Shown: in pieces, positions 1-64,000 of the stretch
Position numbering within the stretch: position 1 is the first letter of the stretch
How the letters are laid out: each line of letters begins with the position of its first letter
Source of the DNA: Novosphingopyxis iocasae
GTDB taxonomy: Bacteria; Pseudomonadota; Alphaproteobacteria; Sphingomonadales; Sphingomonadaceae
Direction: 5' to 3'
NCBI RefSeq assembly: GCF_014334095.1
Contig: NZ_CP060495.1
Coordinates: forward strand, 1,139,001-1,203,000
DNA: 64,000 nt
Notes under the pieces: model-generated
The model's database searches: none
What the model saw: only the letters and a program-made list of their open reading frames with translations
Told to the model about the DNA's origin: nothing
Translations under genes and position numbers: made by a program

Positions 1-1203
1 TTGGACGCGCAGTCCCTGACCCAGCCGGCTGCGAAGTTCGATCGTGCCGCCCATCTGTTCGATTCCATGGCGCACAATATCCATGCCGACGCCGCGGCCG
101 GACAAATCCGTCACCTTGTTCGCGGTCGACAGGCCGGGCGCGAAGATCAGCTCCAGCTTCTGGCGCTGGCTCATCGTCGCCACGTCTTCGGCGGTGGTGA
201 CACCGCTGGCGATGGCCTTTGCGGCCAGTTTGGCGGTATCAATGCCGCGCCCGTCATCGATCACTTCGATGACGATCTGATTGCCGGCTTGTTGAGCTGA
301 CAAAGCGATCGTCGCGCGCGGCGTCTTGCCAGCCGCGGCGCGTTCCGCCTTGTTCTCGATCCCGTGATCCACCGCGTTGCGCAGGATGTGGGTGAGCGGA
401 TCACGGACGAGCTCGATCATCTCGCGGTCGATCTCCACATCGCCGCCTTCCAACTCCAGCACGATGTCCTTATCCAGATCCTGCCCCAGATCGCGCACCA
501 GGCGCGGGAAGCTGGCGAACAGGCGCTCCATCGGCTGCAGGCGAACGAGCCCGATCGAATCGCGCATTTCCGCAATGCTGGAAGAAAGGCGTGAGAACAG
601 CTGGTCGAGCTCCAGACCGGCATCTGTTTCGCGCAGGCGGCGGGCCATTTCGTTTCGGGCGAGCACCATGTCGGACACGCCGCTCATCAGATGATCGAGC
701 AAATCCAGCGACAGGCGAACCGAACGGTTCCGCCCTGCCCCGCCCCGCGCCTCGCTGCGCCGCTCGCGCGGTTCGCTGGCCACATTGCTGGGCTGGGATT
801 TCGGCACCACACCGCTTTCGGGGTCCACCGTGCCGTCGCAAATCATTTTAAGCGCGGTTATCAGCTCGGCATCGTCATCGATCACTGCCTCGTCAGTATC
901 CAGCGCATCGGTAACCGCTGCGATACGATCGACAATGGCGAGCACCGCGGTAACGAACGCGCTGGTCGGCTCCAGCTTCCCTTGCCGAACGGCATCGAGC
1001 GCATCCTCCGCCGCATGGCTGAGGCGCGTGAGCCGCGGCAGGTCCAGAAAACCGCAGCTACCCTTAACCGTGTGCACGAAGCGGAAAATACCGTCGAGCG
1101 TCTCGCGATCACCCGGGTGTCTTTCCCAGGCAATCAGCTCGCCTTCGATGGCCTGCAGCGTCTCGCGCGTTTCGGCGATAAAGTCGTCGAGAAGTTCTTT
1201 CAT
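1..1203 (-). CDS. cheA: Chemotaxis histidine kinase CheA, 3' part cut by window edge
   Basis: CheA autophosphorylates on a histidine and passes the phosphate to CheY/CheB-type receivers, coupled to chemoreceptors through CheW. The visible 401 codons have no stop. They begin with an HPt domain whose phospho-site lies in HTVKGSCGFL (His44). A linker rich in Arg/Gly/Ser follows, then the dimerisation helices and the HATPase domain with N box (HILRNAVDHGIE), G1 (DDGRGID) and G2 (GRGVGMDIV). The reading stops at the window edge before the CheW-like domain. Only about 60 residues separate HPt and dimerisation domain, so the usual P2 receiver-docking domain appears to be absent. The start is the ATG at 1203. 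The gene lies just downstream of chpT on the same strand, which is consistent with a signalling operon. Confidence 0.93.
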   Translation of the reverse strand, partial: MKELLDDFIAETRETLQAIEGELIAWERHPGDRETLDGIFRFVHTVKGSCGFLDLPRLTRLSHAAEDALDAVRQGKLEPTSAFVTAVLAIVDRIAAVTDALDTDEAVIDDDAELITALKMICDGTVDPESGVVPKSQPSNVASEPRERRSEARGGAGRNRSVRLSLDLLDHLMSGVSDMVLARNEMARRLRETDAGLELDQLFSRLSSSIAEMRDSIGLVRLQPMERLFASFPRLVRDLGQDLDKDIVLELEGGDVEIDREMIELVRDPLTHILRNAVDHGIENKAERAAAGKTPRATIALSAQQAGNQIVIEVIDDGRGIDTAKLAAKAIASGVTTAEDVATMSQRQKLELIFAPGLSTANKVTDLSGRGVGMDIVRHGIEQMGGTIELRSRLGQGLRVQ

Positions 1204-1304
1204 GGCTCCGCCGGATCGTTTCCCGACCGGCTTAGTCCGCCATGGTTAAGAAGCGCTTAGCTTTCCGATGCGGTTTTTTGCCGACCCTAAGCGGGACGAC
1301 AAAT

Positions 1305-2411
1305 TCAGGCAGATTTGATGAGCGCGCCCATCAGCAACGGTTCGTCGCGCCCGCCGGCCAGCTGCACCATGCCGCCGCCGCGCGTGGAAAGGCTGCGCAC
1401 CATGTGCGCCGCCGCCGTCCGCGAATCGATCTGCGCGGGATCGAGCTCCCCGGCCAACGCCTTCTTCACCTGCTCATCCAGCACCAGCTTGGGCCCTTCC
1501 GCACGGACCACCATTTCGGTCTCGCCGTCACGGCTTTCCGCGCCCACCGCCAGCGTTCCGCCGCGCACCAGCGCTTCACGCGCGATCAGGATCAGGTTCA
1601 GCAGAATTTTGACGGCCGCCTTCGGCAAGGGCGATGCGGGCACATCCCAAACCAGCTTGGTGCGCGCGTCCTCCACCAGCCCGGTCGCGACCGCCTTGGC
1701 ATCGGACGGATCAACGGTGGGGCCAAAACCGCCCGCCGCACCAAAGGCCAAGCGGAAGAATTTCAGCTTATTCGCCGCCGCAGCCGCGCTCTCGCCGAGC
1801 AAATCAATGCACCGTTCACGCATCGCCGGGTCCGTCTCATCAGCCAGCAACTCCAGGCCGTTGTTCATTGCGCCCACCGGGCTCAACAAATCGTGACAGA
1901 GGCGTGAACAAAGCAATGCGGCGAGGTCGACATCGGTGTCTGACATGGAGAAGTTCCCGGAAACTAACTGGTCCCGCACATGGCCACTCCCCGTGCGCGA
2001 AGCAAGGCCGCGCTTACCGATGGAAAGCTCCTGCTCCCGAAATTCATCGCCTTCGCTCCCCGGCGCCCGGAACAAGGCCATCTGCCCCTGTGCGACGATC
2101 AGCCACAGCCTGCCGTCCGGCGGTGCCAATTCCTTGTCCGTGGCAGAAGGTTCGGGGAGACCGTCGGGGTGCGAATGATAATATCCCAGCACCGCGGGGC
2201 CGCCCTCACGCGCAGCCCGCTCAGCCGCGATCAAGACGGAGGGGTCGATCTCGAAATGGCGCGCCGGATCGGGCGCGAAATTGGCAGCGGGCCGCGCTTC
2301 CTCTATCCAACTATCCGTACCCAGCAGCAGTCCGCAGCATTCATCCGGATGCGCCGCGCGCACATGAGCCAGGATCGCGTAAGCCGCATCGCTTGCCAAT
2401 CGCACCGTCAT
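1305..2411 (-). CDS. chpT: M67 (JAMM) metallopeptidase fused in frame to ChpT-like histidine phosphotransferase
   Basis: The 368-residue frame carries two unrelated domains. Residues 1-130 form an M67/Mov34-type isopeptidase: Glu24 in DECCGLL, then HSHPDGLPEPSATD with His79, His81, Ser89 and Asp92, the complete zinc-binding JAMM motif. Residues 156-368 match ChpT: the phospho-acceptor region reads LLCSRLCHDLLSPVGA and is followed by a degenerate ATPase-like fold. ChpT shuttles phosphate from CckA to CtrA and CpdR in alphaproteobacterial cell-cycle control. Residues 131-155 look like a translated spacer, and Met156 (codon ending at 1946) is a natural ChpT start. The gene may therefore be expressed as a fusion, as two products, or have lost an original stop codon. 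The ChpT call is strong; the fusion itself is only an observation of an uninterrupted frame. Confidence 0.85.
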   Translation of the reverse strand: MTVRLASDAAYAILAHVRAAHPDECCGLLLGTDSWIEEARPAANFAPDPARHFEIDPSVLIAAERAAREGGPAVLGYYHSHPDGLPEPSATDKELAPPDGRLWLIVAQGQMALFRAPGSEGDEFREQELSIGKRGLASRTGSGHVRDQLVSGNFSMSDTDVDLAALLCSRLCHDLLSPVGAMNNGLELLADETDPAMRERCIDLLGESAAAAANKLKFFRLAFGAAGGFGPTVDPSDAKAVATGLVEDARTKLVWDVPASPLPKAAVKILLNLILIAREALVRGGTLAVGAESRDGETEMVVRAEGPKLVLDEQVKKALAGELDPAQIDSRTAAAHMVRSLSTRGGGMVQLAGGRDEPLLMGALIKSA

Positions 2412-2429
2412 CGCGCACCCCCCTGCACC

Positions 2430-3368
2430 ATGTCCGCGGGAAAAAACAGCATTGAAGGGATAGTCCCCGCAGGTCGGCTGGATGCCGCGATCGCCGAGGC
2501 TACGCCCGATCTCTCACGAGAGCGGGTGAAGGCACTGATCGCCGAGGGACGCCTCACCATCGACGGCGTAGAAGTGACGAGCGGATCGAGCCGCAAACAT
2601 GAAGGACGCGTCTTTACGCTGCAGCTGCCACCGCCCGTCGACGTCGATCTGAAGCCGGAGGCCATCCCGCTGGATGTGGTGTTCGAGGACGATCATCTGA
2701 TCGTAATCGACAAACCCGCAGGGCTGGTGGTCCACCCCGCCCCCGGCCACCCCGGCGGCACCCTGGTGAACGCGCTGCTGCACCACTGCGCCAGCTCCCT
2801 CTCGGGCATTGGCGGAGAGCGCCGCCCCGGCGTCGTCCACCGGATCGACAAGGACACATCCGGCCTGATGGTCGCGGCAAAATCGGACCTGGCGCATCGC
2901 GGCCTCGCGGCCCTGTTCAAGGCCCATGATATTGACCGGCACTATCTTGCGATCATGGACGGCGTTCCCATGCCGCTTTCCGGGCGGATCGAAGGCGCGG
3001 TGGGCCGGGCGAGCGGCGATCGCAAGAAAATGGCGGTGGTGTCGCCCGGTCAGGGCAAGCACGCCGTCACCCATTATGCCGTGCGCGAGGTGCTGGACCA
3101 GGCGGCGTTGGTCGATTGCACGTTGGAGACGGGCCGCACCCATCAGGTGCGCGTGCATATGGCGCATATCGGGCACCCGCTAATCGGTGATCCGCTTTAC
3201 GGGCGGCGGCAAAAGAAAAGCGTGGCGGCCGTCAGGAAAGCCTTTTCCCGGCAGGCCTTGCACGCCGCAGTGCTGGGCTTTACGCATCCCATAACCGCGG
3301 AAAAACTGCGGTTCGAAAGCCCGATTCCCGCAGATATGCAGGAACTGTTCAGGGCTCTTCGCGTATAA
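2430..3368 (+). CDS. RluA/RluD-family 23S rRNA pseudouridine synthase
   Basis: This 312-residue enzyme isomerises specific uridines in ribosomal RNA. An S4-like RNA-binding domain occupies about residues 10-65 and the catalytic domain about 80-300. The family signature HRIDKDTSGL is present, with Asp140 as the catalytic aspartate. The later motifs GRTHQVRVHMAHIGHPLIGDPLYG are also intact. I chose the ATG at 2430 because the family N-terminus begins there; the frame stays open upstream but that stretch is antisense to the M67 gene. The start is divergent from the M67-chpT gene, with only 18 bases between start codons. Length and S4 domain favour RluD (positions 1911/1915/1917) over RluA, but the target sites cannot be settled from sequence alone. 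Confidence 0.92.
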   Translation: MSAGKNSIEGIVPAGRLDAAIAEATPDLSRERVKALIAEGRLTIDGVEVTSGSSRKHEGRVFTLQLPPPVDVDLKPEAIPLDVVFEDDHLIVIDKPAGLVVHPAPGHPGGTLVNALLHHCASSLSGIGGERRPGVVHRIDKDTSGLMVAAKSDLAHRGLAALFKAHDIDRHYLAIMDGVPMPLSGRIEGAVGRASGDRKKMAVVSPGQGKHAVTHYAVREVLDQAALVDCTLETGRTHQVRVHMAHIGHPLIGDPLYGRRQKKSVAAVRKAFSRQALHAAVLGFTHPITAEKLRFESPIPADMQELFRALRV

Positions 3369-3442
3369 GAGTATCGAAGTGAAACCGTCTGTTCCGCGGT
3401 GCTTGATGAGGCCGCCGGAAAGACACCGAAGGATACGTTACC

Positions 3443-4357
3443 ATGGCCACTACAACGAACAAAAAGGCGGTCGTTCCTGCCCTTGGGGGGGAAAACAGCC
3501 TGAATCGCTATCTCAGCGAGATACGCAAATTTCCGATTCTGAAGCCCGAGCAGGAATATATGCTCGCCAAGCGCTATGCCGAACATCAGGACAGTGATGC
3601 GGCCGCGCAGCTCGTCACCTCGCATCTGCGGCTCGTCGCCAAAATCGCGATGGGGTACCGCGGCTACGGCCTGCCGGTCAGCGAGCTGATCAGCGAAGGC
3701 AATATCGGCCTGATGCAGGGCGTGAAGAAATTCGATGCCGAGCGCGGTTTCCGCCTCGCCACCTATGCGATGTGGTGGATCCGCGCCTCGATCCAGGAAT
3801 ATATCCTGCGGTCCTGGAGCCTCGTGAAGATCGGCACCACAGCCGCTCAGAAAAAGCTCTTCTTCAACCTGCGCCGCATGAAGAACCAGTTGCAGGCGTT
3901 CGAGGACGGCGATCTGCGCCCTGAGGATGTCAACAAGATCGCGACCGATCTCGGCGTGACCGAGGACGAGGTTCACTCGATGAACCGCCGCATGGCGATG
4001 GGCGGCGATGCCTCGCTCAACACGCCGATGCGCGGGGACGAGGAAGGCTCGGGCCAGTGGCAGGATTGGCTGACCGACGAGACGCCGCTGCAGGACAAGG
4101 TCGTCGCCGACGCACAGGAAGCCGATGTACGCCACGACATGCTGCTCGAAGCGATGGAAGGCCTGAACGACCGCGAAAAGCACATCCTGACCGAGCGTCG
4201 CCTGACGGAAAACCCGCAGACGCTCGAGCAGCTGAGCCAGGTTTACAATGTCAGCCGCGAACGCGTTCGCCAGATCGAGGTTCGCGCATTTGAAAAGGTG
4301 CAGAAGGCAATGCTGCGGATCGCTGGCGAGAAGCGCCTGCTCCCCGCCGCCGCCTGA
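3443..4357 (+). CDS. rpoH: RNA polymerase heat-shock sigma factor RpoH (sigma-32)
   Basis: This sigma-70-family factor directs RNA polymerase to heat-shock promoters. The 304 residues show region 2 (LVTSHLRLVAKIA, then GNIGLMQGVKKFD and the WWIRASIQEYILRSW helix for -10 recognition), the RpoH box QKKLFFNLR at 136-144 that separates sigma-32 from the housekeeping sigma, and a region 4 helix-turn-helix near the C-terminus (VSRERVRQIEVRAFEKV). The ATG at 3443 is preceded by GAAGGA. Alphaproteobacteria often carry more than one rpoH; this is the only copy visible here. The gene ends in a strong intrinsic terminator and faces the amidohydrolase gene. Confidence 0.97.
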   Translation: MATTTNKKAVVPALGGENSLNRYLSEIRKFPILKPEQEYMLAKRYAEHQDSDAAAQLVTSHLRLVAKIAMGYRGYGLPVSELISEGNIGLMQGVKKFDAERGFRLATYAMWWIRASIQEYILRSWSLVKIGTTAAQKKLFFNLRRMKNQLQAFEDGDLRPEDVNKIATDLGVTEDEVHSMNRRMAMGGDASLNTPMRGDEEGSGQWQDWLTDETPLQDKVVADAQEADVRHDMLLEAMEGLNDREKHILTERRLTENPQTLEQLSQVYNVSRERVRQIEVRAFEKVQKAMLRIAGEKRLLPAAA

Positions 4358-4377
4358 TAAACTTTGATTGGCTAAAC

Positions 4378-4418
4378 GAACCGCCGCGGCCCCACTGGGC
4401 CTGCGGCGGTTCTTTTTT
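4378..4418 (+). terminator. Intrinsic terminator of rpoH
   Basis: A ten-base GC-rich stem (GAACCGCCGC paired with GCGGCGGTTC) is followed by a run of six T on the plus strand, 20 bases after the rpoH stop. The opposite strand has no T run, so it serves rpoH only. Confidence 0.9.
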
Positions 4419-4421
4419 ATT

Positions 4422-5750
4422 CTATCCGGCAGGTGCCAGTTCCAGCACTGCCACCACCATTGCCTCGGTGCCCAGCGTCACCGATGGGCGCGGTGCGATC
4501 TGGAACAGCGGGGAATGGTGCGACGGCACCGGCGCACCGCCATTCTTCGCCGCTTCGAACACCTCAGGCGGCGTGCCTCCCACCGCGAAATAATATCCCG
4601 GCACGCCGGTATCGCGGCCCACGAAATAAGCAAAATCCTCCGCGCCCATGGTGGTCTGCTGGAACGGCATGAAGCCTTCGGTGCCGAAATTCTCCACCAT
4701 CACCGCATTCAGGCGTTTCGCCAGTTCCGGATCGTTATGCGTCACCGGCGTGCCCTCGATTCGCGTCACCACCGGCAGCTTGTCTTCCGGCAGTCCGTGC
4801 GCGCGGCCCACATTCACCGCCACCCGCTCGATCGCATCGAGCAGCTGCGCCCGCGTTTCCTCGTCGTTCGAGCGCACCGTCAGCTGCAGGTCCGCCCGGT
4901 CCGAGATGATGTTGTGCTTGGAACCCGCGTGGAAGGAGCCGACCGTTATGACGCCGGGCGAGAGCGGCATGATCTCCCGGCTGACGATCGACTGCAGCGC
5001 GGTGACGATCTGGGAAGCGATATACACCGGATCGCGCCCCATATGCGGAGCGGCGCCATGCGCGCCGATGCCCGGCACCATGATGTCGACCGAATCGGAA
5101 CTGGAATATTGGATGCCTTCGGATGCGGAGAGCACGCCCGTCGGCAGCAGCGAGGTGACGTGGAAGGCCAGCGCGTAATCCGGCTTGCCGAACTTTTCGT
5201 ACAGCCCGTCTTCCATCATCGCTTCCGCCCCGCCGACGACCTCTTCGGCAGGCTGAACGACGAACATCGCCGTGCCCTTCCATTGGTCCTTCATCGCCGC
5301 GAGCCGCCGGGCGGTGCCGACCATCGACGTAATGTGCACATCATGCCCGCAAGCGTGCATCACCGGATATTCCTTGCCGTCCCGTCCGGTCTGCGTCGCG
5401 TCGGACGCGTAAGGCAGCCCGGTCTTTTCCTCGACCGGCAGTCCGTCCATGTCCGCGCGAAGCAGGATGAGCGGACCTTCGCCATTCTTCATGATGCCGA
5501 CCACGCCCGTACGGCCCACGCCCTCGGTAACCTCCGCGCCCGCCGCGCGCAATTCCGCGGCCATGCGCTTGGCCGTGTCCGTCTCCAAGAAAGACAGCTC
5601 CGGATTTTCATGAAAGTGCACGAACAACTCTTCCAGATGCGCGTCATAATCCGCCGCAACCGCCTTCGATACGGCAGCATCCTGCGCCGCTGCCGGCATG
5701 GTGATCATCGCGGCGCCCGCCAGCGCCAAAGCCTTGATGGTGTTTCGCAT
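4422..5750 (-). CDS. Secreted M20-family amidohydrolase (hippurate/amino-acid amide hydrolase type)
   Basis: This 442-residue enzyme of the M20D family probably cleaves N-acyl amino acids or peptides. A classical signal peptide ends at PAAAQ (about residue 23), so it is exported. Metal-binding motifs are visible: HACGHDVH, QPAEEVVGGA with the catalytic Glu pair, and a late His in SHHSPLF. The dimerisation (lid) domain lies between about 210 and 330. The start is placed at 5750 because AGGAGG precedes it at good spacing and the signal peptide begins there; the frame is open 31 codons further upstream without support. It is divergent from mtgA. The substrate cannot be named. Confidence 0.9.
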   Translation of the reverse strand: MRNTIKALALAGAAMITMPAAAQDAAVSKAVAADYDAHLEELFVHFHENPELSFLETDTAKRMAAELRAAGAEVTEGVGRTGVVGIMKNGEGPLILLRADMDGLPVEEKTGLPYASDATQTGRDGKEYPVMHACGHDVHITSMVGTARRLAAMKDQWKGTAMFVVQPAEEVVGGAEAMMEDGLYEKFGKPDYALAFHVTSLLPTGVLSASEGIQYSSSDSVDIMVPGIGAHGAAPHMGRDPVYIASQIVTALQSIVSREIMPLSPGVITVGSFHAGSKHNIISDRADLQLTVRSNDEETRAQLLDAIERVAVNVGRAHGLPEDKLPVVTRIEGTPVTHNDPELAKRLNAVMVENFGTEGFMPFQQTTMGAEDFAYFVGRDTGVPGYYFAVGGTPPEVFEAAKNGGAPVPSHHSPLFQIAPRPSVTLGTEAMVVAVLELAPAG

Positions 5751-5870
5751 GGCCCAAATTCCTCCTGTTACCCTGACCTCAAGAGCCAGCATCGCAGCCG
5801 CGCCTGCAAAGGCAAGCCCTTCCGCCAGCGCAATTGAGCGCATCGGGCGTAGCCGCTATCCCCAAACGCT

Positions 5871-6539
5871 ATGGCCATCTTCATCAAGCTCATCGCCTGG
5901 ATCGCCGGGCTGTTCATCGCCATCAGCCTGCTGCTGGTCGTCCTATACAAGTTCGTGCCGGTGCCGGTAACGGCCACGATGCTGATGGACCCGAACGGCA
6001 TTACGAAGGATTGGGAGCCACTATCGAACATCTCGCCCAATCTGGTCCGCGCGGCGATCGGCGCGGAGGACGGCAAGTTCTGCAGCCATGACGGCTTCGA
6101 TACCGAAGCGATCGAACAGGCCATGCGCCGCAACGCCCAGGGCGGGCGCATCCGCGGCGGCTCGACGATCAGCCAGCAGACCGCGAAGAACGTATTCCTG
6201 TGGCAGGGCGGCGGCTATTTCCGCAAAGGGCTGGAGGCCTGGTTCACCTTTTTGATCGAGCAGATCTGGGGCAAGCGGCGGATCATGGAGGTTTACCTCA
6301 ATGTCGCGGAAACCGGCATCGGCACTTATGGCGCCGAGGCCGGCGCGGAGCGCTATTTCGACAAGCCCGCCAGTGAGCTGACGCCCAGCGAAGCAGCCCG
6401 CATGGCCGCGGCCCTCCCCTTACCCAAACGCCGCGCCGTCCTCAGCCCCAGCGGCTTCGTGCGCCGTTACGGCAACAGCATTGCCAAGCGCATCGGCGTG
6501 GTGAAGCGGGATGGGTTGGACAGCTGCATTTACGAATAA
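5871..6539 (+). CDS. mtgA: Monofunctional biosynthetic peptidoglycan transglycosylase MtgA
   Basis: MtgA polymerises lipid II into glycan strands at the periplasmic face of the inner membrane. The 222 residues begin with one transmembrane anchor (about 5-26), followed by a GT51 domain with the conserved motifs GAEDGKF (catalytic Glu), GGSTISQQTAKN, and RRIMEVYLNVAE. There is no transpeptidase domain, and the length fits the monofunctional family. It stands alone and is divergent from the M20 hydrolase, with about 120 bases between them that must hold both promoters. Confidence 0.95.
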   Translation: MAIFIKLIAWIAGLFIAISLLLVVLYKFVPVPVTATMLMDPNGITKDWEPLSNISPNLVRAAIGAEDGKFCSHDGFDTEAIEQAMRRNAQGGRIRGGSTISQQTAKNVFLWQGGGYFRKGLEAWFTFLIEQIWGKRRIMEVYLNVAETGIGTYGAEAGAERYFDKPASELTPSEAARMAAALPLPKRRAVLSPSGFVRRYGNSIAKRIGVVKRDGLDSCIYE

Positions 6540-6726
6540 GACCGGGTCGGCCAGCGGAACCCAATAGGGCCAGTGCGCCCGCGCTGTCGAACCTTCAACT
6601 CCGCTGCAGCGCTGCAGCTTCAAGCAAGTTTGAGCCGGTGAAGCCTACCCCGGATCAACCATACCTTGCCCCCTGCCCCGCTTCAGAAAATACTTTGCGT
6701 CATCGCTCCGACCGATGCCGCAAAGA

Positions 6727-6760
6727 AAAGGGCGCAGGAGTTACCTCCCGCGCCCTTCTT
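6727..6760 (-). terminator. Intrinsic terminator of the TonB-dependent receptor gene
   Basis: Read on the minus strand, AAGGGCGC pairs with GCGCCCTT around a 14-base loop (which can itself pair GGGAG with CTCC) and is followed by a T-rich tract. It lies 23 bases past the receptor stop codon. Confidence 0.8.
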
Positions 6761-6782
6761 GTTTTCGTGCTGATCGAAGCGA

Positions 6783-9254
6783 TCAGAAGCCGACGATCAT
6801 CGACACACTGACGGAGCGCGGCGAACCGATGTTCGCGAAGGTCGAGGTGGTGTTCAGACCACCTGTGACCGAGCCGATGTAAACCTCATCAAACAGGTTG
6901 TTGAGGTTCGCCTGGAAGAAGGTGCCGGGCAGGCCCGCATCGGCCAGGCTGTAACGGAAGTCGAGATCGACAACCGTGAAACCGGGCAGTTCAACCGTGT
7001 TCGTATCGTCAAGATAGCGACGACCGGTCCGCTTGATCTGCGCACCGAGTTCAACCGGACCGAGGTCCAGCTGAGCGCGGCCACCGGCCAGATAGGACGG
7101 GTTCAGACGCTCGACCTTACCCTCGGTGTTGATGAAGGTGTTGGGGCCGGTCTGCACATTCGCACCGATGCTCGAGTCGATATAGGAACCGAACACGTAG
7201 AGCGACAGCGGTTTGATTGGACGAACTGCGATGCTTGCGTCCACACCCCACTTCTCGACCTTGCCGAGGTTGGTGGTCACCGTGCTGTCCGCTGCCACGT
7301 CATAGGCCGTGGACAGACGGTTCTGGTAGGTGGTGTACCAGGGGAACACGCCAGCCTGAATGATTGGCGTGGTGTAGCGCAGCGCAACGTCGAACGAATC
7401 CGAGGTTTCGGCTACCGGGCGATAACCGGGCGCACCAACCGGGAAGTAGATCGAACCGTAGAGATCATCCGTGCCAGGAACGGAGATGTTCTTGGCATAG
7501 TTGAAGGCCAGCGTTGCGGCCGAGGTCAGCTCATAGATGAAGCCGGCCTGCGGCAGGAACTTGTCATAGTCATAGTCCCGCGAGGTCGGTGCCAACGCGC
7601 CGGTAACACGGCCGGTCGTCGGATTCACCACATAGGGGTTTGCCGCTGCATAAGCTGCTTGGTTGGCCGCCCCGTCCACGCAATCGACGCTGCCGCCTGC
7701 ATTGGTGGTGAAGCAGAACTGGTTCAGCTCGCGCTTGAAGAACGGCAGGCGTCCGCCAAGCTGAACGGTCAGACGATCCTGCAGGAACTTGCCGACATAT
7801 TCGCCCGAGATCTGGTTCAGCGTAGCATAGGACTGACGGTTACGCTTCTGCGGCGCAAACCCAAGCGAATCGAACAGCGGATCGTTGATCGGGAAAACGT
7901 CATAGGGCTCACCATTGCGGTACAGCAGGCCGGACTTGCCGGTCTGACGATGGTTCGCATAGTCAAAGGTGTAGCTCAAACGAACGCGCTGCGTGTCGCT
8001 GAATTCATAAGCAAGGTTGCTGATCGCCACATAACGATAAGTACGCGTCTGGCTAGGCGAAAGAATGCGGACGGTGTCGAGCACGTCGCCGTCACCGTTC
8101 AGATCGACACCGCCAAAGTAGTAATTGCCGTTGATGCCGCCGGTCAGGCCGCGCGGGCTGAAACCTTCGATGCCCGAGCTGGTGCCGCCGCCATTCGCTT
8201 TGACATACTGGAACGCCGCATCCACGCTGAACGTCAGGCGATCGGTCGGGCGAAGCAGGGTGCTGAAGCGGACGTTGCCGGTGTTCGACGGGTTGTAGCG
8301 ACGCTCGAATTCACTGCCGCACGACCCGCGGCCATCGGCGACACCCGGGGTAGCCTTCTGAACCGTCGACGGCGCGCAGGGGTAGTTGATCTCGTAGAAG
8401 CGGTTGGCCGGCGTCAGCTCAACACTGTTGCGATAAGGCGAACCGTTGAAGTTGTTACGGTTCTGGTTGTAGTTGAACGCGATCGATGCATACTGATCGC
8501 CGCCAAGTTCCTGATAGAGACGGCCGTTATACTGCTGCTTGTCGACACCGCCATAGTTGGAGAAGGTCGACTTGTTGTCGGCCTTGGAAGCGGACAGCCA
8601 CAGCTTCGTGCCGCTGCCGGTGATGTCACCGGTATCGAACATGCCGAACACGCGGGTGTAGTAGCGGTCTTCGGAATTACCGCGGGCGATAATGTTACCG
8701 TAGGTTGCGCTGGCCATCGCACCCATCGTGTCGCTGGGCACGCGCGTGCGCAGGTTGATGGTGCCGCCGACTGCCGAAGCGGTCGGGCTGTCGATGTCGG
8801 TCGAACCCAGATTGACGTTCACCGAAGAGAGCGTTTCGAGATCGGGCTGCTGGTTGGTGTACAGCGCGTAGTTACCCGAATCGTTCAACGGAATACCATC
8901 GAGCGTCTGGGAGATACGGTCCGAGTTGAAGCCGCGGATCGTGAAGTTACCACCCAGCGAACCGAACGGGTCGTTGTTGGTGAAGCTGACGCCAGGGACC
9001 AGATTGATGACGTCGTTGATCGCCTGGCCGGGGCGCTGACGCTGGATCAGCTCTTCGGTAAGTTCGATCTTCGCTTTGGGCGTTTCGGGAAGGACGACGC
9101 CGGCAACGCCGTCATCGGCGCGCGAGCCGGTGACAACAATGTCTTCAGCGCTGAAGTCCGTCGAGCCGGCGGACTGGGCGTTCGCGGGCGCGGCCAGCGC
9201 GATCGCGACGGAGAAGCTTGCCACTCCGGCGGCAAGATAGGTTTTGCAGTTCAT
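6783..9254 (-). CDS. TonB-dependent outer-membrane receptor
   Basis: This 823-residue outer-membrane transporter takes up a large substrate with energy from TonB-ExbBD. A signal peptide ends at ANAQ (about residue 26). A TonB-box-like stretch (DIVVTGSR) follows, then the plug domain (RQRPGQAINDVINLVPGV, FTIRGFNSD, LDGIPLND, GGTINLRT), then a long beta-barrel ending in the aromatic residue F, as needed for BAM recognition. The frame is open 48 codons upstream, but the ATG at 9254 starts the signal peptide and is preceded by a GGGG-rich site. No transporter, regulator or sigma/anti-sigma pair sits beside it, so the substrate (siderophore, sugar or other) cannot be inferred. Confidence 0.93.
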   Translation of the reverse strand: MNCKTYLAAGVASFSVAIALAAPANAQSAGSTDFSAEDIVVTGSRADDGVAGVVLPETPKAKIELTEELIQRQRPGQAINDVINLVPGVSFTNNDPFGSLGGNFTIRGFNSDRISQTLDGIPLNDSGNYALYTNQQPDLETLSSVNVNLGSTDIDSPTASAVGGTINLRTRVPSDTMGAMASATYGNIIARGNSEDRYYTRVFGMFDTGDITGSGTKLWLSASKADNKSTFSNYGGVDKQQYNGRLYQELGGDQYASIAFNYNQNRNNFNGSPYRNSVELTPANRFYEINYPCAPSTVQKATPGVADGRGSCGSEFERRYNPSNTGNVRFSTLLRPTDRLTFSVDAAFQYVKANGGGTSSGIEGFSPRGLTGGINGNYYFGGVDLNGDGDVLDTVRILSPSQTRTYRYVAISNLAYEFSDTQRVRLSYTFDYANHRQTGKSGLLYRNGEPYDVFPINDPLFDSLGFAPQKRNRQSYATLNQISGEYVGKFLQDRLTVQLGGRLPFFKRELNQFCFTTNAGGSVDCVDGAANQAAYAAANPYVVNPTTGRVTGALAPTSRDYDYDKFLPQAGFIYELTSAATLAFNYAKNISVPGTDDLYGSIYFPVGAPGYRPVAETSDSFDVALRYTTPIIQAGVFPWYTTYQNRLSTAYDVAADSTVTTNLGKVEKWGVDASIAVRPIKPLSLYVFGSYIDSSIGANVQTGPNTFINTEGKVERLNPSYLAGGRAQLDLGPVELGAQIKRTGRRYLDDTNTVELPGFTVVDLDFRYSLADAGLPGTFFQANLNNLFDEVYIGSVTGGLNTTSTFANIGSPRSVSVSMIVGF

Positions 9255-9396
9255 GGGGTACCCCTTCGTTCGGTAGATAACCTCGCCGGTCGAGACCGTG
9301 ACCTGGCCTCGATCCTGCGCGTTGGCGCGGCCTTTGGGGGCAGAATTTGTCAGCTTTGTGAAAAGCGCAGATGACGTTTTGCGACGCACCAGATGC

Positions 9397-9434
9397 AAAA
9401 AAGGAAAGAGCTTGATTCCCCTAGGGAACCAAGC
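9397..9434 (-). terminator. Intrinsic terminator downstream of clpX
   Basis: On the minus strand GCTTGGTTCCC pairs with GGGAATCAAGC (one wobble) and is followed by TCTTTCCTTTTTT. It sits about 75 bases after the clpX stop and separates clpX from the receptor gene. Confidence 0.8.
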
Positions 9435-9507
9435 CCTTTTGTAAGGGTTCTACCCGATCGTCCGCGGTTTAATTTGCGCGAACTGTCACTTGAAAGACAC
9501 AGCTCTT

Positions 9508-10779
<1,272 letters not shown>

Positions 10780-10957
10780 GTTCTAACTACTCTTTCCGCC
10801 CGGGGGCGTGCCGTTGACCTTAAGCGACATATCCTATCGCCGGTCGAGGCACGCGCAAGGGCAATCAGCGGAGCCTTAACGCGGCTCCATTAAGATATTC
10901 CGCACAAAGGGGACGCATGCACGTGCTTGTCGTTCATCGTCCGCCCGGCGTTTCATA

Positions 10958-11587
10958 TCAGTTACCGGTCTCGCTATCCGGTGTGGACGGGCGCTTCTCG
11001 AACACCTCGTCAACGATGCCGAAGGCCTTGGCCTCGTCCGCTTCGAGGAAGGTGTCGCGATCCATCGCCTTTTCAATCTCTTCCAGCGGCTTGCCGGTAT
11101 ATTTGGCATAAAGATCGTTCATCCGCCGGCGGATGCGCAGAATTTCCTTGGCCTGGATTTCGATATCGGACGCCATGCCCTGCGCGCCGCCCGAAGGCTG
11201 GTGCACCATGACGCGGGCGTTAGAGAGCGCGACGCGCATGCCCGGCTCACCGGCGGAGAGCAGGAAGCTGCCCATCGACGCAGCCTGGCCGATGCAGACC
11301 GTACCCACTTTGGGGCGGATATACTGCATGGTATCGTGGATCGCCATGCCGGCCGTCACCACGCCGCCGGGCGAGTTGATGTACATCCAGATGTCCTTCT
11401 TCGGATTGTCCGATTCCAGGAACAGGAGCTGCGCGGTGATGACCGAGGCCATATTGTCCTCGACCTGGCCGGTCACGAAGATGATGCGTTCGCGCAGCAG
11501 ACGGGAGAATATATCCCAGCTGCGCTCGCCCCGATTGGACTGCTCGATGACGACGGGGATCAGGGCATCAGTAATGGGATCGTGCAT
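10958..11587 (-). CDS. clpP: ATP-dependent Clp protease proteolytic subunit ClpP
   Basis: ClpP is the serine protease that forms the degradation chamber of ClpXP. The catalytic triad is complete: Ser104 in [10 protein letters not shown], His129 in MVHQPSGG and Asp178 in [12 protein letters not shown] placed the start at the ATG ending at 11587 (209 residues, sequence beginning MHDPITDAL), the typical length. A second in-frame ATG at 11626 would add 13 residues, and neither site has a strong ribosome-binding site. The gene lies between tig upstream and clpX downstream, the standard tig-clpP-clpX order. Confidence 0.96.
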
Positions 11588-11748
11588 AAAATATCCGTGG
11601 CTGCTGGAGGTGTTATCAGGTTGCATCCTAGATCGGATGCCGGTGGCTATGCGTCAAGGGCGGTAACCATGCCAAAGGCCGATCGGCAGAGTGCCTCACG
11701 CGCGCGGCGACTTCCTTCGACCTTACGACCCGCCGAGTCGCGCGAGCA

Positions 11749-11785
11749 AAAGAAAACGCCACCCCGGATATGCTCCGGAGTGGCG
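11749..11785 (-). terminator. Intrinsic terminator of tig
   Basis: On the minus strand CGCCACTCCGGA pairs with TCCGGGGTGGCG around a five-base loop, followed by TTTTCTTTT. It lies about 60 bases past the trigger factor stop, so tig is transcribed separately from clpP. Confidence 0.9.
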
Positions 11786-11843
11786 CTGAACCTTACGTTC
11801 GGCAAGCGGCACCGGGGTGCCCCTTTCCGTGCTTCCCGGCCCC

Positions 11844-13493
11844 TTACTTCTTGGCCGGAGCCTTCTTGGCGGCGGGCTTTTTCGCTGCCGGCTTTTTGGC
11901 TGCGGGCTTTTCGCCATCGTCGGCCTTCTTCGCAGCGGCTTTCTTGGCCGCCGGCTTGGCGTCCTCGCCCTTCTCAGCCGCGGCCTTTTTCGCAGGGGCC
12001 TTCTTTGCCGCGGGCTTCGCCTCGGCCTCATCCTTCTTGGCAGCGGCCTTCTTGGCAGGCGCTTTCTTCGCTGCGGGCTTTTCGTCCTTGTCCGCGTCCT
12101 TCGCAGGAGCCTTCTTTGCCGGCGCCTTCTTCTTGGCGGGGGCCTTCTTGCCCTCGCCTGCTTCCGGCTCGGCCTCGATCGCGGCCTCAATGTCCTCACG
12201 CGTCACACTGCGCTCGGTCACGTCGGCCTTGTCGAAGAGGAAGTCGACGACCTTATCTTCGTACAGCGGGGCACGCAGCTGAGCGGCGGCCATCGGGTCC
12301 TGCTGCATATACTGCATGAACTGCTGGCGCTGTTCCTGAGGATAGCGCTGCGCGGCCTGCTGGATCAGCATGTTCATCTCGTTCTGCGAAACGTCGACGC
12401 CATTTTCCTGGCCGATCGCCGAAAGGAGCAGGCCGAGGCGCACGCGGCGCACCGCGATGTCGCGATACTCGTCCTTCTCGTCTTCCATTTCCTTCAGCGC
12501 TGCTTCGCTGTCTTCTTCCTTGGCGGCTTCGGCCTGAAGCTGCTGCCAGATCTGGTCGAATTCGGCTTCCACCATGGTCGGCGGCACGTCGAAATCATGG
12601 CTGCCGGCGAGCTGATCGAGCAGCTGGCGCTTCATGTGGGTGCGGGTAAGGCCGTTGAGCTCCTGCTCGAGCTGGCCCTTGATCAGGCCGCGCAGCTGCT
12701 CTTCGCTCTCGAGACCGAGCGACTTGGCGAAGTCGTCATTGACCACGACTTCGGCGGGCTTGCGCACTTCACCGACAACGATGTCGAAGGTGGCGTCCTT
12801 GCCGGCGAGATCTTTATTGCCGTAATCTTCCGGGAAGGTGACGTTCAGCACCTTCTCGTCATTGGCCTTCACGCCGATGAGCTGATCCTCGAAGCCGGGG
12901 ATGAGCTGACCCGAACCGATCTGAACGGCCATGCCTTCGCCTTTGCCGCCTTCGAACGGCACGCCGTCGACCTTGCCCTCAAAATCGATGAGCACCATGT
13001 CGCCGTCTTTCGCCTTGTAGCTCTTGGCGGCGGGTTCGAAATTCTTCTGGTTCTCGGCCAGACGCGACAACGCCTCGTCCACCTCTGCATCGGTCGGCTC
13101 GACGGTCAGACGCTCGAGCGAAATGCCTTCGATCGAAGGCGCCTCGACGTCGGGCAGCACTTCAAGGCTCATGTCCAGCTTGGCGTCCTTGCCGGCCTCA
13201 TAGCCGTCCTGCAGCGAAACGTCGGGCTGGATCGCCGGGCGCAGATTGTTTTCGCTGATCGTTTTCTGAATGCCGTCCTGGATGGAAGCGTTCAGCGCGT
13301 CCTGCATCAGCGCGTCATTATGCATCTTGCGCACCAGGTTGGCGGGCACCTTGCCGGGGCGGAAGCCGGGCATGCGGACCTGCGGGGCGATCTTCTTCAC
13401 CTCGCTGTCGACGCGGGCCTCGATCTCGCTGGCCGGAATGGTGATGGTGTAGGCGCGCTTCAGGCCTTCGTTCAGCGTTTCGGTGCTCTGCAT
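11844..13493 (-). CDS. tig: Trigger factor with long Lys/Ala/Pro-rich C-terminal tail
   Basis: Trigger factor is the ribosome-bound chaperone and peptidyl-prolyl isomerase that meets nascent chains. The ribosome-binding loop GFRPGKVP is at about residues 44-51, the FKBP-like PPIase domain spans roughly 150-240, and the helical chaperone arms run to about residue 440. The remaining 106 residues (444-549) are repeats of KKAPAKKAA/KPAAKK interspersed with short acidic patches, resembling histone H1 or the tails of alphaproteobacterial DNA/RNA-binding proteins. The usual family length is 430-450 residues. The tail is encoded without a frameshift and keeps the GC-rich codon use of the rest. It could bind rRNA, DNA or polyphosphate; that is inference. 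Confidence 0.96.
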   Translation of the reverse strand: MQSTETLNEGLKRAYTITIPASEIEARVDSEVKKIAPQVRMPGFRPGKVPANLVRKMHNDALMQDALNASIQDGIQKTISENNLRPAIQPDVSLQDGYEAGKDAKLDMSLEVLPDVEAPSIEGISLERLTVEPTDAEVDEALSRLAENQKNFEPAAKSYKAKDGDMVLIDFEGKVDGVPFEGGKGEGMAVQIGSGQLIPGFEDQLIGVKANDEKVLNVTFPEDYGNKDLAGKDATFDIVVGEVRKPAEVVVNDDFAKSLGLESEEQLRGLIKGQLEQELNGLTRTHMKRQLLDQLAGSHDFDVPPTMVEAEFDQIWQQLQAEAAKEEDSEAALKEMEDEKDEYRDIAVRRVRLGLLLSAIGQENGVDVSQNEMNMLIQQAAQRYPQEQRQQFMQYMQQDPMAAAQLRAPLYEDKVVDFLFDKADVTERSVTREDIEAAIEAEPEAGEGKKAPAKKKAPAKKAPAKDADKDEKPAAKKAPAKKAAAKKDEAEAKPAAKKAPAKKAAAEKGEDAKPAAKKAAAKKADDGEKPAAKKPAAKKPAAKKAPAKK

Positions 13494-13606
13494 GATGGAC
13501 TAATGCTCTTTCGTCTCAAGGGTCTGGCGCCGCCGACAGGGTGCCGGTTCGCGTCCGTGAATTCGTCTTCTTACAGCGGCCCGTAAGGCGCACTGCGTGT
13601 CGGCTC

Positions 13607-13691
13607 TGGTGCGGGCGAAGGGACTCGAACCCCCACATCGTACGATACTTGGACCTAAACCAAGCGCGTCTACCAATTCCGCCACGCCCGC
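13607..13691 (-). tRNA. tRNA-Leu (anticodon UAG)
   Basis: On the minus strand a seven-base acceptor stem (GCGGGCG with CGCCCGC) closes the cloverleaf. The anticodon loop reads TTTAGGT (UAG), there is a long variable arm as expected for leucine, the T arm has GGTTCGAGTC, and the 3' CCA is encoded. It reads leucine CUN codons. Confidence 0.97.
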
Positions 13692-13805
13692 GCGGCCCGG
13701 GCCGAAGCCCGCGCGTCTAGCGACATAAAAGCGCCGGGGCAAGCCATCAGGGAGGGAGCCGTCCGGTCTTTCACCGGTTTCACTGCCAGAAGGAGATCAT
13801 AAACC

Positions 13806-14066
13806 ATGCCCGTCGAACCGCCCATCCCGCCCAGCGAGCCGCAACCGGACCCGGCGCCCGCGCCTCCCAAACCCGAAACGCCCGGCAAACCGGCGCCCGG
13901 ACAGCCCCCTGCCCCGCCACCCACGCCGCCGGAAACGCCGGGCGAGCCCGATCCGGGACAGCCGGATCAGCCGCCGCCCGAAATCGCCCCTCCGCCGCCG
14001 GACATCGACATACCCTCTCCGCAGACGCCGCCGAGCACACCCGCGCCGGGCCAGCCAATGGCCTGA
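13806..14066 (+). CDS. Small proline-rich protein of unknown function
   Basis: This 86-residue product is about half proline, with Glu, Asp, Gln and Ala filling most other places, and contains PGQP repeats. It has no signal peptide, no membrane segment and no cysteine, and should be disordered and acidic. A strong ribosome-binding site (GAAGGAG, 10 bases before the ATG) supports real translation; without it the high-GC frame could be dismissed as chance. It lies alone between tRNA-Leu and an EEP-family gene. I do not recognise a family. Proline-rich stretches of this kind often bridge or bind SH3-like partners, but nothing here names one. Confidence 0.6.
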   Translation: MPVEPPIPPSEPQPDPAPAPPKPETPGKPAPGQPPAPPPTPPETPGEPDPGQPDQPPPEIAPPPPDIDIPSPQTPPSTPAPGQPMA

Positions 14067-14154
14067 TTGCTCGATCGGAGGCGGGGTGGCGAGCCTGTAA
14101 TTCGGCGGGACGGCCTGTTAGGAACCGGAGCCTGTCCCGCCCCCGGAGATTTCC

Positions 14155-14988
14155 ATGATCGCTCGCCTATTGCTGCTATTCGCCATGGTCGTAGCTCCGT
14201 TGGCGTCCGCCGCGGCGGAAACGCTCACGGTGATGACTTTTAATGTCCGCTATCCCAGCCCCGATGACGGCGCGGACCGATGGGAGAATCGCCGCGATCT
14301 GCTGGTAGATACGATCCGTAAAGCCGCACCGGACCTGATCGGAACGCAGGAGCTGTTCCAGTCACAGGGCGATTACATCACCGCGAAGCTGCCGCATTAT
14401 GCCTGGTTCGGGATCGACCGGCGGGGTGGGCATGGCGACGAGCATATGGGCGTTTTCTACCGGACCGGCCGTCTGAGGCTGATCGAACAGGGTAGTTTCT
14501 GGCTGTCCGATACGCCTGAAGTGGTCGGCGGCATCAGCTGGGGCCACCCCTTCCCGCGCATGGTGAACTGGGGCCTGTTCGAAACCCGCAGTGGCAGGCG
14601 TTTTCGGCTCTACGACACTCACTTCCCCTATCGCAGCGAAGATGAAGCGGCGCGCACCAAGGCGGCCCGGCTGATTGCCGAGCGGATTTCTGCGGACGAC
14701 GGCATTCCCGCTATTCTGACCGGCGATTTCAACACCGGCGACGATAGCGAGGCGCATCGCACGCTCACTCAGACGCTTTCGGACAGCTGGACGACGGCAA
14801 AGCGCCGCAGCGGGCCCACGCCGGGCTATCACGGCTTCAAGGGCGGCGAGCCCGATCGGCGCATCGATTGGATCTTGTCACGCGGTTTCGATGCAATCTC
14901 CACCCGCAGCATCGACGCTGCGCGCGACGGACATTGCCCGTCGGATCACTATCCGCTGATGACGAAGCTGCGTTTCACCAAGCCATAA
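14155..14988 (+). CDS. Secreted endonuclease/exonuclease/phosphatase-family hydrolase
   Basis: The 277-residue protein has a signal peptide (cut near ASAAAE, about residue 22) and a full EEP fold: TFNVRYPS, GTQELFQSQ with the metal-binding Glu, YDTHFPYRSE, TGDFNTGDD with the Asp-Asn pair, RRIDWIL, and the final catalytic SDHYPL. The fold covers DNases, inositol phosphatases and sphingomyelinase-like enzymes. Periplasmic or secreted EEP proteins of this size often act on phosphodiesters or nucleic acids outside the cytoplasm. The substrate is not determined. It is monocistronic and convergent with gatB. Confidence 0.85.
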   Translation: MIARLLLLFAMVVAPLASAAAETLTVMTFNVRYPSPDDGADRWENRRDLLVDTIRKAAPDLIGTQELFQSQGDYITAKLPHYAWFGIDRRGGHGDEHMGVFYRTGRLRLIEQGSFWLSDTPEVVGGISWGHPFPRMVNWGLFETRSGRRFRLYDTHFPYRSEDEAARTKAARLIAERISADDGIPAILTGDFNTGDDSEAHRTLTQTLSDSWTTAKRRSGPTPGYHGFKGGEPDRRIDWILSRGFDAISTRSIDAARDGHCPSDHYPLMTKLRFTKP

Positions 14989-15017
14989 TCGGCGCGTTGG
15001 CCGTCCAACAGAAGTGA

Positions 15018-15042
15018 GCGCGGCGCGCGAACGACGCCGCGC
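15018..15042. terminator. Possible hairpin between convergent genes
   Basis: GCGCGGCG pairs with CGCCGCGC around a nine-base loop between the EEP gene and gatB. There is no T run on either strand, so this could be a weak or Rho-assisted stop rather than a classical terminator. Confidence 0.4.
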
Positions 15043-15051
15043 ACCGCTACG

Positions 15052-16554
15052 TCAGCCTAGCTTCTGCTTCAGGAGATCGTTGACGACCTGCGGATTCGCC
15101 TGCCCCTTCATGGCTTTCATAGTCTGTCCCACGAAGAAGCCGAACAGCTTGTCCTTGCCGCCGCGATATTCCTCGACCTTGTCCTGATTGGCGGCGAGCA
15201 CCTTGTCGATCTCGGCCTCGATCGCGCCGGTATCGCTGGTCTGCTTCAGCCCTTCGGCTTCGGCGATTTCGCCCGGCTCGCGGCCGGTCTTCAGGACTAT
15301 TTCGTAAATCTCCTTCGCCTGCCCGCCGGAGATTTCGCCCGCAGCCTGCATTCGGATGATTGCGGCATTCGCTTCCGCCGTATCATTGGCGGCGTCGAAC
15401 TCCTCCTCCATGCCGTTGCGCACGCCCGGCGCAATGGAGAGTGCCCAGTTGGCGGTCTGGGTGGCGACGTCCTTCTCACTCTTGCCGAGCTTGTCGGCGA
15501 CCACCGAGAGCAGCTGTTCGAAGCTCTTATAGGTTTCCACCTCTGCGGTGAGCACGGCGGCGTTGTACGCGCTCAGGCCAAGCTCGCTCTCGTACCGCTT
15601 GCGCTTGGCGTCTGGCAGTTCGGGCAGCGAGGCTTCGCATTCCTTCAAAAATTCATCGTCCAGCTCCAGCGGCAGCAGGTCCGGATCGGGGAAGTAGCGA
15701 TAATCATGCGCGTCTTCCTTGGAACGCATGGACCGCGTCTCGCCGCGCGCGGCGTCGAACAGGCGGGTCTCCTGCACCACCGTGCCGCCATCCTCGATCA
15801 GATCGACCTGCCGGCGCGCCTCGACCTCGACCACCTGCTGGATGAAGCGGATCGAGTTCACGTTCTTGGTCTCGGTCCGCGTGCCGAATTCCTCACCGGG
15901 ACGGCGCACGGAGACGTTGACGTCCGCGCGCATGGAGCCCTGCTCCATATTGCCGTCGCACGAGCCGACATAGCGCAGAAGACTTCTGAGCTTGCGCACA
16001 TAAGCGCCTGCTTCCTGCGGAGACCGCATATCGGGCTTGGAGACGATCTCCATCAGCGCCACGCCGCAGCGGTTCAGATCGACATAGCTCATGGTGGGAT
16101 GCTGATCGTGCATCAGCTTGCCCGCATCCTGTTCGATGTGAATGCGCTCGACCCCGATGGTCTTGGAGGCGCTGTCCGGGTCCTTCTCGTCCAGCACGAC
16201 CTCGACCGCGCCCTCGCCCACGATCGGGTGGTAGAGCTGCGAAATCTGATAGCCCTGCGGCAGATCGGCATAAAAATAATTCTTGCGGTCGAAGCGCGAG
16301 AATTTGTTGATCTGCGCGCCCATCGCCATCCCGGTGCGCACCGCCTGACGGACGCACTCCTTGTTCGGCACCGGCAACATGCCGGGCATCGCGGCATCGA
16401 CAAGCGAAACCTGGCTGTTCGGCTCGGACCCGAAATCGGTCGCCGCGCCCGAAAAAAGCTTAGACGCGCTGGTCACCTGCGCGTGGACTTCCAGGCCGAT
16501 CACGACCTCCCAGTCTCCGGTGGCGCCCTGAATGCGGTAAGTGGATTCGCTCAT
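15052..16554 (-). CDS. gatB: Aspartyl/glutamyl-tRNA amidotransferase subunit B
   Basis: GatB activates the side chain of mischarged Glu-tRNA(Gln) or Asp-tRNA(Asn) by phosphorylation and accepts ammonia from GatA. The 500-residue protein begins with the cradle domain signature ([12 protein letters not shown], then [16 protein letters not shown]), continues with [11 protein letters not shown], and ends in the helical and YqeY-like tail domains that bind tRNA. Length is normal. It is the last gene of gatC-gatA-gatB, 46 bases after gatA. Confidence 0.98.
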
Positions 16555-16600
16555 GTTGAAATTCCGAACGTGAGATCGCCGATAGACTTAGAGAAGAGAC

Positions 16601-18085
16601 TCACCACCAGTCCTCCGGACGCGCGTTGAAGCCGCTGCGCTGTTCCAGTGCCAGGCTGGCGTTCAACACGGTCTGCTCGTCGAGCGGCTTGCCGATCAGC
16701 TGCAGCCCCAGCGGCAGGCCTTGGCTGTTGAGGCCGGCGGGCACGCTACTGGCTGGAAGCCCGGCCATCGATGCGGGCACGGCGAACACGTCGTTCAGAT
16801 ACATGGTGAGCGGATCGCCGGTTAGGTCGCCCAGCCCGAAGGCCGCGGTCGGCGCGGTGGGGGCGAGGATCACGTCGCATTCGCCCCAGGCCTGCTGGAA
16901 ATCGCGGCTGATCAGCGTGCGGACCTTGGAAGCCTGCGTGTAATAAGCGTCGTAGAAACCCGCGCTCAGCACATAGGTGCCGATCATGATGCGGCGCTTC
17001 ACCTCGGCGCCGAAGCCCGCGGCACGCGTGGCGGCGTACATTTCCTGAAGGTCCGCGCCTTCCGGCAGATCGCGCAGGCCGTAACGCACGCCGTCATAGC
17101 GCGCGAGGTTCGAGGAGGCTTCCGCAGGCGCGACGATATAATAAGCCGGCAGCGCATATTTGGTGTGCGGCAGCGAAATCTCGACGACCTCGGCCCCCGC
17201 ATCCTCAAGCCGCTTCGCGCCTTCGCGCCACAGCCCGTCGATTTCGCCGTCCATGCCCTCGACGCGATATTCCTTGGGAATACCGACCTTCAAGCCTTTG
17301 AGATCGCCGGAAAGGGCACCGGCCCAATCGGGCACCGGCTCGTTCAGCGACGTCGAATCCTTGGGGTCGAAACCCGCCATCGCGCCGAGCATGATCGCGC
17401 AATCGGTCACGTCGCGCGCCATCGGCCCGGCCTGGTCCAGGCTGGAGGCGAAGGCGACGACGCCCCAGCGTGAGCAGCGACCATAAGTCGGCTTGATGCC
17501 GGTGATGCCCGTAAAGGCGGCGGGCTGGCGGATCGAGCCGCCGGTATCGGTGCCGGTTGCTGCGGGACAGAGCCGCGCGGCGACGGCGGCGGAACTGCCG
17601 CCCGAGCTGCCACCGGGCGACAGATCGGTATTGCCGCCGTCATTGCGGCGCCAGGGGGAGATCACATTGCCGAACGCGCTGGTCTCATTGGACGAGCCCA
17701 TGGCGAACTGGTCCATGTTGAGCTTGCCCAGCATGCCCGCGCCCGCCTTCCACAGATTGGCGGATACGGTGGATTCGTAAGGCGGGTGGAAGCCCTTCAA
17801 AATGCCGCTGGCCGCGGTGGTTTCCACTCCGTCCGTGCAAAACAGGTCCTTCATGCCGATCGGCACGCCGGCCATGCTGCCCAGTTCTCCGCCGTCAGCC
17901 CGCGCCTTGTCCACCGCTTCGGCGGCGTTGATCGCGCGCTCCGGCGTTGTGACAAGAAACGCGTTGAGCGCGGATGCCTTCTCCACGCGCGCGTTGAAGG
18001 CTTCGGCCACCTCGACGGCGGTGAAGCTGCCGTCTTTCACGCCGTCGCGAATGGCGGCAACGCCCAGTTCTGTCAGTTCGCTCAT
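16601..18085 (-). CDS. gatA: Aspartyl/glutamyl-tRNA amidotransferase subunit A
   Basis: GatA is the glutaminase of the transamidosome. The amidase-signature catalytic triad is visible: Lys79 in VPIGMKDLF, Ser161 in [11 protein letters not shown] and the nucleophile Ser185 in [11 protein letters not shown]. It has 494 residues, a standard length. Its start overlaps the gatC stop by one base (TAATG), which indicates translational coupling and supports the 18085 start. Confidence 0.98.
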
Positions 18086-18372
18086 TATTCGATCACCTTC
18101 GGCACGCCGAAAAAGCCCTCTTCGCTCACCGGCGCATTGGCCAGCACCTCGGCGCGTTTCTGCCCATCGGTCACCGCATCCTCGCGCAGGCGCAGATGAT
18201 TGGGGATCACCGCCGTCATCGGCTCGACGCCGCTGGTATCGACTTCGCCGAGCTGTTCGACGAAACCAAGGATGTTGTTGAGTTCGGGCTCCAGCGCCCG
18301 GGCTTCGTCCTCGCTGATAGCGATCCGCGCGAGGCGGGCGATCTTCAGGACGGTCTGCGTATCGACTGACAT
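18085..18372 (-). CDS. gatC: Aspartyl/glutamyl-tRNA amidotransferase subunit C
   Basis: GatC is the small belt-like subunit that holds GatA and GatB together. The 95 residues begin with [20 protein letters not shown] and contain the conserved [19 protein letters not shown] segment and a C-terminal [10 protein letters not shown]. The frame is open 28 codons further up, but the family N-terminus starts at the ATG ending at 18372. It is the first gene of the gatCAB operon. Confidence 0.95.
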
Positions 18373-18516
18373 GCTGCGCGCGCTAACACCCCCGTGGGGG
18401 GGCATCAAGATATTAGGGCGAAGGATGGCGATCTGAGCGTGGCCGAAATGCGCCACTCTTCAACGCATATTCATGCGCGCGCGCTACCGGGATGACATTC
18501 GCGCCGCGGCCTTTAT

Positions 18517-19662
18517 GTGTCCGGCAAACAGAATCTCCCGCGGAAGTCCTCAACCTTGGCTCGCAAGTTCCTGTATTTCATCGCGATCTGCATCGTGCTC
18601 GTTCTCGGTGCTGGCCTGGCCTGGTCCCAGTTCGGGGACCGTTTCCTGCGATATGCGAGCGTGCCCGATGTGGCATTCGTGAAGCAGGAGAAGCTCGCAC
18701 AAAATGTCTATGACGATCCGGCTATGTGGTTCGCCCGCCCCGGCCGCCGCAAATCGGTGGTGAATTGGCTGCCCCCCGGCATCCAGCCTCAGGGCAAGGG
18801 CGATGCGGCGATCTTCTTCATTCACCCCACCAGCTACCTCGCCAAGGACCATTGGAACGCCCCGCTGGACGATGAGGAATCGCAGCGCCGGGCGGGGCTG
18901 TTCCTGCAGGGCATGGCATCCGCCTTCAATGCCGCCGGGGAAATCTGGGCACCGCGCTACCGCCAGGCCGCCTTCGGCGCGTTCCTGACCGACAAGCCGG
19001 AAGGGCAGATGGCGCTCGACGCCGCCTATCAGGATGTCGATCAGGCGTTCGACGCCTTTCTGGAGGGTATCGGGCCGGATCAGCCGATCGTGCTTGCCGG
19101 GCACAGCCAGGGCGCGCTTCATCTGGAACATCTGCTGCGCGATCGCATTGCCGGCACCCCGCTCGCGAAGCGAGTCGTCGCGGCTTATGTCGTCGGCTGG
19201 CCGATCAGCGAGACGACCGATCTTCCCTCGCTCGGCCTGCCTCAGTGCGAGGCCCCGGACCAGCCGGGCTGCATCCTCAGCTGGCTGAGCTATGCCGAAC
19301 CCGCCGACTTCAGCTTCATCGAAAAAGCTTATAACGGCACCACCGGTTTCGACGGAGCGAGCCGCAACGGTACGCCGATCCTGTGCACCAACCCCCTCAC
19401 CGGCACTGCCGATGGCGATGCGCCGATCGAGGCCAATCTCGGCACGCTCGTGCCCAATGACGATCTGACCGCGGGTGAGCTGGTGCCCGCCTCGGTGCCT
19501 GCACGCTGCGATCCGAAGGGTTTCCTCCTAATCGGCGATCCGCCACAACTCGGCCCCTATGTGCTGCCGGGGAACAACTACCATGTGTATGATTACCCGC
19601 TGTTCTGGGCCAATGTGCGCGCCGACGTGGGAAGGCGCCTCGATGCCTATGAGTCGCAGTGA
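18517..19662 (+). CDS. Membrane-anchored DUF3089 alpha/beta-hydrolase-like protein
   Basis: The 381-residue protein has one N-terminal membrane segment (about 16-36) and a DUF3089 domain with FFIHPTSYL, a nucleophile elbow GHSQGALH (Ser at about 205) and a late VYDYPLFW with conserved His/Asp region. The fold is an alpha/beta hydrolase, so an esterase or lipase activity is likely, but no substrate is known for the family. Start choice is uncertain: the ATG at 18517 has no ribosome-binding site, while a TTG at 18556 is preceded by GGAAG and would begin MARKFLYF. The next gene (ruvX) overlaps its stop. Confidence 0.85.
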
Positions 19663-20141
19663 GCGAGGGTGAACGCGGCGCAATCGTCGAGACGGCGGCG
19701 GGCATGCGTGCGCTGCTGCCAAGCGGCGGCGCGCTGATCGGGCTGGACCTTGGCACGAAGACCATCGGCACCGCCTTCTGCGATGCCGGCTGGAGCTTCG
19801 CGACGCCCGCCACCACCATCAAGCGGCGCAAATTCCTGGCGGACCGCGAAGAGCTACGCACCGCCATTGCCTCCCGAAACGTGCGCGGGATTGTCCTCGG
19901 CCTGCCGCGCAATCTTGACGGCAGCGAAGGTCCGCGCGCCCAGTCGACCCGCGCCTTCGCACGCAATATCGCCGATCTCGGCCTGCCGATTCTACTCTGG
20001 GACGAGCGCTGGAGCACGCAGGCGGTGGAACGCTCAATGATTGAACAGGATGTGAGCCGCGGAAAACGCGCAGAACGGATCGATTCGGCCGCTGCGGCCT
20101 ATATCCTGCAAGGGGCGATCGACGCGTTGATGCTGGGCTGA
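19659..20141 (+). CDS. ruvX: Putative pre-16S rRNA nuclease / Holliday junction resolvase RuvX (YqgF)
   Basis: The 160-residue protein has the RNase H-like fold of Yqg[11 protein letters not shown] with the first catalytic Asp, the [17 protein letters not shown] segment, [11 protein letters not shown] and a final [10 protein letters not shown] with the last Asp. The family member in E. coli is needed for 16S rRNA 5' processing and has also been described as a junction resolvase. The GTG at 19659 overlaps the stop of the preceding gene by four bases; an ATG at 19704 is an alternative start closer to the family's usual N-terminus. Confidence 0.92.
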
Positions 20142-20229
20142 TCGGCCTGCGGTCAGACCCTTTTTGATCAGATGGCCGGCGATATCCGAATACCAAAAGT
20201 TTACGATCTGAATTCATAGCAGATCAGCT

Positions 20230-21570
20230 ATGAAGATGAAGATCGCCATCGATGACCTGAGTGTGGGAATGTACCTGCATTCCATCGAAGGGTCCTGGTT
20301 CGCCCATCCCTTCTGGCGTCGCCGTTTCCTCGTAACGGAAGAAGCCGAGATCGAAACGCTACGAGCAGCGGATATCCGGGAAGTCTATATCGACTGCTCC
20401 AAAGGCCGCGCCCCCGAAACCCGCCGCAAACTGCCGGCCGCATCGTCCCGCGATCCACAGGCCCCGACGATCGCCCGCATGCCGACGCCTATGCCGTCAT
20501 CGGGCAGCCCACGCGAACGGGCCGAGCTAGTTCTCAACCGTTCCAAAACGGTAATGCGCGCCGTTTTCGATCGCTCACGCCTGGGCCAAATCGTCCACGC
20601 GACCGATGTCGACTCCGTGGTCGATGAAATCACGGAGTCGATGGATTCAAACCAGAAGGCGCTGACCGGCCTCCTGCGGCTCAAGAACAAGGACGAATAT
20701 ACCTACGTCCATTCGATTGCCGTCTGCGCCCTGATGATCGGTCTTGCCCGCCACATCGGTGAAAGCGAGCAGCGCGTTCGCGAAATCGGTATGGCCGGGC
20801 TGCTGCACGACATTGGCAAGCTGACCATTTCGCAGGAGATCCTGAACAAGCCGGGTCGATTGAGCGAGGACGAATTCCGCCAGGTCATCAAGCATGCCGA
20901 GCGCGGCGCGGACATCATCAGCCAGGGCGAAGGCATTCCCGACGTGGCGATCGAGGTATGCCGCCACCATCATGAGAAATTCGACGGCACCGGCTATCCG
21001 GACCGGCTTGCAGGGACCGAGATTTCGCTGGAGTCGCGCATGGCCGCATTGTGCGATGTGTACGATGCGCTAACGTCCGAGCGGGCTTACAAGGCTGCTG
21101 CGTCCCCCGTCGAGGCGCTGACCATCATGCATGGGCTTACCGGCCATTTCGATCCGAAGCTGCTTTTCACTTTCTGCCAGTCTCTCGGAATTTTTCCGAC
21201 CGGCCTGTTGTGCCGCACCAACAGCAATTTCCTGGGCTTGATCGTCTCGCCGCGTGCGCGGGAGACGCTTTGCCGCCTTCGGCTGTTCTACGATCTGAGC
21301 CGCGATCAGATCGTTACTCCGCGCGATGTCGTGATTGCCGGGAGCAATCTCGATCGGCCGATCGAAGAAGCGCAACCCTCCGATTACGACATTTATGACT
21401 GGGATCGCCTTTCGGACTATCTACTGGACCGCGGCGACGCAGCCGATCGCGCTATTCTGAAGCGTTACTGGAGAGGCGCAGAACCGGTTGTCGAAGCGGC
21501 TGAACCGGCGGAACAGCCGGTTGCGAGCGGCCCGGCAGCCTCGACCTGGCAACCGGTTAGCCTGAGCTGA
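20230..21570 (+). CDS. HD-GYP domain protein, probable cyclic-di-GMP phosphodiesterase
   Basis: The 446 residues hold an N-terminal DUF3391 domain (about 1-100) and an HD-GYP domain (about 140-320). Key residues are present: His161, the HD pair His193-Asp194 in LLHDIGKLT, His222, HHHEKFDGTGYP at 246-257 and the distal Asp in CDVYDALTSERAYK. All signature residues of active enzymes are intact, so hydrolysis of c-di-GMP is expected. A C-terminal region of about 120 residues has no clear domain. It would lower c-di-GMP and favour motility, which agrees with the cheA cluster nearby only in a general way. Confidence 0.92.
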   Translation: MKMKIAIDDLSVGMYLHSIEGSWFAHPFWRRRFLVTEEAEIETLRAADIREVYIDCSKGRAPETRRKLPAASSRDPQAPTIARMPTPMPSSGSPRERAELVLNRSKTVMRAVFDRSRLGQIVHATDVDSVVDEITESMDSNQKALTGLLRLKNKDEYTYVHSIAVCALMIGLARHIGESEQRVREIGMAGLLHDIGKLTISQEILNKPGRLSEDEFRQVIKHAERGADIISQGEGIPDVAIEVCRHHHEKFDGTGYPDRLAGTEISLESRMAALCDVYDALTSERAYKAAASPVEALTIMHGLTGHFDPKLLFTFCQSLGIFPTGLLCRTNSNFLGLIVSPRARETLCRLRLFYDLSRDQIVTPRDVVIAGSNLDRPIEEAQPSDYDIYDWDRLSDYLLDRGDAADRAILKRYWRGAEPVVEAAEPAEQPVASGPAASTWQPVSLS

Positions 21571-21642
21571 CCGCTATCAGACAGGCAGCCGGGTATCGCA
21601 ATTTTCAGTTCCGGCTCTGTCGGCTGGGCGAGCGGCGATACG

Positions 21643-21948
21643 ATGCGGGCGATTGAATCTATTCTGCTGATTGCGCAATCGGGCTGGTTCTGGGGCGCCC
21701 TCTTCGCGGTCAATCTGCTGACTTTCATGACATACGGAATGGACAAGGCACGTGCGCGCAGCGGGGCATGGCGAACGTCCGAGGCGAACCTCCTGCTCCT
21801 CGCCATGATCGGCGGAACACCAGCGGCTTACGCGGCCTGCCACTATTTCCGGCACAAGACCGCCAAGAAGAGCTTCCAGAATGAGCTATTTCTGGTGGCG
21901 CTCGTCCAGGCGATCATCGTCGGTATGCTGCTGGCTTTTGCGGTCTAG
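21643..21948 (+). CDS. DUF1294 small membrane protein
   Basis: The 101-residue protein has three predicted membrane segments and the DUF1294 signature: YGMDKARARSGAWRTSEANLL, GGTPAAYAACHYFRHKTAKKSF. Members are small inner-membrane proteins, sometimes fused to cold-shock domains, with no established function. Start ATG at 21643; only weak ribosome-binding site. It stands alone between the HD-GYP gene and pyrB. Confidence 0.85.
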   Translation: MRAIESILLIAQSGWFWGALFAVNLLTFMTYGMDKARARSGAWRTSEANLLLLAMIGGTPAAYAACHYFRHKTAKKSFQNELFLVALVQAIIVGMLLAFAV

Positions 21949-22071
21949 AGAATTCGGCCAATCCGGGGCGTTTTTCCGGTGATATTACCGACCCGCAGCG
22001 GCGCGGAGAAGTGCTGCCTAGCCGCCACATGCTTGCCGCTGTCAGCCCTCATCGCTAGGAACTGCCGCTTG

Positions 22072-23058
22072 ATGACAGCATCCGATACAGCCAGCCGCTA
22101 TCCTTCGGGCAGCGCCGCCTTTCCGCACGCGAATCTCCTCGGGATCGCAGGCCTGCAACCATGGGAAATCCTGTTCCTGCTCGACGAGGCAGAGCAGTGG
22201 GTGACGATGAACCGTCAGGCATCCAAGCATGACGATCGGCTGGCGGGTCTGACGCTGATCAACGCATTTTTCGAAAACTCCACGCGCACGCTGCTGAGCT
22301 TCGAGATTGCGGGAAAGCGCCTGGGCGCGGACGTAGTCAACATGCACGCCGCCCAATCCAGCGTGAAGAAGGGTGAAACGCTGATCGACACCGCGGTGAC
22401 GCTGAATGCCATGCGCGCGGACGCCATCGTGATCCGCCATGCCAGTTCCGGCGCGGTGCAACTGATCAGCGACAAGGTGGACTGCCCGGTGCTGAACGCA
22501 GGAGATGGCAGCCATGAACATCCCACCCAAGCGCTGCTCGACGCGCTGACGATCCGGCGTCGCAAGGGTGACATATCGGGTCTGCGCGTCACCATCTGCG
22601 GCGATGTGCTGCACAGCCGCGTCGCGCGATCGAACATGATCTGCCTCGGCACGCTCGGCGCGGAAGTGCGCGTGGCCGCGCCCCCTGCCCTGCTGCCGAC
22701 GGGGCTCGATGCGCTGAACGTCACCGGCTTCACCGATTTCGATGCCGCACTGGACGGCGCCGACGTGGTGATGATGCTGCGTTTGCAGAATGAGCGGATG
22801 GCGGGGCCGTTCATCCCCAGCCCACGCGAATATGCCTATCTCTACGGCCTCGACGAACGAAGGCTCAAGCTGGCCGCGCCGGATGCGCTGGTGATGCACC
22901 CCGGCCCGATGAACCGCGGCGTGGAAATCGTTTCGACCATTGCCGACGATCCCGATCGTTCGGCGATTACCGAGCAGGTGGAAATGGGCGTGGCCATGCG
23001 CATGGCCTGCCTCGACGTTCTGACGCGCCGGGCGCGCAAGGTGGAGGGCTGGGCATGA
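22072..23058 (+). CDS. pyrB: Aspartate carbamoyltransferase catalytic subunit
   Basis: PyrB makes N-carbamoyl-aspartate in pyrimidine synthesis. The 328-residue protein has the carbamoyl-phosphate signature [13 protein letters not shown], then [31 protein letters not shown] and [11 protein letters not shown]. The ATG at 22072 is the family start and follows TAGGA; a longer open frame upstream is unsupported. There is no pyrI regulatory subunit. It overlaps the next gene by four bases (ATGA), so the two are translationally coupled and probably form one complex. Confidence 0.96.
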
Positions 23059-24266
23059 ACCTCTCGATCACCGGCGGCAAGGCGCTGCTTCCCGGCGCAA
23101 GCGAACCAAAGGACGTCGCGGTCCATGTTGCGGAGGGGCGGATCGTGGATGCTGTCTCGGCGGAGGCTGAAACGCTGGACGCGAAGGGTCTGATCGTAGC
23201 GCCCGGCATCGTCGATCTGGGTGTGTTCGCGACCGACAAGCCGGCCTTCCATTTCGGCGGCGTCACCCGCGCCGCGCTGATGCCGGATCGCACGCCGCCG
23301 CTGGATGATCCGGGCGCGGTGCGCTCTGCCACCCGCTCCGGCAAGCCGGATTTCTGGGTCCACCCGCTTGCCGCCGCGACCAAGAATTTGGCGGGCACAG
23401 AACTCGCCGAATATGCGCTGATGCGCGAGGCAGGCGCGCGCGGCGTCGCCACCGGGCGGCGCTGGATCGCCGACAGCGGCGTCATGCTGCGCGTGATGAG
23501 CTATGCCGCCGCGCTCGACCTTCCCGTCTTCGTGCATAGCGAAGATGGCGGGCTGGCCGGCAATGCCGTTGCCACCGCGGGCGAGACTGCGACACGGCTC
23601 GGCCTGCCGCAAGCCCCCTCAGCCGCCGAAGCGCTGGCGATCGCGCGCGATCTGATGCTGGCGGAAGAAAGCGGCGCGCATGTGCATTTCCGGCAGGTTA
23701 CGACGGCACGCGGGCTCGATCTGATCCGCGATGCCAAGGCGCGTGGGCTGCGCGTCACCTGCGGCATTACGCCCGCGCATCTGTTCCTCTCGGATATTGC
23801 GGTGACCGGCTTCCTCACCTTTGCCCGCCTAGCCCCTCCCCTACGCGGCGAAGAGGATCGCCAGGCCTGTCTCGACGCGGTCGCGGACGGGACGATCGAC
23901 GTGATCGCGTCAGGCCATGATCCGCGCGGTGAGGAGGACAAGCGCCTTCCCTTCGCCGATGCCGCACCGGGCATGGCGGGCGCCGAAACGTTGCTGGCCA
24001 TGTCGCTCAATCTGGTGCGCGACGGGCGGATCACGATGGGGCGCCTGTTCGAACTGCTCAGCGCCAATCCCGCGCGCATTCTCGGTGCGCCCGCCGGACG
24101 CATCGAGGCGGGGCTGGAGGCGGACCTGATCCTGTTCGATCCGGACGCGCCCTGGCAGGTCAGTTCGTCCAAAATGGCGGCGCAGGCCGGCAACACGCCG
24201 TTCGACGGTCTGCCGGTTCAGGGGCGCGTACGCCGCCTGATCAAGGGCGGCACGCTCATCAAATAA
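23055..24266 (+). CDS. pyrC': Dihydroorotase-like protein lacking metal ligands (PyrC'/PyrX type)
   Basis: The 403-residue protein has the fold and length of class I dihydroorotase, but the key residues are altered. The zinc-binding HxH is replaced: PGIVDLGVF has Gly56 and Phe58 where the histidines should be. The catalytic DHAPH motif reads GHDPR, with Gly287 in place of the catalytic Asp. His161 (HSED) and His242 (TPAHL) remain. In Pseudomonas, an inactive dihydroorotase encoded by an overlapping gene is a structural partner of aspartate carbamoyltransferase; the same overlap is seen here with pyrB. I therefore infer a structural rather than catalytic role. An active dihydroorotase should exist elsewhere in the genome. 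Confidence 0.88.
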
Positions 24267-24281
24267 AGCGGGCGAACCGCC

Positions 24282-25685
24282 TCAGCGCGATGCGAGCACC
24301 CGTCCGGTCATGGTTCCGGCGGCATATTGCACCGCGCCGCCCCCGCGCATGTTGCGTACGATGCAGCGGCCACCTTCGGACTTCAGCGAGGTGCAGAACT
24401 TCTGCGCGCTGGCCGCATCGTCGAAGCCCATCGCGGCAAGGCGATAAAGCGTCTTTCCGCCCGCGGCGATCTTTGCGCTGGCGCTGGAATAGCCCTTCAG
24501 TGCCGGATAGCGCCGCTGGTAGATCTCCCAAGCCTTGGCCGCATTGGCAGGCGAAGAGAATGCGCCGATCTGCACGAGATGCGATCCGCGAAGACCCGTT
24601 TGCGGCGCACTGGAACGCGCGGCGATGCCGGGCTTACTCGAGGCAGCGGCCAGTTTGACGGGGGCTGGCGAAGGCTTGGCAATGGGCGCTGCTTTGGCGG
24701 GCGCGGCAGGTGCCTTGATCACGGGCGCAGCGGCAGCTGTCCTGACCGGCCGATCGGCGACCGGCTGGCGCGGTTCGGGCGCGGCGCGCGACGATGCAGG
24801 AGAGACCGACACGTCACTCTCTTGCGCGGCGAAAATCTGCTTTCCGCCCTGCGCCGGCGCCGGGCCGACTGCGGGGAGCGGTTCATCGCCGCGCGGAATG
24901 GCGACCGACGCCACCATCTCCGCCTGCGGCTGGTTGCTGAAATCGAGTGCGAGACCGATCGGGCGGCCGGCATCGGCCACCGGCGCAACGCCGAGAAGTC
25001 CGGCGACACGCGTCTGGTAGGCCCCAGGGCGGGCCATCTGCGCCCAGCTGGCGATACGCTTTTCCACCTGATCGGCGCTCATATCCTGCGCGGCCATGAT
25101 CCGCGCTTCGCGCCAACGCCCGTCCAGCGCATAAGCGAGCGCAAGGTTCTGGCGCGTCTTGGCGCTGGAGGCATCGGTCCGAATCGCGGTGGTCAGCACC
25201 TCGACGGCGCGTTTGCTGTCTCCGGCCAGCGCGAGAGCAAGGCCGTAATCGGCATCCGGCAGCACAGCCCGGTTCTGATCGAGCGTCTGACGCGCTGCGC
25301 CCACTTGGCCGCGCGCGGTCTGCGTGAGCGCCAGGCCGATCACGGAGCGCGGGTCGCTCTGCCCCAGGGTCATCGCCTCGCGAAAGCTGTCGCCCGCGGA
25401 GTCGAAGCGCCCGGCGGCCAGATAGGCCTGGCCAAGCAGGCTGCGCAGCTGCGGATTGTCGGGGTCGGTCAGCACCGCTGCTTCGGCATAGTCGATGGCG
25501 TCATCATTATGACCCTTGGACAGTGCTTTTTCAGCCCTCGCCTGCGCCTTCGCGGCGTTCTTGGCGGGGCGAGGCGCATCCGATGCAGCCGAAAGCTGGC
25601 CGGGCGTCACCGTCGAACAGCCCACCGTCGTTAGCGCAAACAGCGCCCCCGATGTGGCCAATCGAACGAAAATAGAGGCTTTCAT
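24282..25685 (-). CDS. TPR lipoprotein with C-terminal SPOR domain
   Basis: The 467-residue protein has a lipoprotein signal ending in TTVGC (Cys23), tetratricopeptide repeats (about 45-190), a long Pro/Ala-rich linker and a C-terminal SPOR domain (about 370-445, starting HLVQIGAFSS). SPOR domains bind glycan strands stripped of stem peptides at division septa. The start is the ATG ending at 25685, preceded by AGGATC. It is the last gene of a three-gene run behind parA and the RHH-like gene, 20 bases from the latter. The context suggests a role in cell-envelope constriction linked to chromosome or protein positioning. Confidence 0.85.
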   Translation of the reverse strand: MKASIFVRLATSGALFALTTVGCSTVTPGQLSAASDAPRPAKNAAKAQARAEKALSKGHNDDAIDYAEAAVLTDPDNPQLRSLLGQAYLAAGRFDSAGDSFREAMTLGQSDPRSVIGLALTQTARGQVGAARQTLDQNRAVLPDADYGLALALAGDSKRAVEVLTTAIRTDASSAKTRQNLALAYALDGRWREARIMAAQDMSADQVEKRIASWAQMARPGAYQTRVAGLLGVAPVADAGRPIGLALDFSNQPQAEMVASVAIPRGDEPLPAVGPAPAQGGKQIFAAQESDVSVSPASSRAAPEPRQPVADRPVRTAAAAPVIKAPAAPAKAAPIAKPSPAPVKLAAASSKPGIAARSSAPQTGLRGSHLVQIGAFSSPANAAKAWEIYQRRYPALKGYSSASAKIAAGGKTLYRLAAMGFDDAASAQKFCTSLKSEGGRCIVRNMRGGGAVQYAAGTMTGRVLASR

Positions 25686-25705
25686 GATGCGATCCTGTCT
25701 CGGTT

Positions 25706-26425
25706 TCATGAAGAACGTGAGGGCATGTGGCGCGCCATGTCGCCCAGTTCGGGCATTCCGGCGAGGAGATCGTCCAGCGCGCCGGTGACAAGCTTTTGCG
25801 CGCTGACATTGCGCACCGCGCAGGCCAGTCGCAGCTTGAGATGACGTTCCTGATCCAGCCGCAGCGTGAAGGCCGTTTTGTCCTTCGCAGCAATTTTCGC
25901 CTTCTTCGGGCTGGCGGGTTTAGGAGAGGGTTTGGGGGCCGGAAGCGGCGCGGCCTCCGGCTCAACGGCACGCGGTTTCACGGCGAGGATCGAGCGCGGC
26001 TGCTCTTCAGGTTCCGGCTCCGTCTCTACCGTCGGAGCTGCATCTTCATCTTCGGCTAGCCCGAAGGAATGGCCGTTCAGCGGATGATCGGCTTCCAGCT
26101 TGCTCGCTGCTTCTTCCAGTTCCTCATCCGACGGCAGGGCATGCGCGTTCAGGCGTTCGGACTGCTCGGCGATGCGCGCCCGGCTTGCCGGATCGGTATC
26201 GGGAATAGCGCCCATCAGGGGATTGTGGCGATAACGGCCATCATCGCCGGTCTCTGCTTCCGGATCGGGATCGACATCATAGCCCATGTCATTCCAGCCC
26301 AGATCGTCATGATCAAAGGCGGACGGATGGCTGGTCGGTACCGGGCGGCGCATGGCCGGTTTGGCCGCGCCCTTGCGCGCGAGCAGACCGGACGAGAGCG
26401 ATGCGAAGGATTTGGCTTCACCCAT
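25706..26425 (-). CDS. Hypothetical protein with C-terminal ribbon-helix-helix-like domain, partner of ParA-type ATPase
   Basis: The 239-residue protein is mostly disordered and acidic (Glu/Asp/Pro-rich, about 30-165), with a Lys/Ala/Pro stretch at about 165-190. The compact C-terminal part reads KTAFTLRLDQERHLKLRLACAVRNVSAQKLVTGALDDLL, which fits a ribbon-helix-helix fold (one strand, two helices). The first 25 residues are basic. It follows the ParA-type gene by 12 bases. By analogy with ParA/ParB or ParA/PpfA-like pairs it may be the DNA-binding or cargo-binding partner. I do not recognise a named family, so the RHH call is by pattern only. Confidence 0.65.
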   Translation of the reverse strand: MGEAKSFASLSSGLLARKGAAKPAMRRPVPTSHPSAFDHDDLGWNDMGYDVDPDPEAETGDDGRYRHNPLMGAIPDTDPASRARIAEQSERLNAHALPSDEELEEAASKLEADHPLNGHSFGLAEDEDAAPTVETEPEPEEQPRSILAVKPRAVEPEAAPLPAPKPSPKPASPKKAKIAAKDKTAFTLRLDQERHLKLRLACAVRNVSAQKLVTGALDDLLAGMPELGDMARHMPSRSS

Positions 26426-26437
26426 GGACGCGCCCCC

Positions 26438-27157
26438 TCAGCTTCCGACCACGCGGCGGCCGAAACCGCCCATCGGGCGGGCGGCGATCGTGTGCTGGCT
26501 GGTTGCGGCAGGCGCGGAAAATACGGTGCGGCGAAAATTCTTTTCCAGCCGATCGGACATATAATCCCACAGCTGGGACACTTCGGCCGCGCTGCGGCCA
26601 TTGGGATCGACCTCCATCACCGTGCGGCCATCGATCATCGAGGCGGCAAAGTCGGTGCGGTGATGCAGCGTTACAGGCGCCACCGTGCCATGCTGTGACA
26701 GCGCCACGGCGGCTTCGGAGGTAATCTTGGCCTTGGGCGTGGCGGCGTTGACCACGAAGATCAGCGGCTTGCCCGCACGCTCACACAAATCGACGGTGGC
26801 ACCCACGGCGCGCAGATCATGCGGGCTGGGGCGCGTCGGTACCACGATCAGTTCGGCCACCGAAATCACGCTCTGGATCGCCATGGTGATGGCAGGCGGG
26901 GTATCGATGACGGCAAGCTTGAAACCTTGCTGGCGCAGGATGGCCAGGTCCGTCGCAAGGCGCGCGACGGTGGTCTGCGCAAAGGCCGGAAATTCCGGAT
27001 CGCGTTCATTCCACCAGTCGGCCAGCGAGCCCTGCGGATCGATATCGATCAGGACAACGGGTCCGGCACCGGCCAGTTGGGCCTGAACCGCCAGATGGCC
27101 GGAAAGAGTGGTCTTGCCCGATCCGCCTTTCTGAGATGCAAGTGCCAGAACCCGCAA
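26438..27157 (-). CDS. ParA/MinD-family ATPase
   Basis: The 239-residue protein has the deviant Walker A SQKGGSGKTT at residues 9-18, then IDIDPQGSLADWW and IDTPPAITMAI, and ends with a divergent C-terminus. It is a ParA-type ATPase of the short form without N-terminal HTH. I place the start at the TTG ending at 27157, because GGGGAATAGG precedes it and the P-loop then falls at the usual distance; the frame is open 36 codons further up with no supporting features. No parS site or ParB is present, so it is not the chromosomal ParA. It heads the three-gene run with the RHH-like and SPOR genes and is divergent from another SPOR gene. Confidence 0.88.
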   Translation of the reverse strand: MRVLALASQKGGSGKTTLSGHLAVQAQLAGAGPVVLIDIDPQGSLADWWNERDPEFPAFAQTTVARLATDLAILRQQGFKLAVIDTPPAITMAIQSVISVAELIVVPTRPSPHDLRAVGATVDLCERAGKPLIFVVNAATPKAKITSEAAVALSQHGTVAPVTLHHRTDFAASMIDGRTVMEVDPNGRSAAEVSQLWDYMSDRLEKNFRRTVFSAPAATSQHTIAARPMGGFGRRVVGS

Positions 27158-27375
27158 GCCTATTCCCCTTCGAAATGGTTTCGGGCTGCAGGTTTTGCAG
27201 AACAGGCTAAAGATCAGGTTAACATGCGACATTGCCGCTATTTGATGAGCGCCGTCGCCTTGCATGGGAGTTTATGGTCTTTTCTTGAAGGCTTGGTTAA
27301 GCTGCGGACGGGCCGGATTAACCCTTTCTTGAACGAAAACTGCCATGGCCGGGCGATCCAACGGAGTAATCCCTC

Positions 27376-28575
27376 ATGAACCGCCGTCTGTTTGCTTTCG
27401 CCGCCCTCGCCTGCTCGCTCCCGTTGGCGGCCCCCGCGCTTGCCGACGTGAAGGCGGGCGTCGATGCATGGGCGGCGGGCGATTATGAAGGAGCGGTCAA
27501 GGAGTGGCGGGGGCCTGCGCTGGCCGGTGATGCGGACGCGCAGTTCAATCTCGGCCAGGCCTATCGCCTGGGCCGCGGCGTTCCGGCCAATCTCGATATT
27601 GCGCTCGACTGGTTTCGTAAGGCGGCAGCTCCGCGCGATGGCGGCATCATTCATCAGAAGGCGGCCGACGAGTATGGCCTGACGCTGTTCCAGACCGGCA
27701 AGCGGGCCGAGGCCCTGCCCTATATCCAGGCCGCCGCCCAGCGCGGCGAACCGCGTGCGCAATATGTGCTGGGTACGGCGCTGTTCAACGGCCAGCTTGT
27801 GGGCAAGGATTGGGTGCGCGGCTATGCGCTGATGAGCCGCGCCGCGAGTGCCGGGATCCCCGCCGCACAGCGCAGCCTGGATCAGATGGATAATTATATT
27901 AGCGACGCCCAAAAGACGCAGGCGCTTGCACTGGCTTCCTCCATGGGCAGCGGTGATGGCGGCGAAGGGTTTCAGATTACCAAGGCCGAACCCGCGCCCG
28001 CCGCGCGTCCTGTCGATCTGCCGCCGTCGCAGCCTGCCGCCGTGTCGACGGCGCGCGCCGTTGATCTGCCGCCCTCTCAGCCTGCGGGCGCGACCTATGC
28101 TCCGCCATCGGACATGGCCGAAACGCCCGCGCCGGCAATGGCCGAGGCACCGAGGCCTGCGCCTGTTCCGGCACCTGCCGCGTCTGCACGCGCCGCCGCC
28201 CCATCCAGCGGCGATTTCGCGCGCATCGACGATGTCAGCGATATTCCGGGCTATGTCCCGTCCGCGCCGCTACGTGCCACGACGGACGCCACCGTTTCCG
28301 CTGCGCCCGCGCCGCGCGCCACGAAGCCTGCACCGGTCGCGAGCGGAGACTGGCGAGTCCAGATCGGCGCGTTCAGCACCGAGGCCCGCGCTCGCAAGCA
28401 GTTCGCCACGCTGGAAAAGAAAGTGTCCGCCCTGTCGGGCAAGCAGCCCTATCTGGTCGATGCGGGGCGGATCACGCGCCTCCAAGCCGGGCCTTTCGCC
28501 ACCAAGGCCGAAGCGGAGCGGATGTGCGCCGCGGTAAAGCGCGCGGGCAGCGGCTGCTTCAGCGTTAAGAAATAA
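27376..28575 (+). CDS. Secreted Sel1/TPR repeat protein with SPOR domain
   Basis: The 399-residue protein has a signal peptide (cut near APALA, residue 23), Sel1-like repeats (for example AGDADAQFNLGQAYRLGRG and GEPRAQYVLGTALFNG, about 25-180), a repeated Pro-rich linker containing VDLPPSQPA twice, and a C-terminal SPOR domain (about 320-399, starting WRVQIGAFST). It should bind septal peptidoglycan in the periplasm. Its architecture mirrors the lipoprotein at 24282-25685 on the other side of parA. It is divergent from parA, with about 220 bases between starts that must hold both promoters. Confidence 0.87.
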   Translation: MNRRLFAFAALACSLPLAAPALADVKAGVDAWAAGDYEGAVKEWRGPALAGDADAQFNLGQAYRLGRGVPANLDIALDWFRKAAAPRDGGIIHQKAADEYGLTLFQTGKRAEALPYIQAAAQRGEPRAQYVLGTALFNGQLVGKDWVRGYALMSRAASAGIPAAQRSLDQMDNYISDAQKTQALALASSMGSGDGGEGFQITKAEPAPAARPVDLPPSQPAAVSTARAVDLPPSQPAGATYAPPSDMAETPAPAMAEAPRPAPVPAPAASARAAAPSSGDFARIDDVSDIPGYVPSAPLRATTDATVSAAPAPRATKPAPVASGDWRVQIGAFSTEARARKQFATLEKKVSALSGKQPYLVDAGRITRLQAGPFATKAEAERMCAAVKRAGSGCFSVKK

Positions 28576-28579
28576 GCGC

Positions 28580-29461
28580 TTAGCCCGCCGCCCATTCGCT
28601 GCGCGGCACGCCCTGCGCGTAGAGAAGCGCAGTCAGATCACCGTGCCGGATCGCCGCATCCGCTGCCGCCGCTGCCTTGGGCTTGGCGTGATAGGCGATG
28701 CCAAGGCCCGCCGCCTCGATCATGGGAATGTCGTTCGCGCCGTCGCCGACCGCGAGCGTGTGTGCGGTTTCCAGTCCAAAATCAGCCATGCTGTCGGCAA
28801 GAAGCCGCGCCTTTGCGGCGGAATCGACAATGTCGCCGGCCACCGCACCGGTCAGCCGATCGTCTTCTACCGCAAGCCGGTTTGCCACCGCGCGGTGAAA
28901 GCCGATCTCCGCCGCCACCGGATCGGCGAAATGATGGAAGCCGCCCGATACCAAAATGCACTGCGCGCCCCAGCCGCGCATGGTGCGCACCAGCTCGCGC
29001 GCGCCCGGCATGATCCGCACCCGCTCCTCCCGGCACTGCTCGATCGCGCCCGCCTCCAGTCCTTTCAGCAGCTTCACCCGGCCGCGCAGCGCCTCGACGA
29101 AATCCAGCTCGCCGCGCATCGCGCGCTCGGTCACAGCGCTGATTTCGTCCTTCAGCCCCGCATAATCGGCCAGCTCATCAATGCATTCGACCGTGATCAT
29201 GGTGCTGTCCATGTCCGAAATCAACAGCATCTTGCGGCGATGCCCTTCAGGCTGAACGACGATGTCGAACGCCTCTTCGAGCGGAGAAAGCGCGTCGCGC
29301 ACGGCAGAGACTTCCCCCCCGCTCGTAAGATCCGCGGCCACGCCCTCTTCAATCCAGTCGCGCCCCGTCACTGCCAGCCCGGCATCGCGCAGCCGATCGG
29401 CGGCGGCATCGATGTCGTGCCCTTTCAGGCTGTCGGCTGCTATCAACGTGATGATGGGCAT
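28580..29461 (-). CDS. serB: Phosphoserine phosphatase SerB
   Basis: SerB removes phosphate from phosphoserine in the last step of serine synthesis. The 293-residue protein has an N-terminal ACT-like region and a HAD domain with [13 protein letters not shown] (Asp83 nucleophile, Asp85), the [12 protein letters not shown] motif II, and [14 protein letters not shown]. The start ending at 29461 is preceded by AGGAG at ideal spacing. That ATG and the miaA ATG occupy the same four bases (CATG). Serine made by this pathway is also the substrate of the serine palmitoyltransferase encoded about 12 kb away. Confidence 0.95.
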
Positions 29462-30380
29462 GGATTCTCCTGAAACAAAGCGGCCGCTGGCGCTGATCGC
29501 AGGTCCGACGGCGAGCGGCAAGACCGCGCTGTCACTGGCGCTGGCAGCGCACGAGGCGGCAACCGTGATCAACGCCGACAGTGCGCAGGTCTATCGCGAT
29601 CTGCCGATTCTCAGCGCGCAGCCATCCAAGGAGGAGCGCGGCGCGGTGCCGCACCGGCTATTCGGCTATCTGGACGGCACCCAAAGCTGTTCGGCAGCGC
29701 GCTGGGCGGCGGACGCAACGGCGCAGATCGAGGCGGCCTGGCATGCGCAGCGTCTGCCGATCCTGGTCGGCGGCACGGGCCTTTATCTGCGCACCCTGCT
29801 GGACGGTATCGCGCCCATCCCGCCGATCGACCCCGATGTCCGCGAAGAAGTCCGCGCGATGCCGGTGGGTGATGCCTTTGCCGCGCTGGAGCGCGAAGAC
29901 GCCGGGATGGCGGCGCGGCTCAATCCCGGTGACAGCAGCCGGATCGCGCGCGCACTGGAAATCATCCGCTCGACCGGGCGAAGTGCCATCGCTTGGCGCG
30001 CCGAAAAGCATGGTGGCATTGGAGACAGCGTCGCGCTGCGGCCGCTGATCCTGCTGCCCGATCGCGAATGGCTTTACGCGCGCTGCGACCGCCGCTTTGC
30101 CGCGATGATGGAGGGCGGCGCGGTGGCCGAAGTGGAGGCGCTGCTGGCGCGCGGGCTAGACCCGGCGCTGCCGGTGATGCGCGCCATCGGCGTGCCGGAG
30201 ATCGCAGCGATGCTGGGCGGCGTAATCGACCGGGAAGAGGCAGCCGCGCGCGGCCAGCTTGCGACACGCCGATACGCCAAGCGGCAATATACCTGGTTCC
30301 GTAACCAGCCGCCCGAGCACTGGCCGCGCTGGACGGGCGATCCTGCGGAGGCGTTGCAGTTGCTGCTGCGCGCCCCTTGA
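29460..30380 (+). CDS. miaA: tRNA dimethylallyltransferase MiaA
   Basis: MiaA adds a dimethylallyl group to A37 of tRNAs that read UNN codons. The 306-residue protein has the P-loop [14 protein letters not shown], the [11 protein letters not shown] segment, [12 protein letters not shown] and a C-terminal [14 protein letters not shown]. Possible starts are ATG at 29451, 29454 or 29460. I prefer 29460 from the usual distance to the P-loop, but none has a clear ribosome-binding site. All of these lie within or beside the serB start, so its 5' signals sit inside serB. Confidence 0.93.
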
Positions 30381-30410
30381 ACCTGCCTCGCGCTCCTGCG
30401 ACACGAGGTG

Positions 30411-31400
30411 ATGACCAACCCGATCCTTACCGATGCCGACATCGATCCCTCGGCGATCCATGACAAAACCGTCGCCATCATCGGCTATGGCAATCAGGGA
30501 CGCGCGCAGGCGCTGAACCTTCGCGATAGCGGGGTGAATGTGCTGATCGGTCTGCGCCCCGGATCAGCCAGCGAGCAAGCCGCGCGCGACGACGGGTTCG
30601 CGCCGCTGGCGATGACCGAAGCCGCGGCGCGCGCCGATATCGTCATGCTGCTGGTGCCCGATGAGGTGCAGGCGGACCTGTGGAACGGCGGCCTGGCGGA
30701 TGCAGTGCGAGGGGGGGCGACGATCGGCTTCGCTCACGGCCTTGCCATCCATTACGGGCTGATCGCGCCGCGCGCCGATCTCGACATCATTCTCGTTGCG
30801 CCCAAGGGGCCGGGTAAGGCGCTGCGCGCGGATTTTGAGCGTGGAAGCGGCCTCATTGGCCTTATCGCCGTGGCGCAGGACGCCAGCGGATCGGCACGCG
30901 CGACCGCCTTGGCTTATGCCGGCGCGCTCGGCTGTGGGCGCGCGGGAATCCTGGAATCGAGCTTTCAGGAGGAAACCGAGGCCGATCTGTTCAACGAACA
31001 GGGCGTGCTGTGGGGTGTTATCCCGGAGCTGATCGAGGCCGGATTCGATACATTGGTCGATGCAGGCTTCGCGCCCGAAATCGCCTATTTCGAATGCCTG
31101 ACCGAAGTGAAGCTGCTCGCCGACCTCATCTACGAACGCGGCATCGCCGGAATGCGCGTGGCAATTTCGAACACAGCCGAATTCGGCGCTGCGGAAGGCA
31201 ACGGGCGCATCGTCGGCGATGCTGCACGCGCGGAAATGAAGCGCATCCTCGGCGAAGTGCAGGATGGCAGCTTCGTGAACAAGCTGATGGCCGATGCACG
31301 CGCAGGATATCCGGCGCTGAAAGCCTCACGCCAACGCGCCGCCGCGCATCCAGTGGAAGCGGTGGCGGCGCGCATGCGCGCGCTGCGCGACCAAAACTAG
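30411..31400 (+). CDS. ilvC: Ketol-acid reductoisomerase, class I (divergent)
   Basis: IlvC converts acetolactate or acetohydroxybutyrate to dihydroxy acids in valine, leucine and isoleucine synthesis, using NADPH and magnesium. The 329-residue protein has the Rossmann motif AIIGYGNQGRAQALNLRDSG and the phosphate-binding RPGSAS. Metal and substrate residues are all present: Asp192, Glu196, Glu228, Glu232 and Ser253 in SNTAEFG. The usual GYGSQGHA and HGFNIH motifs read GYGNQGRA and HGLAIH, so it is somewhat unlike the common form. ilvB and ilvN are not adjacent. A GTG three bases upstream is an alternative start. It lies 30 bases after miaA. Confidence 0.87.
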   Translation: MTNPILTDADIDPSAIHDKTVAIIGYGNQGRAQALNLRDSGVNVLIGLRPGSASEQAARDDGFAPLAMTEAAARADIVMLLVPDEVQADLWNGGLADAVRGGATIGFAHGLAIHYGLIAPRADLDIILVAPKGPGKALRADFERGSGLIGLIAVAQDASGSARATALAYAGALGCGRAGILESSFQEETEADLFNEQGVLWGVIPELIEAGFDTLVDAGFAPEIAYFECLTEVKLLADLIYERGIAGMRVAISNTAEFGAAEGNGRIVGDAARAEMKRILGEVQDGSFVNKLMADARAGYPALKASRQRAAAHPVEAVAARMRALRDQN

Positions 31401-31422
31401 AAGGGGGCCCGAAAGCCCCCTT
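31401..31422. terminator. Bidirectional terminator between ilvC and the FKBP gene
   Basis: AAGGGGGC pairs with GCCCCCTT around a short loop directly after the ilvC stop. The flanking sequence is moderately AT-rich on both sides, and the gene on the other strand ends 14 bases away, so it probably serves both. Confidence 0.7.
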
Positions 31423-31435
31423 AATCAAATCAGTC

Positions 31436-32008
31436 TTACTGACCCGCGCCCGGTGCTGGAGCACCGGGGCCTCCGGGAGCGCCGCCGCCCTGCATCATCT
31501 GCTGCATCATCATCTGCTGCTGCATCTGCATGACTTCGGCCTTCGACTTGAAGTCTTCCAGTTCGACATCGAACACGAGATCGCTGTTGGCGGGGATCAC
31601 GACTTCACCGGTCTGCGGATCGCGCTTTTCCTCGGCACCATAGGCCTGATCAGCGGGGATCGTCAGACGGTATTTGCCGCCCTTCTGCATCTGCTGGAGC
31701 CCGGCAGAGAAGCCGGGAATGACGCCGTCGACTTGCAGCGGCGCACGCTCACCGGAATCGAACACCGTGCCGTCCTTCAGCTTGCCGGTATAATTCACCA
31801 ACACGAAATCATCGGCGGCGGGGCTCGGCCCCTCGCCCGCCGTCAGCGTTTCGATGCTCGTCCCGCCGTCGAGCGTCTGACCGCTCAGCGGGCTGGTGCC
31901 GATCCAGACGAACAGGGCGGCCACCGCAACGAGAACGGCGATGCCGATCCAGAACGTGGTAAGCGTACCCTTTGTGACCGGGCGAATCGGAACGGCGGTA
32001 ACGGACAT
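31436..32008 (-). CDS. Membrane-anchored FKBP-type peptidyl-prolyl isomerase
   Basis: The 190-residue protein has a single membrane segment (about 17-37) and an FKBP domain (about 65-155: VLVNYTGKLKDGTVFDSG, VIPGFSAGLQQMQKGGKYRLTIP, YGAEE, IPANSDLVFDVEL). The C-terminus (about 155-190) is unusual: a run of Met and Gln (MQMQQQMMMQQMMQ) followed by a Gly/Pro/Ala-rich end. Active-site aromatic residues of the FKBP fold are largely kept. It probably acts on proteins in the periplasm. The Met/Gln run could be a metal-contact or low-complexity spacer; this is a guess. Confidence 0.9.
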   Translation of the reverse strand: MSVTAVPIRPVTKGTLTTFWIGIAVLVAVAALFVWIGTSPLSGQTLDGGTSIETLTAGEGPSPAADDFVLVNYTGKLKDGTVFDSGERAPLQVDGVIPGFSAGLQQMQKGGKYRLTIPADQAYGAEEKRDPQTGEVVIPANSDLVFDVELEDFKSKAEVMQMQQQMMMQQMMQGGGAPGGPGAPAPGAGQ

Positions 32009-32066
32009 TAGAAATCCTCGTCTGGGATGATCTTCGCCAGCGCGATAGGCCAGCGCGGCGGATATG

Positions 32067-32088
32067 AAAAGGGCGCCCGCAGGCGCCC
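32067..32088 (-). terminator. Intrinsic terminator of rpsU
   Basis: On the minus strand GGGCGCC pairs with GGCGCCC around a four-base loop, followed by TTTT. It sits about 30 bases after the rpsU stop. Confidence 0.8.
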
Positions 32089-32119
32089 GTCTCGAATTTC
32101 TTGTCTTACGCGAAGCCGA

Positions 32120-32320
32120 TCAGCTGTCGCGCTCGGCGCGCTTGCGCTCCATCTTGCGGGCGCGGCGCACGGCAGCAGCCTTTTCGCGAGCGCGCTTTTC
32201 CGAAGGCTTCTCATAGTGGCGGCGCAGCTTCATTTCGCGATACACACCTTCGCGCTGCAGCTTCTTCTTGAGAGCCCGCAGCGCCTGATCGACATTATTA
32301 TCGCGAACGATGATCTGCAT
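32120..32320 (-). CDS. rpsU: 30S ribosomal protein S21
   Basis: S21 is a small basic protein of the 30S platform that contacts the anti-Shine-Dalgarno region. The 66 residues begin [25 protein letters not shown] and end in an arginine-rich helix, all typical. The start at 32320 is preceded by TTTGGAGTGACGG. It is transcribed alone, between its terminator and a long leader that holds a terminator-like hairpin. Confidence 0.97.
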
Positions 32321-32374
32321 AAAAGTCCGTCACTCCAAATCCGGTTGCTGGCCTGCCCTGGCCCTTTATAAAAC

Positions 32375-32399
32375 AAAAAAGCCGCACCTCGCGGGCGGC
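32375..32399 (-). promoter_or_regulatory. Terminator-like hairpin in the rpsU leader
   Basis: On the minus strand GCCGCCC pairs with GG(T)GCGGC around a GCGA tetraloop, with one bulged base, followed directly by TTTTTTGTTT. It lies inside the leader, about 55 bases before the rpsU start codon and downstream of the predicted promoter. No other minus-strand gene ends here, so it looks like an attenuator, or it releases a short leader RNA. Confidence 0.55.
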
Positions 32400-32423
32400 A
32401 AAATCCTGCGGGCTGTTACAGCC

Positions 32424-32453
32424 TATATAGCAAAAGACAAGCCTTTTTGCCAG
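32424..32453 (-). promoter_or_regulatory. Predicted rpsU promoter
   Basis: On the minus strand CTGGCA and TATATA are separated by 18 bases, which fits a housekeeping promoter. A perfect 13-base inverted repeat (GGCTGTAACAGCC, 32411-32423) follows the -10 element immediately, at the expected transcription start, and could be an operator or a 5' hairpin. Confidence 0.5.
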
Positions 32454-32576
32454 CGGCCAACCGAAATTCCCGGTTCAGGCCGCCACGGCAACGCATGGCA
32501 GCATCACCCGGGCGCTGGCCTCACCCCCGTAATTCCGCTAGCTTGGGCGCCAAAGAGGAACCTTAGGAGAGCAGTC

Positions 32577-33350
32577 ATGGCCACCGCAGTCAACGCCCAA
32601 CGCGAAGCCCCGTCCGATATGAGCGAGGAAGAGTGGGAAGCCCGCCAGCAGCTGGCCGCCTGCTACCGCGTGTTCGACATGATGGGCTGGTCCGAATCGA
32701 TCTACAACCACATCACGGTGAAGGTGCCGGGCGAACAGAATGCCTTCCTCATCAATCCCTTCGGCCTGCTGTTCAGCGAGGTGAAGGCGTCCAACCTCGT
32801 CAAAATCGACATCGACGGCAACAAGCTGGACGATAACCCCTATCCCGTGAACAAGGCCGGCTTCGTCCAGCATGCGATGTTCCACCGGGAGCTGGACTGG
32901 GCCCACGCCATCGCCCACACCCACACCACCGCCACCATGGCGGTGAGCGCGCTGGAAGGCGGGCTGCAGCCGGTCAACTTTTACGCGTGCAACTTCATCG
33001 GCCAGATCGCCTATCATGATTTCGAGGGCGTGACCGTGCGCGAGGAAGAGGGCGTCAGGCTGCGCCAGAACCTCGGTGACAAACGCATCATGATGCTGAA
33101 GAATCATGGCCCCGTCATTCTTGGTCGGACGCTACCGGAAGTGTTCGTCACCCACTGGGCGCTGCAGCGCGCCTGCGAGATTCAGCTGGCGACCCTCTCC
33201 ATGGGCCAGCCGGTGAGCGTGTCCGAAGACGTGGTAAAGGTGCACCAGCGCGATCTGCATCAGACGCAGCTGCCCGGTGGCCCCGGCGCGGCGGATTTCG
33301 CGGCGATGGTGCGCAAGGTGGACAAGATCGACCAGAGCTGGCGCGAATAG
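32577..33350 (+). CDS. Class II aldolase/adducin-family protein
   Basis: The 257-residue protein has the class II aldolase fold with the zinc-binding HTHTT pair (His114, His116), and a later KNHGPVILG segment that holds the third histidine. Members of this subgroup are annotated as sugar-phosphate aldolases or adducin-like proteins and often have no known substrate. The ATG at 32577 follows TAGGAGA at good spacing; the frame continues upstream without support. No sugar kinase or isomerase is adjacent, so a defined sugar pathway cannot be inferred. Confidence 0.88.
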   Translation: MATAVNAQREAPSDMSEEEWEARQQLAACYRVFDMMGWSESIYNHITVKVPGEQNAFLINPFGLLFSEVKASNLVKIDIDGNKLDDNPYPVNKAGFVQHAMFHRELDWAHAIAHTHTTATMAVSALEGGLQPVNFYACNFIGQIAYHDFEGVTVREEEGVRLRQNLGDKRIMMLKNHGPVILGRTLPEVFVTHWALQRACEIQLATLSMGQPVSVSEDVVKVHQRDLHQTQLPGGPGAADFAAMVRKVDKIDQSWRE

Positions 33351-33551
33351 AGCCTGCGTTCCCAGTCGAGAGCTTTCTTACTGAAGCGGTTTCGCTGTCC
33401 TACGGGGGTTCGTTTCCGCTAAACCGAATGTGATGACGATCCACCTGCCCAATTGCCGTCCGCCACGACATGCTCCCGTTTCGCGCCGTGAGGAAAATAG
33501 GGGGGGACGTGTGCGGACCATTGCGACTTTCCAGCCCATGGCCCCTGCTCC

Positions 33552-34124
33552 ATGACGAAGTTCACCGTAAACGATCGCCCGGTCCAGTACCGGATGGATC
33601 CGGATACGCCGCTGCTGTTTGCGCTGCGCGATGCTTCCAATCTCACCGGCACAAAATATGGCTGCGGCGTGGGCGATTGCGGTGCCTGTATGGTGGATAT
33701 CGACGGCGAGGCGATCCGCTCCTGCCTTGTCACCATCGGTGAGGTGGAGGGCCGCTTCGTAACCACCATCGAAGGCCTGTCGCGCGACCGCGGTCATCCG
33801 GTGCAACAGGCTTTTGCCGCCACCGGCGCGGTGCAATGCGGTTTTTGCACACCCGGCATGGTGATGGCCGCCGCAGTGCTGCTACGCAAATCGTCCAATC
33901 CTACGCGAGAGGAGATCGAGACGGCGCTGCCGAACCTGTGCCGCTGCGGCGTCTATCCGCGCCTGGTCGATGCGGTGCAGCGCGCAGGCCGCGTCGCGCG
34001 GCGCGAGGAACGGCTGTCTTCCGCCCCGCCGCCCGGCATCACGCCAGAGGATGCAGCGGACGCCGTGCCCGCCTTGACGTCGCCCGTGCAGCGCCGGGAA
34101 CCGTCAGCCGATACGCCCGGCTAA
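33552..34124 (+). CDS. [2Fe-2S]-binding small subunit of a molybdenum hydroxylase-type enzyme
   Basis: The 190-residue protein has two iron-sulfur domains: a plant-type ferredoxin domain with YGCGVGDCGACMV plus a fourth Cys in RSC, and an all-helical domain with QCGFCTPGMVMAA and LCRCGVYPRL. This is the IorA-like small subunit of the xanthine oxidase family; it moves electrons from a molybdopterin large subunit. A proline-rich C-terminus of about 35 residues is extra. No large subunit gene is next to it. It overlaps the convergent lipoprotein gene by 21 bases. Confidence 0.9.
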   Translation: MTKFTVNDRPVQYRMDPDTPLLFALRDASNLTGTKYGCGVGDCGACMVDIDGEAIRSCLVTIGEVEGRFVTTIEGLSRDRGHPVQQAFAATGAVQCGFCTPGMVMAAAVLLRKSSNPTREEIETALPNLCRCGVYPRLVDAVQRAGRVARREERLSSAPPPGITPEDAADAVPALTSPVQRREPSADTPG

Positions 34125-34631
34125 ACCGGCGATGATTGCGCTTTGCTCTTCAACCGCTTCCGCGACGGGAGCGCGTGCTGCCTTGATCTCCGCCGTTCCT
34201 GCGCCAGCTGACCCCTGACTTTCCTGCGCCAGCCTATCGATGAGCAACTGGTCAATAGTGGCCAAAGCCTCCACGCTGGGTGCCCGGGCCATCTCAAGGC
34301 GTGAGAGGAGGACCTGCGCATATATCCACGGCTCGCTGCTCCGGCTGCGCCCCGCAGCCGCGGAAACGCCGCGGCGCACGTCGGGCAAGGCGGCACGGAA
34401 GGCCGCATTGGCGGAGCGCGCCTGTTCAACAGCGGCATCCAGCGTGCGGCGCTGCTCATCGGAAAGCGGCGTCACCGGGGCAGGCGCGGGTGCAGGCTCA
34501 GACGCCGGGCGCTTGCCCAGATCGGCCGCATCAACCTCGTAAGGACGCGGTAGCAGCGAGGGGAACGATTCCGATCCCTGAACACAGCCGGGCAACAGAA
34601 GCAGCGGGAGGAGGCAGCATAGCCTTTTCAT
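34104..34631 (-). CDS. Hypothetical lipoprotein
   Basis: The 175-residue protein has a lipoprotein signal (MKRLCCLLPLLLLPGC, lipobox Cys16), a Pro/Ala-rich spacer and a mostly helical region from about 60 to 175. I recognise no family. The ATG ending at 34631 begins the signal; the frame extends further without features. It is convergent with the [2Fe-2S] gene and divergent from rplU, so its promoter shares the 185-base region with the rplU leader. Confidence 0.7.
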   Translation of the reverse strand: MKRLCCLLPLLLLPGCVQGSESFPSLLPRPYEVDAADLGKRPASEPAPAPAPVTPLSDEQRRTLDAAVEQARSANAAFRAALPDVRRGVSAAAGRSRSSEPWIYAQVLLSRLEMARAPSVEALATIDQLLIDRLAQESQGSAGAGTAEIKAARAPVAEAVEEQSAIIAGLAGRIG

Positions 34632-34694
34632 CGTCCAGCCTCTATGACGGCCCGACCGCGCCCGCAATAGCGCAGCGCCGAAGCGGGAAAAGCG

Positions 34695-34723
34695 TTGACA
34701 AGCCCGCCCCCTCCCCTTAGCTG
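34695..34723 (+). promoter_or_regulatory. Predicted rplU promoter
   Basis: TTGACA (34695-34700) and TAGCTG (34718-34723) are 17 bases apart on the plus strand. This is a perfect -35 element with a moderate -10. It places the transcript start near 34730, giving a leader of about 90 bases. Confidence 0.6.
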
Positions 34724-34734
34724 ACGCCATTCCA

Positions 34735-34763
34735 GCGCGAGGCCGGTGGCTTCGCGCCTTTTT
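34735..34763 (+). promoter_or_regulatory. Terminator-like hairpin in the rplU leader
   Basis: GCGCGAGGCC pairs with GGCTTCGCGC (ten pairs, one G-U) around a three-base loop, followed by CTTTTT. It lies between the predicted promoter and the rplU start. A second element at 34769-34777 (TCGCGCTGG) is perfectly complementary to 34732-34740, which overlaps the 5' arm, so two mutually exclusive structures can be drawn. Confidence 0.6.
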
Positions 34764-34816
34764 GGTTTTCGCGCTGGGTAACAGATTTATCGAACCCTGA
34801 ATCGAGTGAAAAGCCC

Positions 34817-35296
34817 ATGTTCGCGATCGTGCGCACGGGCGGCAAGCAATATCGCGTAGCCGCCGGAGACAAAATTGCCGTCGAAAAGCTGTCCGGTGAA
34901 GCCGGTGACAGCGTAACGCTGGACGATGTCCTGATGGCCGGCGAAGGTGCCGACCTTAAGGATGTGTCGAAGCTGAGCGTCGGTGCGCGCATCATTGCGC
35001 AGGACAAGACCGACAAGGTCATCGTTTTCAAGAAGCGCCGCCGGCACAATTATCGCCGCAAGCAGGGCCACCGTCAGCAGGTTACCCTGCTGGAGATCCT
35101 GTCGATCGGTGATGAGAAGGCCGCGCCGAAGAAGGCCGCTGCTGCCAAGTCCAGTGACGAAGCCAAGCCCGCCAAGGCCGCTGCCGACAAGGCAACGCCG
35201 AAGAAGGCGACCGCCGAGGGCAAGGGCAAGGCTGAGACCGTGACCAAGCAGGCGCCGTCCGAGAACGCTGCGAAGAACGAAGAAAAGGAAGGCTGA
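34817..35296 (+). CDS. rplU: 50S ribosomal protein L21 with Lys/Ala-rich C-terminal extension
   Basis: L21 binds 23S rRNA in the large subunit. The first 98 residues are the standard protein ([14 protein letters not shown] at the start, [17 protein letters not shown]). Residues 99-159 are an extension rich in Lys, Ala, Glu and Thr, which resembles the tail on trigger factor in this same window but is more acidic overall. The usual length is 101-105 residues. It heads the rplU-rpmA operon, with rpmA four bases downstream. Confidence 0.97.
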
Positions 35297-35299
35297 GCC

Positions 35300-35569
35300 A
35301 TGGCACATAAGAAAGCAGGCGGTTCGTCGCGCAACGGTCGCGACTCAGCAGGTAAGCGTCTTGGCGTGAAGAAGTTCGGCGGCGAGCAGGTCGTCGGCGG
35401 CAACATCATCATGCGCCAGCGCGGCACCAAGATTTATCCGGGCACCAATGTTGGTCTCGGCAAGGATCACACGCTTTTCGCCCTTACCGAGGGCCGAGTC
35501 CGATTCCATGGCGGCAAGCTTGGCCGCAAATATGTGTCGGTAGACATGGCCGCCGAAGCGGCAGAATAA
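35300..35569 (+). CDS. rpmA: 50S ribosomal protein L27
   Basis: L27 reaches toward the peptidyl-transferase centre with its N-terminal tail. The 89 residues ([20 protein letters not shown]..., [16 protein letters not shown]) match the family closely. The N-terminus starts directly at the mature sequence, without the cleavable extension found in Firmicutes. Confidence 0.98.
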
Positions 35570-35640
35570 GCGGACAGTCGTTAAAGGGCTGTCCCGATGG
35601 GATGGCCCGGAGATCTCGGTAAAACGAGATGTCGCAATCG

Positions 35641-35673
35641 GAAGGGAGACGGGCCGCCCCGCCTCCCTTTTTT
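35641..35673 (+). terminator. Intrinsic terminator of rplU-rpmA
   Basis: AAGGGAGACGGG pairs with CCCGCCTCCCTT (one A-C mismatch) and is followed by a T run of six. A smaller hairpin (AGATCTCG with CGAGAT, 35611-35629) precedes it. Confidence 0.88.
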
Positions 35674-35801
35674 GTCGTGTCCGGTGCGCGAAAGTGCCGA
35701 CCCGACAGAAAGATCATCTCCCTTCAAGGACGTCGCCCGCGTTTCCCGAAGCCGTCATATCGCGGCGCTAGGGGGCTCCGGCGGCGGGAGGAGCGAGAGA
35801 C

Positions 35802-36356
35802 ATGTTTGCGATTACCGAAAGGCTTTTGTTGCGGCCCCCATGGCCGGAAGATGCGGCTGCGATTTTCGAGGCGGCCAATGACGAGCGGCTGGTCCGCAAT
35901 CTGGCCCGCCTGCCCTGGCCCTATCGCCCCAACGATGCCGACTTCTATTGCAAGATGGCTGCTGCCGATCCCCTGCCCCATCTGCTGATCTTCGATCGCA
36001 CGATCGAGCGTCCGCGGTTGATCGGCACCTGCGGCCTGGATGAAACGGAAGGCCGGATCGCGCTGGGATACTGGATCCGGCACGATGCCTGGAACAAGGG
36101 CTATGCCACAGAAGCAGGCCGCGCGCTGGTCGCGATGGGCCGCGCGCTCGGCTATCGGCGTCTGACGGCCACCCATTTCGTCGACAACCCGGCCTCGGGC
36201 GCGGTTCTGCGCAAGATCGGCTTTCGGGATACCGGGCGGATCGAGGCACGGTGGAGCGAAGGCCGCCAAAGCCGCGCGCCGGCACGGCACTTCGAATGGC
36301 TGGCAAGCGACGTCGAAGCCGACATGGAATTGGAGAAGCGACCGGAAGCCGCCTGA
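35802..36356 (+). CDS. GNAT-family N-acetyltransferase (RimJ/RimL type)
   Basis: The 184-residue protein shows the acetyl-CoA fold of RimJ/RimL-like enzymes: TERLLLRPPWPEDAAAI at the start, LGYWIRHDAWNKGYATEAGRALV with the CoA-binding loop, and NPASGAVLRKIGFRDTG. Members acetylate ribosomal protein N-termini or small molecules; the place after rpmA is common in Sphingomonadales, but the substrate is not known. Confidence 0.88.
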   Translation: MFAITERLLLRPPWPEDAAAIFEAANDERLVRNLARLPWPYRPNDADFYCKMAAADPLPHLLIFDRTIERPRLIGTCGLDETEGRIALGYWIRHDAWNKGYATEAGRALVAMGRALGYRRLTATHFVDNPASGAVLRKIGFRDTGRIEARWSEGRQSRAPARHFEWLASDVEADMELEKRPEAA

Positions 36357-36362
36357 ATAACG

Positions 36363-37262
36363 TCAGGCTGCGTGCGCGATCTGCTGCGGTTCGTGCTCTT
36401 TGACAGGTTGGGCCGCGGGCGCCGGGCTGGCGGCATCGGCAAACACGGATTCGCCCATGGGAATCAGATCGCGATCATCGATCTGCCAGGGGTGAAAGCC
36501 GGGCTTGAAGAACTTGATCCAGTCACCCAAGGCCGCGCGGCCCAGCCCATTCTTCGCGAAGGCGCAGCGCAGGATGGCAGGCAGCGATTTACGCGCACTC
36601 CAGCCATCCTGACGCAGCAGATGAATCTGACCGCGAATCCGGTTTTTCACGAAGCCGACGGAAATGAGCGCCAGCGCGAGGCAGCGTGTCCAATAGCGCC
36701 GCGCGGGCGACCAGTCCTCGGTCGCCAGCATCCAGGTATCGAAGCAGACGCCCTTATGCTCGATTTCTTCCACCGCGTGCCAGGACCATATCCGGCGCAT
36801 TTCCGGTTCGGCCCGCTCCATCATTGCCTCGTTTTTCAAGGTGGCTGACGAAAGGATCGCCGTCAGATGTTCAAAGCACATGGTGTAGGTTAGCCGGGCG
36901 ATCGCATGCTTGCCGCGCACGGCATCGATCACGTCGTCGACAACGGCTTCGAGTGCGCTGACATCATACCCGCCGGCGATGATCCCGCGGTTGAAGGCGA
37001 CATGCTCACGCCCGTGGAGCGCCTCCTGACGGATAAATTCGCGAATTTCCACACCAAGCTTTTCGCCCGCGCGCCGCTGCCATGGGCGGATACACTCGAT
37101 GAAGAACGCCTCGCCCTTCGGAAAAACTACCGATAGCGAGTTGAAAAATGACGTTGCGACCGGATCACCTCCTAGCCAATGGCGCATCGGTGTCTGGTCC
37201 CGGTCATAGCGAAATGTTCTTCGCTTAATCGTAGGCCAAGCTGCCTCCTGCTCCTTCGTCAT
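36363..37262 (-). CDS. PF10118 predicted metal-dependent hydrolase, copy 1
   Basis: The 299-residue protein matches the PF10118/COG3687 family. Metal-ligand-like motifs are visible: FIRQEALHGREHVAFNR, the Glu-His pair in CFEHLTAI, and WHAVEEIEHKGVCFD. The ExxH and HxxEExEH pattern resembles di-iron carboxylate proteins of the ferritin-like superfamily. It follows the paralogue at 37396-38298 by about 130 bases on the same strand. Function in this family is not established; an oxidative role would fit the motif pattern. Confidence 0.8.
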   Translation of the reverse strand: MTKEQEAAWPTIKRRTFRYDRDQTPMRHWLGGDPVATSFFNSLSVVFPKGEAFFIECIRPWQRRAGEKLGVEIREFIRQEALHGREHVAFNRGIIAGGYDVSALEAVVDDVIDAVRGKHAIARLTYTMCFEHLTAILSSATLKNEAMMERAEPEMRRIWSWHAVEEIEHKGVCFDTWMLATEDWSPARRYWTRCLALALISVGFVKNRIRGQIHLLRQDGWSARKSLPAILRCAFAKNGLGRAALGDWIKFFKPGFHPWQIDDRDLIPMGESVFADAASPAPAAQPVKEHEPQQIAHAA

Positions 37263-37395
37263 AATACGCCCCCCAATCGACAAATGTCTGGGAGCATTAA
37301 ACAATAGCAAGCGTAACACAGGGATAATGGCTGTGGTTAACGCACTGGAAGGTTAGCGCGGATTGATCCGTTTCGGACCGATCCGCGCCTTTACG

Positions 37396-38298
37396 TCAGA
37401 TGCTTGTAGCGGGCTCAGCCCGCGCGGAAACCGCGGCGGCATAGTCGCTCTCTGTCAGATCGATCAACGCGCGGTCGTCCTGTTGCCAGGGATGAAAGCC
37501 GGGCCGGAAATAAGCGAGCCACGGCAGCGCAATATTACGGACCATGCCGGGGCGCACCAGCGCGAAGCGAGCGAGGCCCCACCAGGCGCGCGGACCGGTG
37601 ATACCATCCTGGGCCAGCAGATCGAGCATTCCGCTCACGCGATAGCGTATAAACAGGAAGGTGGTGAGCAGCATCGAAATGCTGCGCAGGCGCCAGCGCT
37701 TGAATGGCGACCAGTCGCGCGCCGCGTGCCGCCAGACATCGAAGGCAACGCCCTTATGTTCGATCTCCTCGATCGCATGCCAACGCCATAAATCTGCCGT
37801 TTCCTGCTCGGCATCCGCGAAATGCGCCGGATTTTTGAGAGCTTCATGCGCCATGATCGCCGTAAAATGCTCCAGCGCGATGGTGACCATCAACGACGCG
37901 ATCTTCGGGCGGTCGGCGGTAAGAGCCAGCTGATCCTCCACGCGCTTTTCCAGACGGGATAGATCATAGCCGGCCTGCGATGCGCGGCGGTTGAAGGCCA
38001 GATGCTCACGGCTGTGCATCACCTCCTGCTGGGTGAAAGCGCGGACTTCACGGGCCAGCCGATCGGGCACGCCGTCGCGGAACGCCTTGACGCTTTCCAC
38101 GAAGAACGCTTCGCCCAGCGGGAACGTGGCCGACAGGGCATTGTAGAACGCCGTGCCAAAAGGGTCTCCCCCGTTCCACCACCTTAGCTGATCGACCGAT
38201 TGGCGACCAAAGCGTCGATCGCGCGGCGTGATCGCAAGATCCGCTGGTGCTCCGATATCGCTGCCGCGAAAAAAGTTCTTCAAAACTGCGAGAGCCAT
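37396..38298 (-). CDS. PF10118 predicted metal-dependent hydrolase, copy 2
   Basis: The 300-residue paralogue of the neighbouring gene has the same ligand motifs (FTQQEVMHSREHLAFNR, ALEHFTAI, WHAIEEIEHKGVAFD), with moderate identity elsewhere. The ATG ending at 38298 has an excellent ribosome-binding site (AGGAGG). It is divergent from the TetR-family gene; the promoter between them overlaps an inverted repeat, so it is likely to be the regulator's main target. Confidence 0.82.
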   Translation of the reverse strand: MALAVLKNFFRGSDIGAPADLAITPRDRRFGRQSVDQLRWWNGGDPFGTAFYNALSATFPLGEAFFVESVKAFRDGVPDRLAREVRAFTQQEVMHSREHLAFNRRASQAGYDLSRLEKRVEDQLALTADRPKIASLMVTIALEHFTAIMAHEALKNPAHFADAEQETADLWRWHAIEEIEHKGVAFDVWRHAARDWSPFKRWRLRSISMLLTTFLFIRYRVSGMLDLLAQDGITGPRAWWGLARFALVRPGMVRNIALPWLAYFRPGFHPWQQDDRALIDLTESDYAAAVSARAEPATSI

Positions 38299-38354
38299 AA
38301 TGACCTCCTTCGGCATTGCCAGAAACTGCTCAGGCATCTTATTTACACCAACGA

Positions 38355-38383
38355 AAATTAAGGATTACTGACAAGCGTGTCAA
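38355..38383 (-). promoter_or_regulatory. Predicted promoter of the PF10118 gene overlapping a TetR-type operator
   Basis: On the minus strand TTGACA (38378-38383), a 17-base spacer and TAATTT (38355-38360) form a near-consensus promoter. The -35 element is one arm of the inverted repeat CTGACAAGCGTGTCAA (38368-38383, one mismatch between arms), which also covers the start codon of the TetR-family gene. Binding there would block both genes. Confidence 0.6.
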
Positions 38384-38985
38384 TAAGCTCTCTGCCCCGC
38401 CGTCGTCTGAGCCCGGAGGAAAGTCGCCTCGTCGCATTGGAAGCGGCCCGAGAAATTCTTCTGGAGAGCGGCCCACAGGCCGTCACGCTCAAGGCGGTGG
38501 CGACGCGGATCGGTAAGACACACGCCAATTTGCTCCACCATTTCGGCAGCGCATCCGGGCTCCAGCGCGCACTCGCGACTTTCCACGCCCGCTCGATCTG
38601 CGAGACCATTGCCGCGACGGTCCTGAAAACGCGGGCTGGCACGGCCACATCGCGTGATATTGTCGATCTTACCTTCGATGCGTTCGATCAGGAAGGCGGC
38701 GGTGCACTGGCCGCGTGGATGCTGGCATCAGGCAATGAGGACGCGCTCGATCCGATCGTCGAATCGATCCATGATCTGGTCGATCAGCTCAGTCTGGCGC
38801 CCCTGATCGGCGAAGAGCTTCAGGAAAGCACGCTGGCACTGGTCCTGATGGCATTGGGCGATGCGCTGATGGGCGGCCCACTGGCGTCCTCACTGGGTCT
38901 GCCGCGCAGCCGCGCCCGCGACCTCGCCGAAGCGCGCCTCGACGCCATTGTCGAGCGCTGGCGCGCGATAGACTTGCAAGACTAA
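38377..38985 (+). CDS. TetR/AcrR-family transcriptional regulator
   Basis: The 202-residue protein has an N-terminal HTH ([40 protein letters not shown], about 22-65) and a helical ligand-binding domain. The GTG start at 38377 falls inside the predicted operator, so a slightly later start is possible. Position and operator suggest that it represses the two PF10118 genes and itself. The ligand is unknown. Confidence 0.88.
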
Positions 38986-39055
38986 TCGCCGGCAGAGCAA
39001 CCATTGCCAGCGCGAGCTTCGTCCGCCCGTCGACAGTACAATTTCCAGTGAAATC

Positions 39056-39131
<76 letters not shown>

Positions 39132-39183
39132 TCACCAGGAACGCGGGGATATAACGGGCGCGTTGGCGTGCTGCAAAGGCTAA

Positions 39184-40323
<1,140 letters not shown>

Positions 40324-40324
40324 C

Positions 40325-41263
40325 ATGGCTGCAGAGACGGGAGCAGGCACGGGAAAAGTCATCGCGATGACCGGCGCCACCGGGTTCGTCGGCGGCGCAA
40401 CGCTGAAGGCGGCGCTGGACGAAGGATACCGCGTGCGCGCGCTCACCCGGCGCGAACAGCCGCCGCGCGAAGGCGTCACATGGATCGCTGGCGATCTGGC
40501 CGACGATGCCGCGCTGGACCGGCTGTGCGACGGCGCTGAGGCGGTGATCCATATCGCGGGCGCAACCAACGCACCGAGCCGCGTGGGCTTCGAGCAAGGC
40601 AATGTCGCGGCGGTCGATCGCATGATCGCGGCGGCCAAAAATCAGGGCGTGCGCCGCTTCGTCCACGTCTCCTCGCTCGCCGCGCGCGAACCCAGGCTTT
40701 CGGTCTATGGAGAAACCAAGCTGGCAGGCGAGCGGCTGGTCGCCACCTCCATCCTGGACTGGACCGCGGTGCGGCCGCCCGCCGTCTACGGCCCCGGCGA
40801 CACCGAGATGCTGGAAATGTTCAAGATGGCGAAGCGCGGCCTGGTGTTCCTTCCGCCGCGCGGAAGGCTCTCGGCGGTCCATGTCGAAGATCTCGCCCGC
40901 CTGCTCGTCGCGCTGATTCCCGCTGGCGAGCGCACCATCGGCGAGATTTACGAGGTGGACGACGGCACCGACGGCGGTTGGACCCATCGTGGGTTCGCGC
41001 GCGCCATCGGCAAGGCGGTGGGGCGCAGGGTGGAAAGTGTCTCCATGCCGAAGCCGCTGTTGATGCTCGGCGGCTATGCGGACCGCCTGATCCGGCGCGG
41101 CAACGCCAAGCTGACGCCCGATCGCGCGCGCTATTTTGCCCATCCGGACTGGACCGTCGATCCGGCAAGACGCCCGCCGGCATCCGTCTGGCAGCCGCAG
41201 TTCGGCACCGAAGACGGACTGGCTGCGACGGCGCAATGGTATCGCCGGAAGGGCTGGCTCTGA
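40325..41263 (+). CDS. cerR: NAD(P)-dependent epimerase/SDR, probable 3-keto-sphinganine/ceramide reductase (CerR-like)
   Basis: The 312-residue protein is an extended short-chain dehydrogenase: Rossmann motif TGATGFVGG at 16-24 and the catalytic YGETK (Tyr128, Lys132), with Ser116/117 upstream in VHVSSLAAR. In Caulobacter, a gene of this family next to spt encodes the reductase of ceramide synthesis (CerR). Here it lies 80 bases before the acyl carrier protein and about 380 before spt on the same strand, a matching arrangement. The family call is firm; the ceramide role is inferred from the neighbours. Alternatives are an unrelated nucleotide-sugar or NAD-dependent reductase. Confidence 0.75.
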   Translation: MAAETGAGTGKVIAMTGATGFVGGATLKAALDEGYRVRALTRREQPPREGVTWIAGDLADDAALDRLCDGAEAVIHIAGATNAPSRVGFEQGNVAAVDRMIAAAKNQGVRRFVHVSSLAAREPRLSVYGETKLAGERLVATSILDWTAVRPPAVYGPGDTEMLEMFKMAKRGLVFLPPRGRLSAVHVEDLARLLVALIPAGERTIGEIYEVDDGTDGGWTHRGFARAIGKAVGRRVESVSMPKPLLMLGGYADRLIRRGNAKLTPDRARYFAHPDWTVDPARRPPASVWQPQFGTEDGLAATAQWYRRKGWL

Positions 41264-41345
41264 GGGCCCCTGCCCCCTCGCCGCCTTGACCGCGCCGCAA
41301 TCGCTTGCCAATCCCCGCCCACATTTATCGATGAAGGCAAAATCC

Positions 41346-41585
41346 ATGTCCGACCAATTGTTCGATGCGATCAAGGAAGAGATCGAGCCGTTCAACGCCA
41401 AGGGTGTCGAGGTGACGCGCGAAACCAGCTTCCAGAAGGATCTGGAATGGGACAGCCTGACCGTGATGGACTTCGTGGCCGCGATCGAAGACCGGTTCGA
41501 CATCGTCATCACCATGAACATGCAGGCCGAAATCGAAACCGTCGGCCAGCTGGTCGATGCGGTCGCCAAGCTGAAAGACGACTGA
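41346..41585 (+). CDS. Dedicated acyl carrier protein (AcpR-like)
   Basis: The 79-residue protein has the phosphopantetheine site LEWDSLTVMDF with Ser37, and the helical layout of an acyl carrier protein. It is not the fatty-acid-synthesis AcpP, whose motif is typically DSLDTVELVM and which sits with fabF. Bacterial sphingolipid loci use a private carrier beside spt. The start at 41346 has AAGG before it; an ATG at 41331 is possible. It lies 62 bases before spt and probably presents an acyl chain to Spt. Confidence 0.88.
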   Translation: MSDQLFDAIKEEIEPFNAKGVEVTRETSFQKDLEWDSLTVMDFVAAIEDRFDIVITMNMQAEIETVGQLVDAVAKLKDD

Positions 41586-41647
41586 CCGAGCCCCCCGCCC
41601 CGCGCTTGTCGAAGGGCCGTACTTCTTTTTGATCAAAGGACCGGGCC

Positions 41648-42880
41648 GTGACAGGCTTCGTCCGGATGGATGCAGGCTTCATGACCGATCTCTTTTCCAA
41701 ATTCGATTCGCTGATCGAACAGCGCGAGCAGTTGCTCTCCACCGGCCAGCGCGATCCGTTCTCGCTCGTCATGGAAGAGGTGAAATCGCCCACCGTGGCG
41801 GTGGTGAACGGCAAGGAGACGATCCTGCTCGGCACCTACAATTATATGGGCATGACCTTCGATCCCGACGTGATCGAGGCGGGCAAGAGCGCACTCGAGC
41901 AATTCGGATCGGGCACCACCGGCAGCCGCGTGCTCAACGGCACCTATCAGGGCCATAAGGAGTGCGAGGAGGCGCTGAAGGAATTTTACGGCTTCGAGCA
42001 TGCCATGGTCTTTTCGACCGGCTATCAGGCCAATCTGGGCATCATATCGACCATCGCGGGCAAGGACGATTACATCCTTCTGGATATCGACAGCCATGCG
42101 TCGATCTATGACGGCTGCGCGATGGGCAATGCACAGATCGTACCCTTCCGCCACAATGATATCGAGGCGCTGGAAAAGCGCCTGAAGCGCCTGCCGGAAG
42201 AGGCCGGCAAGCTCGTGGTGCTCGAAGGCGTCTATTCGATGCTGGGCGATGTCGCACCGCTGAAGGAGATGATCCGCGTTTCCAAGGAAGCGGGCGCGAT
42301 GGTGCTGGTGGACGAGGCGCATTCCATGGGTTTCATCGGCGAGAACGGCCGCGGCGTCGCCGAGGCGCAGGGCGTCATCGACGACGTCGATTTCATCATC
42401 GGCACGTTCAGCAAATCGGTGGGCACCGTCGGCGGGTTCTGCGTGTCGAACCACCCAAAGTTCGAGGTGATGCGCCTGGTCTGCCGCCCCTATGTCTTCA
42501 CCGCATCACTGCCCCCCAGCGTGGTCGCGACAGCCGCAACCTCGATCCGCAAGCTGATGCATGGCGGCAACAAGCGCGCGCATCTGTGGGAAAATTCGCG
42601 CAAGCTGCATGCGGGGCTGAAGGAACGCGGCTTCACGCTGGGCACGGATGAGCCGCAGAGCGCGATCATCGCCGTGATCATGCCCGATCTGGAGCGCGGC
42701 GCGGCGATGTGGGAAGCGCTGTTGAACGAGGGGCTGTATGTGAACCTTGCCCGCCCCCCTGCAACGCCTGCGAACATGACGCTGCTACGCTGTTCGCTCT
42801 GCGCCGAGCATTCCAGCGAACAGGTCGATGAGATACTGGGGATGTTCGAGCGCGCCGGTACGAAGGTCGGCGTGATCTGA
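41648..42880 (+). CDS. spt: Serine palmitoyltransferase
   Basis: Spt is a PLP-dependent alpha-oxoamine synthase that condenses L-serine with a fatty acyl thioester to 3-keto-sphinganine, the first step of sphingolipid synthesis. The 410-residue protein has LLGTYNYMGMTFDPDV, GSGTTGSRVLNGT, the PLP-contact DEAH (Asp222, His225), and the Schiff-base Lys256 in GTFSKSVGTVGGF. From memory the segments resemble the well-studied Sphingomonas paucimobilis enzyme closely, including YVFTASLPPSVVATA. The GTG at 41648 has AAAGGA before it; ATGs at 41666 and 41681 are alternatives. It ends in a strong bidirectional terminator. Confidence 0.96.
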   Translation: MTGFVRMDAGFMTDLFSKFDSLIEQREQLLSTGQRDPFSLVMEEVKSPTVAVVNGKETILLGTYNYMGMTFDPDVIEAGKSALEQFGSGTTGSRVLNGTYQGHKECEEALKEFYGFEHAMVFSTGYQANLGIISTIAGKDDYILLDIDSHASIYDGCAMGNAQIVPFRHNDIEALEKRLKRLPEEAGKLVVLEGVYSMLGDVAPLKEMIRVSKEAGAMVLVDEAHSMGFIGENGRGVAEAQGVIDDVDFIIGTFSKSVGTVGGFCVSNHPKFEVMRLVCRPYVFTASLPPSVVATAATSIRKLMHGGNKRAHLWENSRKLHAGLKERGFTLGTDEPQSAIIAVIMPDLERGAAMWEALLNEGLYVNLARPPATPANMTLLRCSLCAEHSSEQVDEILGMFERAGTKVGVI

Positions 42881-42904
42881 TTGTTATCCCGTTCTAGGGA
42901 TATG

Positions 42905-42944
42905 AAAAGACCGGGTTGCGACCATCTGGCGCCCCCGGTCTTTT
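42905..42944. terminator. Bidirectional terminator between spt and the DUF2141 gene
   Basis: AAAAGACCGGG pairs with CCCGGTCTTTT, so each strand has a T run after the stem. It ends both convergent genes. Confidence 0.92.
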
Positions 42945-42950
42945 ATGTTG

Positions 42951-43451
42951 TCAGGGATATTTCAGCTTGATGGTAACCGGCGTTACGCCGCTGCCAACCT
43001 TTACAGCCGCTTTGGAAACCGGCGGTTTGCCAAACGACCCTCCAGCAAGGAGCGCACCGAGCCCGATCGACGGGTTATTCGACATACCCCAGCCATCCTT
43101 GAACGGATCATCGTCGTCATTGCCGTTATAATCGTGGCGAACGCCAACGGCGTATGTGCCGGGCGCCGGCATCGGCATACAGAACTTCATGGTCTTGCCT
43201 GTTACCGGCGTATCGATCCGGTTGAGCCAGCGATCCTTCTTCAGCCAATCGCTTTCCAGAGCGCGATAGCTTACAACGCGCACGCGGTTCACCGCGCCTT
43301 TGAAGTTCGTGACGGTCACGAGCATCGCCGGACGCGAACCGTCGCATTTCGACATGTCGTTCGAAATTCGCTCGGCATATTGCGCCTGCGCCGGGACGGC
43401 CGCAAGCAGGACGGCACCGAACGCGGCCGCTGCTGCAATGGAATATTTCAT
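42951..43451 (-). CDS. Secreted DUF2141 protein
   Basis: The 166-residue protein has a signal peptide (cut near PAQAQ, residue 24) and a DUF2141-like domain: MLVTVTNFKGAVNRVRVVSY, PAPGTYAVGVRHDYNGNDDDDPFKDGWGMSNNP, and a final VTIKLKYP. The Asp/Asn-rich segment could bind calcium. It is divergent from lptF with about 130 bases between them. Function is unknown; a place in the envelope fits the signal peptide. It lies between the spt group and the permease pair. Confidence 0.82.
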   Translation of the reverse strand: MKYSIAAAAAFGAVLLAAVPAQAQYAERISNDMSKCDGSRPAMLVTVTNFKGAVNRVRVVSYRALESDWLKKDRWLNRIDTPVTGKTMKFCMPMPAPGTYAVGVRHDYNGNDDDDPFKDGWGMSNNPSIGLGALLAGGSFGKPPVSKAAVKVGSGVTPVTIKLKYP

Positions 43452-43578
43452 GGTTATCTCATTCCTCTTGGCTATATCGGCGGCACCCCGAACTCGGGTG
43501 CATTGATGATAAGGCCTTCTTGTCCACCATATATCAGCACCCATTGCGGCAGAATTTTGGAAATCGGACGACAATAAG

Positions 43579-44799
43579 TTGAAGTTGCTGACCGCCAACG
43601 ATCGCTACATCGCCAGGAAGATCGCGATTCCGCTGATCGCCACGCTGGTGATCGCGGCCATGCTGCTGGTGCTGGATCAGATGCTGCGGCTGTTCGATTT
43701 CGTCGCGGCGGAGGGCGGGCCGGTGGGCATTGTTTTCCGGATGCTGGCGAATCTTTTGCCCGAATATTTCTCCGTTGCGATCCCGCTGGCGCTGATGCTC
43801 GGCATCCTCCTTGCGTTTCGCGGGCTTGCCACCAGTTCGGAACTGGACGTGATGCGCGCCGTCGGCTTCAGCTATCGCCGGCTGCTGCGCGTGCCGTATT
43901 TCTACGCTTTTGGCCTGATCGCGGTAAACCTCACCATCGTCGGCTATCTGCAGCCCTATGCAGAATATTATTACGAACAGCTGCAATTCGATCTGCGTTC
44001 GGGCGCGCTGGGCGCATCGATCAAGGTGGGCCAGTTCAACAAGCTGGGCGATGACATCACATTGCGCGTCGAGCAAAGCCGCGACAATGGCACCGATCTC
44101 AGCGGGATCTTCGTCGATGTAGGCACGAAGAAAGGCGAACATTTCACCGCCACCGCGCAAAGCGGCCAGTTCCTCAGCACAGCCGATCCCAATCTTCTGC
44201 TGCTGCGACTGCGCAACGGCACCGCAATCCAGCAATCGCCCAATTTCGAAGGGACGCGCGTCCTGACGTTCCGCATGCAGGATCTGCCGATTGACCTGCC
44301 GGCCATGAAGCAGTTCCGCCTGCGCGGCGGCGTGGAGAATCAGGAGAACACATTTTTCGAGCTGCTGCGCGTGGCCAACGACCCCACCTACAGCAAGGAA
44401 ACGCGTGACGCGGCCTTTGCCAATTTTAATTTCCGCGCCGTGGAGCTGGCGGTGATGCTGCTGATCCCGCTGCTCGCCTTATCGCTCGCGGTGCCGCCGA
44501 AGCGATCGAGTTCCGCGCTTGGCGTGGTCATCTCGGTGGTCCTCATCGTCACCTATCACAAGGTGAACGAATTTGGCGAAGGCGTCGCCGCGCTCGGCCG
44601 TGTCAGCCCGTTCGTTTCGCTGTGGCTACCGTTCTTCGCATTCGCCGCGCTGATCATCTGGATGTACTACGTGCTCGCCTATGTGCCGGGCGGACAGCCG
44701 ATCGGCGCGATCGAAAAGCGGTTCGAGAAATTCGGCAAATGGTTGCGCCGTCGCTTCAAATTCGGGCAGCGGGACAAGAAGCATGAGGCCGCGGCATGA
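43579..44799 (+). CDS. lptF: LptF/LptG-family permease, first of a pair
   Basis: LptF forms with LptG the inner-membrane part of the lipopolysaccharide-extracting ABC transporter, together with LptB2 and LptC. The 406-residue protein has six membrane segments in the 3+3 pattern with a periplasmic jellyroll between (about 130-270). Two features support it: AVGFSYRRLLR, the coupling helix that contacts LptB, and YHKVNEFGEG in the last membrane half. The start is a TTG at 43579 with a weak site. The C-terminal tail is strongly basic. It is coupled to the next gene by a four-base overlap. The cargo may not be LPS. Confidence 0.9.
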   Translation: MKLLTANDRYIARKIAIPLIATLVIAAMLLVLDQMLRLFDFVAAEGGPVGIVFRMLANLLPEYFSVAIPLALMLGILLAFRGLATSSELDVMRAVGFSYRRLLRVPYFYAFGLIAVNLTIVGYLQPYAEYYYEQLQFDLRSGALGASIKVGQFNKLGDDITLRVEQSRDNGTDLSGIFVDVGTKKGEHFTATAQSGQFLSTADPNLLLLRLRNGTAIQQSPNFEGTRVLTFRMQDLPIDLPAMKQFRLRGGVENQENTFFELLRVANDPTYSKETRDAAFANFNFRAVELAVMLLIPLLALSLAVPPKRSSSALGVVISVVLIVTYHKVNEFGEGVAALGRVSPFVSLWLPFFAFAALIIWMYYVLAYVPGGQPIGAIEKRFEKFGKWLRRRFKFGQRDKKHEAAA

Positions 44800-45893
44800 A
44801 GCAGCTCGCCTTCTTTCCGTCTTCTTCCATGGCCTGGTACATGGCCAAGACGTTCCTGAAACGCGTCTTCGCCGTGCTGGCGATGCTGGTCATCATTCTG
44901 ATGAGCCTGGATCTTCTGCGTCAGAGCAGCGACATTCTGGCGGTGCCGGGCAATGGCAGCAGTCAGATCATCACCTATATCGCCTGGCGCACACCGCAGG
45001 TCGTAGCGCAGTTCCTGCCGTTCTCGGTACTTTTGGGCACGCTGATCATGCTGGCGGGCATGAACCAGAACAGCGAGATCGTGGCGATGAAGGCAGCGGG
45101 CCTTTCGGCGCATCAGATCCTGGCCCCGCTGGTGGTGACGGCGATCGGCATCGCCTTTCTCACCTTCATCTTCAACGATCATGTGCTGGCCCCCACCAGC
45201 GCCAAGCTGAAGGCCTGGCAAGCCGTCGATTATGCGCAAGTTCCGGGGCAAAGCGACATCCGCACCAGAGTGTGGGTGCTCGATGGGGACGATCTGATCT
45301 TTGCCAAGACGGTGATTGGCGGCGGGCCGTCCATGATCCTGAAGGACGTACGGATTAACGAGCGCGTGAACGGCGAACTGACATCCGTCACTCAGGGTCC
45401 GGTTGCGCGCTGGACCGATGACGGCTGGACGCTGAACGATGCCACCACCTTCACCGTGGCGAACGCCGCCACCAGCACCGCACCGATAGTCCGGTTCGGG
45501 CAAGGACTGGAGCCCAGCCGGTTCACGATCAGTTCGCTCGATGCCGACAGCCTGGGTTTCGCAGCCCTGCGCGAGGCAATCGATGCGCAGAAAGCTGCCG
45601 GTCGGCCAGTTGAGGGCGCAGAGGCTGCCTGGTGGCACAAGCTATCAGGCCCCCTCGCCTCCATCCTCATGCCGCTGTTGGGATCGATCGCCGGCTTCGG
45701 CCTTGCGCGCGCGGGCAAGACCTTCGTGCGCGTCGTGATCGGCATGGCACTGGGCTTCACCTATTTCGTGGTCGATAATTTCGCGCTCGCGATGGGCAAT
45801 CTGGGCGCTTACGATCCCTTCATCGCCGCCTGGGCGCCGTTTTTCCTGTTCCTCCTGCTGGGCGAGACGGTACTGATACGCTCTGAGGAATAG
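44796..45893 (+). CDS. lptG: LptF/LptG-family permease, second of a pair
   Basis: The 365-residue partner has the same 3+3 membrane layout and periplasmic domain (about 130-260). The coupling-helix region reads MKAAGLSAHQIL. It has LptG features such as FLPFSVLLGTL and the DNFALAMG segment in the last helices. It overlaps lptF by ATGA and ends in a hairpin without a T run. lptB, lptC and lptA are not in the window. In a lineage that makes glycosphingolipids in place of LPS, the pair next to spt may move sphingolipids. Confidence 0.9.
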   Translation: MKQLAFFPSSSMAWYMAKTFLKRVFAVLAMLVIILMSLDLLRQSSDILAVPGNGSSQIITYIAWRTPQVVAQFLPFSVLLGTLIMLAGMNQNSEIVAMKAAGLSAHQILAPLVVTAIGIAFLTFIFNDHVLAPTSAKLKAWQAVDYAQVPGQSDIRTRVWVLDGDDLIFAKTVIGGGPSMILKDVRINERVNGELTSVTQGPVARWTDDGWTLNDATTFTVANAATSTAPIVRFGQGLEPSRFTISSLDADSLGFAALREAIDAQKAAGRPVEGAEAAWWHKLSGPLASILMPLLGSIAGFGLARAGKTFVRVVIGMALGFTYFVVDNFALAMGNLGAYDPFIAAWAPFFLFLLLGETVLIRSEE

Positions 45894-45898
45894 GCTTC

Positions 45899-45939
45899 GG
45901 TGGTGGAGGCCCCGATCGCTGATCGATGCCTCCTTCACC
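45899..45939 (+). terminator. Possible hairpin after lptG
   Basis: GGTGGTGGAGGC pairs with GCCTCCTTCACC (ten of twelve) shortly after the lptG stop. There is no T run, so it is at best a weak terminator. Confidence 0.4.
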
Positions 45940-46079
45940 TTACGTCAATCACGACAGAAATATGGTGATCGATAGAGGATGCGGCCGTAAATGCGCCGCA
46001 AAGCCTTATTATAAAAAACACTGGCGTCGCCGGCCCTGCCGTGCGGCGCATTGAAGAACTAGGGATTAGGACGAAGGCT

Positions 46080-46859
46080 ATGGCCAGCGCGGACACCGCA
46101 TCGAGCAATTTCTGGAACCGGTCGCATTATCTGGATCGCATGAACCTGCGAGAACTGATCGTGGCCTATTTCCAGCATTACACGATCATATCCTATCTGC
46201 TGCTGACCGCGGCCAGCGTCGCTGTGTTCGTTTTCTATCCCGCCAGCCCGCTGGCGACTGCCGGCGCAGTGCTTGCAGCAGTCGTGATCTATCCGCTGGC
46301 GTGGTATCTGCTGCACCGCTTCGTCCTACACGGGCAGTGGATGTACAAGCGCAAAATGTTCGCAAAGACCTGGAAGCGCATCCATTACGATCATCATCAG
46401 GATCCCAACCATCTCGAAGTGCTTTTCGGCGCCCTTCACACCACGTTGCCCACGATTGCAGTGGCGACGCTGCCGGTGGGCTATCTGATTGGCGGCATCG
46501 GCGGCGCGGCGGCCGCGTTTGCCACGGGCCTTCTCGCCACTTGCTATTATGAATTCGTGCACTGCATGCAGCATCTGGCGTTCAAGCCGAAGAGCAAGCT
46601 CATCTCTTATATGAAGCAGCGGCATCTGGAGCACCACTTTCACCACGAGAGCGGCAATTACGGAATCACCAACTATGGTTGGGACAAGATTTTCCGCACT
46701 TATTATCACCGCAAGGACATTCCCAAGCGCAGCGCGACGGTGTTCAACCTGGGCTATGACGAGGAAGTGGCGAAGAGCTATCCCTGGGTGAAGGAGCTGT
46801 CCGGTGGCATTGCGTCGGGACACCCCCGCCGCCGCTCGCAGGTGAAGAGCGACGCCTGA
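46080..46859 (+). CDS. Fatty acid hydroxylase (sterol desaturase) superfamily membrane enzyme
   Basis: The 259-residue protein has four or so membrane segments and the eight-plus-histidine di-iron signature: HRFVLH, HYDHHQDPNH, HCMQH and HLEHHFHH. This is the PF04116 superfamily, which holds fatty acid 2-hydroxylases acting on ceramides as well as sterol oxidases. Sphingomonad glycosphingolipids carry 2-hydroxymyristic acid, so a ceramide or acyl 2-hydroxylase fits the context. Start ATG at 46080 with AGGACGAAGG ahead; a GTG at 46041 is possible. The neighbour downstream is the candidate ceramide synthase. Confidence 0.85.
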   Translation: MASADTASSNFWNRSHYLDRMNLRELIVAYFQHYTIISYLLLTAASVAVFVFYPASPLATAGAVLAAVVIYPLAWYLLHRFVLHGQWMYKRKMFAKTWKRIHYDHHQDPNHLEVLFGALHTTLPTIAVATLPVGYLIGGIGGAAAAFATGLLATCYYEFVHCMQHLAFKPKSKLISYMKQRHLEHHFHHESGNYGITNYGWDKIFRTYYHRKDIPKRSATVFNLGYDEEVAKSYPWVKELSGGIASGHPRRRSQVKSDA

Positions 46860-46883
46860 GGCTTGCTGAAATGGTCCCGTTGT

Positions 46884-46954
46884 GCTCCTGCGAAAACTGG
46901 AGCCCGGGGCCTTCAGAGCTTCGCCGAACCCCGGGCTTCTGCATGCGCAGGAGC
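46884..46954 (+). repeat. Palindromic intergenic repeat covering the next gene's ribosome-binding site
   Basis: Two nested inverted pairs: GCTCCTGCG (46884-46892) with CGCAGGAGC (46946-46954), and GCCCGGGG (46902-46909) with CCCCGGGC (46929-46936). The motif CTCCTGCG...GCAGGAG looks like a dispersed REP-type element. The downstream arm contains AGGAG, the ribosome-binding site of the gene that starts at 46963. Confidence 0.75.
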
Positions 46955-46962
46955 CCTTTTTC

Positions 46963-48114
46963 GTGACCGACCTTCAAATCATCCCCGTCACCGACAAGCA
47001 CGGTGAGAATGATTTTATCGAGCTACCCTATCGTCTCTATCAGGACGATCCGGCCTGGGTGCCGCCGCTGCGCAGCGATGTTCGCGAACTGCTGAACCGC
47101 AAGAAGAACCCGTTTTTCGATCATGCCCGCATGCAGTTGTTTCTGGCCAAGCGGGGCAGCAAAGTGGTGGGGCGGATTTCCGCGCATATCGACGACCTGG
47201 CTCTCGCTCAGCCGCCCGAACAGGGCATGGGACCGGGTGTCGGCAATTTCGGCATGCTGGAGGTTGAGGACGAAGCCGCCGCTCATGCGCTGATCCATGC
47301 AGCCGAAGAATGGCTGCGCGGTCACGGCATGAGCCGCGCGCTAGGCCCCCTTTCGCTGTCGATCTGGGATGAGCCGGGCCTGCTGACAAAGGGCCAGGAC
47401 CATAGCCCCACGGTCATGATGGGCCATCATAAAGCCTCCTATGAAAGATGGGTCGAGGCTGCCGGATACCGCCCCGTCAAACAGCTGAGCACATGGGAAC
47501 TCGACATTGCCCAGGACTTCCCGCCACTGATTGACCGCATCATTCAGTCTGGCGAGCGCAGCAGCCGCATCCATGTGCGCAAGGTAGATAAGTCGAAATT
47601 CGACGAGGAAGCGGGGATCATCCTCAATATCCTTAACGATGCCTGGTCGGACAATTGGGGCTACGTGCCGCTGACCGATAGAGAGATCGCCTATGCCGGC
47701 AAGAAGCTGAAGCCAATCGTGAAGGAAGACCTTATCCGCATTGCGGAGGTGGAGGGTCGACCGGTCGCCTTCATGATGACGCTGCCGGATTTGAATGAGC
47801 CGCTGAAGGGCATGAACGGTTCGCTATGGCCGTTTAATTGGGCGAAGTTGCTGCTTTGGCTGCGCAATCCACGGGTGCGCACCATGCGCGTGCCGCTGAT
47901 GGGGGTACTGAAGGAATATCAGGGCACCCGTCTTGCCAGCCAGCTCGCTTTCATGATGATCGAATATATCCGCCGCGCCTCGGTAGCCCATTACGGCGCG
48001 ACGCGCGGCGAGATCGGCTGGATTCTTGACGACAATCAAGGAATGATCGCAATCGCCGATGCGATCGAGAGCCGCGTGAACCGCGTCTACACCGTCTACG
48101 AAAAGGCGCTCTAG
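46963..48114 (+). CDS. GNAT-fold acyltransferase, probable bacterial ceramide synthase (bCerS-like)
   Basis: The 383-residue protein starts at GTG 46963, nine bases after AGGAG. It has a duplicated GNAT-like layout, with LSLSIWDEPGLL and YHKASYERWVEAAGY-type segments and a C-terminal YQGTRLASQLAFMMIEYIRR resembling the acyl-CoA-binding helix. Similar proteins encoded beside spt in Caulobacter were shown to be ceramide synthase (bCerS), N-acylating the long-chain base. Here it lies about 4 kb from spt, after lptFG and the hydroxylase. The GNAT-fold call is fairly good; the ceramide role rests on context. Alternative: an unrelated N-acyltransferase of unknown substrate. Confidence 0.75.
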   Translation: MTDLQIIPVTDKHGENDFIELPYRLYQDDPAWVPPLRSDVRELLNRKKNPFFDHARMQLFLAKRGSKVVGRISAHIDDLALAQPPEQGMGPGVGNFGMLEVEDEAAAHALIHAAEEWLRGHGMSRALGPLSLSIWDEPGLLTKGQDHSPTVMMGHHKASYERWVEAAGYRPVKQLSTWELDIAQDFPPLIDRIIQSGERSSRIHVRKVDKSKFDEEAGIILNILNDAWSDNWGYVPLTDREIAYAGKKLKPIVKEDLIRIAEVEGRPVAFMMTLPDLNEPLKGMNGSLWPFNWAKLLLWLRNPRVRTMRVPLMGVLKEYQGTRLASQLAFMMIEYIRRASVAHYGATRGEIGWILDDNQGMIAIADAIESRVNRVYTVYEKAL

Positions 48115-48115
48115 G

Positions 48116-48919
48116 TCAGAACAGCTTCGATACGCCGATATAGAGCTGCAGGTCCGGACTGTCGCTATCCAGCGCCACCACGGTGCCGGCATCGAATTGC
48201 AGCAATGGCTTCGGCGTCCAGGCCGCGCTGACCGAAGCCACCGGCGCCCAGACGTCGCCGGAAGGATCGTTGTCATAGCTGAGGCCGACTTCGCCTGTCA
48301 CACCCACGGTGTCGGACACCGACTGGCTGAGGCCGAGATATTGAGTCGCCGCGAAGTGTCGGCCGTCGCCGTCCGAATCCACTGCTGCCGCAAGAATACC
48401 CGTCGCGCCGAAGCTCAGCCCCGAACCCAGCGAGAAGCTGCTGGGAATTACCACGCCCGTGCTCCAGTCGCCCGCGGAAACCGAGGAAGCGCCGACCGGA
48501 ACGGTAACGTACGGCTCGATGGCCAGCGCGATATTGCCGCCGTCATTGCCGATCAGATTGCGCCGCACGCCCAGACGGACATCGGAAAAACCCCCATTTT
48601 CGGTGATCATCGATCCGACGCGGTTGTAATTATGCGTATAGGCAGTGAAGCCGACCTGCACCTCGGTCTTGTCATCGATGCCGTAGCGCAAAAAGCTGTC
48701 GCCGATTGAAACGCTGTCGCTGCGCATGTTGTCGCTTTCGTCCAGCGACCATCCCAGGGCGCCGATTTCGACACTGACATGCCCCTCGCCCGTGGTGCAG
48801 GTACTGCTGCCAAGGCCCGGGCGGTTGGGACAGAAGCGCGGACCATCACTTTGCGCATCTGCCGGAGCAGCAGAAATCCCTGCAATCAAAGCGGCGGCGG
48901 CAAGGAAACATGTTTTCAT
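48116..48919 (-). CDS. Probable outer-membrane beta-barrel protein
   Basis: The 267-residue protein has a signal peptide (cut near APADAQ, about residue 23) and alternating beta strands ending in the aromatic residue F. The pattern (VSVEIGALGWSLD, EVQVGFTAY, DVRLGVRRN, LAIEPYVTVPVG) resembles the MetA-type phenol-degradation transporter family of small outer-membrane barrels. The start ending at 48919 begins the signal. It is convergent with the putative ceramide synthase gene, with only one base between their ends. Substrate unknown. Confidence 0.72.
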   Translation of the reverse strand: MKTCFLAAAALIAGISAAPADAQSDGPRFCPNRPGLGSSTCTTGEGHVSVEIGALGWSLDESDNMRSDSVSIGDSFLRYGIDDKTEVQVGFTAYTHNYNRVGSMITENGGFSDVRLGVRRNLIGNDGGNIALAIEPYVTVPVGASSVSAGDWSTGVVIPSSFSLGSGLSFGATGILAAAVDSDGDGRHFAATQYLGLSQSVSDTVGVTGEVGLSYDNDPSGDVWAPVASVSAAWTPKPLLQFDAGTVVALDSDSPDLQLYIGVSKLF

Positions 48920-48981
48920 GACAGGGCCTTTCGAGCCAAATTGCCAAAAGCGGACGCAAAGCACGTTCCAAGAAACGGGCT

Positions 48982-49755
48982 TCAATCGGCCAGCTCGATC
49001 CAGGTCGGAGCATGATCGCTCGCTTTTTCGCGGCCTCGATATTCCTTATCGACGCCGCTCGCGCGCAACCGGTCGGCAGCCTCCGGCGAGCACAGAAGAT
49101 GGTCGATGCGGAAGCCATGATCCTGCTGCCAGGCGCCGCGCTGATAATCCCAGAAGGTCCAGATGCCGCCCGCAGGGTGCTGCGTCGCCAGCGCATCGGT
49201 CCAGCCATCCGCTAGCAGGCGGCGATAAGCGGCGCGCGATTCGGGCTGCATCAGCGCATCGTCCTTCATCGCGCGCACCGAGAAGGTGTCCCGATCATGC
49301 GGGATGACATTATAGTCGCCGGCTAAAACCGCCGGGATTTCCTCCGCCCAGATCTCGGCGGCACGGGCGCGAAGGCGCTCCATCCAACGCAGCTTGTAAT
49401 CGAATTTCGGGCCAGGCTGCGGATTGCCGTTGGGCAAATAGATGCTGGCGATGCGTAGGCCGTGCGCGTCGGCCTCCAGATAGCGGGACTGTTCGTCTTC
49501 CGGATCGCCTTCCAGGCCGCGGCGGACCTCCTTCGGCTCCTGCCCTTTCGCGAGGATGGCGACGCCGTTGAAACCCTTCTGACCGTGGATCAGAACGCCA
49601 TAGCCCGCTTTCTCGAGATCGCCGACCGGCACGCCCTCGTCCGCGCTCTTCAGCTCCTGCAGACACACGATGTCGGGTGCGCGCTCCTCCAGCCATTCGA
49701 CGAGTCGCGGAAGGCGCGCCTTCACGCCGTTGATATTGAAACTGGCTATGAGCAT
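48982..49755 (-). CDS. xth: Exodeoxyribonuclease III
   Basis: Xth is an AP endonuclease and 3'-5' exonuclease in base excision repair. The 257-residue protein has the EEP fold: ASFNINGVKARL, CLQELKSADE with metal-binding Glu, LAGDYNVIP with Asp and Asn, and the final DHAPTWIEL with catalytic His. The FRIDHLLCS segment is typical. Length matches the family. Confidence 0.95.
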   Translation of the reverse strand: MLIASFNINGVKARLPRLVEWLEERAPDIVCLQELKSADEGVPVGDLEKAGYGVLIHGQKGFNGVAILAKGQEPKEVRRGLEGDPEDEQSRYLEADAHGLRIASIYLPNGNPQPGPKFDYKLRWMERLRARAAEIWAEEIPAVLAGDYNVIPHDRDTFSVRAMKDDALMQPESRAAYRRLLADGWTDALATQHPAGGIWTFWDYQRGAWQQDHGFRIDHLLCSPEAADRLRASGVDKEYRGREKASDHAPTWIELAD

Positions 49756-49883
49756 GGCTGCGTTGGTAGCGCGGCGCGACGCTGATGTCAGGAGGATTTG
49801 CGGACAGCGTGAGATGCCACGACACCGCGTCGGTTGAAATCACGACAAACATTGCAACCGCGCAGCCGCGATCGCAATCCGAA

Positions 49884-50216
49884 TCAGACCGAGAAACTGG
49901 TCCCGCAACCGCAGCCCGACGCCGCGTTCGGGTTCTTCACCTCGAAATGCTTGCCGCCGAGCGATTCGACAAAATCGACTGCGCTGCCGCGCACCAGATC
50001 GAGACTGATTGCGTCGACGGCAAGCTGCACTCCCTGCTCTTCCGCAACGGTATCGTCAGGCTCGATCGCGTCGGCGAGGCCGAACTTGTATTGGAAGCCG
50101 GAACAGCCCCCGCCCTCCACGGACAGACGCAGGATAGCCGGCACTCCCTGTTTCTCGGCGATCACGGAGACGCGGCGGGCCGCGGCGGGGAGGAGAATGA
50201 TGGGAGCATCGGTCAT
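49884..50216 (-). CDS. erpA: A-type iron-sulfur cluster carrier (ErpA)
   Basis: The 110-residue protein transfers iron-sulfur clusters to target enzymes. The three conserved cysteines are present: Cys38 in GGGCSGFQY, and Cys102 and Cys104 in SGCGCGTSF. The start ending at 50216 gives the family length. It stands between xth and the M23 peptidase rather than in an isc or suf operon, the usual place for ErpA in this group. Confidence 0.93.
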   Translation of the reverse strand: MTDAPIILLPAAARRVSVIAEKQGVPAILRLSVEGGGCSGFQYKFGLADAIEPDDTVAEEQGVQLAVDAISLDLVRGSAVDFVESLGGKHFEVKNPNAASGCGCGTSFSV

Positions 50217-50321
50217 GGACACAAGATAGGACCAACAAAAAGGGGCGGCAAGGTCTGGCCCTGCGCGCCCCGGAGTCTTTGCACCCTCTCCCAAAGGTGA
50301 CCTTGGTAGGCGGGAACGGGG

Positions 50322-51011
50322 TTAGTCGTTCGGACCGCCTATATCGTCAGTAGCACCGGAATTATCTGCAAGTAAAGTGCCGTTCATCTGGTTCATGAAG
50401 CTGAGCGGATTGACCGGCTTGCCCGCGATGCGGACTTCATAGTGAAGGTGCGGCCCGGTGGAACGACCAGTGGAACCGACATAACCGATCAGATCGCCCT
50501 TCTTGACTCGCTGATAGGATTCGACGTTGAGGCGCGAGAGATGCCCGTAGCGCGTCTCGACCTGGTTACCATGTTCGATCTCGATGAAGTTGCCGTAGCC
50601 GTTCACCCAGCCCGCACGCTCAATCAGGCCGTCTGCGGTTGCATAGATCGGCGTGCCGGTGGGAGCTGCCATATCGATGCCGTGATGGTTACCGCGGCCG
50701 CCGCTGAAGGGATCGCTGCGATTGCCGAAGTAGCTGGTAAGACGATAGCCACTAACCGGCTCGATCGAAGGCACCGAAACTTCAAGCTGCGGCTTACCGG
50801 CAGTGGCGCGGCCGCTCCAGACATCGAACATCTGCTTGAAGTTCGCATCCGCTTCTCCAAGCGGCGTGATGATTTTTTCGGAACCTTCCAGCTGATCGTC
50901 TATTTGAAAGGCATCAGCAGCGCTGCTGTTGGCATGAGCCGGCATAGCGATGGCACAAACGGTAAGCGCAAACGATGCAATGCGGCCAGCGGCCGAAAGA
51001 CGAGGAAGCAT
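50322..51011 (-). CDS. M23-family metallopeptidase (LytM type)
   Basis: The 229-residue protein has a signal peptide (cut near MPAHA) and an M23 domain with RGNHHGIDMA (zinc-binding His and Asp) and GPHLHYEVRI (HxH). All metal ligands are intact, so it is probably an active peptidoglycan endopeptidase in the periplasm, acting in cell separation or wall growth. No coiled coil of the EnvC type is visible. Confidence 0.93.
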   Translation of the reverse strand: MLPRLSAAGRIASFALTVCAIAMPAHANSSAADAFQIDDQLEGSEKIITPLGEADANFKQMFDVWSGRATAGKPQLEVSVPSIEPVSGYRLTSYFGNRSDPFSGGRGNHHGIDMAAPTGTPIYATADGLIERAGWVNGYGNFIEIEHGNQVETRYGHLSRLNVESYQRVKKGDLIGYVGSTGRSTGPHLHYEVRIAGKPVNPLSFMNQMNGTLLADNSGATDDIGGPND

Positions 51012-51106
51012 AAAAGACCCAACCCTTTTTCTGCGGAAGCGACGGGAACTTTCCGCTTCCTTATTCCTTGTATAGCCAACCCCCCGGTCGGCCTTGTGTG
51101 TTCAGC

Positions 51107-51937
51107 TTAAAGCGCAGAAGCGTGTTGGATAGCAACAGCCTCATAAAAGTCTCGCGTTAAACCGGCCTGTCGGCGCGCTGAGTCGTTGAACGGTGGTTTA
51201 ATCGGCCCACGAAAGTGGCGAGAGATTAACGAAACCCAAAGATTTGCGGGCGATTCCTCGCCTTGACAACTTGTTTCGACATCGTTCCGAAATCCCCAAT
51301 CGAACCATTTCGTACCGAAGCCGACATGGTTGATTTCATCCTCATAGATACGTTGCAGGATGCGAGCCGACGGCTCGTCTCCAGCCGCGCGGAAGCGCTC
51401 AACCATAGGCGGGGTGACGTCGAGGCCACGCGCCTCCAACACCATCGGTACCACGGCAAGCCGCGCCATGGCATCGTGCGCGGTCTCACTTGCCGCCTCC
51501 CACAGCCCAGCATGCGCAGGCAACGCGCCATAGCGACTGCCGAGCTGACGCAGACGCCGATCGAGAATGGCGAAATGCATCGCCTCATCCGCCCCCACGC
51601 GCATCCAGTCATCAACGAACGCGCGGGGAAATTGTCCGCCGAAGCGTCCCGCCATGTCGAACGCCAGATCAATCGCGGCGAATTCGATATGCGCGAGCGC
51701 GTGAAGCAGCGCGATTCGCCCTCTCAGCGATCCTGCTCTTCCGCGCCGTGGCATGCGGTTGGGTGGCAATAGCTCTGGTTGCGGCGGACGACCGGGCGCG
51801 TCCGGCATGCTATCATCGAACCGAAAATCGAGCCGGCCCAAGCGCCAATCCCGCGCCACCTTGCGCGCGGTCATCAGCTTTGCCTGCGGATCTGCCGTGC
51901 GCAGAACCGCAGCGCATCCTTCAGCGATGCTTCTCAC
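51107..51937 (-). CDS. DUF455 ferritin-like protein
   Basis: The 276-residue protein belongs to DUF455, a ferritin-like family: HALAHIEFAAIDLA, ADEAMHFAILDRRL and EDEINHVGFGTKWF hold the Glu and His of a probable di-metal site. Members are widespread with no settled function. It overlaps the bcp stop by four bases (ATGA), so it is translated with bcp. Confidence 0.88.
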   Translation of the reverse strand: MRSIAEGCAAVLRTADPQAKLMTARKVARDWRLGRLDFRFDDSMPDAPGRPPQPELLPPNRMPRRGRAGSLRGRIALLHALAHIEFAAIDLAFDMAGRFGGQFPRAFVDDWMRVGADEAMHFAILDRRLRQLGSRYGALPAHAGLWEAASETAHDAMARLAVVPMVLEARGLDVTPPMVERFRAAGDEPSARILQRIYEDEINHVGFGTKWFDWGFRNDVETSCQGEESPANLWVSLISRHFRGPIKPPFNDSARRQAGLTRDFYEAVAIQHASAL

Positions 51938-52389
51938 GCAGCCTCGCGCAGCGCTTCAAGCACCTCTTCGGCATGGCCCTTCACCTTCACCTTGCGCCAT
52001 TCGCGCAGCAGCTTGCCGTCCGCGCCGTAGAGAAAGGTGCTCCGCTCCAAGCCCATGAAGCTTTTCCCGTACATCTGCTTTTCCTTCCAGACGCCAAGGC
52101 GTTCAGACAGATCGGTCTCGGCATCCGAGAGCAGGTCGACGGTAAGGTCCTGCTTCTCGCGGAAGTTCGAAAGCTTTTTCGGGCTGTCTTTCGATACGCC
52201 CGCCACAGCAGCGCCGGAGCTTTTGAAATCCTCCAGCATCTCGCTGAACGCGATGCTTTCCTTGGTGCAGCCCGGCGTGTTCGCGCGCGGGAAGAAGAAA
52301 AGGACGAGCGGTTTGCCCTTATAATCGGCAAGCGCTTTCGGCTCGCCGCGATCATCGGTCAGGGTGAGGTCGGGCATGGTTTCGGCCAT
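51934..52389 (-). CDS. bcp: Thioredoxin-dependent peroxiredoxin Bcp
   Basis: Bcp reduces hydrogen peroxide and organic peroxides. The 151-residue protein has FFFPRANTPGCTKE with the peroxidatic Cys. The resolving cysteine of the E. coli enzyme (five residues later) is absent, as Ser stands nearby in ESIAFSE, so a 1-Cys mechanism is likely. The ATG ending at 52389 is two bases after the glnE stop, with AAGGA before it. It is coupled to the DUF455 gene. Confidence 0.93.
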   Translation of the reverse strand: MAETMPDLTLTDDRGEPKALADYKGKPLVLFFFPRANTPGCTKESIAFSEMLEDFKSSGAAVAGVSKDSPKKLSNFREKQDLTVDLLSDAETDLSERLGVWKEKQMYGKSFMGLERSTFLYGADGKLLREWRKVKVKGHAEEVLEALREAA

Positions 52390-52391
52390 AT

Positions 52392-55097
52392 TCAGTCCTT
52401 TGCTTTTGATGGTTCGCGTGGGCCCAGCGCGGCCTCCCACGCGGCAGTCACAGCGCCTCGCGCTTGCTTCAACGCCTGCATTACCGCCGCCCAGTCTGCC
52501 AGCTCAAGGCCTTCGGCGATCAGCGCCCGCACCGGTTCCGGCGGTTCCTGACAATCCGGCGATACAAGCCGCACCAGAATGAGCAGGCGCGTCAGGAAAT
52601 CACGCGCGGCTACGAAGTCTTCGTCCACCAGCCCCGCATCCGCCAACGCACGTGCCGCCACGGGTAGTTCGGGCGAGAGGCCCTGCTTGGCGCTGAGTTG
52701 ATGGAAATGAGTGACGAACTCGGCATCGATCAGCCCTCCGCTGAGGCGCTTCACGTCGAGCGGGCCGACAGGCTTCTTATGCGCCTCAATCTCCGTGCGC
52801 ATGCTTCGCACGTCCTCGCCGAGATCGTCCGCGGCTGGGCGACGGAGCACCTCGCCGATAACCGCCTCAATGCCTTCGCGTGCGCGCTTGCTTCCATAAA
52901 CCCCGCGCGCGCGCGTGAGCGCCATATGTTCCCACGTCCACGCCTTTTCGCGCTGATATTCCGCAAAGCTGGCGACCGAGACACAGGGCGGCCCCTGCGC
53001 GCCGGAAGGGCGCAGGCGCGTATCGACTTCGTACAAGGCGCCCGTTGCGGTGGGCAGCGACAACGCGGCGATTACGCGCTTGGAGAGCCGATTGAAATAA
53101 TCCGTCGCGCCAAGCTCCCGCGCCCCATCGGAACGCGCGGTAAAATCTCCGGTGAACAGGAAAACCAGATCAAGATCGCTGCTATGGGTCAGCGCCCGCC
53201 CGCCAAGACGCCCTAGCGCCAGGATTACCAGTTCCCCACCGGCCACGCGGCCATGGGTCTCCTGAAATTCGGCGATGGCACGGTCCGTCAGCACCCGGAT
53301 TGCCGCTTCGGCAAGGCGCGCATAGCCGGCGGCAACCGCCAACGGATCCACCTGCCCTTCGATCAATTGCGCGCCCAGCAGAAAACGCATCTCCGTCACG
53401 TCGGCACGGACACGGTCCAGATAACGCTCATAGTCAAGCGTGTCCGGTGGACGCAGCCCGGCAACGAGTTCCTCCACCGATCCGGGCAGCCGCTTGGCAT
53501 CCGGCTCCACCAGTCGGTCCACCAGGTCTGCGCGGCGCGCCAATTGATCGGCGAGCACGGGAGTGTAGCTCAAGAGCCGGCCCAGCAGCGCGATCAGGGC
53601 AGGCCGGGCCAGCAGCAGATCGAAGAAATTGATTGCGCTGGGCAGGCGCTCGAACATCGAATCGAGCCGGGCAAGCGCGCGCAGCGGATCCGGCGCCTGC
53701 GCGATCGACTGCAACAAAGCGGGCAGAACCGCCTCAAAGCCCTCGCGCGCCCGCTCGCTGCGGATCGCGCGCAGCTTGCCGCTGCGCCAGCGCCGCACGA
53801 GCCGCGCGGCATTAACGGGGGCCGCAAAGCCGATGGTGACAAGCGACTCGTCCAATCGATCATCCTCAAGCGGCAGCGTCGGCGTTTCCGCTTCCTCCCA
53901 GTTTGCAAAATCGCTGTAGATCGCGTCCACCCGCTCGGCATGCGGCGCGATCCAACCGATTAGCGCCTCCCCATTTGCCAGACCGTGTAGCCGCGCCGCC
54001 GCGTCACGCTCCTCCTCCCGCTTCGGAATTTCATGCGTCTGCCGATCATGCAGCATCTGCAATCGATGCTCAGCGGTGCGCAGCACATCATAGGCGGCGG
54101 CGATATCGTCCGCCTCCCCGCGCGGCACATGCCCGGCGGCGGCGAGCGCGAACAGCGCCGCGCGCGTGTCGGCGGTGCGCAGCGCCTCATCTCGCCCCCC
54201 ATGGATCAGCTGCTGGGCCTGCACGAAAAATTCGCATTCGCGAATGCCGCCGCGTCCACGCTTGCAATCATAACCTGGCCCGATGGCCTGGCCGCCCGAA
54301 TAATGATCGCGGATCGAGCGGCGCATGGTGTCGATATTGCGAATCTGTCCGAAATCGAGCGAGCGGCGCCAAACAAACGGCCGGATCGCTTCCAGAAAGC
54401 GCTCTCCCAGCGCGATGTCCCCCGCAGCCGCGCGGGCGCGGATGAAAGCCGCCTGCTCCCACGCCATGGCGGAGCTTTCATAATGCGAAATAGCCCCCGC
54501 GATCGGCAGCGCGATGGGGCTGACCTCCGGTGTGGGGCGCAAACGCAGATCAACGCGAAAGACATAGCCGCAGGCCGTCGGTTCCTGCAGCAGTTCAAGC
54601 ACGCGGCGGCCGATGCGCACCGCCGCCTTGGCAGGCTCCTCGCCCTCCTTCGTCGGCAGCGTCTCGCGATCATATAGAAGGATCGGGTCGATATCCGAGC
54701 TGTAGTTCAGCTCCCGCCCGCCATGTTTGCCCAGCGCGATCAGCGCGAAGCCATGCGGCTGCGCATCCGGCGTGCGCTCCATGATAGCGGCGGTGATGGC
54801 GCGGTCACACGCCCGGTCCGCAAAATCGGAAAGGGTGCGCGTTACCTTCGTAAGATCCCACGCCCCGGCTAGGTCCGCGATGGCGGCCGCTAGCGCCACT
54901 CCGCCCCGCTCGACCCGCAAACCATCGGAAACCGTGTCGCACGCCTCGCCTTCCTGCCGGGCAAGAGCCAGCGCGGCATCGGGATCACCTTGTCGCAGAT
55001 GCGCAACGATGGCGGGGCGCTGCTCGATCAGCCTAGCGAGAAACGGACTATTGGCGGTGGCCCGTTCAAGGGCGGAAGGGAAGTCTGGCGTGGTCAC
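52392..55097 (-). CDS. glnE: Bifunctional glutamine synthetase adenylyltransferase/deadenylase
   Basis: GlnE adds or removes AMP on glutamine synthetase in response to nitrogen and PII. The 901-residue protein has two nucleotidyltransferase domains: the N-terminal deadenylating unit with ALGKHGGRELNYSSDID (about 121-137) and the C-terminal adenylating unit with ALGRLGGRALTHSSDLDLVF (about residue 640). Both active-site Asp pairs are intact. The length is slightly shorter than E. coli GlnE. bcp follows two bases later on the same strand. Confidence 0.97.
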   Translation of the reverse strand: MTTPDFPSALERATANSPFLARLIEQRPAIVAHLRQGDPDAALALARQEGEACDTVSDGLRVERGGVALAAAIADLAGAWDLTKVTRTLSDFADRACDRAITAAIMERTPDAQPHGFALIALGKHGGRELNYSSDIDPILLYDRETLPTKEGEEPAKAAVRIGRRVLELLQEPTACGYVFRVDLRLRPTPEVSPIALPIAGAISHYESSAMAWEQAAFIRARAAAGDIALGERFLEAIRPFVWRRSLDFGQIRNIDTMRRSIRDHYSGGQAIGPGYDCKRGRGGIRECEFFVQAQQLIHGGRDEALRTADTRAALFALAAAGHVPRGEADDIAAAYDVLRTAEHRLQMLHDRQTHEIPKREEERDAAARLHGLANGEALIGWIAPHAERVDAIYSDFANWEEAETPTLPLEDDRLDESLVTIGFAAPVNAARLVRRWRSGKLRAIRSERAREGFEAVLPALLQSIAQAPDPLRALARLDSMFERLPSAINFFDLLLARPALIALLGRLLSYTPVLADQLARRADLVDRLVEPDAKRLPGSVEELVAGLRPPDTLDYERYLDRVRADVTEMRFLLGAQLIEGQVDPLAVAAGYARLAEAAIRVLTDRAIAEFQETHGRVAGGELVILALGRLGGRALTHSSDLDLVFLFTGDFTARSDGARELGATDYFNRLSKRVIAALSLPTATGALYEVDTRLRPSGAQGPPCVSVASFAEYQREKAWTWEHMALTRARGVYGSKRAREGIEAVIGEVLRRPAADDLGEDVRSMRTEIEAHKKPVGPLDVKRLSGGLIDAEFVTHFHQLSAKQGLSPELPVAARALADAGLVDEDFVAARDFLTRLLILVRLVSPDCQEPPEPVRALIAEGLELADWAAVMQALKQARGAVTAAWEAALGPREPSKAKD

Positions 55098-55153
55098 CTT
55101 TTGGGGTTAGCAGCTAGCTTACATCCCCAACACCATTTCCGCATGAACCGCGC

Positions 55154-56083
55154 TCAGTGTCCGCCGCGTGCTTTCACCCAAAGGTGGTGCGCAGCCACCA
55201 CGACCGCGCCGACGATAATGCCGACCACGCCGAACAACCCAGCCTCGGCAGCCCAGCCGATCAGTCCGCCCGCGCTTTCCTCCACGACATGCGTCGCCGA
55301 ATGCACGATGTGCGGTATCGTCTCCAGACCGAAGCTCTCCAGACCGTGGACGATAATTCCGCCACCAACCCATAACATAGCCGCGGTCCCGACGACGCCG
55401 ATCACCTTGAGCACCGTGGGCATCACTTTAACGAGACCTCGTCCGAATCCCGCCAACGCGCCCTCGTCCTTGGCAAGATGCAGGCCGATGTCGTCCAGCT
55501 TCACCAGCAGCCCAACCGCGCCATAGACGCCGCCGGTAATCGCAATCGATACGGCAACCAGCGTGATTGCCTGCGTCACCAGCGACTGATCGGTAATCTC
55601 GCCCAGCGAAATGGCGACGATTTCGGCGGACAAGATCATGTCGGTCCGCACGGCGCTCTTGACCTTTTGGTCTTCCAATTCCTTCGAATTCTGCGTTGCC
55701 GCAGCGTTCTCGATCTTATGATCTTCTCCGAACAGCGCCTCGTAAACCTTTTCCGCACCTTCAAAACATAGATAGGTGCCGCCGAGCATCAGGATCGGCG
55801 TGAGTGCCCAAGGCAGGAACGCGCTGAGCAGCATGGCGACCGGCACCAGGATGACCAGCTTGTTGAAGATCGACCCCTTAGCGATGCGCCAGATGATCGG
55901 GAGCTCACGCTCAGGCTTCAGTCCCGTGACATATTTCGGGGTGACCGCAGTGTCATCGATGACGAGCCCGGCGGCCTTGGTACCTGCCCGTCCGGCAGCC
56001 GCGCCGACATCGTCAACCGAGGCGGCAGCCAGCTTCGCAATGCCTGCGACATCATCGAGCAGCGCGGCGAGACCGGAAGGCAT
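55154..56083 (-). CDS. DUF808 inner-membrane protein
   Basis: The 309-residue protein matches DUF808 (YedI-like): the N-terminal [26 protein letters not shown] and the later GGTYLCFEGAEKVYEALFG segments are diagnostic. Several membrane segments are predicted (about 75-110, 175-210, 235-270, 280-305). Function is unknown. Its start overlaps the tgt stop by one base (TGATG), so it is probably co-translated with tgt. Confidence 0.88.
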   Translation of the reverse strand: MPSGLAALLDDVAGIAKLAAASVDDVGAAAGRAGTKAAGLVIDDTAVTPKYVTGLKPERELPIIWRIAKGSIFNKLVILVPVAMLLSAFLPWALTPILMLGGTYLCFEGAEKVYEALFGEDHKIENAAATQNSKELEDQKVKSAVRTDMILSAEIVAISLGEITDQSLVTQAITLVAVSIAITGGVYGAVGLLVKLDDIGLHLAKDEGALAGFGRGLVKVMPTVLKVIGVVGTAAMLWVGGGIIVHGLESFGLETIPHIVHSATHVVEESAGGLIGWAAEAGLFGVVGIIVGAVVVAAHHLWVKARGGH

Positions 56084-57216
56084 CAGCCGGTAACCTTCAG
56101 ATAGTCCGCACGGAAGCGCGCGGCAAAATCATTGAACTGGCCCGCTGCGATCGAATCTCTCATGGCGGCCATAAGCTGCTGATAAAAGTATAGGTTATGT
56201 TCAGTCATCAGCATGGCCCCCAGCATTTCCCCGGCCCGGATCAGATGATGCAGATAGGCGCGGCTCCACCCCTTGCATACCGGGCAAGCACAGCGTTCGT
56301 CCAGCGGCGCGAGGTCTTCCGCAAACTTCGCGTTGCGAATGTTGATAGGGCCGTTCCAGGTGAACGCCTGCCCGTTACGGCCGGAACGCGTCGGCAGCAC
56401 GCAATCGAACATGTCGATCCCCCGCTCCACCGCGCCTACCAGATCATCCGGCTTGCCCACCCCCATAAGGTAGCGCGGTGAGTCCTCCGGCAGCATGTCG
56501 GGCGCGAAATCGAGCGTGGCGAACATCGCCTCCTGCCCCTCGCCGACGGCTAGCCCGCCGACCGCATAGCCATCGAAGCCGATCTCGCGCAGCGCCTCGG
56601 CCGATCGCGCGCGAAGACCTTCGTCCAGCGCGCCTTGCTGAATGCCGAACAGAGCGCTGGTGCCGGCCGTCGGCCCTTTGTCGAACGCTTCGCGCGAACG
56701 GCGGGCCCATCGCATGCTGAGCTCCATCGACGCCTCGATGGCCTCGCGCGGCTGATCGGCGCGCGGGCATTCGTCGAACGCCATGACGATGTCGGAGCCG
56801 AGCAGCGCCTGGATTTCCATCGATCGTTCGGGCGAGAGCATGTGCTTCGATCCATCGAGATGGCTTTTGAAGCTCACCCCTTCTTCGGTGATCTTGCGCA
56901 GGTCCGCGAGGCTCATGACCTGATAGCCGCCGCTGTCCGTCAGGATCGGGCGATCCCAGCCCATGAAGGCATGGAGGCCGCCGAGGCGGTCGATGCGCTC
57001 CGCGCCGGGACGCAGCATCAGATGATAGGTGTTGCCGAGAATGATGTCTGCGCCGGCCTTGCGAACGTCGGCGGGCTTCATCGCCTTGACGGTAGCAGCG
57101 GTGCCGACGGGCATGAAAGCGGGCGTTGCGATGGTGCCGCGGCGCATGCGGATTTCGCCGGTGCGCGCCTTGCCGTCGCGCGCGGCAATGTGGAACTCGA
57201 AACGTGGTGGCATCAT
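56083..57216 (-). CDS. tgt: Queuine/preQ1 tRNA-guanine transglycosylase
   Basis: Tgt exchanges guanine-34 for preQ1 in tRNAs with GUN anticodons, in queuosine synthesis. The 377-residue protein has [12 protein letters not shown] with the catalytic Asp, the second Asp in [10 protein letters not shown] (preceded by DMFDC), and the zinc site CACPVCKGW...HH. The start at 57216 follows AGGGGATCA; 57213 is an alternative ATG. queA lies about 2 kb away on the same strand, with three genes between. Confidence 0.96.
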
Positions 57217-57248
57217 TGATCCCCTAATGCGCGGCGGGGGAATTGCAA

Positions 57249-57578
57249 ATGGACAGGAAGCGCGCGGTATGGCGGATTGGCGTCGTGACGTCATGTCTTG
57301 CGCTGCTTTGGGGCTGCGAAAAGCAGCCGCAGACCCCGCCTTCGCCGATCCCGACCGCCTACAGCATGGCCCCGCCCGGGGAGCCGGTGCCCATGCCTCA
57401 GCCGGCATCACATGAAAAATGCTACGGGATCGCCCCGTCGCAGCATAATCGCGGTGGAGCCAAAGGACCGGGCACTGCGCGGCTGGACAAGCAGACGGAT
57501 GCGTGGATTTTCGTTCCGCACGGCAAATGCGCCGATTATGGCGGATCGCTGACGTCTCGCCGTGACAGGCGACTTTAA
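57249..57578 (+). CDS. Lipoprotein resembling DUF2282 (bufferin) precursors, core cysteines missing
   Basis: The 109-residue protein has a lipoprotein-like signal ending in ALLWGC and a mature part that matches the DUF2282 pattern: EKCYGIA, then [12 protein letters not shown], then VPHGKC. DUF2282 proteins are precursors of the bufferin metallophores, which normally have four core cysteines. Here the middle pair is replaced (NRGGAKGPG), so only two remain. No modifying enzyme (DUF692/BufB) or BufC is near. The ATG at 57249 follows GGGGGA; it is divergent from tgt with 32 bases between starts. I infer a relict or repurposed member. Confidence 0.65.
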
Positions 57579-57651
57579 GACTGGTTCAGTTGGCGCTCAT
57601 TCGGCGCGCCTTACGCATCATCCCCTTAGACCGAACAGGATATTGACCGTC

Positions 57652-58176
57652 ATGATCGCCCGCCTTGCGCTCGCCGCGTCCATGTTTGCCCTGCCGGCTG
57701 CGGCAATGGCGCAGAGCGCCGACACCCGCCCCTGCATCACGCCGGAACAGAACGAGGCGGTCACCGCCTATGTCATGCCCTCGCTGGCGACCGAGATGGC
57801 TCGCAAATGCGCACCCAGTCTGGGGCAGGGCAGCTATCTGGTCAGCAACGCACAGCGCCTTTCGCAAAAGTGGCAGGCCGGCGCGGATCGCGCTTGGCCG
57901 ACCGCGCGCAATGTGGTCACCAAGCTCGCAGGCATTCCGCTGGCACCCGGCAGCAGCGGCGACGGTTTTGCGAAGATGGTGCTGGCCCCTGCCCTTGCAG
58001 GGAAGATCGCGTTCGAACTGGACGCACAGGCCTGCGCGGTTACGGATCGGTTGTTACGCCAACTGGAGCCTTTGCCTGCCAGCAACTTGGCATCCGTTCT
58101 TGCGACATTACTGGAAGTCGGCGCGGCCAATCAGAGCCAGATTCCCTACCGCGTCTGCCGCGAGCAGGCGGACTAA
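57652..58176 (+). CDS. Hypothetical secreted protein
   Basis: The 174-residue protein has a signal peptide (cut near AMAQ, about residue 21). The rest is mostly helical and has four cysteines (CITPEQ, KCAP, ACAV, VCRE) that could form two disulfides. I recognise no family. It overlaps the convergent CDF transporter gene by four bases. The gene follows the bufferin-like lipoprotein by about 70 bases on the same strand, and may be co-transcribed. Confidence 0.65.
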   Translation: MIARLALAASMFALPAAAMAQSADTRPCITPEQNEAVTAYVMPSLATEMARKCAPSLGQGSYLVSNAQRLSQKWQAGADRAWPTARNVVTKLAGIPLAPGSSGDGFAKMVLAPALAGKIAFELDAQACAVTDRLLRQLEPLPASNLASVLATLLEVGAANQSQIPYRVCREQAD

Positions 58177-59102
58177 ACGCAGTTCTCGTCATGCAGCAGG
58201 CAAGGGATGTCCTCGCTGATCTCAATCTGCAGGGTGACATGCTCGATACCGTGATCATGCGCCAAAGCTTGCTGCGTGCGGACCAGAAACTCGTCACCTG
58301 GATGGCCGTCTGGCATCACGAGATGCGCGGTCAGCGCGGCCTCGGTCGTGCTCATCGGCCAGATGTGCAGATCATGGACGCGCGCGACCCCCTGCTGCCC
58401 CTCCAGTAGCGCGCGGACCTTCGCCGGATCGATCTCCCGCGGCACGGCGCTCAGCGCCATGGCAACGGATTCGCGCAAGAGCCCCCATGTGCTCCAGAGG
58501 ATCACTGCCACGATCACGAGGCTTACCAGCGGATCGATCCAGCGAGCGCCGGTGAACAGGATTAGCGCGCCCGCAATCACCACGCCCGCCGAGACGGCGG
58601 CGTCGGCGGCCATGTGGAGATAGGCGCCGCGGATATTGACGTCTCCCTTGCGCCCGCGCGCGAAGAGCATCGCCGTGGCCCCGTTCACGAGGATGCCAAT
58701 GCCCGCGACAACCATCACCGTGATGCCGGGGATCGGCGGAGGATCGGCAAAACGCTGGATCGCCTCCAGCGTGATCATGCCGACCGCGACCATCAGGACG
58801 AGGCCGTTGGCAATCGCCGCAAGGATCGAAGATCCGCGAAGGCCATAGGTGAACCGTTCGGACGGTGGGCGCTTGGCCAGTTCCGATCCGCCCCATGCGA
58901 TCAGAAGCCCCAGCACATCGGACAGATTATGGCCTGCATCGGCCAGAAGCGCGACCGATCCGGTGATCAGCCCCGCAGCCCCCTCGATTGCGACGAAGGC
59001 GATGTTGAGCGCGGTGCCGATGGCAAAAGCGCGGCCGAAATCTGCCGGCGCATGACTGTGACCGCCCGGTCCGTGGTGATGATGGCCGTGGGAGTCGCTC
59101 AT
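58173..59102 (-). CDS. Cation diffusion facilitator (CzcD/ZitB type)
   Basis: CDF proteins export zinc or similar cations by proton exchange. The 309-residue protein has a His-rich N-terminus (HGHHHHGPGGHSHA), six membrane segments, metal-site motifs ADAGHNLSDV and HMAADAAVSAG (the HxxxD and related pairs), and a cytoplasmic C-terminal domain. The histidine-rich start favours zinc. It sits between queA and tgt. Confidence 0.92.
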   Translation of the reverse strand: MSDSHGHHHHGPGGHSHAPADFGRAFAIGTALNIAFVAIEGAAGLITGSVALLADAGHNLSDVLGLLIAWGGSELAKRPPSERFTYGLRGSSILAAIANGLVLMVAVGMITLEAIQRFADPPPIPGITVMVVAGIGILVNGATAMLFARGRKGDVNIRGAYLHMAADAAVSAGVVIAGALILFTGARWIDPLVSLVIVAVILWSTWGLLRESVAMALSAVPREIDPAKVRALLEGQQGVARVHDLHIWPMSTTEAALTAHLVMPDGHPGDEFLVRTQQALAHDHGIEHVTLQIEISEDIPCLLHDENCV

Positions 59103-59195
59103 GAAGCCCGCTTAGCGGAGATCGCCGGGGTTATACTAGAACTTCGATACTGGGACACCAAGCGAGCGCATTCGGGCGAGGCGGATCGGTGGAGA

Positions 59196-60224
59196 TCAGT
59201 CCGGCAGCAACAGACTGCCGTCGCCATAGCTGTAGAAGCGATATTCCTCGGCAATCGCATGGGCATAGGCCGCCTGCATCCGTTCGCGGCCCATCAGCGC
59301 GCTGACCAGCATGAAGAGCGTGGAGCGCGGCAGATGAAAATTGGTCATCAAACCGTCGATTGCTCGGAAGCGATAACCCGGCGTGATAAAAATGGCAGTG
59401 TCGTCTTCGAACGGCTGGATCACACCGTCCTCATCAGCCGCGCTCTCCAGCAACCGCAGGACCGTGGTACCGACGGCGATCAGCCGTCCGCCTTTCGCGC
59501 GCACAGCGTTGAGCCGTGCCGCCGTTTCGGCATCGATCCGGCCCCACTCGCTATGCATCTGGTGAGCATCGGTATCCTCGGCTTTCACCGGCAGAAACGT
59601 TCCCGCGCCCACATGCAACGTCAGTGTTTCGGTTGCAATGTCAGAGGTATGCAAGGCGTTTATGAGATCGGGTGTGAAATGCAGCGCGGCGGTCGGCGCG
59701 GCGACCGCACCTTTTTCCCGCGCAAACATCGTCTGATAATCTTCGGCGTCCCGTTCATCGGTGGGGCGCTTTGCGGCAATATAGGGCGGCAGCGGCATAT
59801 TCCCGGCGCGCTCGATCAGTGTCTCGACCGGCTCGTCGCCTTCGAATGCCAGGATGAAGCTGCCGTCCTCCAGCCGCTCCTCAGCGATCGCAGCGACCCC
59901 TTCATGAAATTCTACGCGCTCGCCGGGCCGCAGCCGCTTGGCATTGCGCACAAAAGCCTGCCACCGCCTCAGGTCGATCCGCTTGTGGAGCGTAACGCCG
60001 ATGCTGGCCTCTCCGCGCCGCCCCTCCAGCTGCGCCGGAATGACGCGGGTATCGTTGAAAACAAGGATGTCGCCCGCCCGCAGGAGCGAGGGAAGATCAC
60101 GCATCGTGCGATCGACAAGAGTATCGCCCTGAACCAGCAGCAGGCGCGCGGCATCACGCGGCGATGCCGGCCGCAGCGCAATCCGCTCGGCCGGCAGTTC
60201 GAAATCGAACAGGTCTACGCGCAC
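59196..60224 (-). CDS. queA: S-adenosylmethionine:tRNA ribosyltransferase-isomerase QueA
   Basis: QueA adds the cyclopentenyl ring to preQ1 in tRNA, using the ribosyl part of S-adenosylmethionine. The 342-residue protein begins [29 protein letters not shown] and contains [21 protein letters not shown] and a C-terminal [19 protein letters not shown], all characteristic. It follows the cyclophilin gene by about 25 bases and belongs to the coaD-ppi-queA run. Confidence 0.97.
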
Positions 60225-60249
60225 GGCGCGCCTTCCCGTCCCGCCGGGC

Positions 60250-60918
60250 TCACTGGCCGATCGGGGCGTTCAGATCGGCGGCGCTGGGAGCCGGTGCAAC
60301 AGCGCCCGCTGCCGCATTCAGGCGCGCGCGCACCGCGGCATAATCAGGCTCCGGCTTCGGCGCATCGCCAAGCGAGGCCTGAATGATGATGTCCGGATTG
60401 GCCGGCGGCTCGCCACGCTGGATCGCGTCGACATATTCCATGCCGGAGGTAACGCGCCCGAAGATCGTATATTTGTTGTCCAGCTTGAAATTGGGCTGGA
60501 AGACGATGAAAAACTGGCTGTTCGCGCTGTCTTCGCTTTGCGCGCGCGCCATGGACAGCGTACCGCGCAAATGGGGAAGCTTGCTAAATTCCGCCGTCAG
60601 ATCGGGCAGGTCCGATCCGCCCGTTCCGGTGCCGGTGGGATCGCCAGTCTGCGCCATGAACCCTTCAATCACGCGGTGAAATTTCACGCCATCGTAGAAG
60701 CCCTGGCGCGTCAGCGTCTTGATGCGTTCGACATGATTGGGCGCAATGGTGGGATATAGCCGGACCGTCACCCGCCCGCCGCTCGACAGATCGAGATAAA
60801 GGACATTGCTGAGATCGGTATCGTCCACCGGCGCGTTAACCGTGCCGACCGATTGTGCGTGGGCGGCAACGCCCAGCAGCATCGCGATGACAAAGGCAAA
60901 AAGTCTGGCAATACGCAT
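60250..60918 (-). CDS. Periplasmic cyclophilin-type peptidyl-prolyl isomerase
   Basis: The 222-residue protein has a signal peptide (cut near AAHAQ) and a cyclophilin domain (about 40-180): [29 protein letters not shown] with the catalytic Arg, then [16 protein letters not shown] and [13 protein letters not shown] Pro/Ala-rich tail of about 30 residues follows. It assists folding in the periplasm. It lies between coaD and queA on the same strand. Confidence 0.94.
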
Positions 60919-61020
60919 CGGTTCTGATCGTCCTGACACAAAGGGATGGACAGCGCCTCTAACGAACATGGCTGGCCCTGTCATGAACGAATGGTTTGGC
61001 GGACGTGGGAGCGCGTGTCG

Positions 61021-61518
61021 TCAGGCGCGCCCTTGTGCCACACGCGCCACCACTTCTTCGCGCACGGCGGGCGTCACGAAGTTCGTGATATCTCCGTCGA
61101 AGATGGCGATTTCCTTCACCAGCCGCGATGCGATCGGCTGCAAGGAGACATCCGCCATCAGGAAAACGGTTTCGATACTGTCGTTCAACTGCTGGTTCAT
61201 GCCAGCCATCTGATACTCATATTCGAAGTCAGCGACGGCGCGCAGACCGCGCACGATGACGGATGCACCGGTCTCTTCGGCGAAATGCATCAGCAGGTTG
61301 CCGAAGCTGGTCACCTCGATTTCGGTGCCCTCGATGCCCGCCACTTCGCGACGCACCATGGAGAGGCGCTCCTCCACGTCAAACATCGGGTTTTTAGACG
61401 GGTTGGTGGTGACGCCGATCACCAGCTTATCGACCAGCTTCGCGCCGCGGCGGATGATATCCATATGGCCCAGGGTGATCGGATCGAACGTGCCCGGATA
61501 AATGCCGATTCGCGTCAT
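61021..61518 (-). CDS. coaD: Phosphopantetheine adenylyltransferase
   Basis: CoaD adenylates 4'-phosphopantetheine in coenzyme A synthesis. The 165-residue protein begins MTRIGIYPGTFDPITLGHMDIIRRG with the nucleotidyl-transferase TxGH motif and contains VRGLRAVADFEYEYQMA. It follows ispA by 14 bases on the same strand, so they are co-transcribed. Confidence 0.97.
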   Translation of the reverse strand: MTRIGIYPGTFDPITLGHMDIIRRGAKLVDKLVIGVTTNPSKNPMFDVEERLSMVRREVAGIEGTEIEVTSFGNLLMHFAEETGASVIVRGLRAVADFEYEYQMAGMNQQLNDSIETVFLMADVSLQPIASRLVKEIAIFDGDITNFVTPAVREEVVARVAQGRA

Positions 61519-61532
61519 ATCATGCCCCTTGT

Positions 61533-62444
61533 TTAACGATCGCGCTCAACGATGAAGCGGGCCAGCGCGCGCAGCAGATCGGCCTCCGCGCCAAAACCAT
61601 GCAGATGGCCCACCGCCTGTTCTGTCAGGATGTGCGCCTGTTCACGCGCGCGTTCGAGGCCGAGAAGAGTGACGAACGTTTCTTTGCCCTGCGCCTCATC
61701 CTTGCGCAGGGCCTTGCCGGCCTTTTCCTCATCCCCCTCCACATCCATCAGATCGTCAGCGATCTGGAAGGCAAGGCCGATATCGCGGGCATAACCGCGC
61801 AGCGCCGTGCGCGCTTCCTCCGATGCACGGCCAAGCGCGGCCCCCATCTCCACCGATGCGGTGATGAGAGCCCCGGTTTTCAGCTGCTGCAACCGGGTAA
61901 CGGTATGCAGATCATAGCCTTGCTTGTCCGCCTCCAGGTCCATCATCTGGCCGCCGGCCATGCCATCCGGCCCGCTTGCCTCCGCAAGAATACGGACGAG
62001 CTCGATCCGCACGAACGGATCGCCATGCACGGCCTCATCCGCCAGCAGTTCGAAGGCCAGCGCATGCAGGCTGTCGCCCGCCAGCACGGCCGTCGCTTCG
62101 TCAAAGGCCTTGTGCACAGTGGGTTTGCCCCGCCGAAGATCGTCATCGTCCATCGCCGGCAGATCATCATGGATCAACGAATAGACGTGGATCGCCTCCA
62201 CCGCGCCTGCAGCGCGGATCGCCGCCCCGCGCTCTACGCCGAACAAGCCCGCGATGGTCACAAGCAGCAAAGGCCGCAGCCGCTTGCCTCCGCCCACTGC
62301 AGCGTGGCGCATCGCATCATAGAGCCGGGCGCGCGCATCTTCGGGCGCCTTCAGCAGATGTTCGAACAGCGTGTCGATCTCCGCCGAAATACGGTCGAAC
62401 GCGGAATAGAGGCTGATGGGCTGAACGGTGCTGGACGCCATCAT
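61533..62444 (-). CDS. ispA: Farnesyl/geranyl diphosphate synthase
   Basis: IspA chain-elongates isopentenyl diphosphate to farnesyl diphosphate for quinones, carotenoids and bactoprenol. The 303-residue protein has the two Asp-rich motifs: DDLPAMDDDDLRRGKPT and DDLMDVEGD. The KRLRPLL motif (Lys-Arg) is also present. ATGs ending at 62444 and 62441 compete; AGGGACCTG precedes the former. xseB lies 11 bases upstream, the classic pairing. Confidence 0.95.
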   Translation of the reverse strand: MMASSTVQPISLYSAFDRISAEIDTLFEHLLKAPEDARARLYDAMRHAAVGGGKRLRPLLLVTIAGLFGVERGAAIRAAGAVEAIHVYSLIHDDLPAMDDDDLRRGKPTVHKAFDEATAVLAGDSLHALAFELLADEAVHGDPFVRIELVRILAEASGPDGMAGGQMMDLEADKQGYDLHTVTRLQQLKTGALITASVEMGAALGRASEEARTALRGYARDIGLAFQIADDLMDVEGDEEKAGKALRKDEAQGKETFVTLLGLERAREQAHILTEQAVGHLHGFGAEADLLRALARFIVERDR

Positions 62445-62455
62445 CAGGTCCCTGC

Positions 62456-62719
62456 TCAGGCGTCGCCGAACGGCGTCGTGCCGCCGGGCGAACCGTCTGC
62501 CTTGACGCGAATCTGGTCGATCTTGGCGCGCGCCGCGTCGAGGCGCTTCTGGCACTGGGCGCGTAGGCGATCTCCCTCGGCATAAAGGTCGATCGACTTG
62601 TCGAGCGGTACATCGCCGCGCTCGAGCTGATTCACGATCTCCTCGAGCCGCTTCAGCGCCTCCTCGAAGCTCAAATTCTCGGTTGCCCCGGCGGGGCCCG
62701 TTTCCGCTTGATCGGTCAT
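62456..62719 (-). CDS. xseB: Exodeoxyribonuclease VII small subunit
   Basis: XseB is the small subunit of the DNA exonuclease VII complex. The 87-residue protein contains FEEALKRLEEIVNQLERGDVPLDKSIDLYAEGDRL, the hallmark of the family. xseA is elsewhere. It heads the xseB-ispA-coaD-cyclophilin-queA run. Confidence 0.95.
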   Translation of the reverse strand: MTDQAETGPAGATENLSFEEALKRLEEIVNQLERGDVPLDKSIDLYAEGDRLRAQCQKRLDAARAKIDQIRVKADGSPGGTTPFGDA

Positions 62720-62845
62720 GGTCGCTGCATGGCCGCCGCTACGGACGGGGTCAAGCAGGGCGGCGCCGAAGCGGGATTATTCACTTGGAACCGAGCGCGC
62801 GCAGGTTCATTGTGCAATGCGCAAAAAAAACCAATCGGAGTTTCC

Positions 62846-63292
62846 ATGCGTCTTTCTTTCCTCTCCCTTGCCCCCGTGGCGCTGCTGGCACTGTCTGCCT
62901 GCAACAACAGCGACAATGCCGCCGAGCCTGAAGCCGAAGCGACCCCCGCCACCGCTGAAGCGCCGATCGAGCTGCCGCCGTCGATCGTCGATAGCGGCGT
63001 TTATCGCTGTGCGGACAGCTCCGTGGTTTATGTGGACTTCTATCAGGGCGGGAAGCGAGCGGGCATCCGTACCGAACAGAACGGCCAGCCGATCATCCTG
63101 AACGCACCGGAAGCGGACATGGCTTCGTCCGAAGCCACCCCGGAGACAGGCGCAACGCCCGAGGCCGCGGCGACTTCCGAAACCGGCGATCTGACGCTCA
63201 CCGGCGGTGACGGCTACGCGCTGAAGGGCACCGGCCAGACCATCGAGGTGCAACTGCCCGGCAAGGACATGCAGACCTGCAAGTCGAGCTAA
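62846..63292 (+). CDS. Small lipoprotein, possibly MliC-like lysozyme inhibitor
   Basis: The 148-residue protein has a lipobox (LLALSAC, Cys19), a Glu/Ala/Pro-rich linker and a domain with two cysteines, YRCADSS at the start and MQTCKSS at the end. The strand pattern (VVYVDFYQGGKRAGIR, YALKGTGQTIEVQL) resembles the eight-stranded MliC barrel, which inhibits C-type lysozyme. An inserted Ala/Glu/Thr stretch (SEATPETGATPEAAAT) is unusual for the family. The start at 62846 follows CGGAG. MliC is a guess; other small lipoproteins are possible. Confidence 0.6.
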   Translation: MRLSFLSLAPVALLALSACNNSDNAAEPEAEATPATAEAPIELPPSIVDSGVYRCADSSVVYVDFYQGGKRAGIRTEQNGQPIILNAPEADMASSEATPETGATPEAAATSETGDLTLTGGDGYALKGTGQTIEVQLPGKDMQTCKSS

Positions 63293-63317
63293 GAACTCGC
63301 CAGCAAGAATTTTCAGG

Positions 63318-63348
63318 AAGGGCGCCGGTGATCCGGCGCCCTTTTCTT
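63318..63348 (+). terminator. Intrinsic terminator of the small lipoprotein gene
   Basis: AAGGGCGCCGG pairs with CCGGCGCCCTT around TGAT, followed by TTCTTTT. It sits about 25 bases after the stop. Confidence 0.9.
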
Positions 63349-63484
63349 TTCATGGGGACTTCTTGCCCAATTTGGGAACTGCCACGTTCGCGCCGAGCCG
63401 AGCCGCACGAGCGCCCGCATCTGTCCATCCGGGTTGACAGCCCTAAGGGCGAGCGGCGATTGATGCCGCTTACTCGAAGGGTGG

Positions 63485-64000
63485 GGTCCGCTTATCTTTA
63501 TCGGTCATTACGCACCGGCGCTCGTCGTTGCTGCGCAGCGCAAATCACCGAAGCTCGGCATCCTGTTCGTGGCAGCGCAGTTCGTCGATTATCTGTTCGC
63601 GATTTTTTTGCTGATGGACGTGGAACATATGCGCTTCCTGGAAGGCGCGACCAAGCTCGTTCCGTTCGATCTTTATGACATGCCGCTCAGTCACAGCCTT
63701 CTCGGCACGATCATCGCGGCCTTATTTTTCGCGGTTCCCGTCTATGTCTATCATCGAAAAATGCGCCCCGCGGTCCTGGCGGGTGTGGTGGTGCTGACGC
63801 ACTGGTTCATCGATTTGCTCGTCCACGGCGCGGATCTCAGTCTTGCCGGCGGCGCGCCGAAATTCGGTTTCGGGCTGTGGAACGCGCCCGCTTACGCCAT
63901 TGTGCTGGAACTGGTGCTGACGGGGGCGGCGTTCTTTTACTATATCCGCGCCACGCGGCCACCCGTGCGGCATGCTGGCCACAGCCGGGTTTACATTCTT
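63485..64000 (+). CDS. Integral membrane protein, 3' cut by window edge, no normal start codon
   Basis: The frame is open to the window end and encodes at least four membrane segments, beginning with FIGHYAPALVVAAQ, a conserved N-terminus in a family of small membrane proteins. It contains YDMPLSHSLLGTIIAA and VVVLTHWFIDLLVHGADL. No ATG, GTG or TTG occurs in this frame between the stop at 63461-63463 and residue 36 or so. A GTG at 63481 would fit if one G of GGGG (63483-63486) were missing, so either a frameshift, a sequence error or a rare start is involved. Function unknown. Confidence 0.6.

Follow-up and report, generated by a model that had tools for sequence, protein, structure and literature searches.

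The route by which sphingolipids reach the outer membrane has been termed unknown (PMC11324152, PMC11087976). A locus at 40325–48114 (7.8 kb) of the window, i.e. the whole 64 kb stretch of DNA analysed, raises the question whether synthesis, hydroxylation and export of ceramide are encoded together in a bacterium that lacks lpxC, a gene of lipid A synthesis. An earlier note on this DNA had described a compact locus of seven genes within 8 kb, and all seven were found in place and on the plus strand. The DUF2141 gene on the minus strand is missing from that description. The features are as follows:

40325–41263, plus strand: cerR-like SDR reductase, 312 aa (PF01370, 7e-26)
41331–41585, plus strand: acpR, specialised acyl carrier protein (PF00550, 1.6e-9; alternative start possible at ATG 41346)
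41681–42880, plus strand: spt, serine palmitoyltransferase, 399 aa (ORF open from 41648; NF047603, 804.5 bits)
42951–43451, minus strand: DUF2141 protein, antisense, between spt and lptF (PF09912, 1.9e-14)
43579–44799, plus strand: lptF, spt-linked (LptF2) type by its tree clade (PF03739, 1e-58)
44796–45893, plus strand: lptG, spt-linked (LptG2) type by its tree clade (PF03739, 2e-73; PDB LptG, 7e-24)
46080–46859, plus strand: FAH, Scs7/FA2H-like, putative ceramide N-acyl hydroxylase, 259 aa from ATG 46080 (ORF open from 46041; PF04116, 1.2e-18)
46963–48114, plus strand: cerS, GNAT-fold bacterial ceramide synthase, 383 aa (ORF open from 46882; homology to Caulobacter RHG1 and YghO)

With its score above the cut-off of 670 of the NCBIfam model NF047603, Spt belongs to the alphaproteobacterial serine palmitoyltransferases. 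The carrier protein has a PP-binding match and contains the DSL serine motif. Identity to the positional partners in Caulobacter RHG1 was 38% for the carrier protein, 39% for CerR (3e-48) and 41% over 383 aa for the cerS GNAT protein (1e-93), the latter being a full-length homologue of bCerS. Against E. coli BL21 we determined 35% for CerR and 39% over 387 aa for the GNAT protein and YghO. In a reverse search of the 64 kb window the RHG1 partners recovered CerR and the GNAT protein, the next best matches having E-values of 0.9 and 4.0. The cerR homologue adjoins acp-spt in Caulobacter loci, and the window cerR is found in the same position. The GNAT protein showed only a weak Pfam match (1.6e-5) and no relative in the PDB (a single chance-level hit at 0.052); its own genome contains one match at E ≤ 1e-10. 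At the level of sequence homology the assignments of Spt, carrier protein, CerR, bCerS and LptF/LptG hold, including the likeness of reductase and GNAT protein to Caulobacter CerR and bCerS that the earlier note had drawn from the Caulobacter gene set.

We compared gene order in 100 order and family loci, 39 class loci and 81 further loci, including named Caulobacter loci. The block was found again, partly rearranged, in loci of Sphingomonadales, of Alphaproteobacteria and of named Caulobacter genomes. Co-conservation with spt, which the earlier note had named as a check, is borne out, and the gene neighbourhood is more than chance. In the class loci lptF and lptG are often separate from, or antisense to, FAH-cerS. 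The Caulobacter cluster CC_1168–CC_1152, in which ceramide synthesis and LptF2/G2 (CC_1156/1155) lie together, has already been published (PMC11324152; PMC9386255). The idea of one locus for synthesis, hydroxylation and transport is supported, but the joining of synthesis and transport is not new. The Caulobacter cluster shares with the window the order cerR, acpR, spt, (CC_1157 position), lptF2, lptG2, cerS. At the CC_1157 position the Caulobacter loci L164 and L169 carry an antisense DUF2141 gene like the window, whereas L172 does not. Among loci holding lptF, this gene lies antisense directly upstream of lptF in 47/76 order and family, 5/27 class and 13/43 named loci. In contrast to the Caulobacter cluster, the window stretch contains neither aasR nor the ceramide-phosphoglycerate genes, and it adds FAH between lptG and cerS, which is absent from the named Caulobacter loci. 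For S. wittichii (Swit_3897–3908) and S. paucimobilis (DRN02_007875–007910) cerR, acpR, spt and cerS have been listed under nearby locus tags (PMC9386255); as in the window these genes are mutually close, while their aasR is distant. S. wittichii orthologs of the Caulobacter cluster have also been reported across six regions (PMC11324152). We found no mention of a PF04116 hydroxylase at the S. wittichii or S. paucimobilis locus in the excerpts of PMC9386255 and PMC11324152.

LptG scores above the NCBIfam cut-off for LptG (290.5 vs 240) and LptF slightly below that for LptF (223.9 vs 230). They form the single LptF/LptG pair of their genome, whereas the two Caulobacter genomes searched retain a second, non-spt pair. 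LpxC gave no match in the own genome or in any of 118 Sphingomonadales genomes, 112 of which showed a strong Spt match (E < 1e-100) and 94 exactly two PF03739 genes. The bacterium of the window appears to have no LPS. In the tree the window LptF falls inside a 25-row spt-linked clade (support 100/99) and LptG inside a 24-row spt-linked clade (support 100/98), one row of each being a duplicate. The non-spt copies of Caulobacter and Belnapia fall outside these clades, and the window pair neither groups with non-spt Caulobacter copies nor co-occurs with LpxC as an LPS-type pair would. The spt-linked clade takes in copies from genomes that also carry another Lpt pair; the spt-linked LptF/G of E. 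coli BL21 stay outside the alphaproteobacterial clade on long branches. Our first idea, that sphingomonads re-use the LPS permease pair, is ruled out by this tree. The interpretation given in the earlier note is supported overall, but the permeases of the locus are not the LPS pair in a new use. Judged from the sole pair, its place in the spt-linked clade and the absence of LpxC across the 118 genomes, the lineage appears to have lost the LPS-type exporter while retaining one of the sphingolipid type.

As the only pair of the genome, LptF/LptG have to cover all demand for such transport. The cargo could be another outer-membrane lipid or a mixture, the position in the locus being historical; we consider this quite unlikely. 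Sphingolipid transport by LptF2/LptG2 in Caulobacter has been put forward as a proposal (PMC11324152), and some Sphingomonadales genomes with Spt show no PF03739 match. Such a match is missing from nine of the 118 genomes, and three of these reach a completeness of 93% or more. One family (f2) accounts for five of the nine, and since four of these five carry a strong, full or near-full Spt match (partial in the fifth, G042), some relatives may export without an LptF/LptG pair. Against a different cargo stand the missing LpxC, the clade shared with spt-linked copies of genomes having another pair, and a cofitness of 0.60 between mutants of CC_1156 (LptF2) and the ceramide-decorating CC_1159 (PMC11324152). 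Sphingolipid is the cargo we favour, and a lineage without LpxC and with mostly a single sphingolipid-type Lpt pair makes the question of sphingolipid export directly testable, because there is no lipid A for this pair to transport.

We also assessed the hydroxylase. Apart from its PF04116 match, FAH resembles Scs7 (PDB 4zr1), the yeast enzyme that hydroxylates the fatty acid of ceramide, by sequence (3.4e-8), and its AlphaFold model (pLDDT 91.3) has the predicted fold of Scs7/FA2H: VIA aligned 189 residues with Scs7 at 3.2 Å and Z 15.6, the next unrelated row having Z 3.8. Ten metal-site histidines are invariant in 92 FAH sequences and aligned with those of Scs7, as in a di-metal enzyme; L144, whose sequence contains a stop, and short sequences were excluded, and 72 of the 92 are in the structure alignment. 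FAH thus shares fold and all ten metal-site histidines with yeast Scs7 and mammalian FA2H, but identity is 23% and a cytochrome b5 domain was not found by Pfam. The Foldseek and VIA lists contained no hydroxylase family other than Scs7. FAH shares its Pfam family with CrtZ, and sphingomonads produce hydroxylated carotenoids, which would suit a CrtZ-type enzyme hydroxylating carotenoid rings, or a sterol-type enzyme, present here by accident. This is very improbable given that the closest solved relative is Scs7, that no carotenoid gene was found among the ten window proteins scanned, and that 27 of the 30 class genomes carrying FAH have it next to cerS, as read off the gene coordinates.

In the class sample FAH (E < 1e-60) was present in 30 of 289 genomes, and every one of them also has cerS, which occurs in 41 (Fisher p 6e-32, not corrected for relatedness); the other 11 of the 41, one with a weak cerS match, are without FAH. 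Where a locus holds both genes, FAH lies directly upstream of cerS on the same strand in 49/50, 26/26 and 12/12 cases. Genomes with only weak FAH matches had been dropped (3/31 order; 14/132 family, with 118/298 remaining; 5/35 class). FAH looks like a regular, so far unremarked partner of bacterial ceramide synthase, and the hydroxylase, the weakest link of the earlier note, is now the best-supported new part. A chance neighbourhood is ruled out by the class-wide pairing.

Sphingomonadaceae lacking FAH usually have an unrelated desaturase-family gene (PF00487) in the slot that separates lptG from cerS. Among the 118 genomes of the order, 20 carry FAH only, 88 the desaturase-family gene only, 8 both and 2 neither, so that one family occurs without the other in 108. 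Among genomes with a completeness of 90% or more and a contamination of 5% or less (n=95), the counts were 16, 74, 5 and 0. An independent-pair test accounting for relatedness, performed on the Spt gene tree of 60 order loci and the window rather than on all 118 genomes, gave ten pairs with an average of 6.8 opposite, 0 same and 3.2 without difference (median p 0.016, range 0.016–0.031). Outside Sphingomonadaceae the desaturase-family gene is often distant from lptG and may therefore do other jobs there.

PF04116 includes enzymes of differing substrates; yeast Sur2 hydroxylates the long-chain base at C4. The sequence alone gives no hydroxyl position, and a gene immediately before cerS would also suit a supplier of hydroxy-acyl substrate. 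An action on the long-chain base, or on a free fatty acid ahead of cerS, instead of on the ceramide N-acyl chain is unlikely in our view: the sole credible PDB match by sequence and fold is Scs7, although few solved relatives may exist, and FAH alternates with the family of CC_0202, the DesA-family ceramide N-acyl hydroxylase of Caulobacter (PMC11324152). For CC_0202 the same reaction is proposed as for FAH, but its Pfam family is unrelated (PF00487 vs PF04116), and the slot gene is tied to CC_0202 at family level. FAH is most likely a ceramide N-acyl hydroxylase, judging by homology and the predicted structure.

In the pathway we propose, Spt would join serine to an acyl chain carried on AcpR, cerS would N-acylate the 3-keto base, and FAH, a membrane di-metal enzyme like Scs7, would add a hydroxyl group to the N-acyl chain on the cytoplasmic face, C2 being the most likely position. 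The lipid would then be flipped, reduced by CerR, which is periplasmic in Caulobacter, the one organism for which its localisation is known (PMC11087976), and provided with a head group. LptF/LptG and an ATPase encoded elsewhere would finally extract the finished sphingolipid from the inner membrane and direct it to a bridge of the Lpt type. Sphingomonas is known to have a P450 enzyme that 2-hydroxylates fatty acids (PMC10002949), so 2-hydroxy acids can arise by another route. We judge it probable that the locus combines ceramide synthesis, N-acyl hydroxylation and inner-membrane export permeases in a bacterium without lpxC. This best explains the gene identities, the recurring order, the permease clade, the lack of LpxC, the pairing of FAH with cerS and its alternation with the desaturase family, and the Scs7 fold.

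Most of the gene set is already described; what goes beyond it is the lineage of the permeases and FAH as a likely cerS partner. On Lpt transport in sphingomonads and on hydroxylases encoded at ceramide loci of bacteria we found, among open papers and in the excerpts available, nothing closer than PMC11324152 and the P450 and myxobacterial enzymes (PMC10002949). The myxobacterial FA2H-like 2-hydroxylases (Ring 2009, as cited in PMC10002949) are, like FAH, bacterial FA2H relatives linked to sphingolipids, likened here by description only. FAH is a concrete gene candidate for hydroxy-ceramide in sphingomonads; this small bacterial protein is related to FA2H, a human disease gene (PMC10002949), and is encoded inside the locus of its own pathway.

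In the Spt tree the nearest relatives of the window carry the desaturase-family gene in place of FAH, and we therefore considered a recent horizontal gain of FAH. This is disfavoured by the FAH tree, built by a quick method and with 26 of its 77 inner branches open, in which sequences cluster according to family and order; on these gene trees we favour inheritance accompanied by repeated replacement. We lean, somewhat beyond even chances, towards a general picture in which the position of hydroxylase partner to cerS is filled by Scs7-like or DesA-like metalloenzymes with many mutual replacements, often in the same slot, and in which Sphingomonadales, when losing LPS, dropped the LPS exporter and kept a pre-existing sphingolipid exporter, LptF2/G2. 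In one genome (G039) FAH is located apart from lptF/lptG and cerS (L113), and the desaturase-family gene of the slot is present too.

The gene set claimed in the earlier note, a CerR-like reductase, an acyl carrier protein, Spt, LptF/LptG, a hydroxylase and a GNAT-fold protein, was found complete on the + strand at 40325-48114, in a genome of 3.19 Mb assembled as one contig:

40325-48114, +: cerR, acpR, spt, lptF, lptG, the PF04116 hydroxylase gene (FAH, 46080-46859) and the ceramide synthase gene cerS (GNAT, 46963-48114), read in the window
42951-43451, -: DUF2141 gene, between spt and lptF
upstream of the locus: obg-like GTPase gene, named from its own sequence
downstream of the locus, -: gene of an exported protein, and xthA

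Partners of the obg-like GTPase gene also precede cerR in several of the compared loci. The general idea of the earlier note, a locus that joins ceramide synthesis and transport, is already known from PMC11324152, PMC9386255 and PMC11087976. The locus is therefore of a kind already described. PMC11324152 describes the Caulobacter cluster CC_1168-CC_1152, considers LptC2, LptF2 and LptG2 likely to transport sphingolipids, with transport itself not investigated there, and reports cluster orthologs scattered across the genomes of S. wittichii and Zymomonas. PMC9386255 lists acpR, spt, cerR and cerS for S. wittichii and S. paucimobilis, with aasR distant. According to PMC11087976, Spt and bCerS are cytoplasmic and CerR is periplasmic, and a flippase or transporter is stated as not yet identified. 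In the window (40325-40400) CerR carries the Rossmann motif GATGF(L/V)G almost at its very start and has no obvious signal peptide. The same early motif without obvious signal peptide was seen in CerR of three Caulobacterales loci (L169, L172, L171), although Caulobacter CerR is reported to be periplasmic.

Loci of Caulobacter and Phenylobacterium were gathered via a distant GNAT alignment. Four of them (L164, L169, L171, L172) carry cerR, acp, spt, lptF, lptG and GNAT in the same order as the window; an antisense DUF2141 gene before lptF was detected in all except L172. The comparison with Caulobacter CerR and bCerS supported the earlier assignment, as the positional partners in Caulobacter RHG1 (L169) match at 39% identity (CerR) and 41% (GNAT); the values are 38% for Acp, 53% for Spt, 26% for LptF, 28% for LptG and 26% for DUF2141. 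For E. coli BL21 they are 35% (CerR), 47% (Spt) and 39% (YghO versus GNAT), and the spt cluster of BL21(DE3) (L238) includes an additional lptG-lptF pair of its own, separate from the canonical pair (L268). Each of 81 further loci covers no more than about 21 kb around GNAT or is the BL21 locus; of these, 55 show LptG, 49 LptF, 45 Spt, 39 CerR and 13 FAH, one of the FAH matches being weak and antisense. Many loci of the order keep DUF2141 at the spt-lptF position, as do two of the three Caulobacter loci. The gene at the similar position in Caulobacter, CC_1157, is judged probably unrelated in PMC11324152, which appears doubtful given this conservation; from its position CC_1157 would be a DUF2141 gene.

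Gene order was compared across Sphingomonadales relatives as the earlier note had suggested, and the block with spt recurred. Among 34 spt-centred loci of the family, some have the block in one piece and others have it divided; as read from coordinates, lptF/lptG share a stretch of about 20 kb or less with spt in 16. When spt lies apart, lptF, lptG, FAH and GNAT mostly still stay together; in L085 and L103 FAH and GNAT stand alone. Of 50 order and family loci with both genes, 49 have FAH immediately 5' of GNAT in the same orientation, the exception (L111) having a MipA gene in between; the arrangement is likewise seen in 26/26 class loci and 12/12 further loci. The class serves as the fair sample, because the order and family set was partly selected on FAH (40 of 100 loci). 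Among its 289 genomes FAH (E < 1e-60) occurs in 30, all within the 41 carrying GNAT (E <= 1e-10), and from coordinates the two genes adjoin in 27 of the 30. In the other three (G406, G537, G634) FAH lies beside lptF/lptG, with spt on the same stretch in two. A strong FAH match was present in 118 of 298 genomes of the family. One fragmented genome (G014, locus L014; 800 contigs, 6% contamination) had FAH with merely a weak Spt match, perhaps an assembly gap.

The sole credible PDB relative of FAH by sequence is yeast Scs7 (3.4e-8), an enzyme that hydroxylates the very-long-chain fatty acid of ceramide. The AlphaFold model from a 72-sequence alignment (pLDDT 91.3, pTM 0.86) matched Scs7 with a Foldseek value of 3.5e-4 and a VIA Z of 15.6 over 189 residues at 3.2 Å, the next unrelated row scoring 3.8. 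Ten histidines are invariant in the FAH alignment (H79, H84, H102, H105, H106, H161, H165, H182, H185, H186), and, as read from the pairwise alignment, all of them line up with histidines of Scs7.

We found 14 loci of the family with linked lptG and GNAT on a stretch lacking FAH. In twelve the slot between lptG and GNAT is occupied by an antisense gene, all twelve belonging to a single blastp cluster, and in two (L026, L043) this slot was empty of any gene. Pfam places the five family members of the cluster that were scanned (L019, L025, L041, L044, L045) among the PF00487 fatty-acid desaturases, and likewise a member found outside the family (L057). PMC11324152 puts CC_0202, the Caulobacter ceramide N-acyl hydroxylase, in the DesA desaturase/hydroxylase family. 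In the 118 genomes of the order the slot gene (E <= 1e-20) occurs in 96 and FAH (E < 1e-80) in 28: 20 genomes have FAH only, 88 the slot type only, 8 both and 2 neither. By elimination the last two are G104 (69% complete) and G106 (67%); none of the 95 genomes at least 90% complete and at most 5% contaminated lacked both types. From coordinates, the slot type lies within about 2.2 kb of lptG in 27 of the 32 family genomes carrying it and elsewhere in five, including a more distant match in G071. On a 61-row Spt tree ten independent pairs were obtained; the second trait changes in the opposite direction in 6.8 of them on average and in the same direction in none (median p 0.016, range 0.016-0.031). 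In the FAH tree, sequences cluster according to family and order. We read this pattern as FAH and the slot type probably having replaced each other repeatedly at the same step. A partnership of FAH with ceramide synthase involving two alternating families would go beyond what literature searches found in print.

The genome has two PF03739 genes, both in this locus, and LpxC was not found in it nor in any of the 118 order genomes; a control search found LpxC in 4 of 14 genomes, E. coli and Caulobacter among them. Since LpxC was found in none of the eight order families sampled, loss of lipid A is suggested to be older than the family. A strong Spt match (E < 1e-100) was present in 112 of the 118, the other six having weaker matches and five of these being at most 74% complete. 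Exactly two PF03739 genes occur in 94 genomes, another number above zero in 15 and none in nine, three of which are at least 93% complete (G009, G022, G045). Five of the nine, some incomplete, belong to one family, f2 (G009, G022, G033, G037, G042), each with an Spt match. In one locus (L071) cerR, acp, spt, DUF2141 and GNAT are all present, but no lptF/lptG. Family f2 may truly be without the pair, which would count against a general need for LptF/LptG, and may export by another route. A tree was built from 65 LptF/LptG sequences; in it the window LptF falls into a clade of 25 rows (100/99) and LptG into one of 24 rows (100/98), and each clade includes a single duplicate row from Dongia. Every clade member except an extra LptF of Caulobacter RHG1 (L262) is from a locus that has spt or GNAT close by. 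Outside lie the other copies in the tree, those of Caulobacter UNC279 and Belnapia (LptF) and of two Caulobacter, Phenylobacterium, Belnapia, Roseospira and Roseovarius (LptG), which from their place presumably serve LPS. The spt-linked copies of E. coli BL21 sit on long branches, together with gammaproteobacterial sequences, and an Emcibacter locus groups with one family of the order. A single sphingolipid-type permease pair in an LpxC-less order would likewise exceed what the literature searches found in print.

In the pathway we propose, Spt would act with AcpR, followed by cerS and by FAH at the cytoplasmic face; the product would be flipped and processed by CerR, and a head group would be added before LptF/G. 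FAH may act after rather than before cerS, an order favored by Scs7, which by its PDB name acts on ceramide. For the flip, CC_1166 is named a potential flippase in PMC11324152. In 26 loci (e.g. L056:7027-8586, L097:7998-9617), though not in the window, the slot after lptG and ahead of FAH or GNAT holds a gene for a protein of some 520 aa; one of two scanned gave a sub-threshold MatE match, making the protein a candidate sphingolipid flippase.
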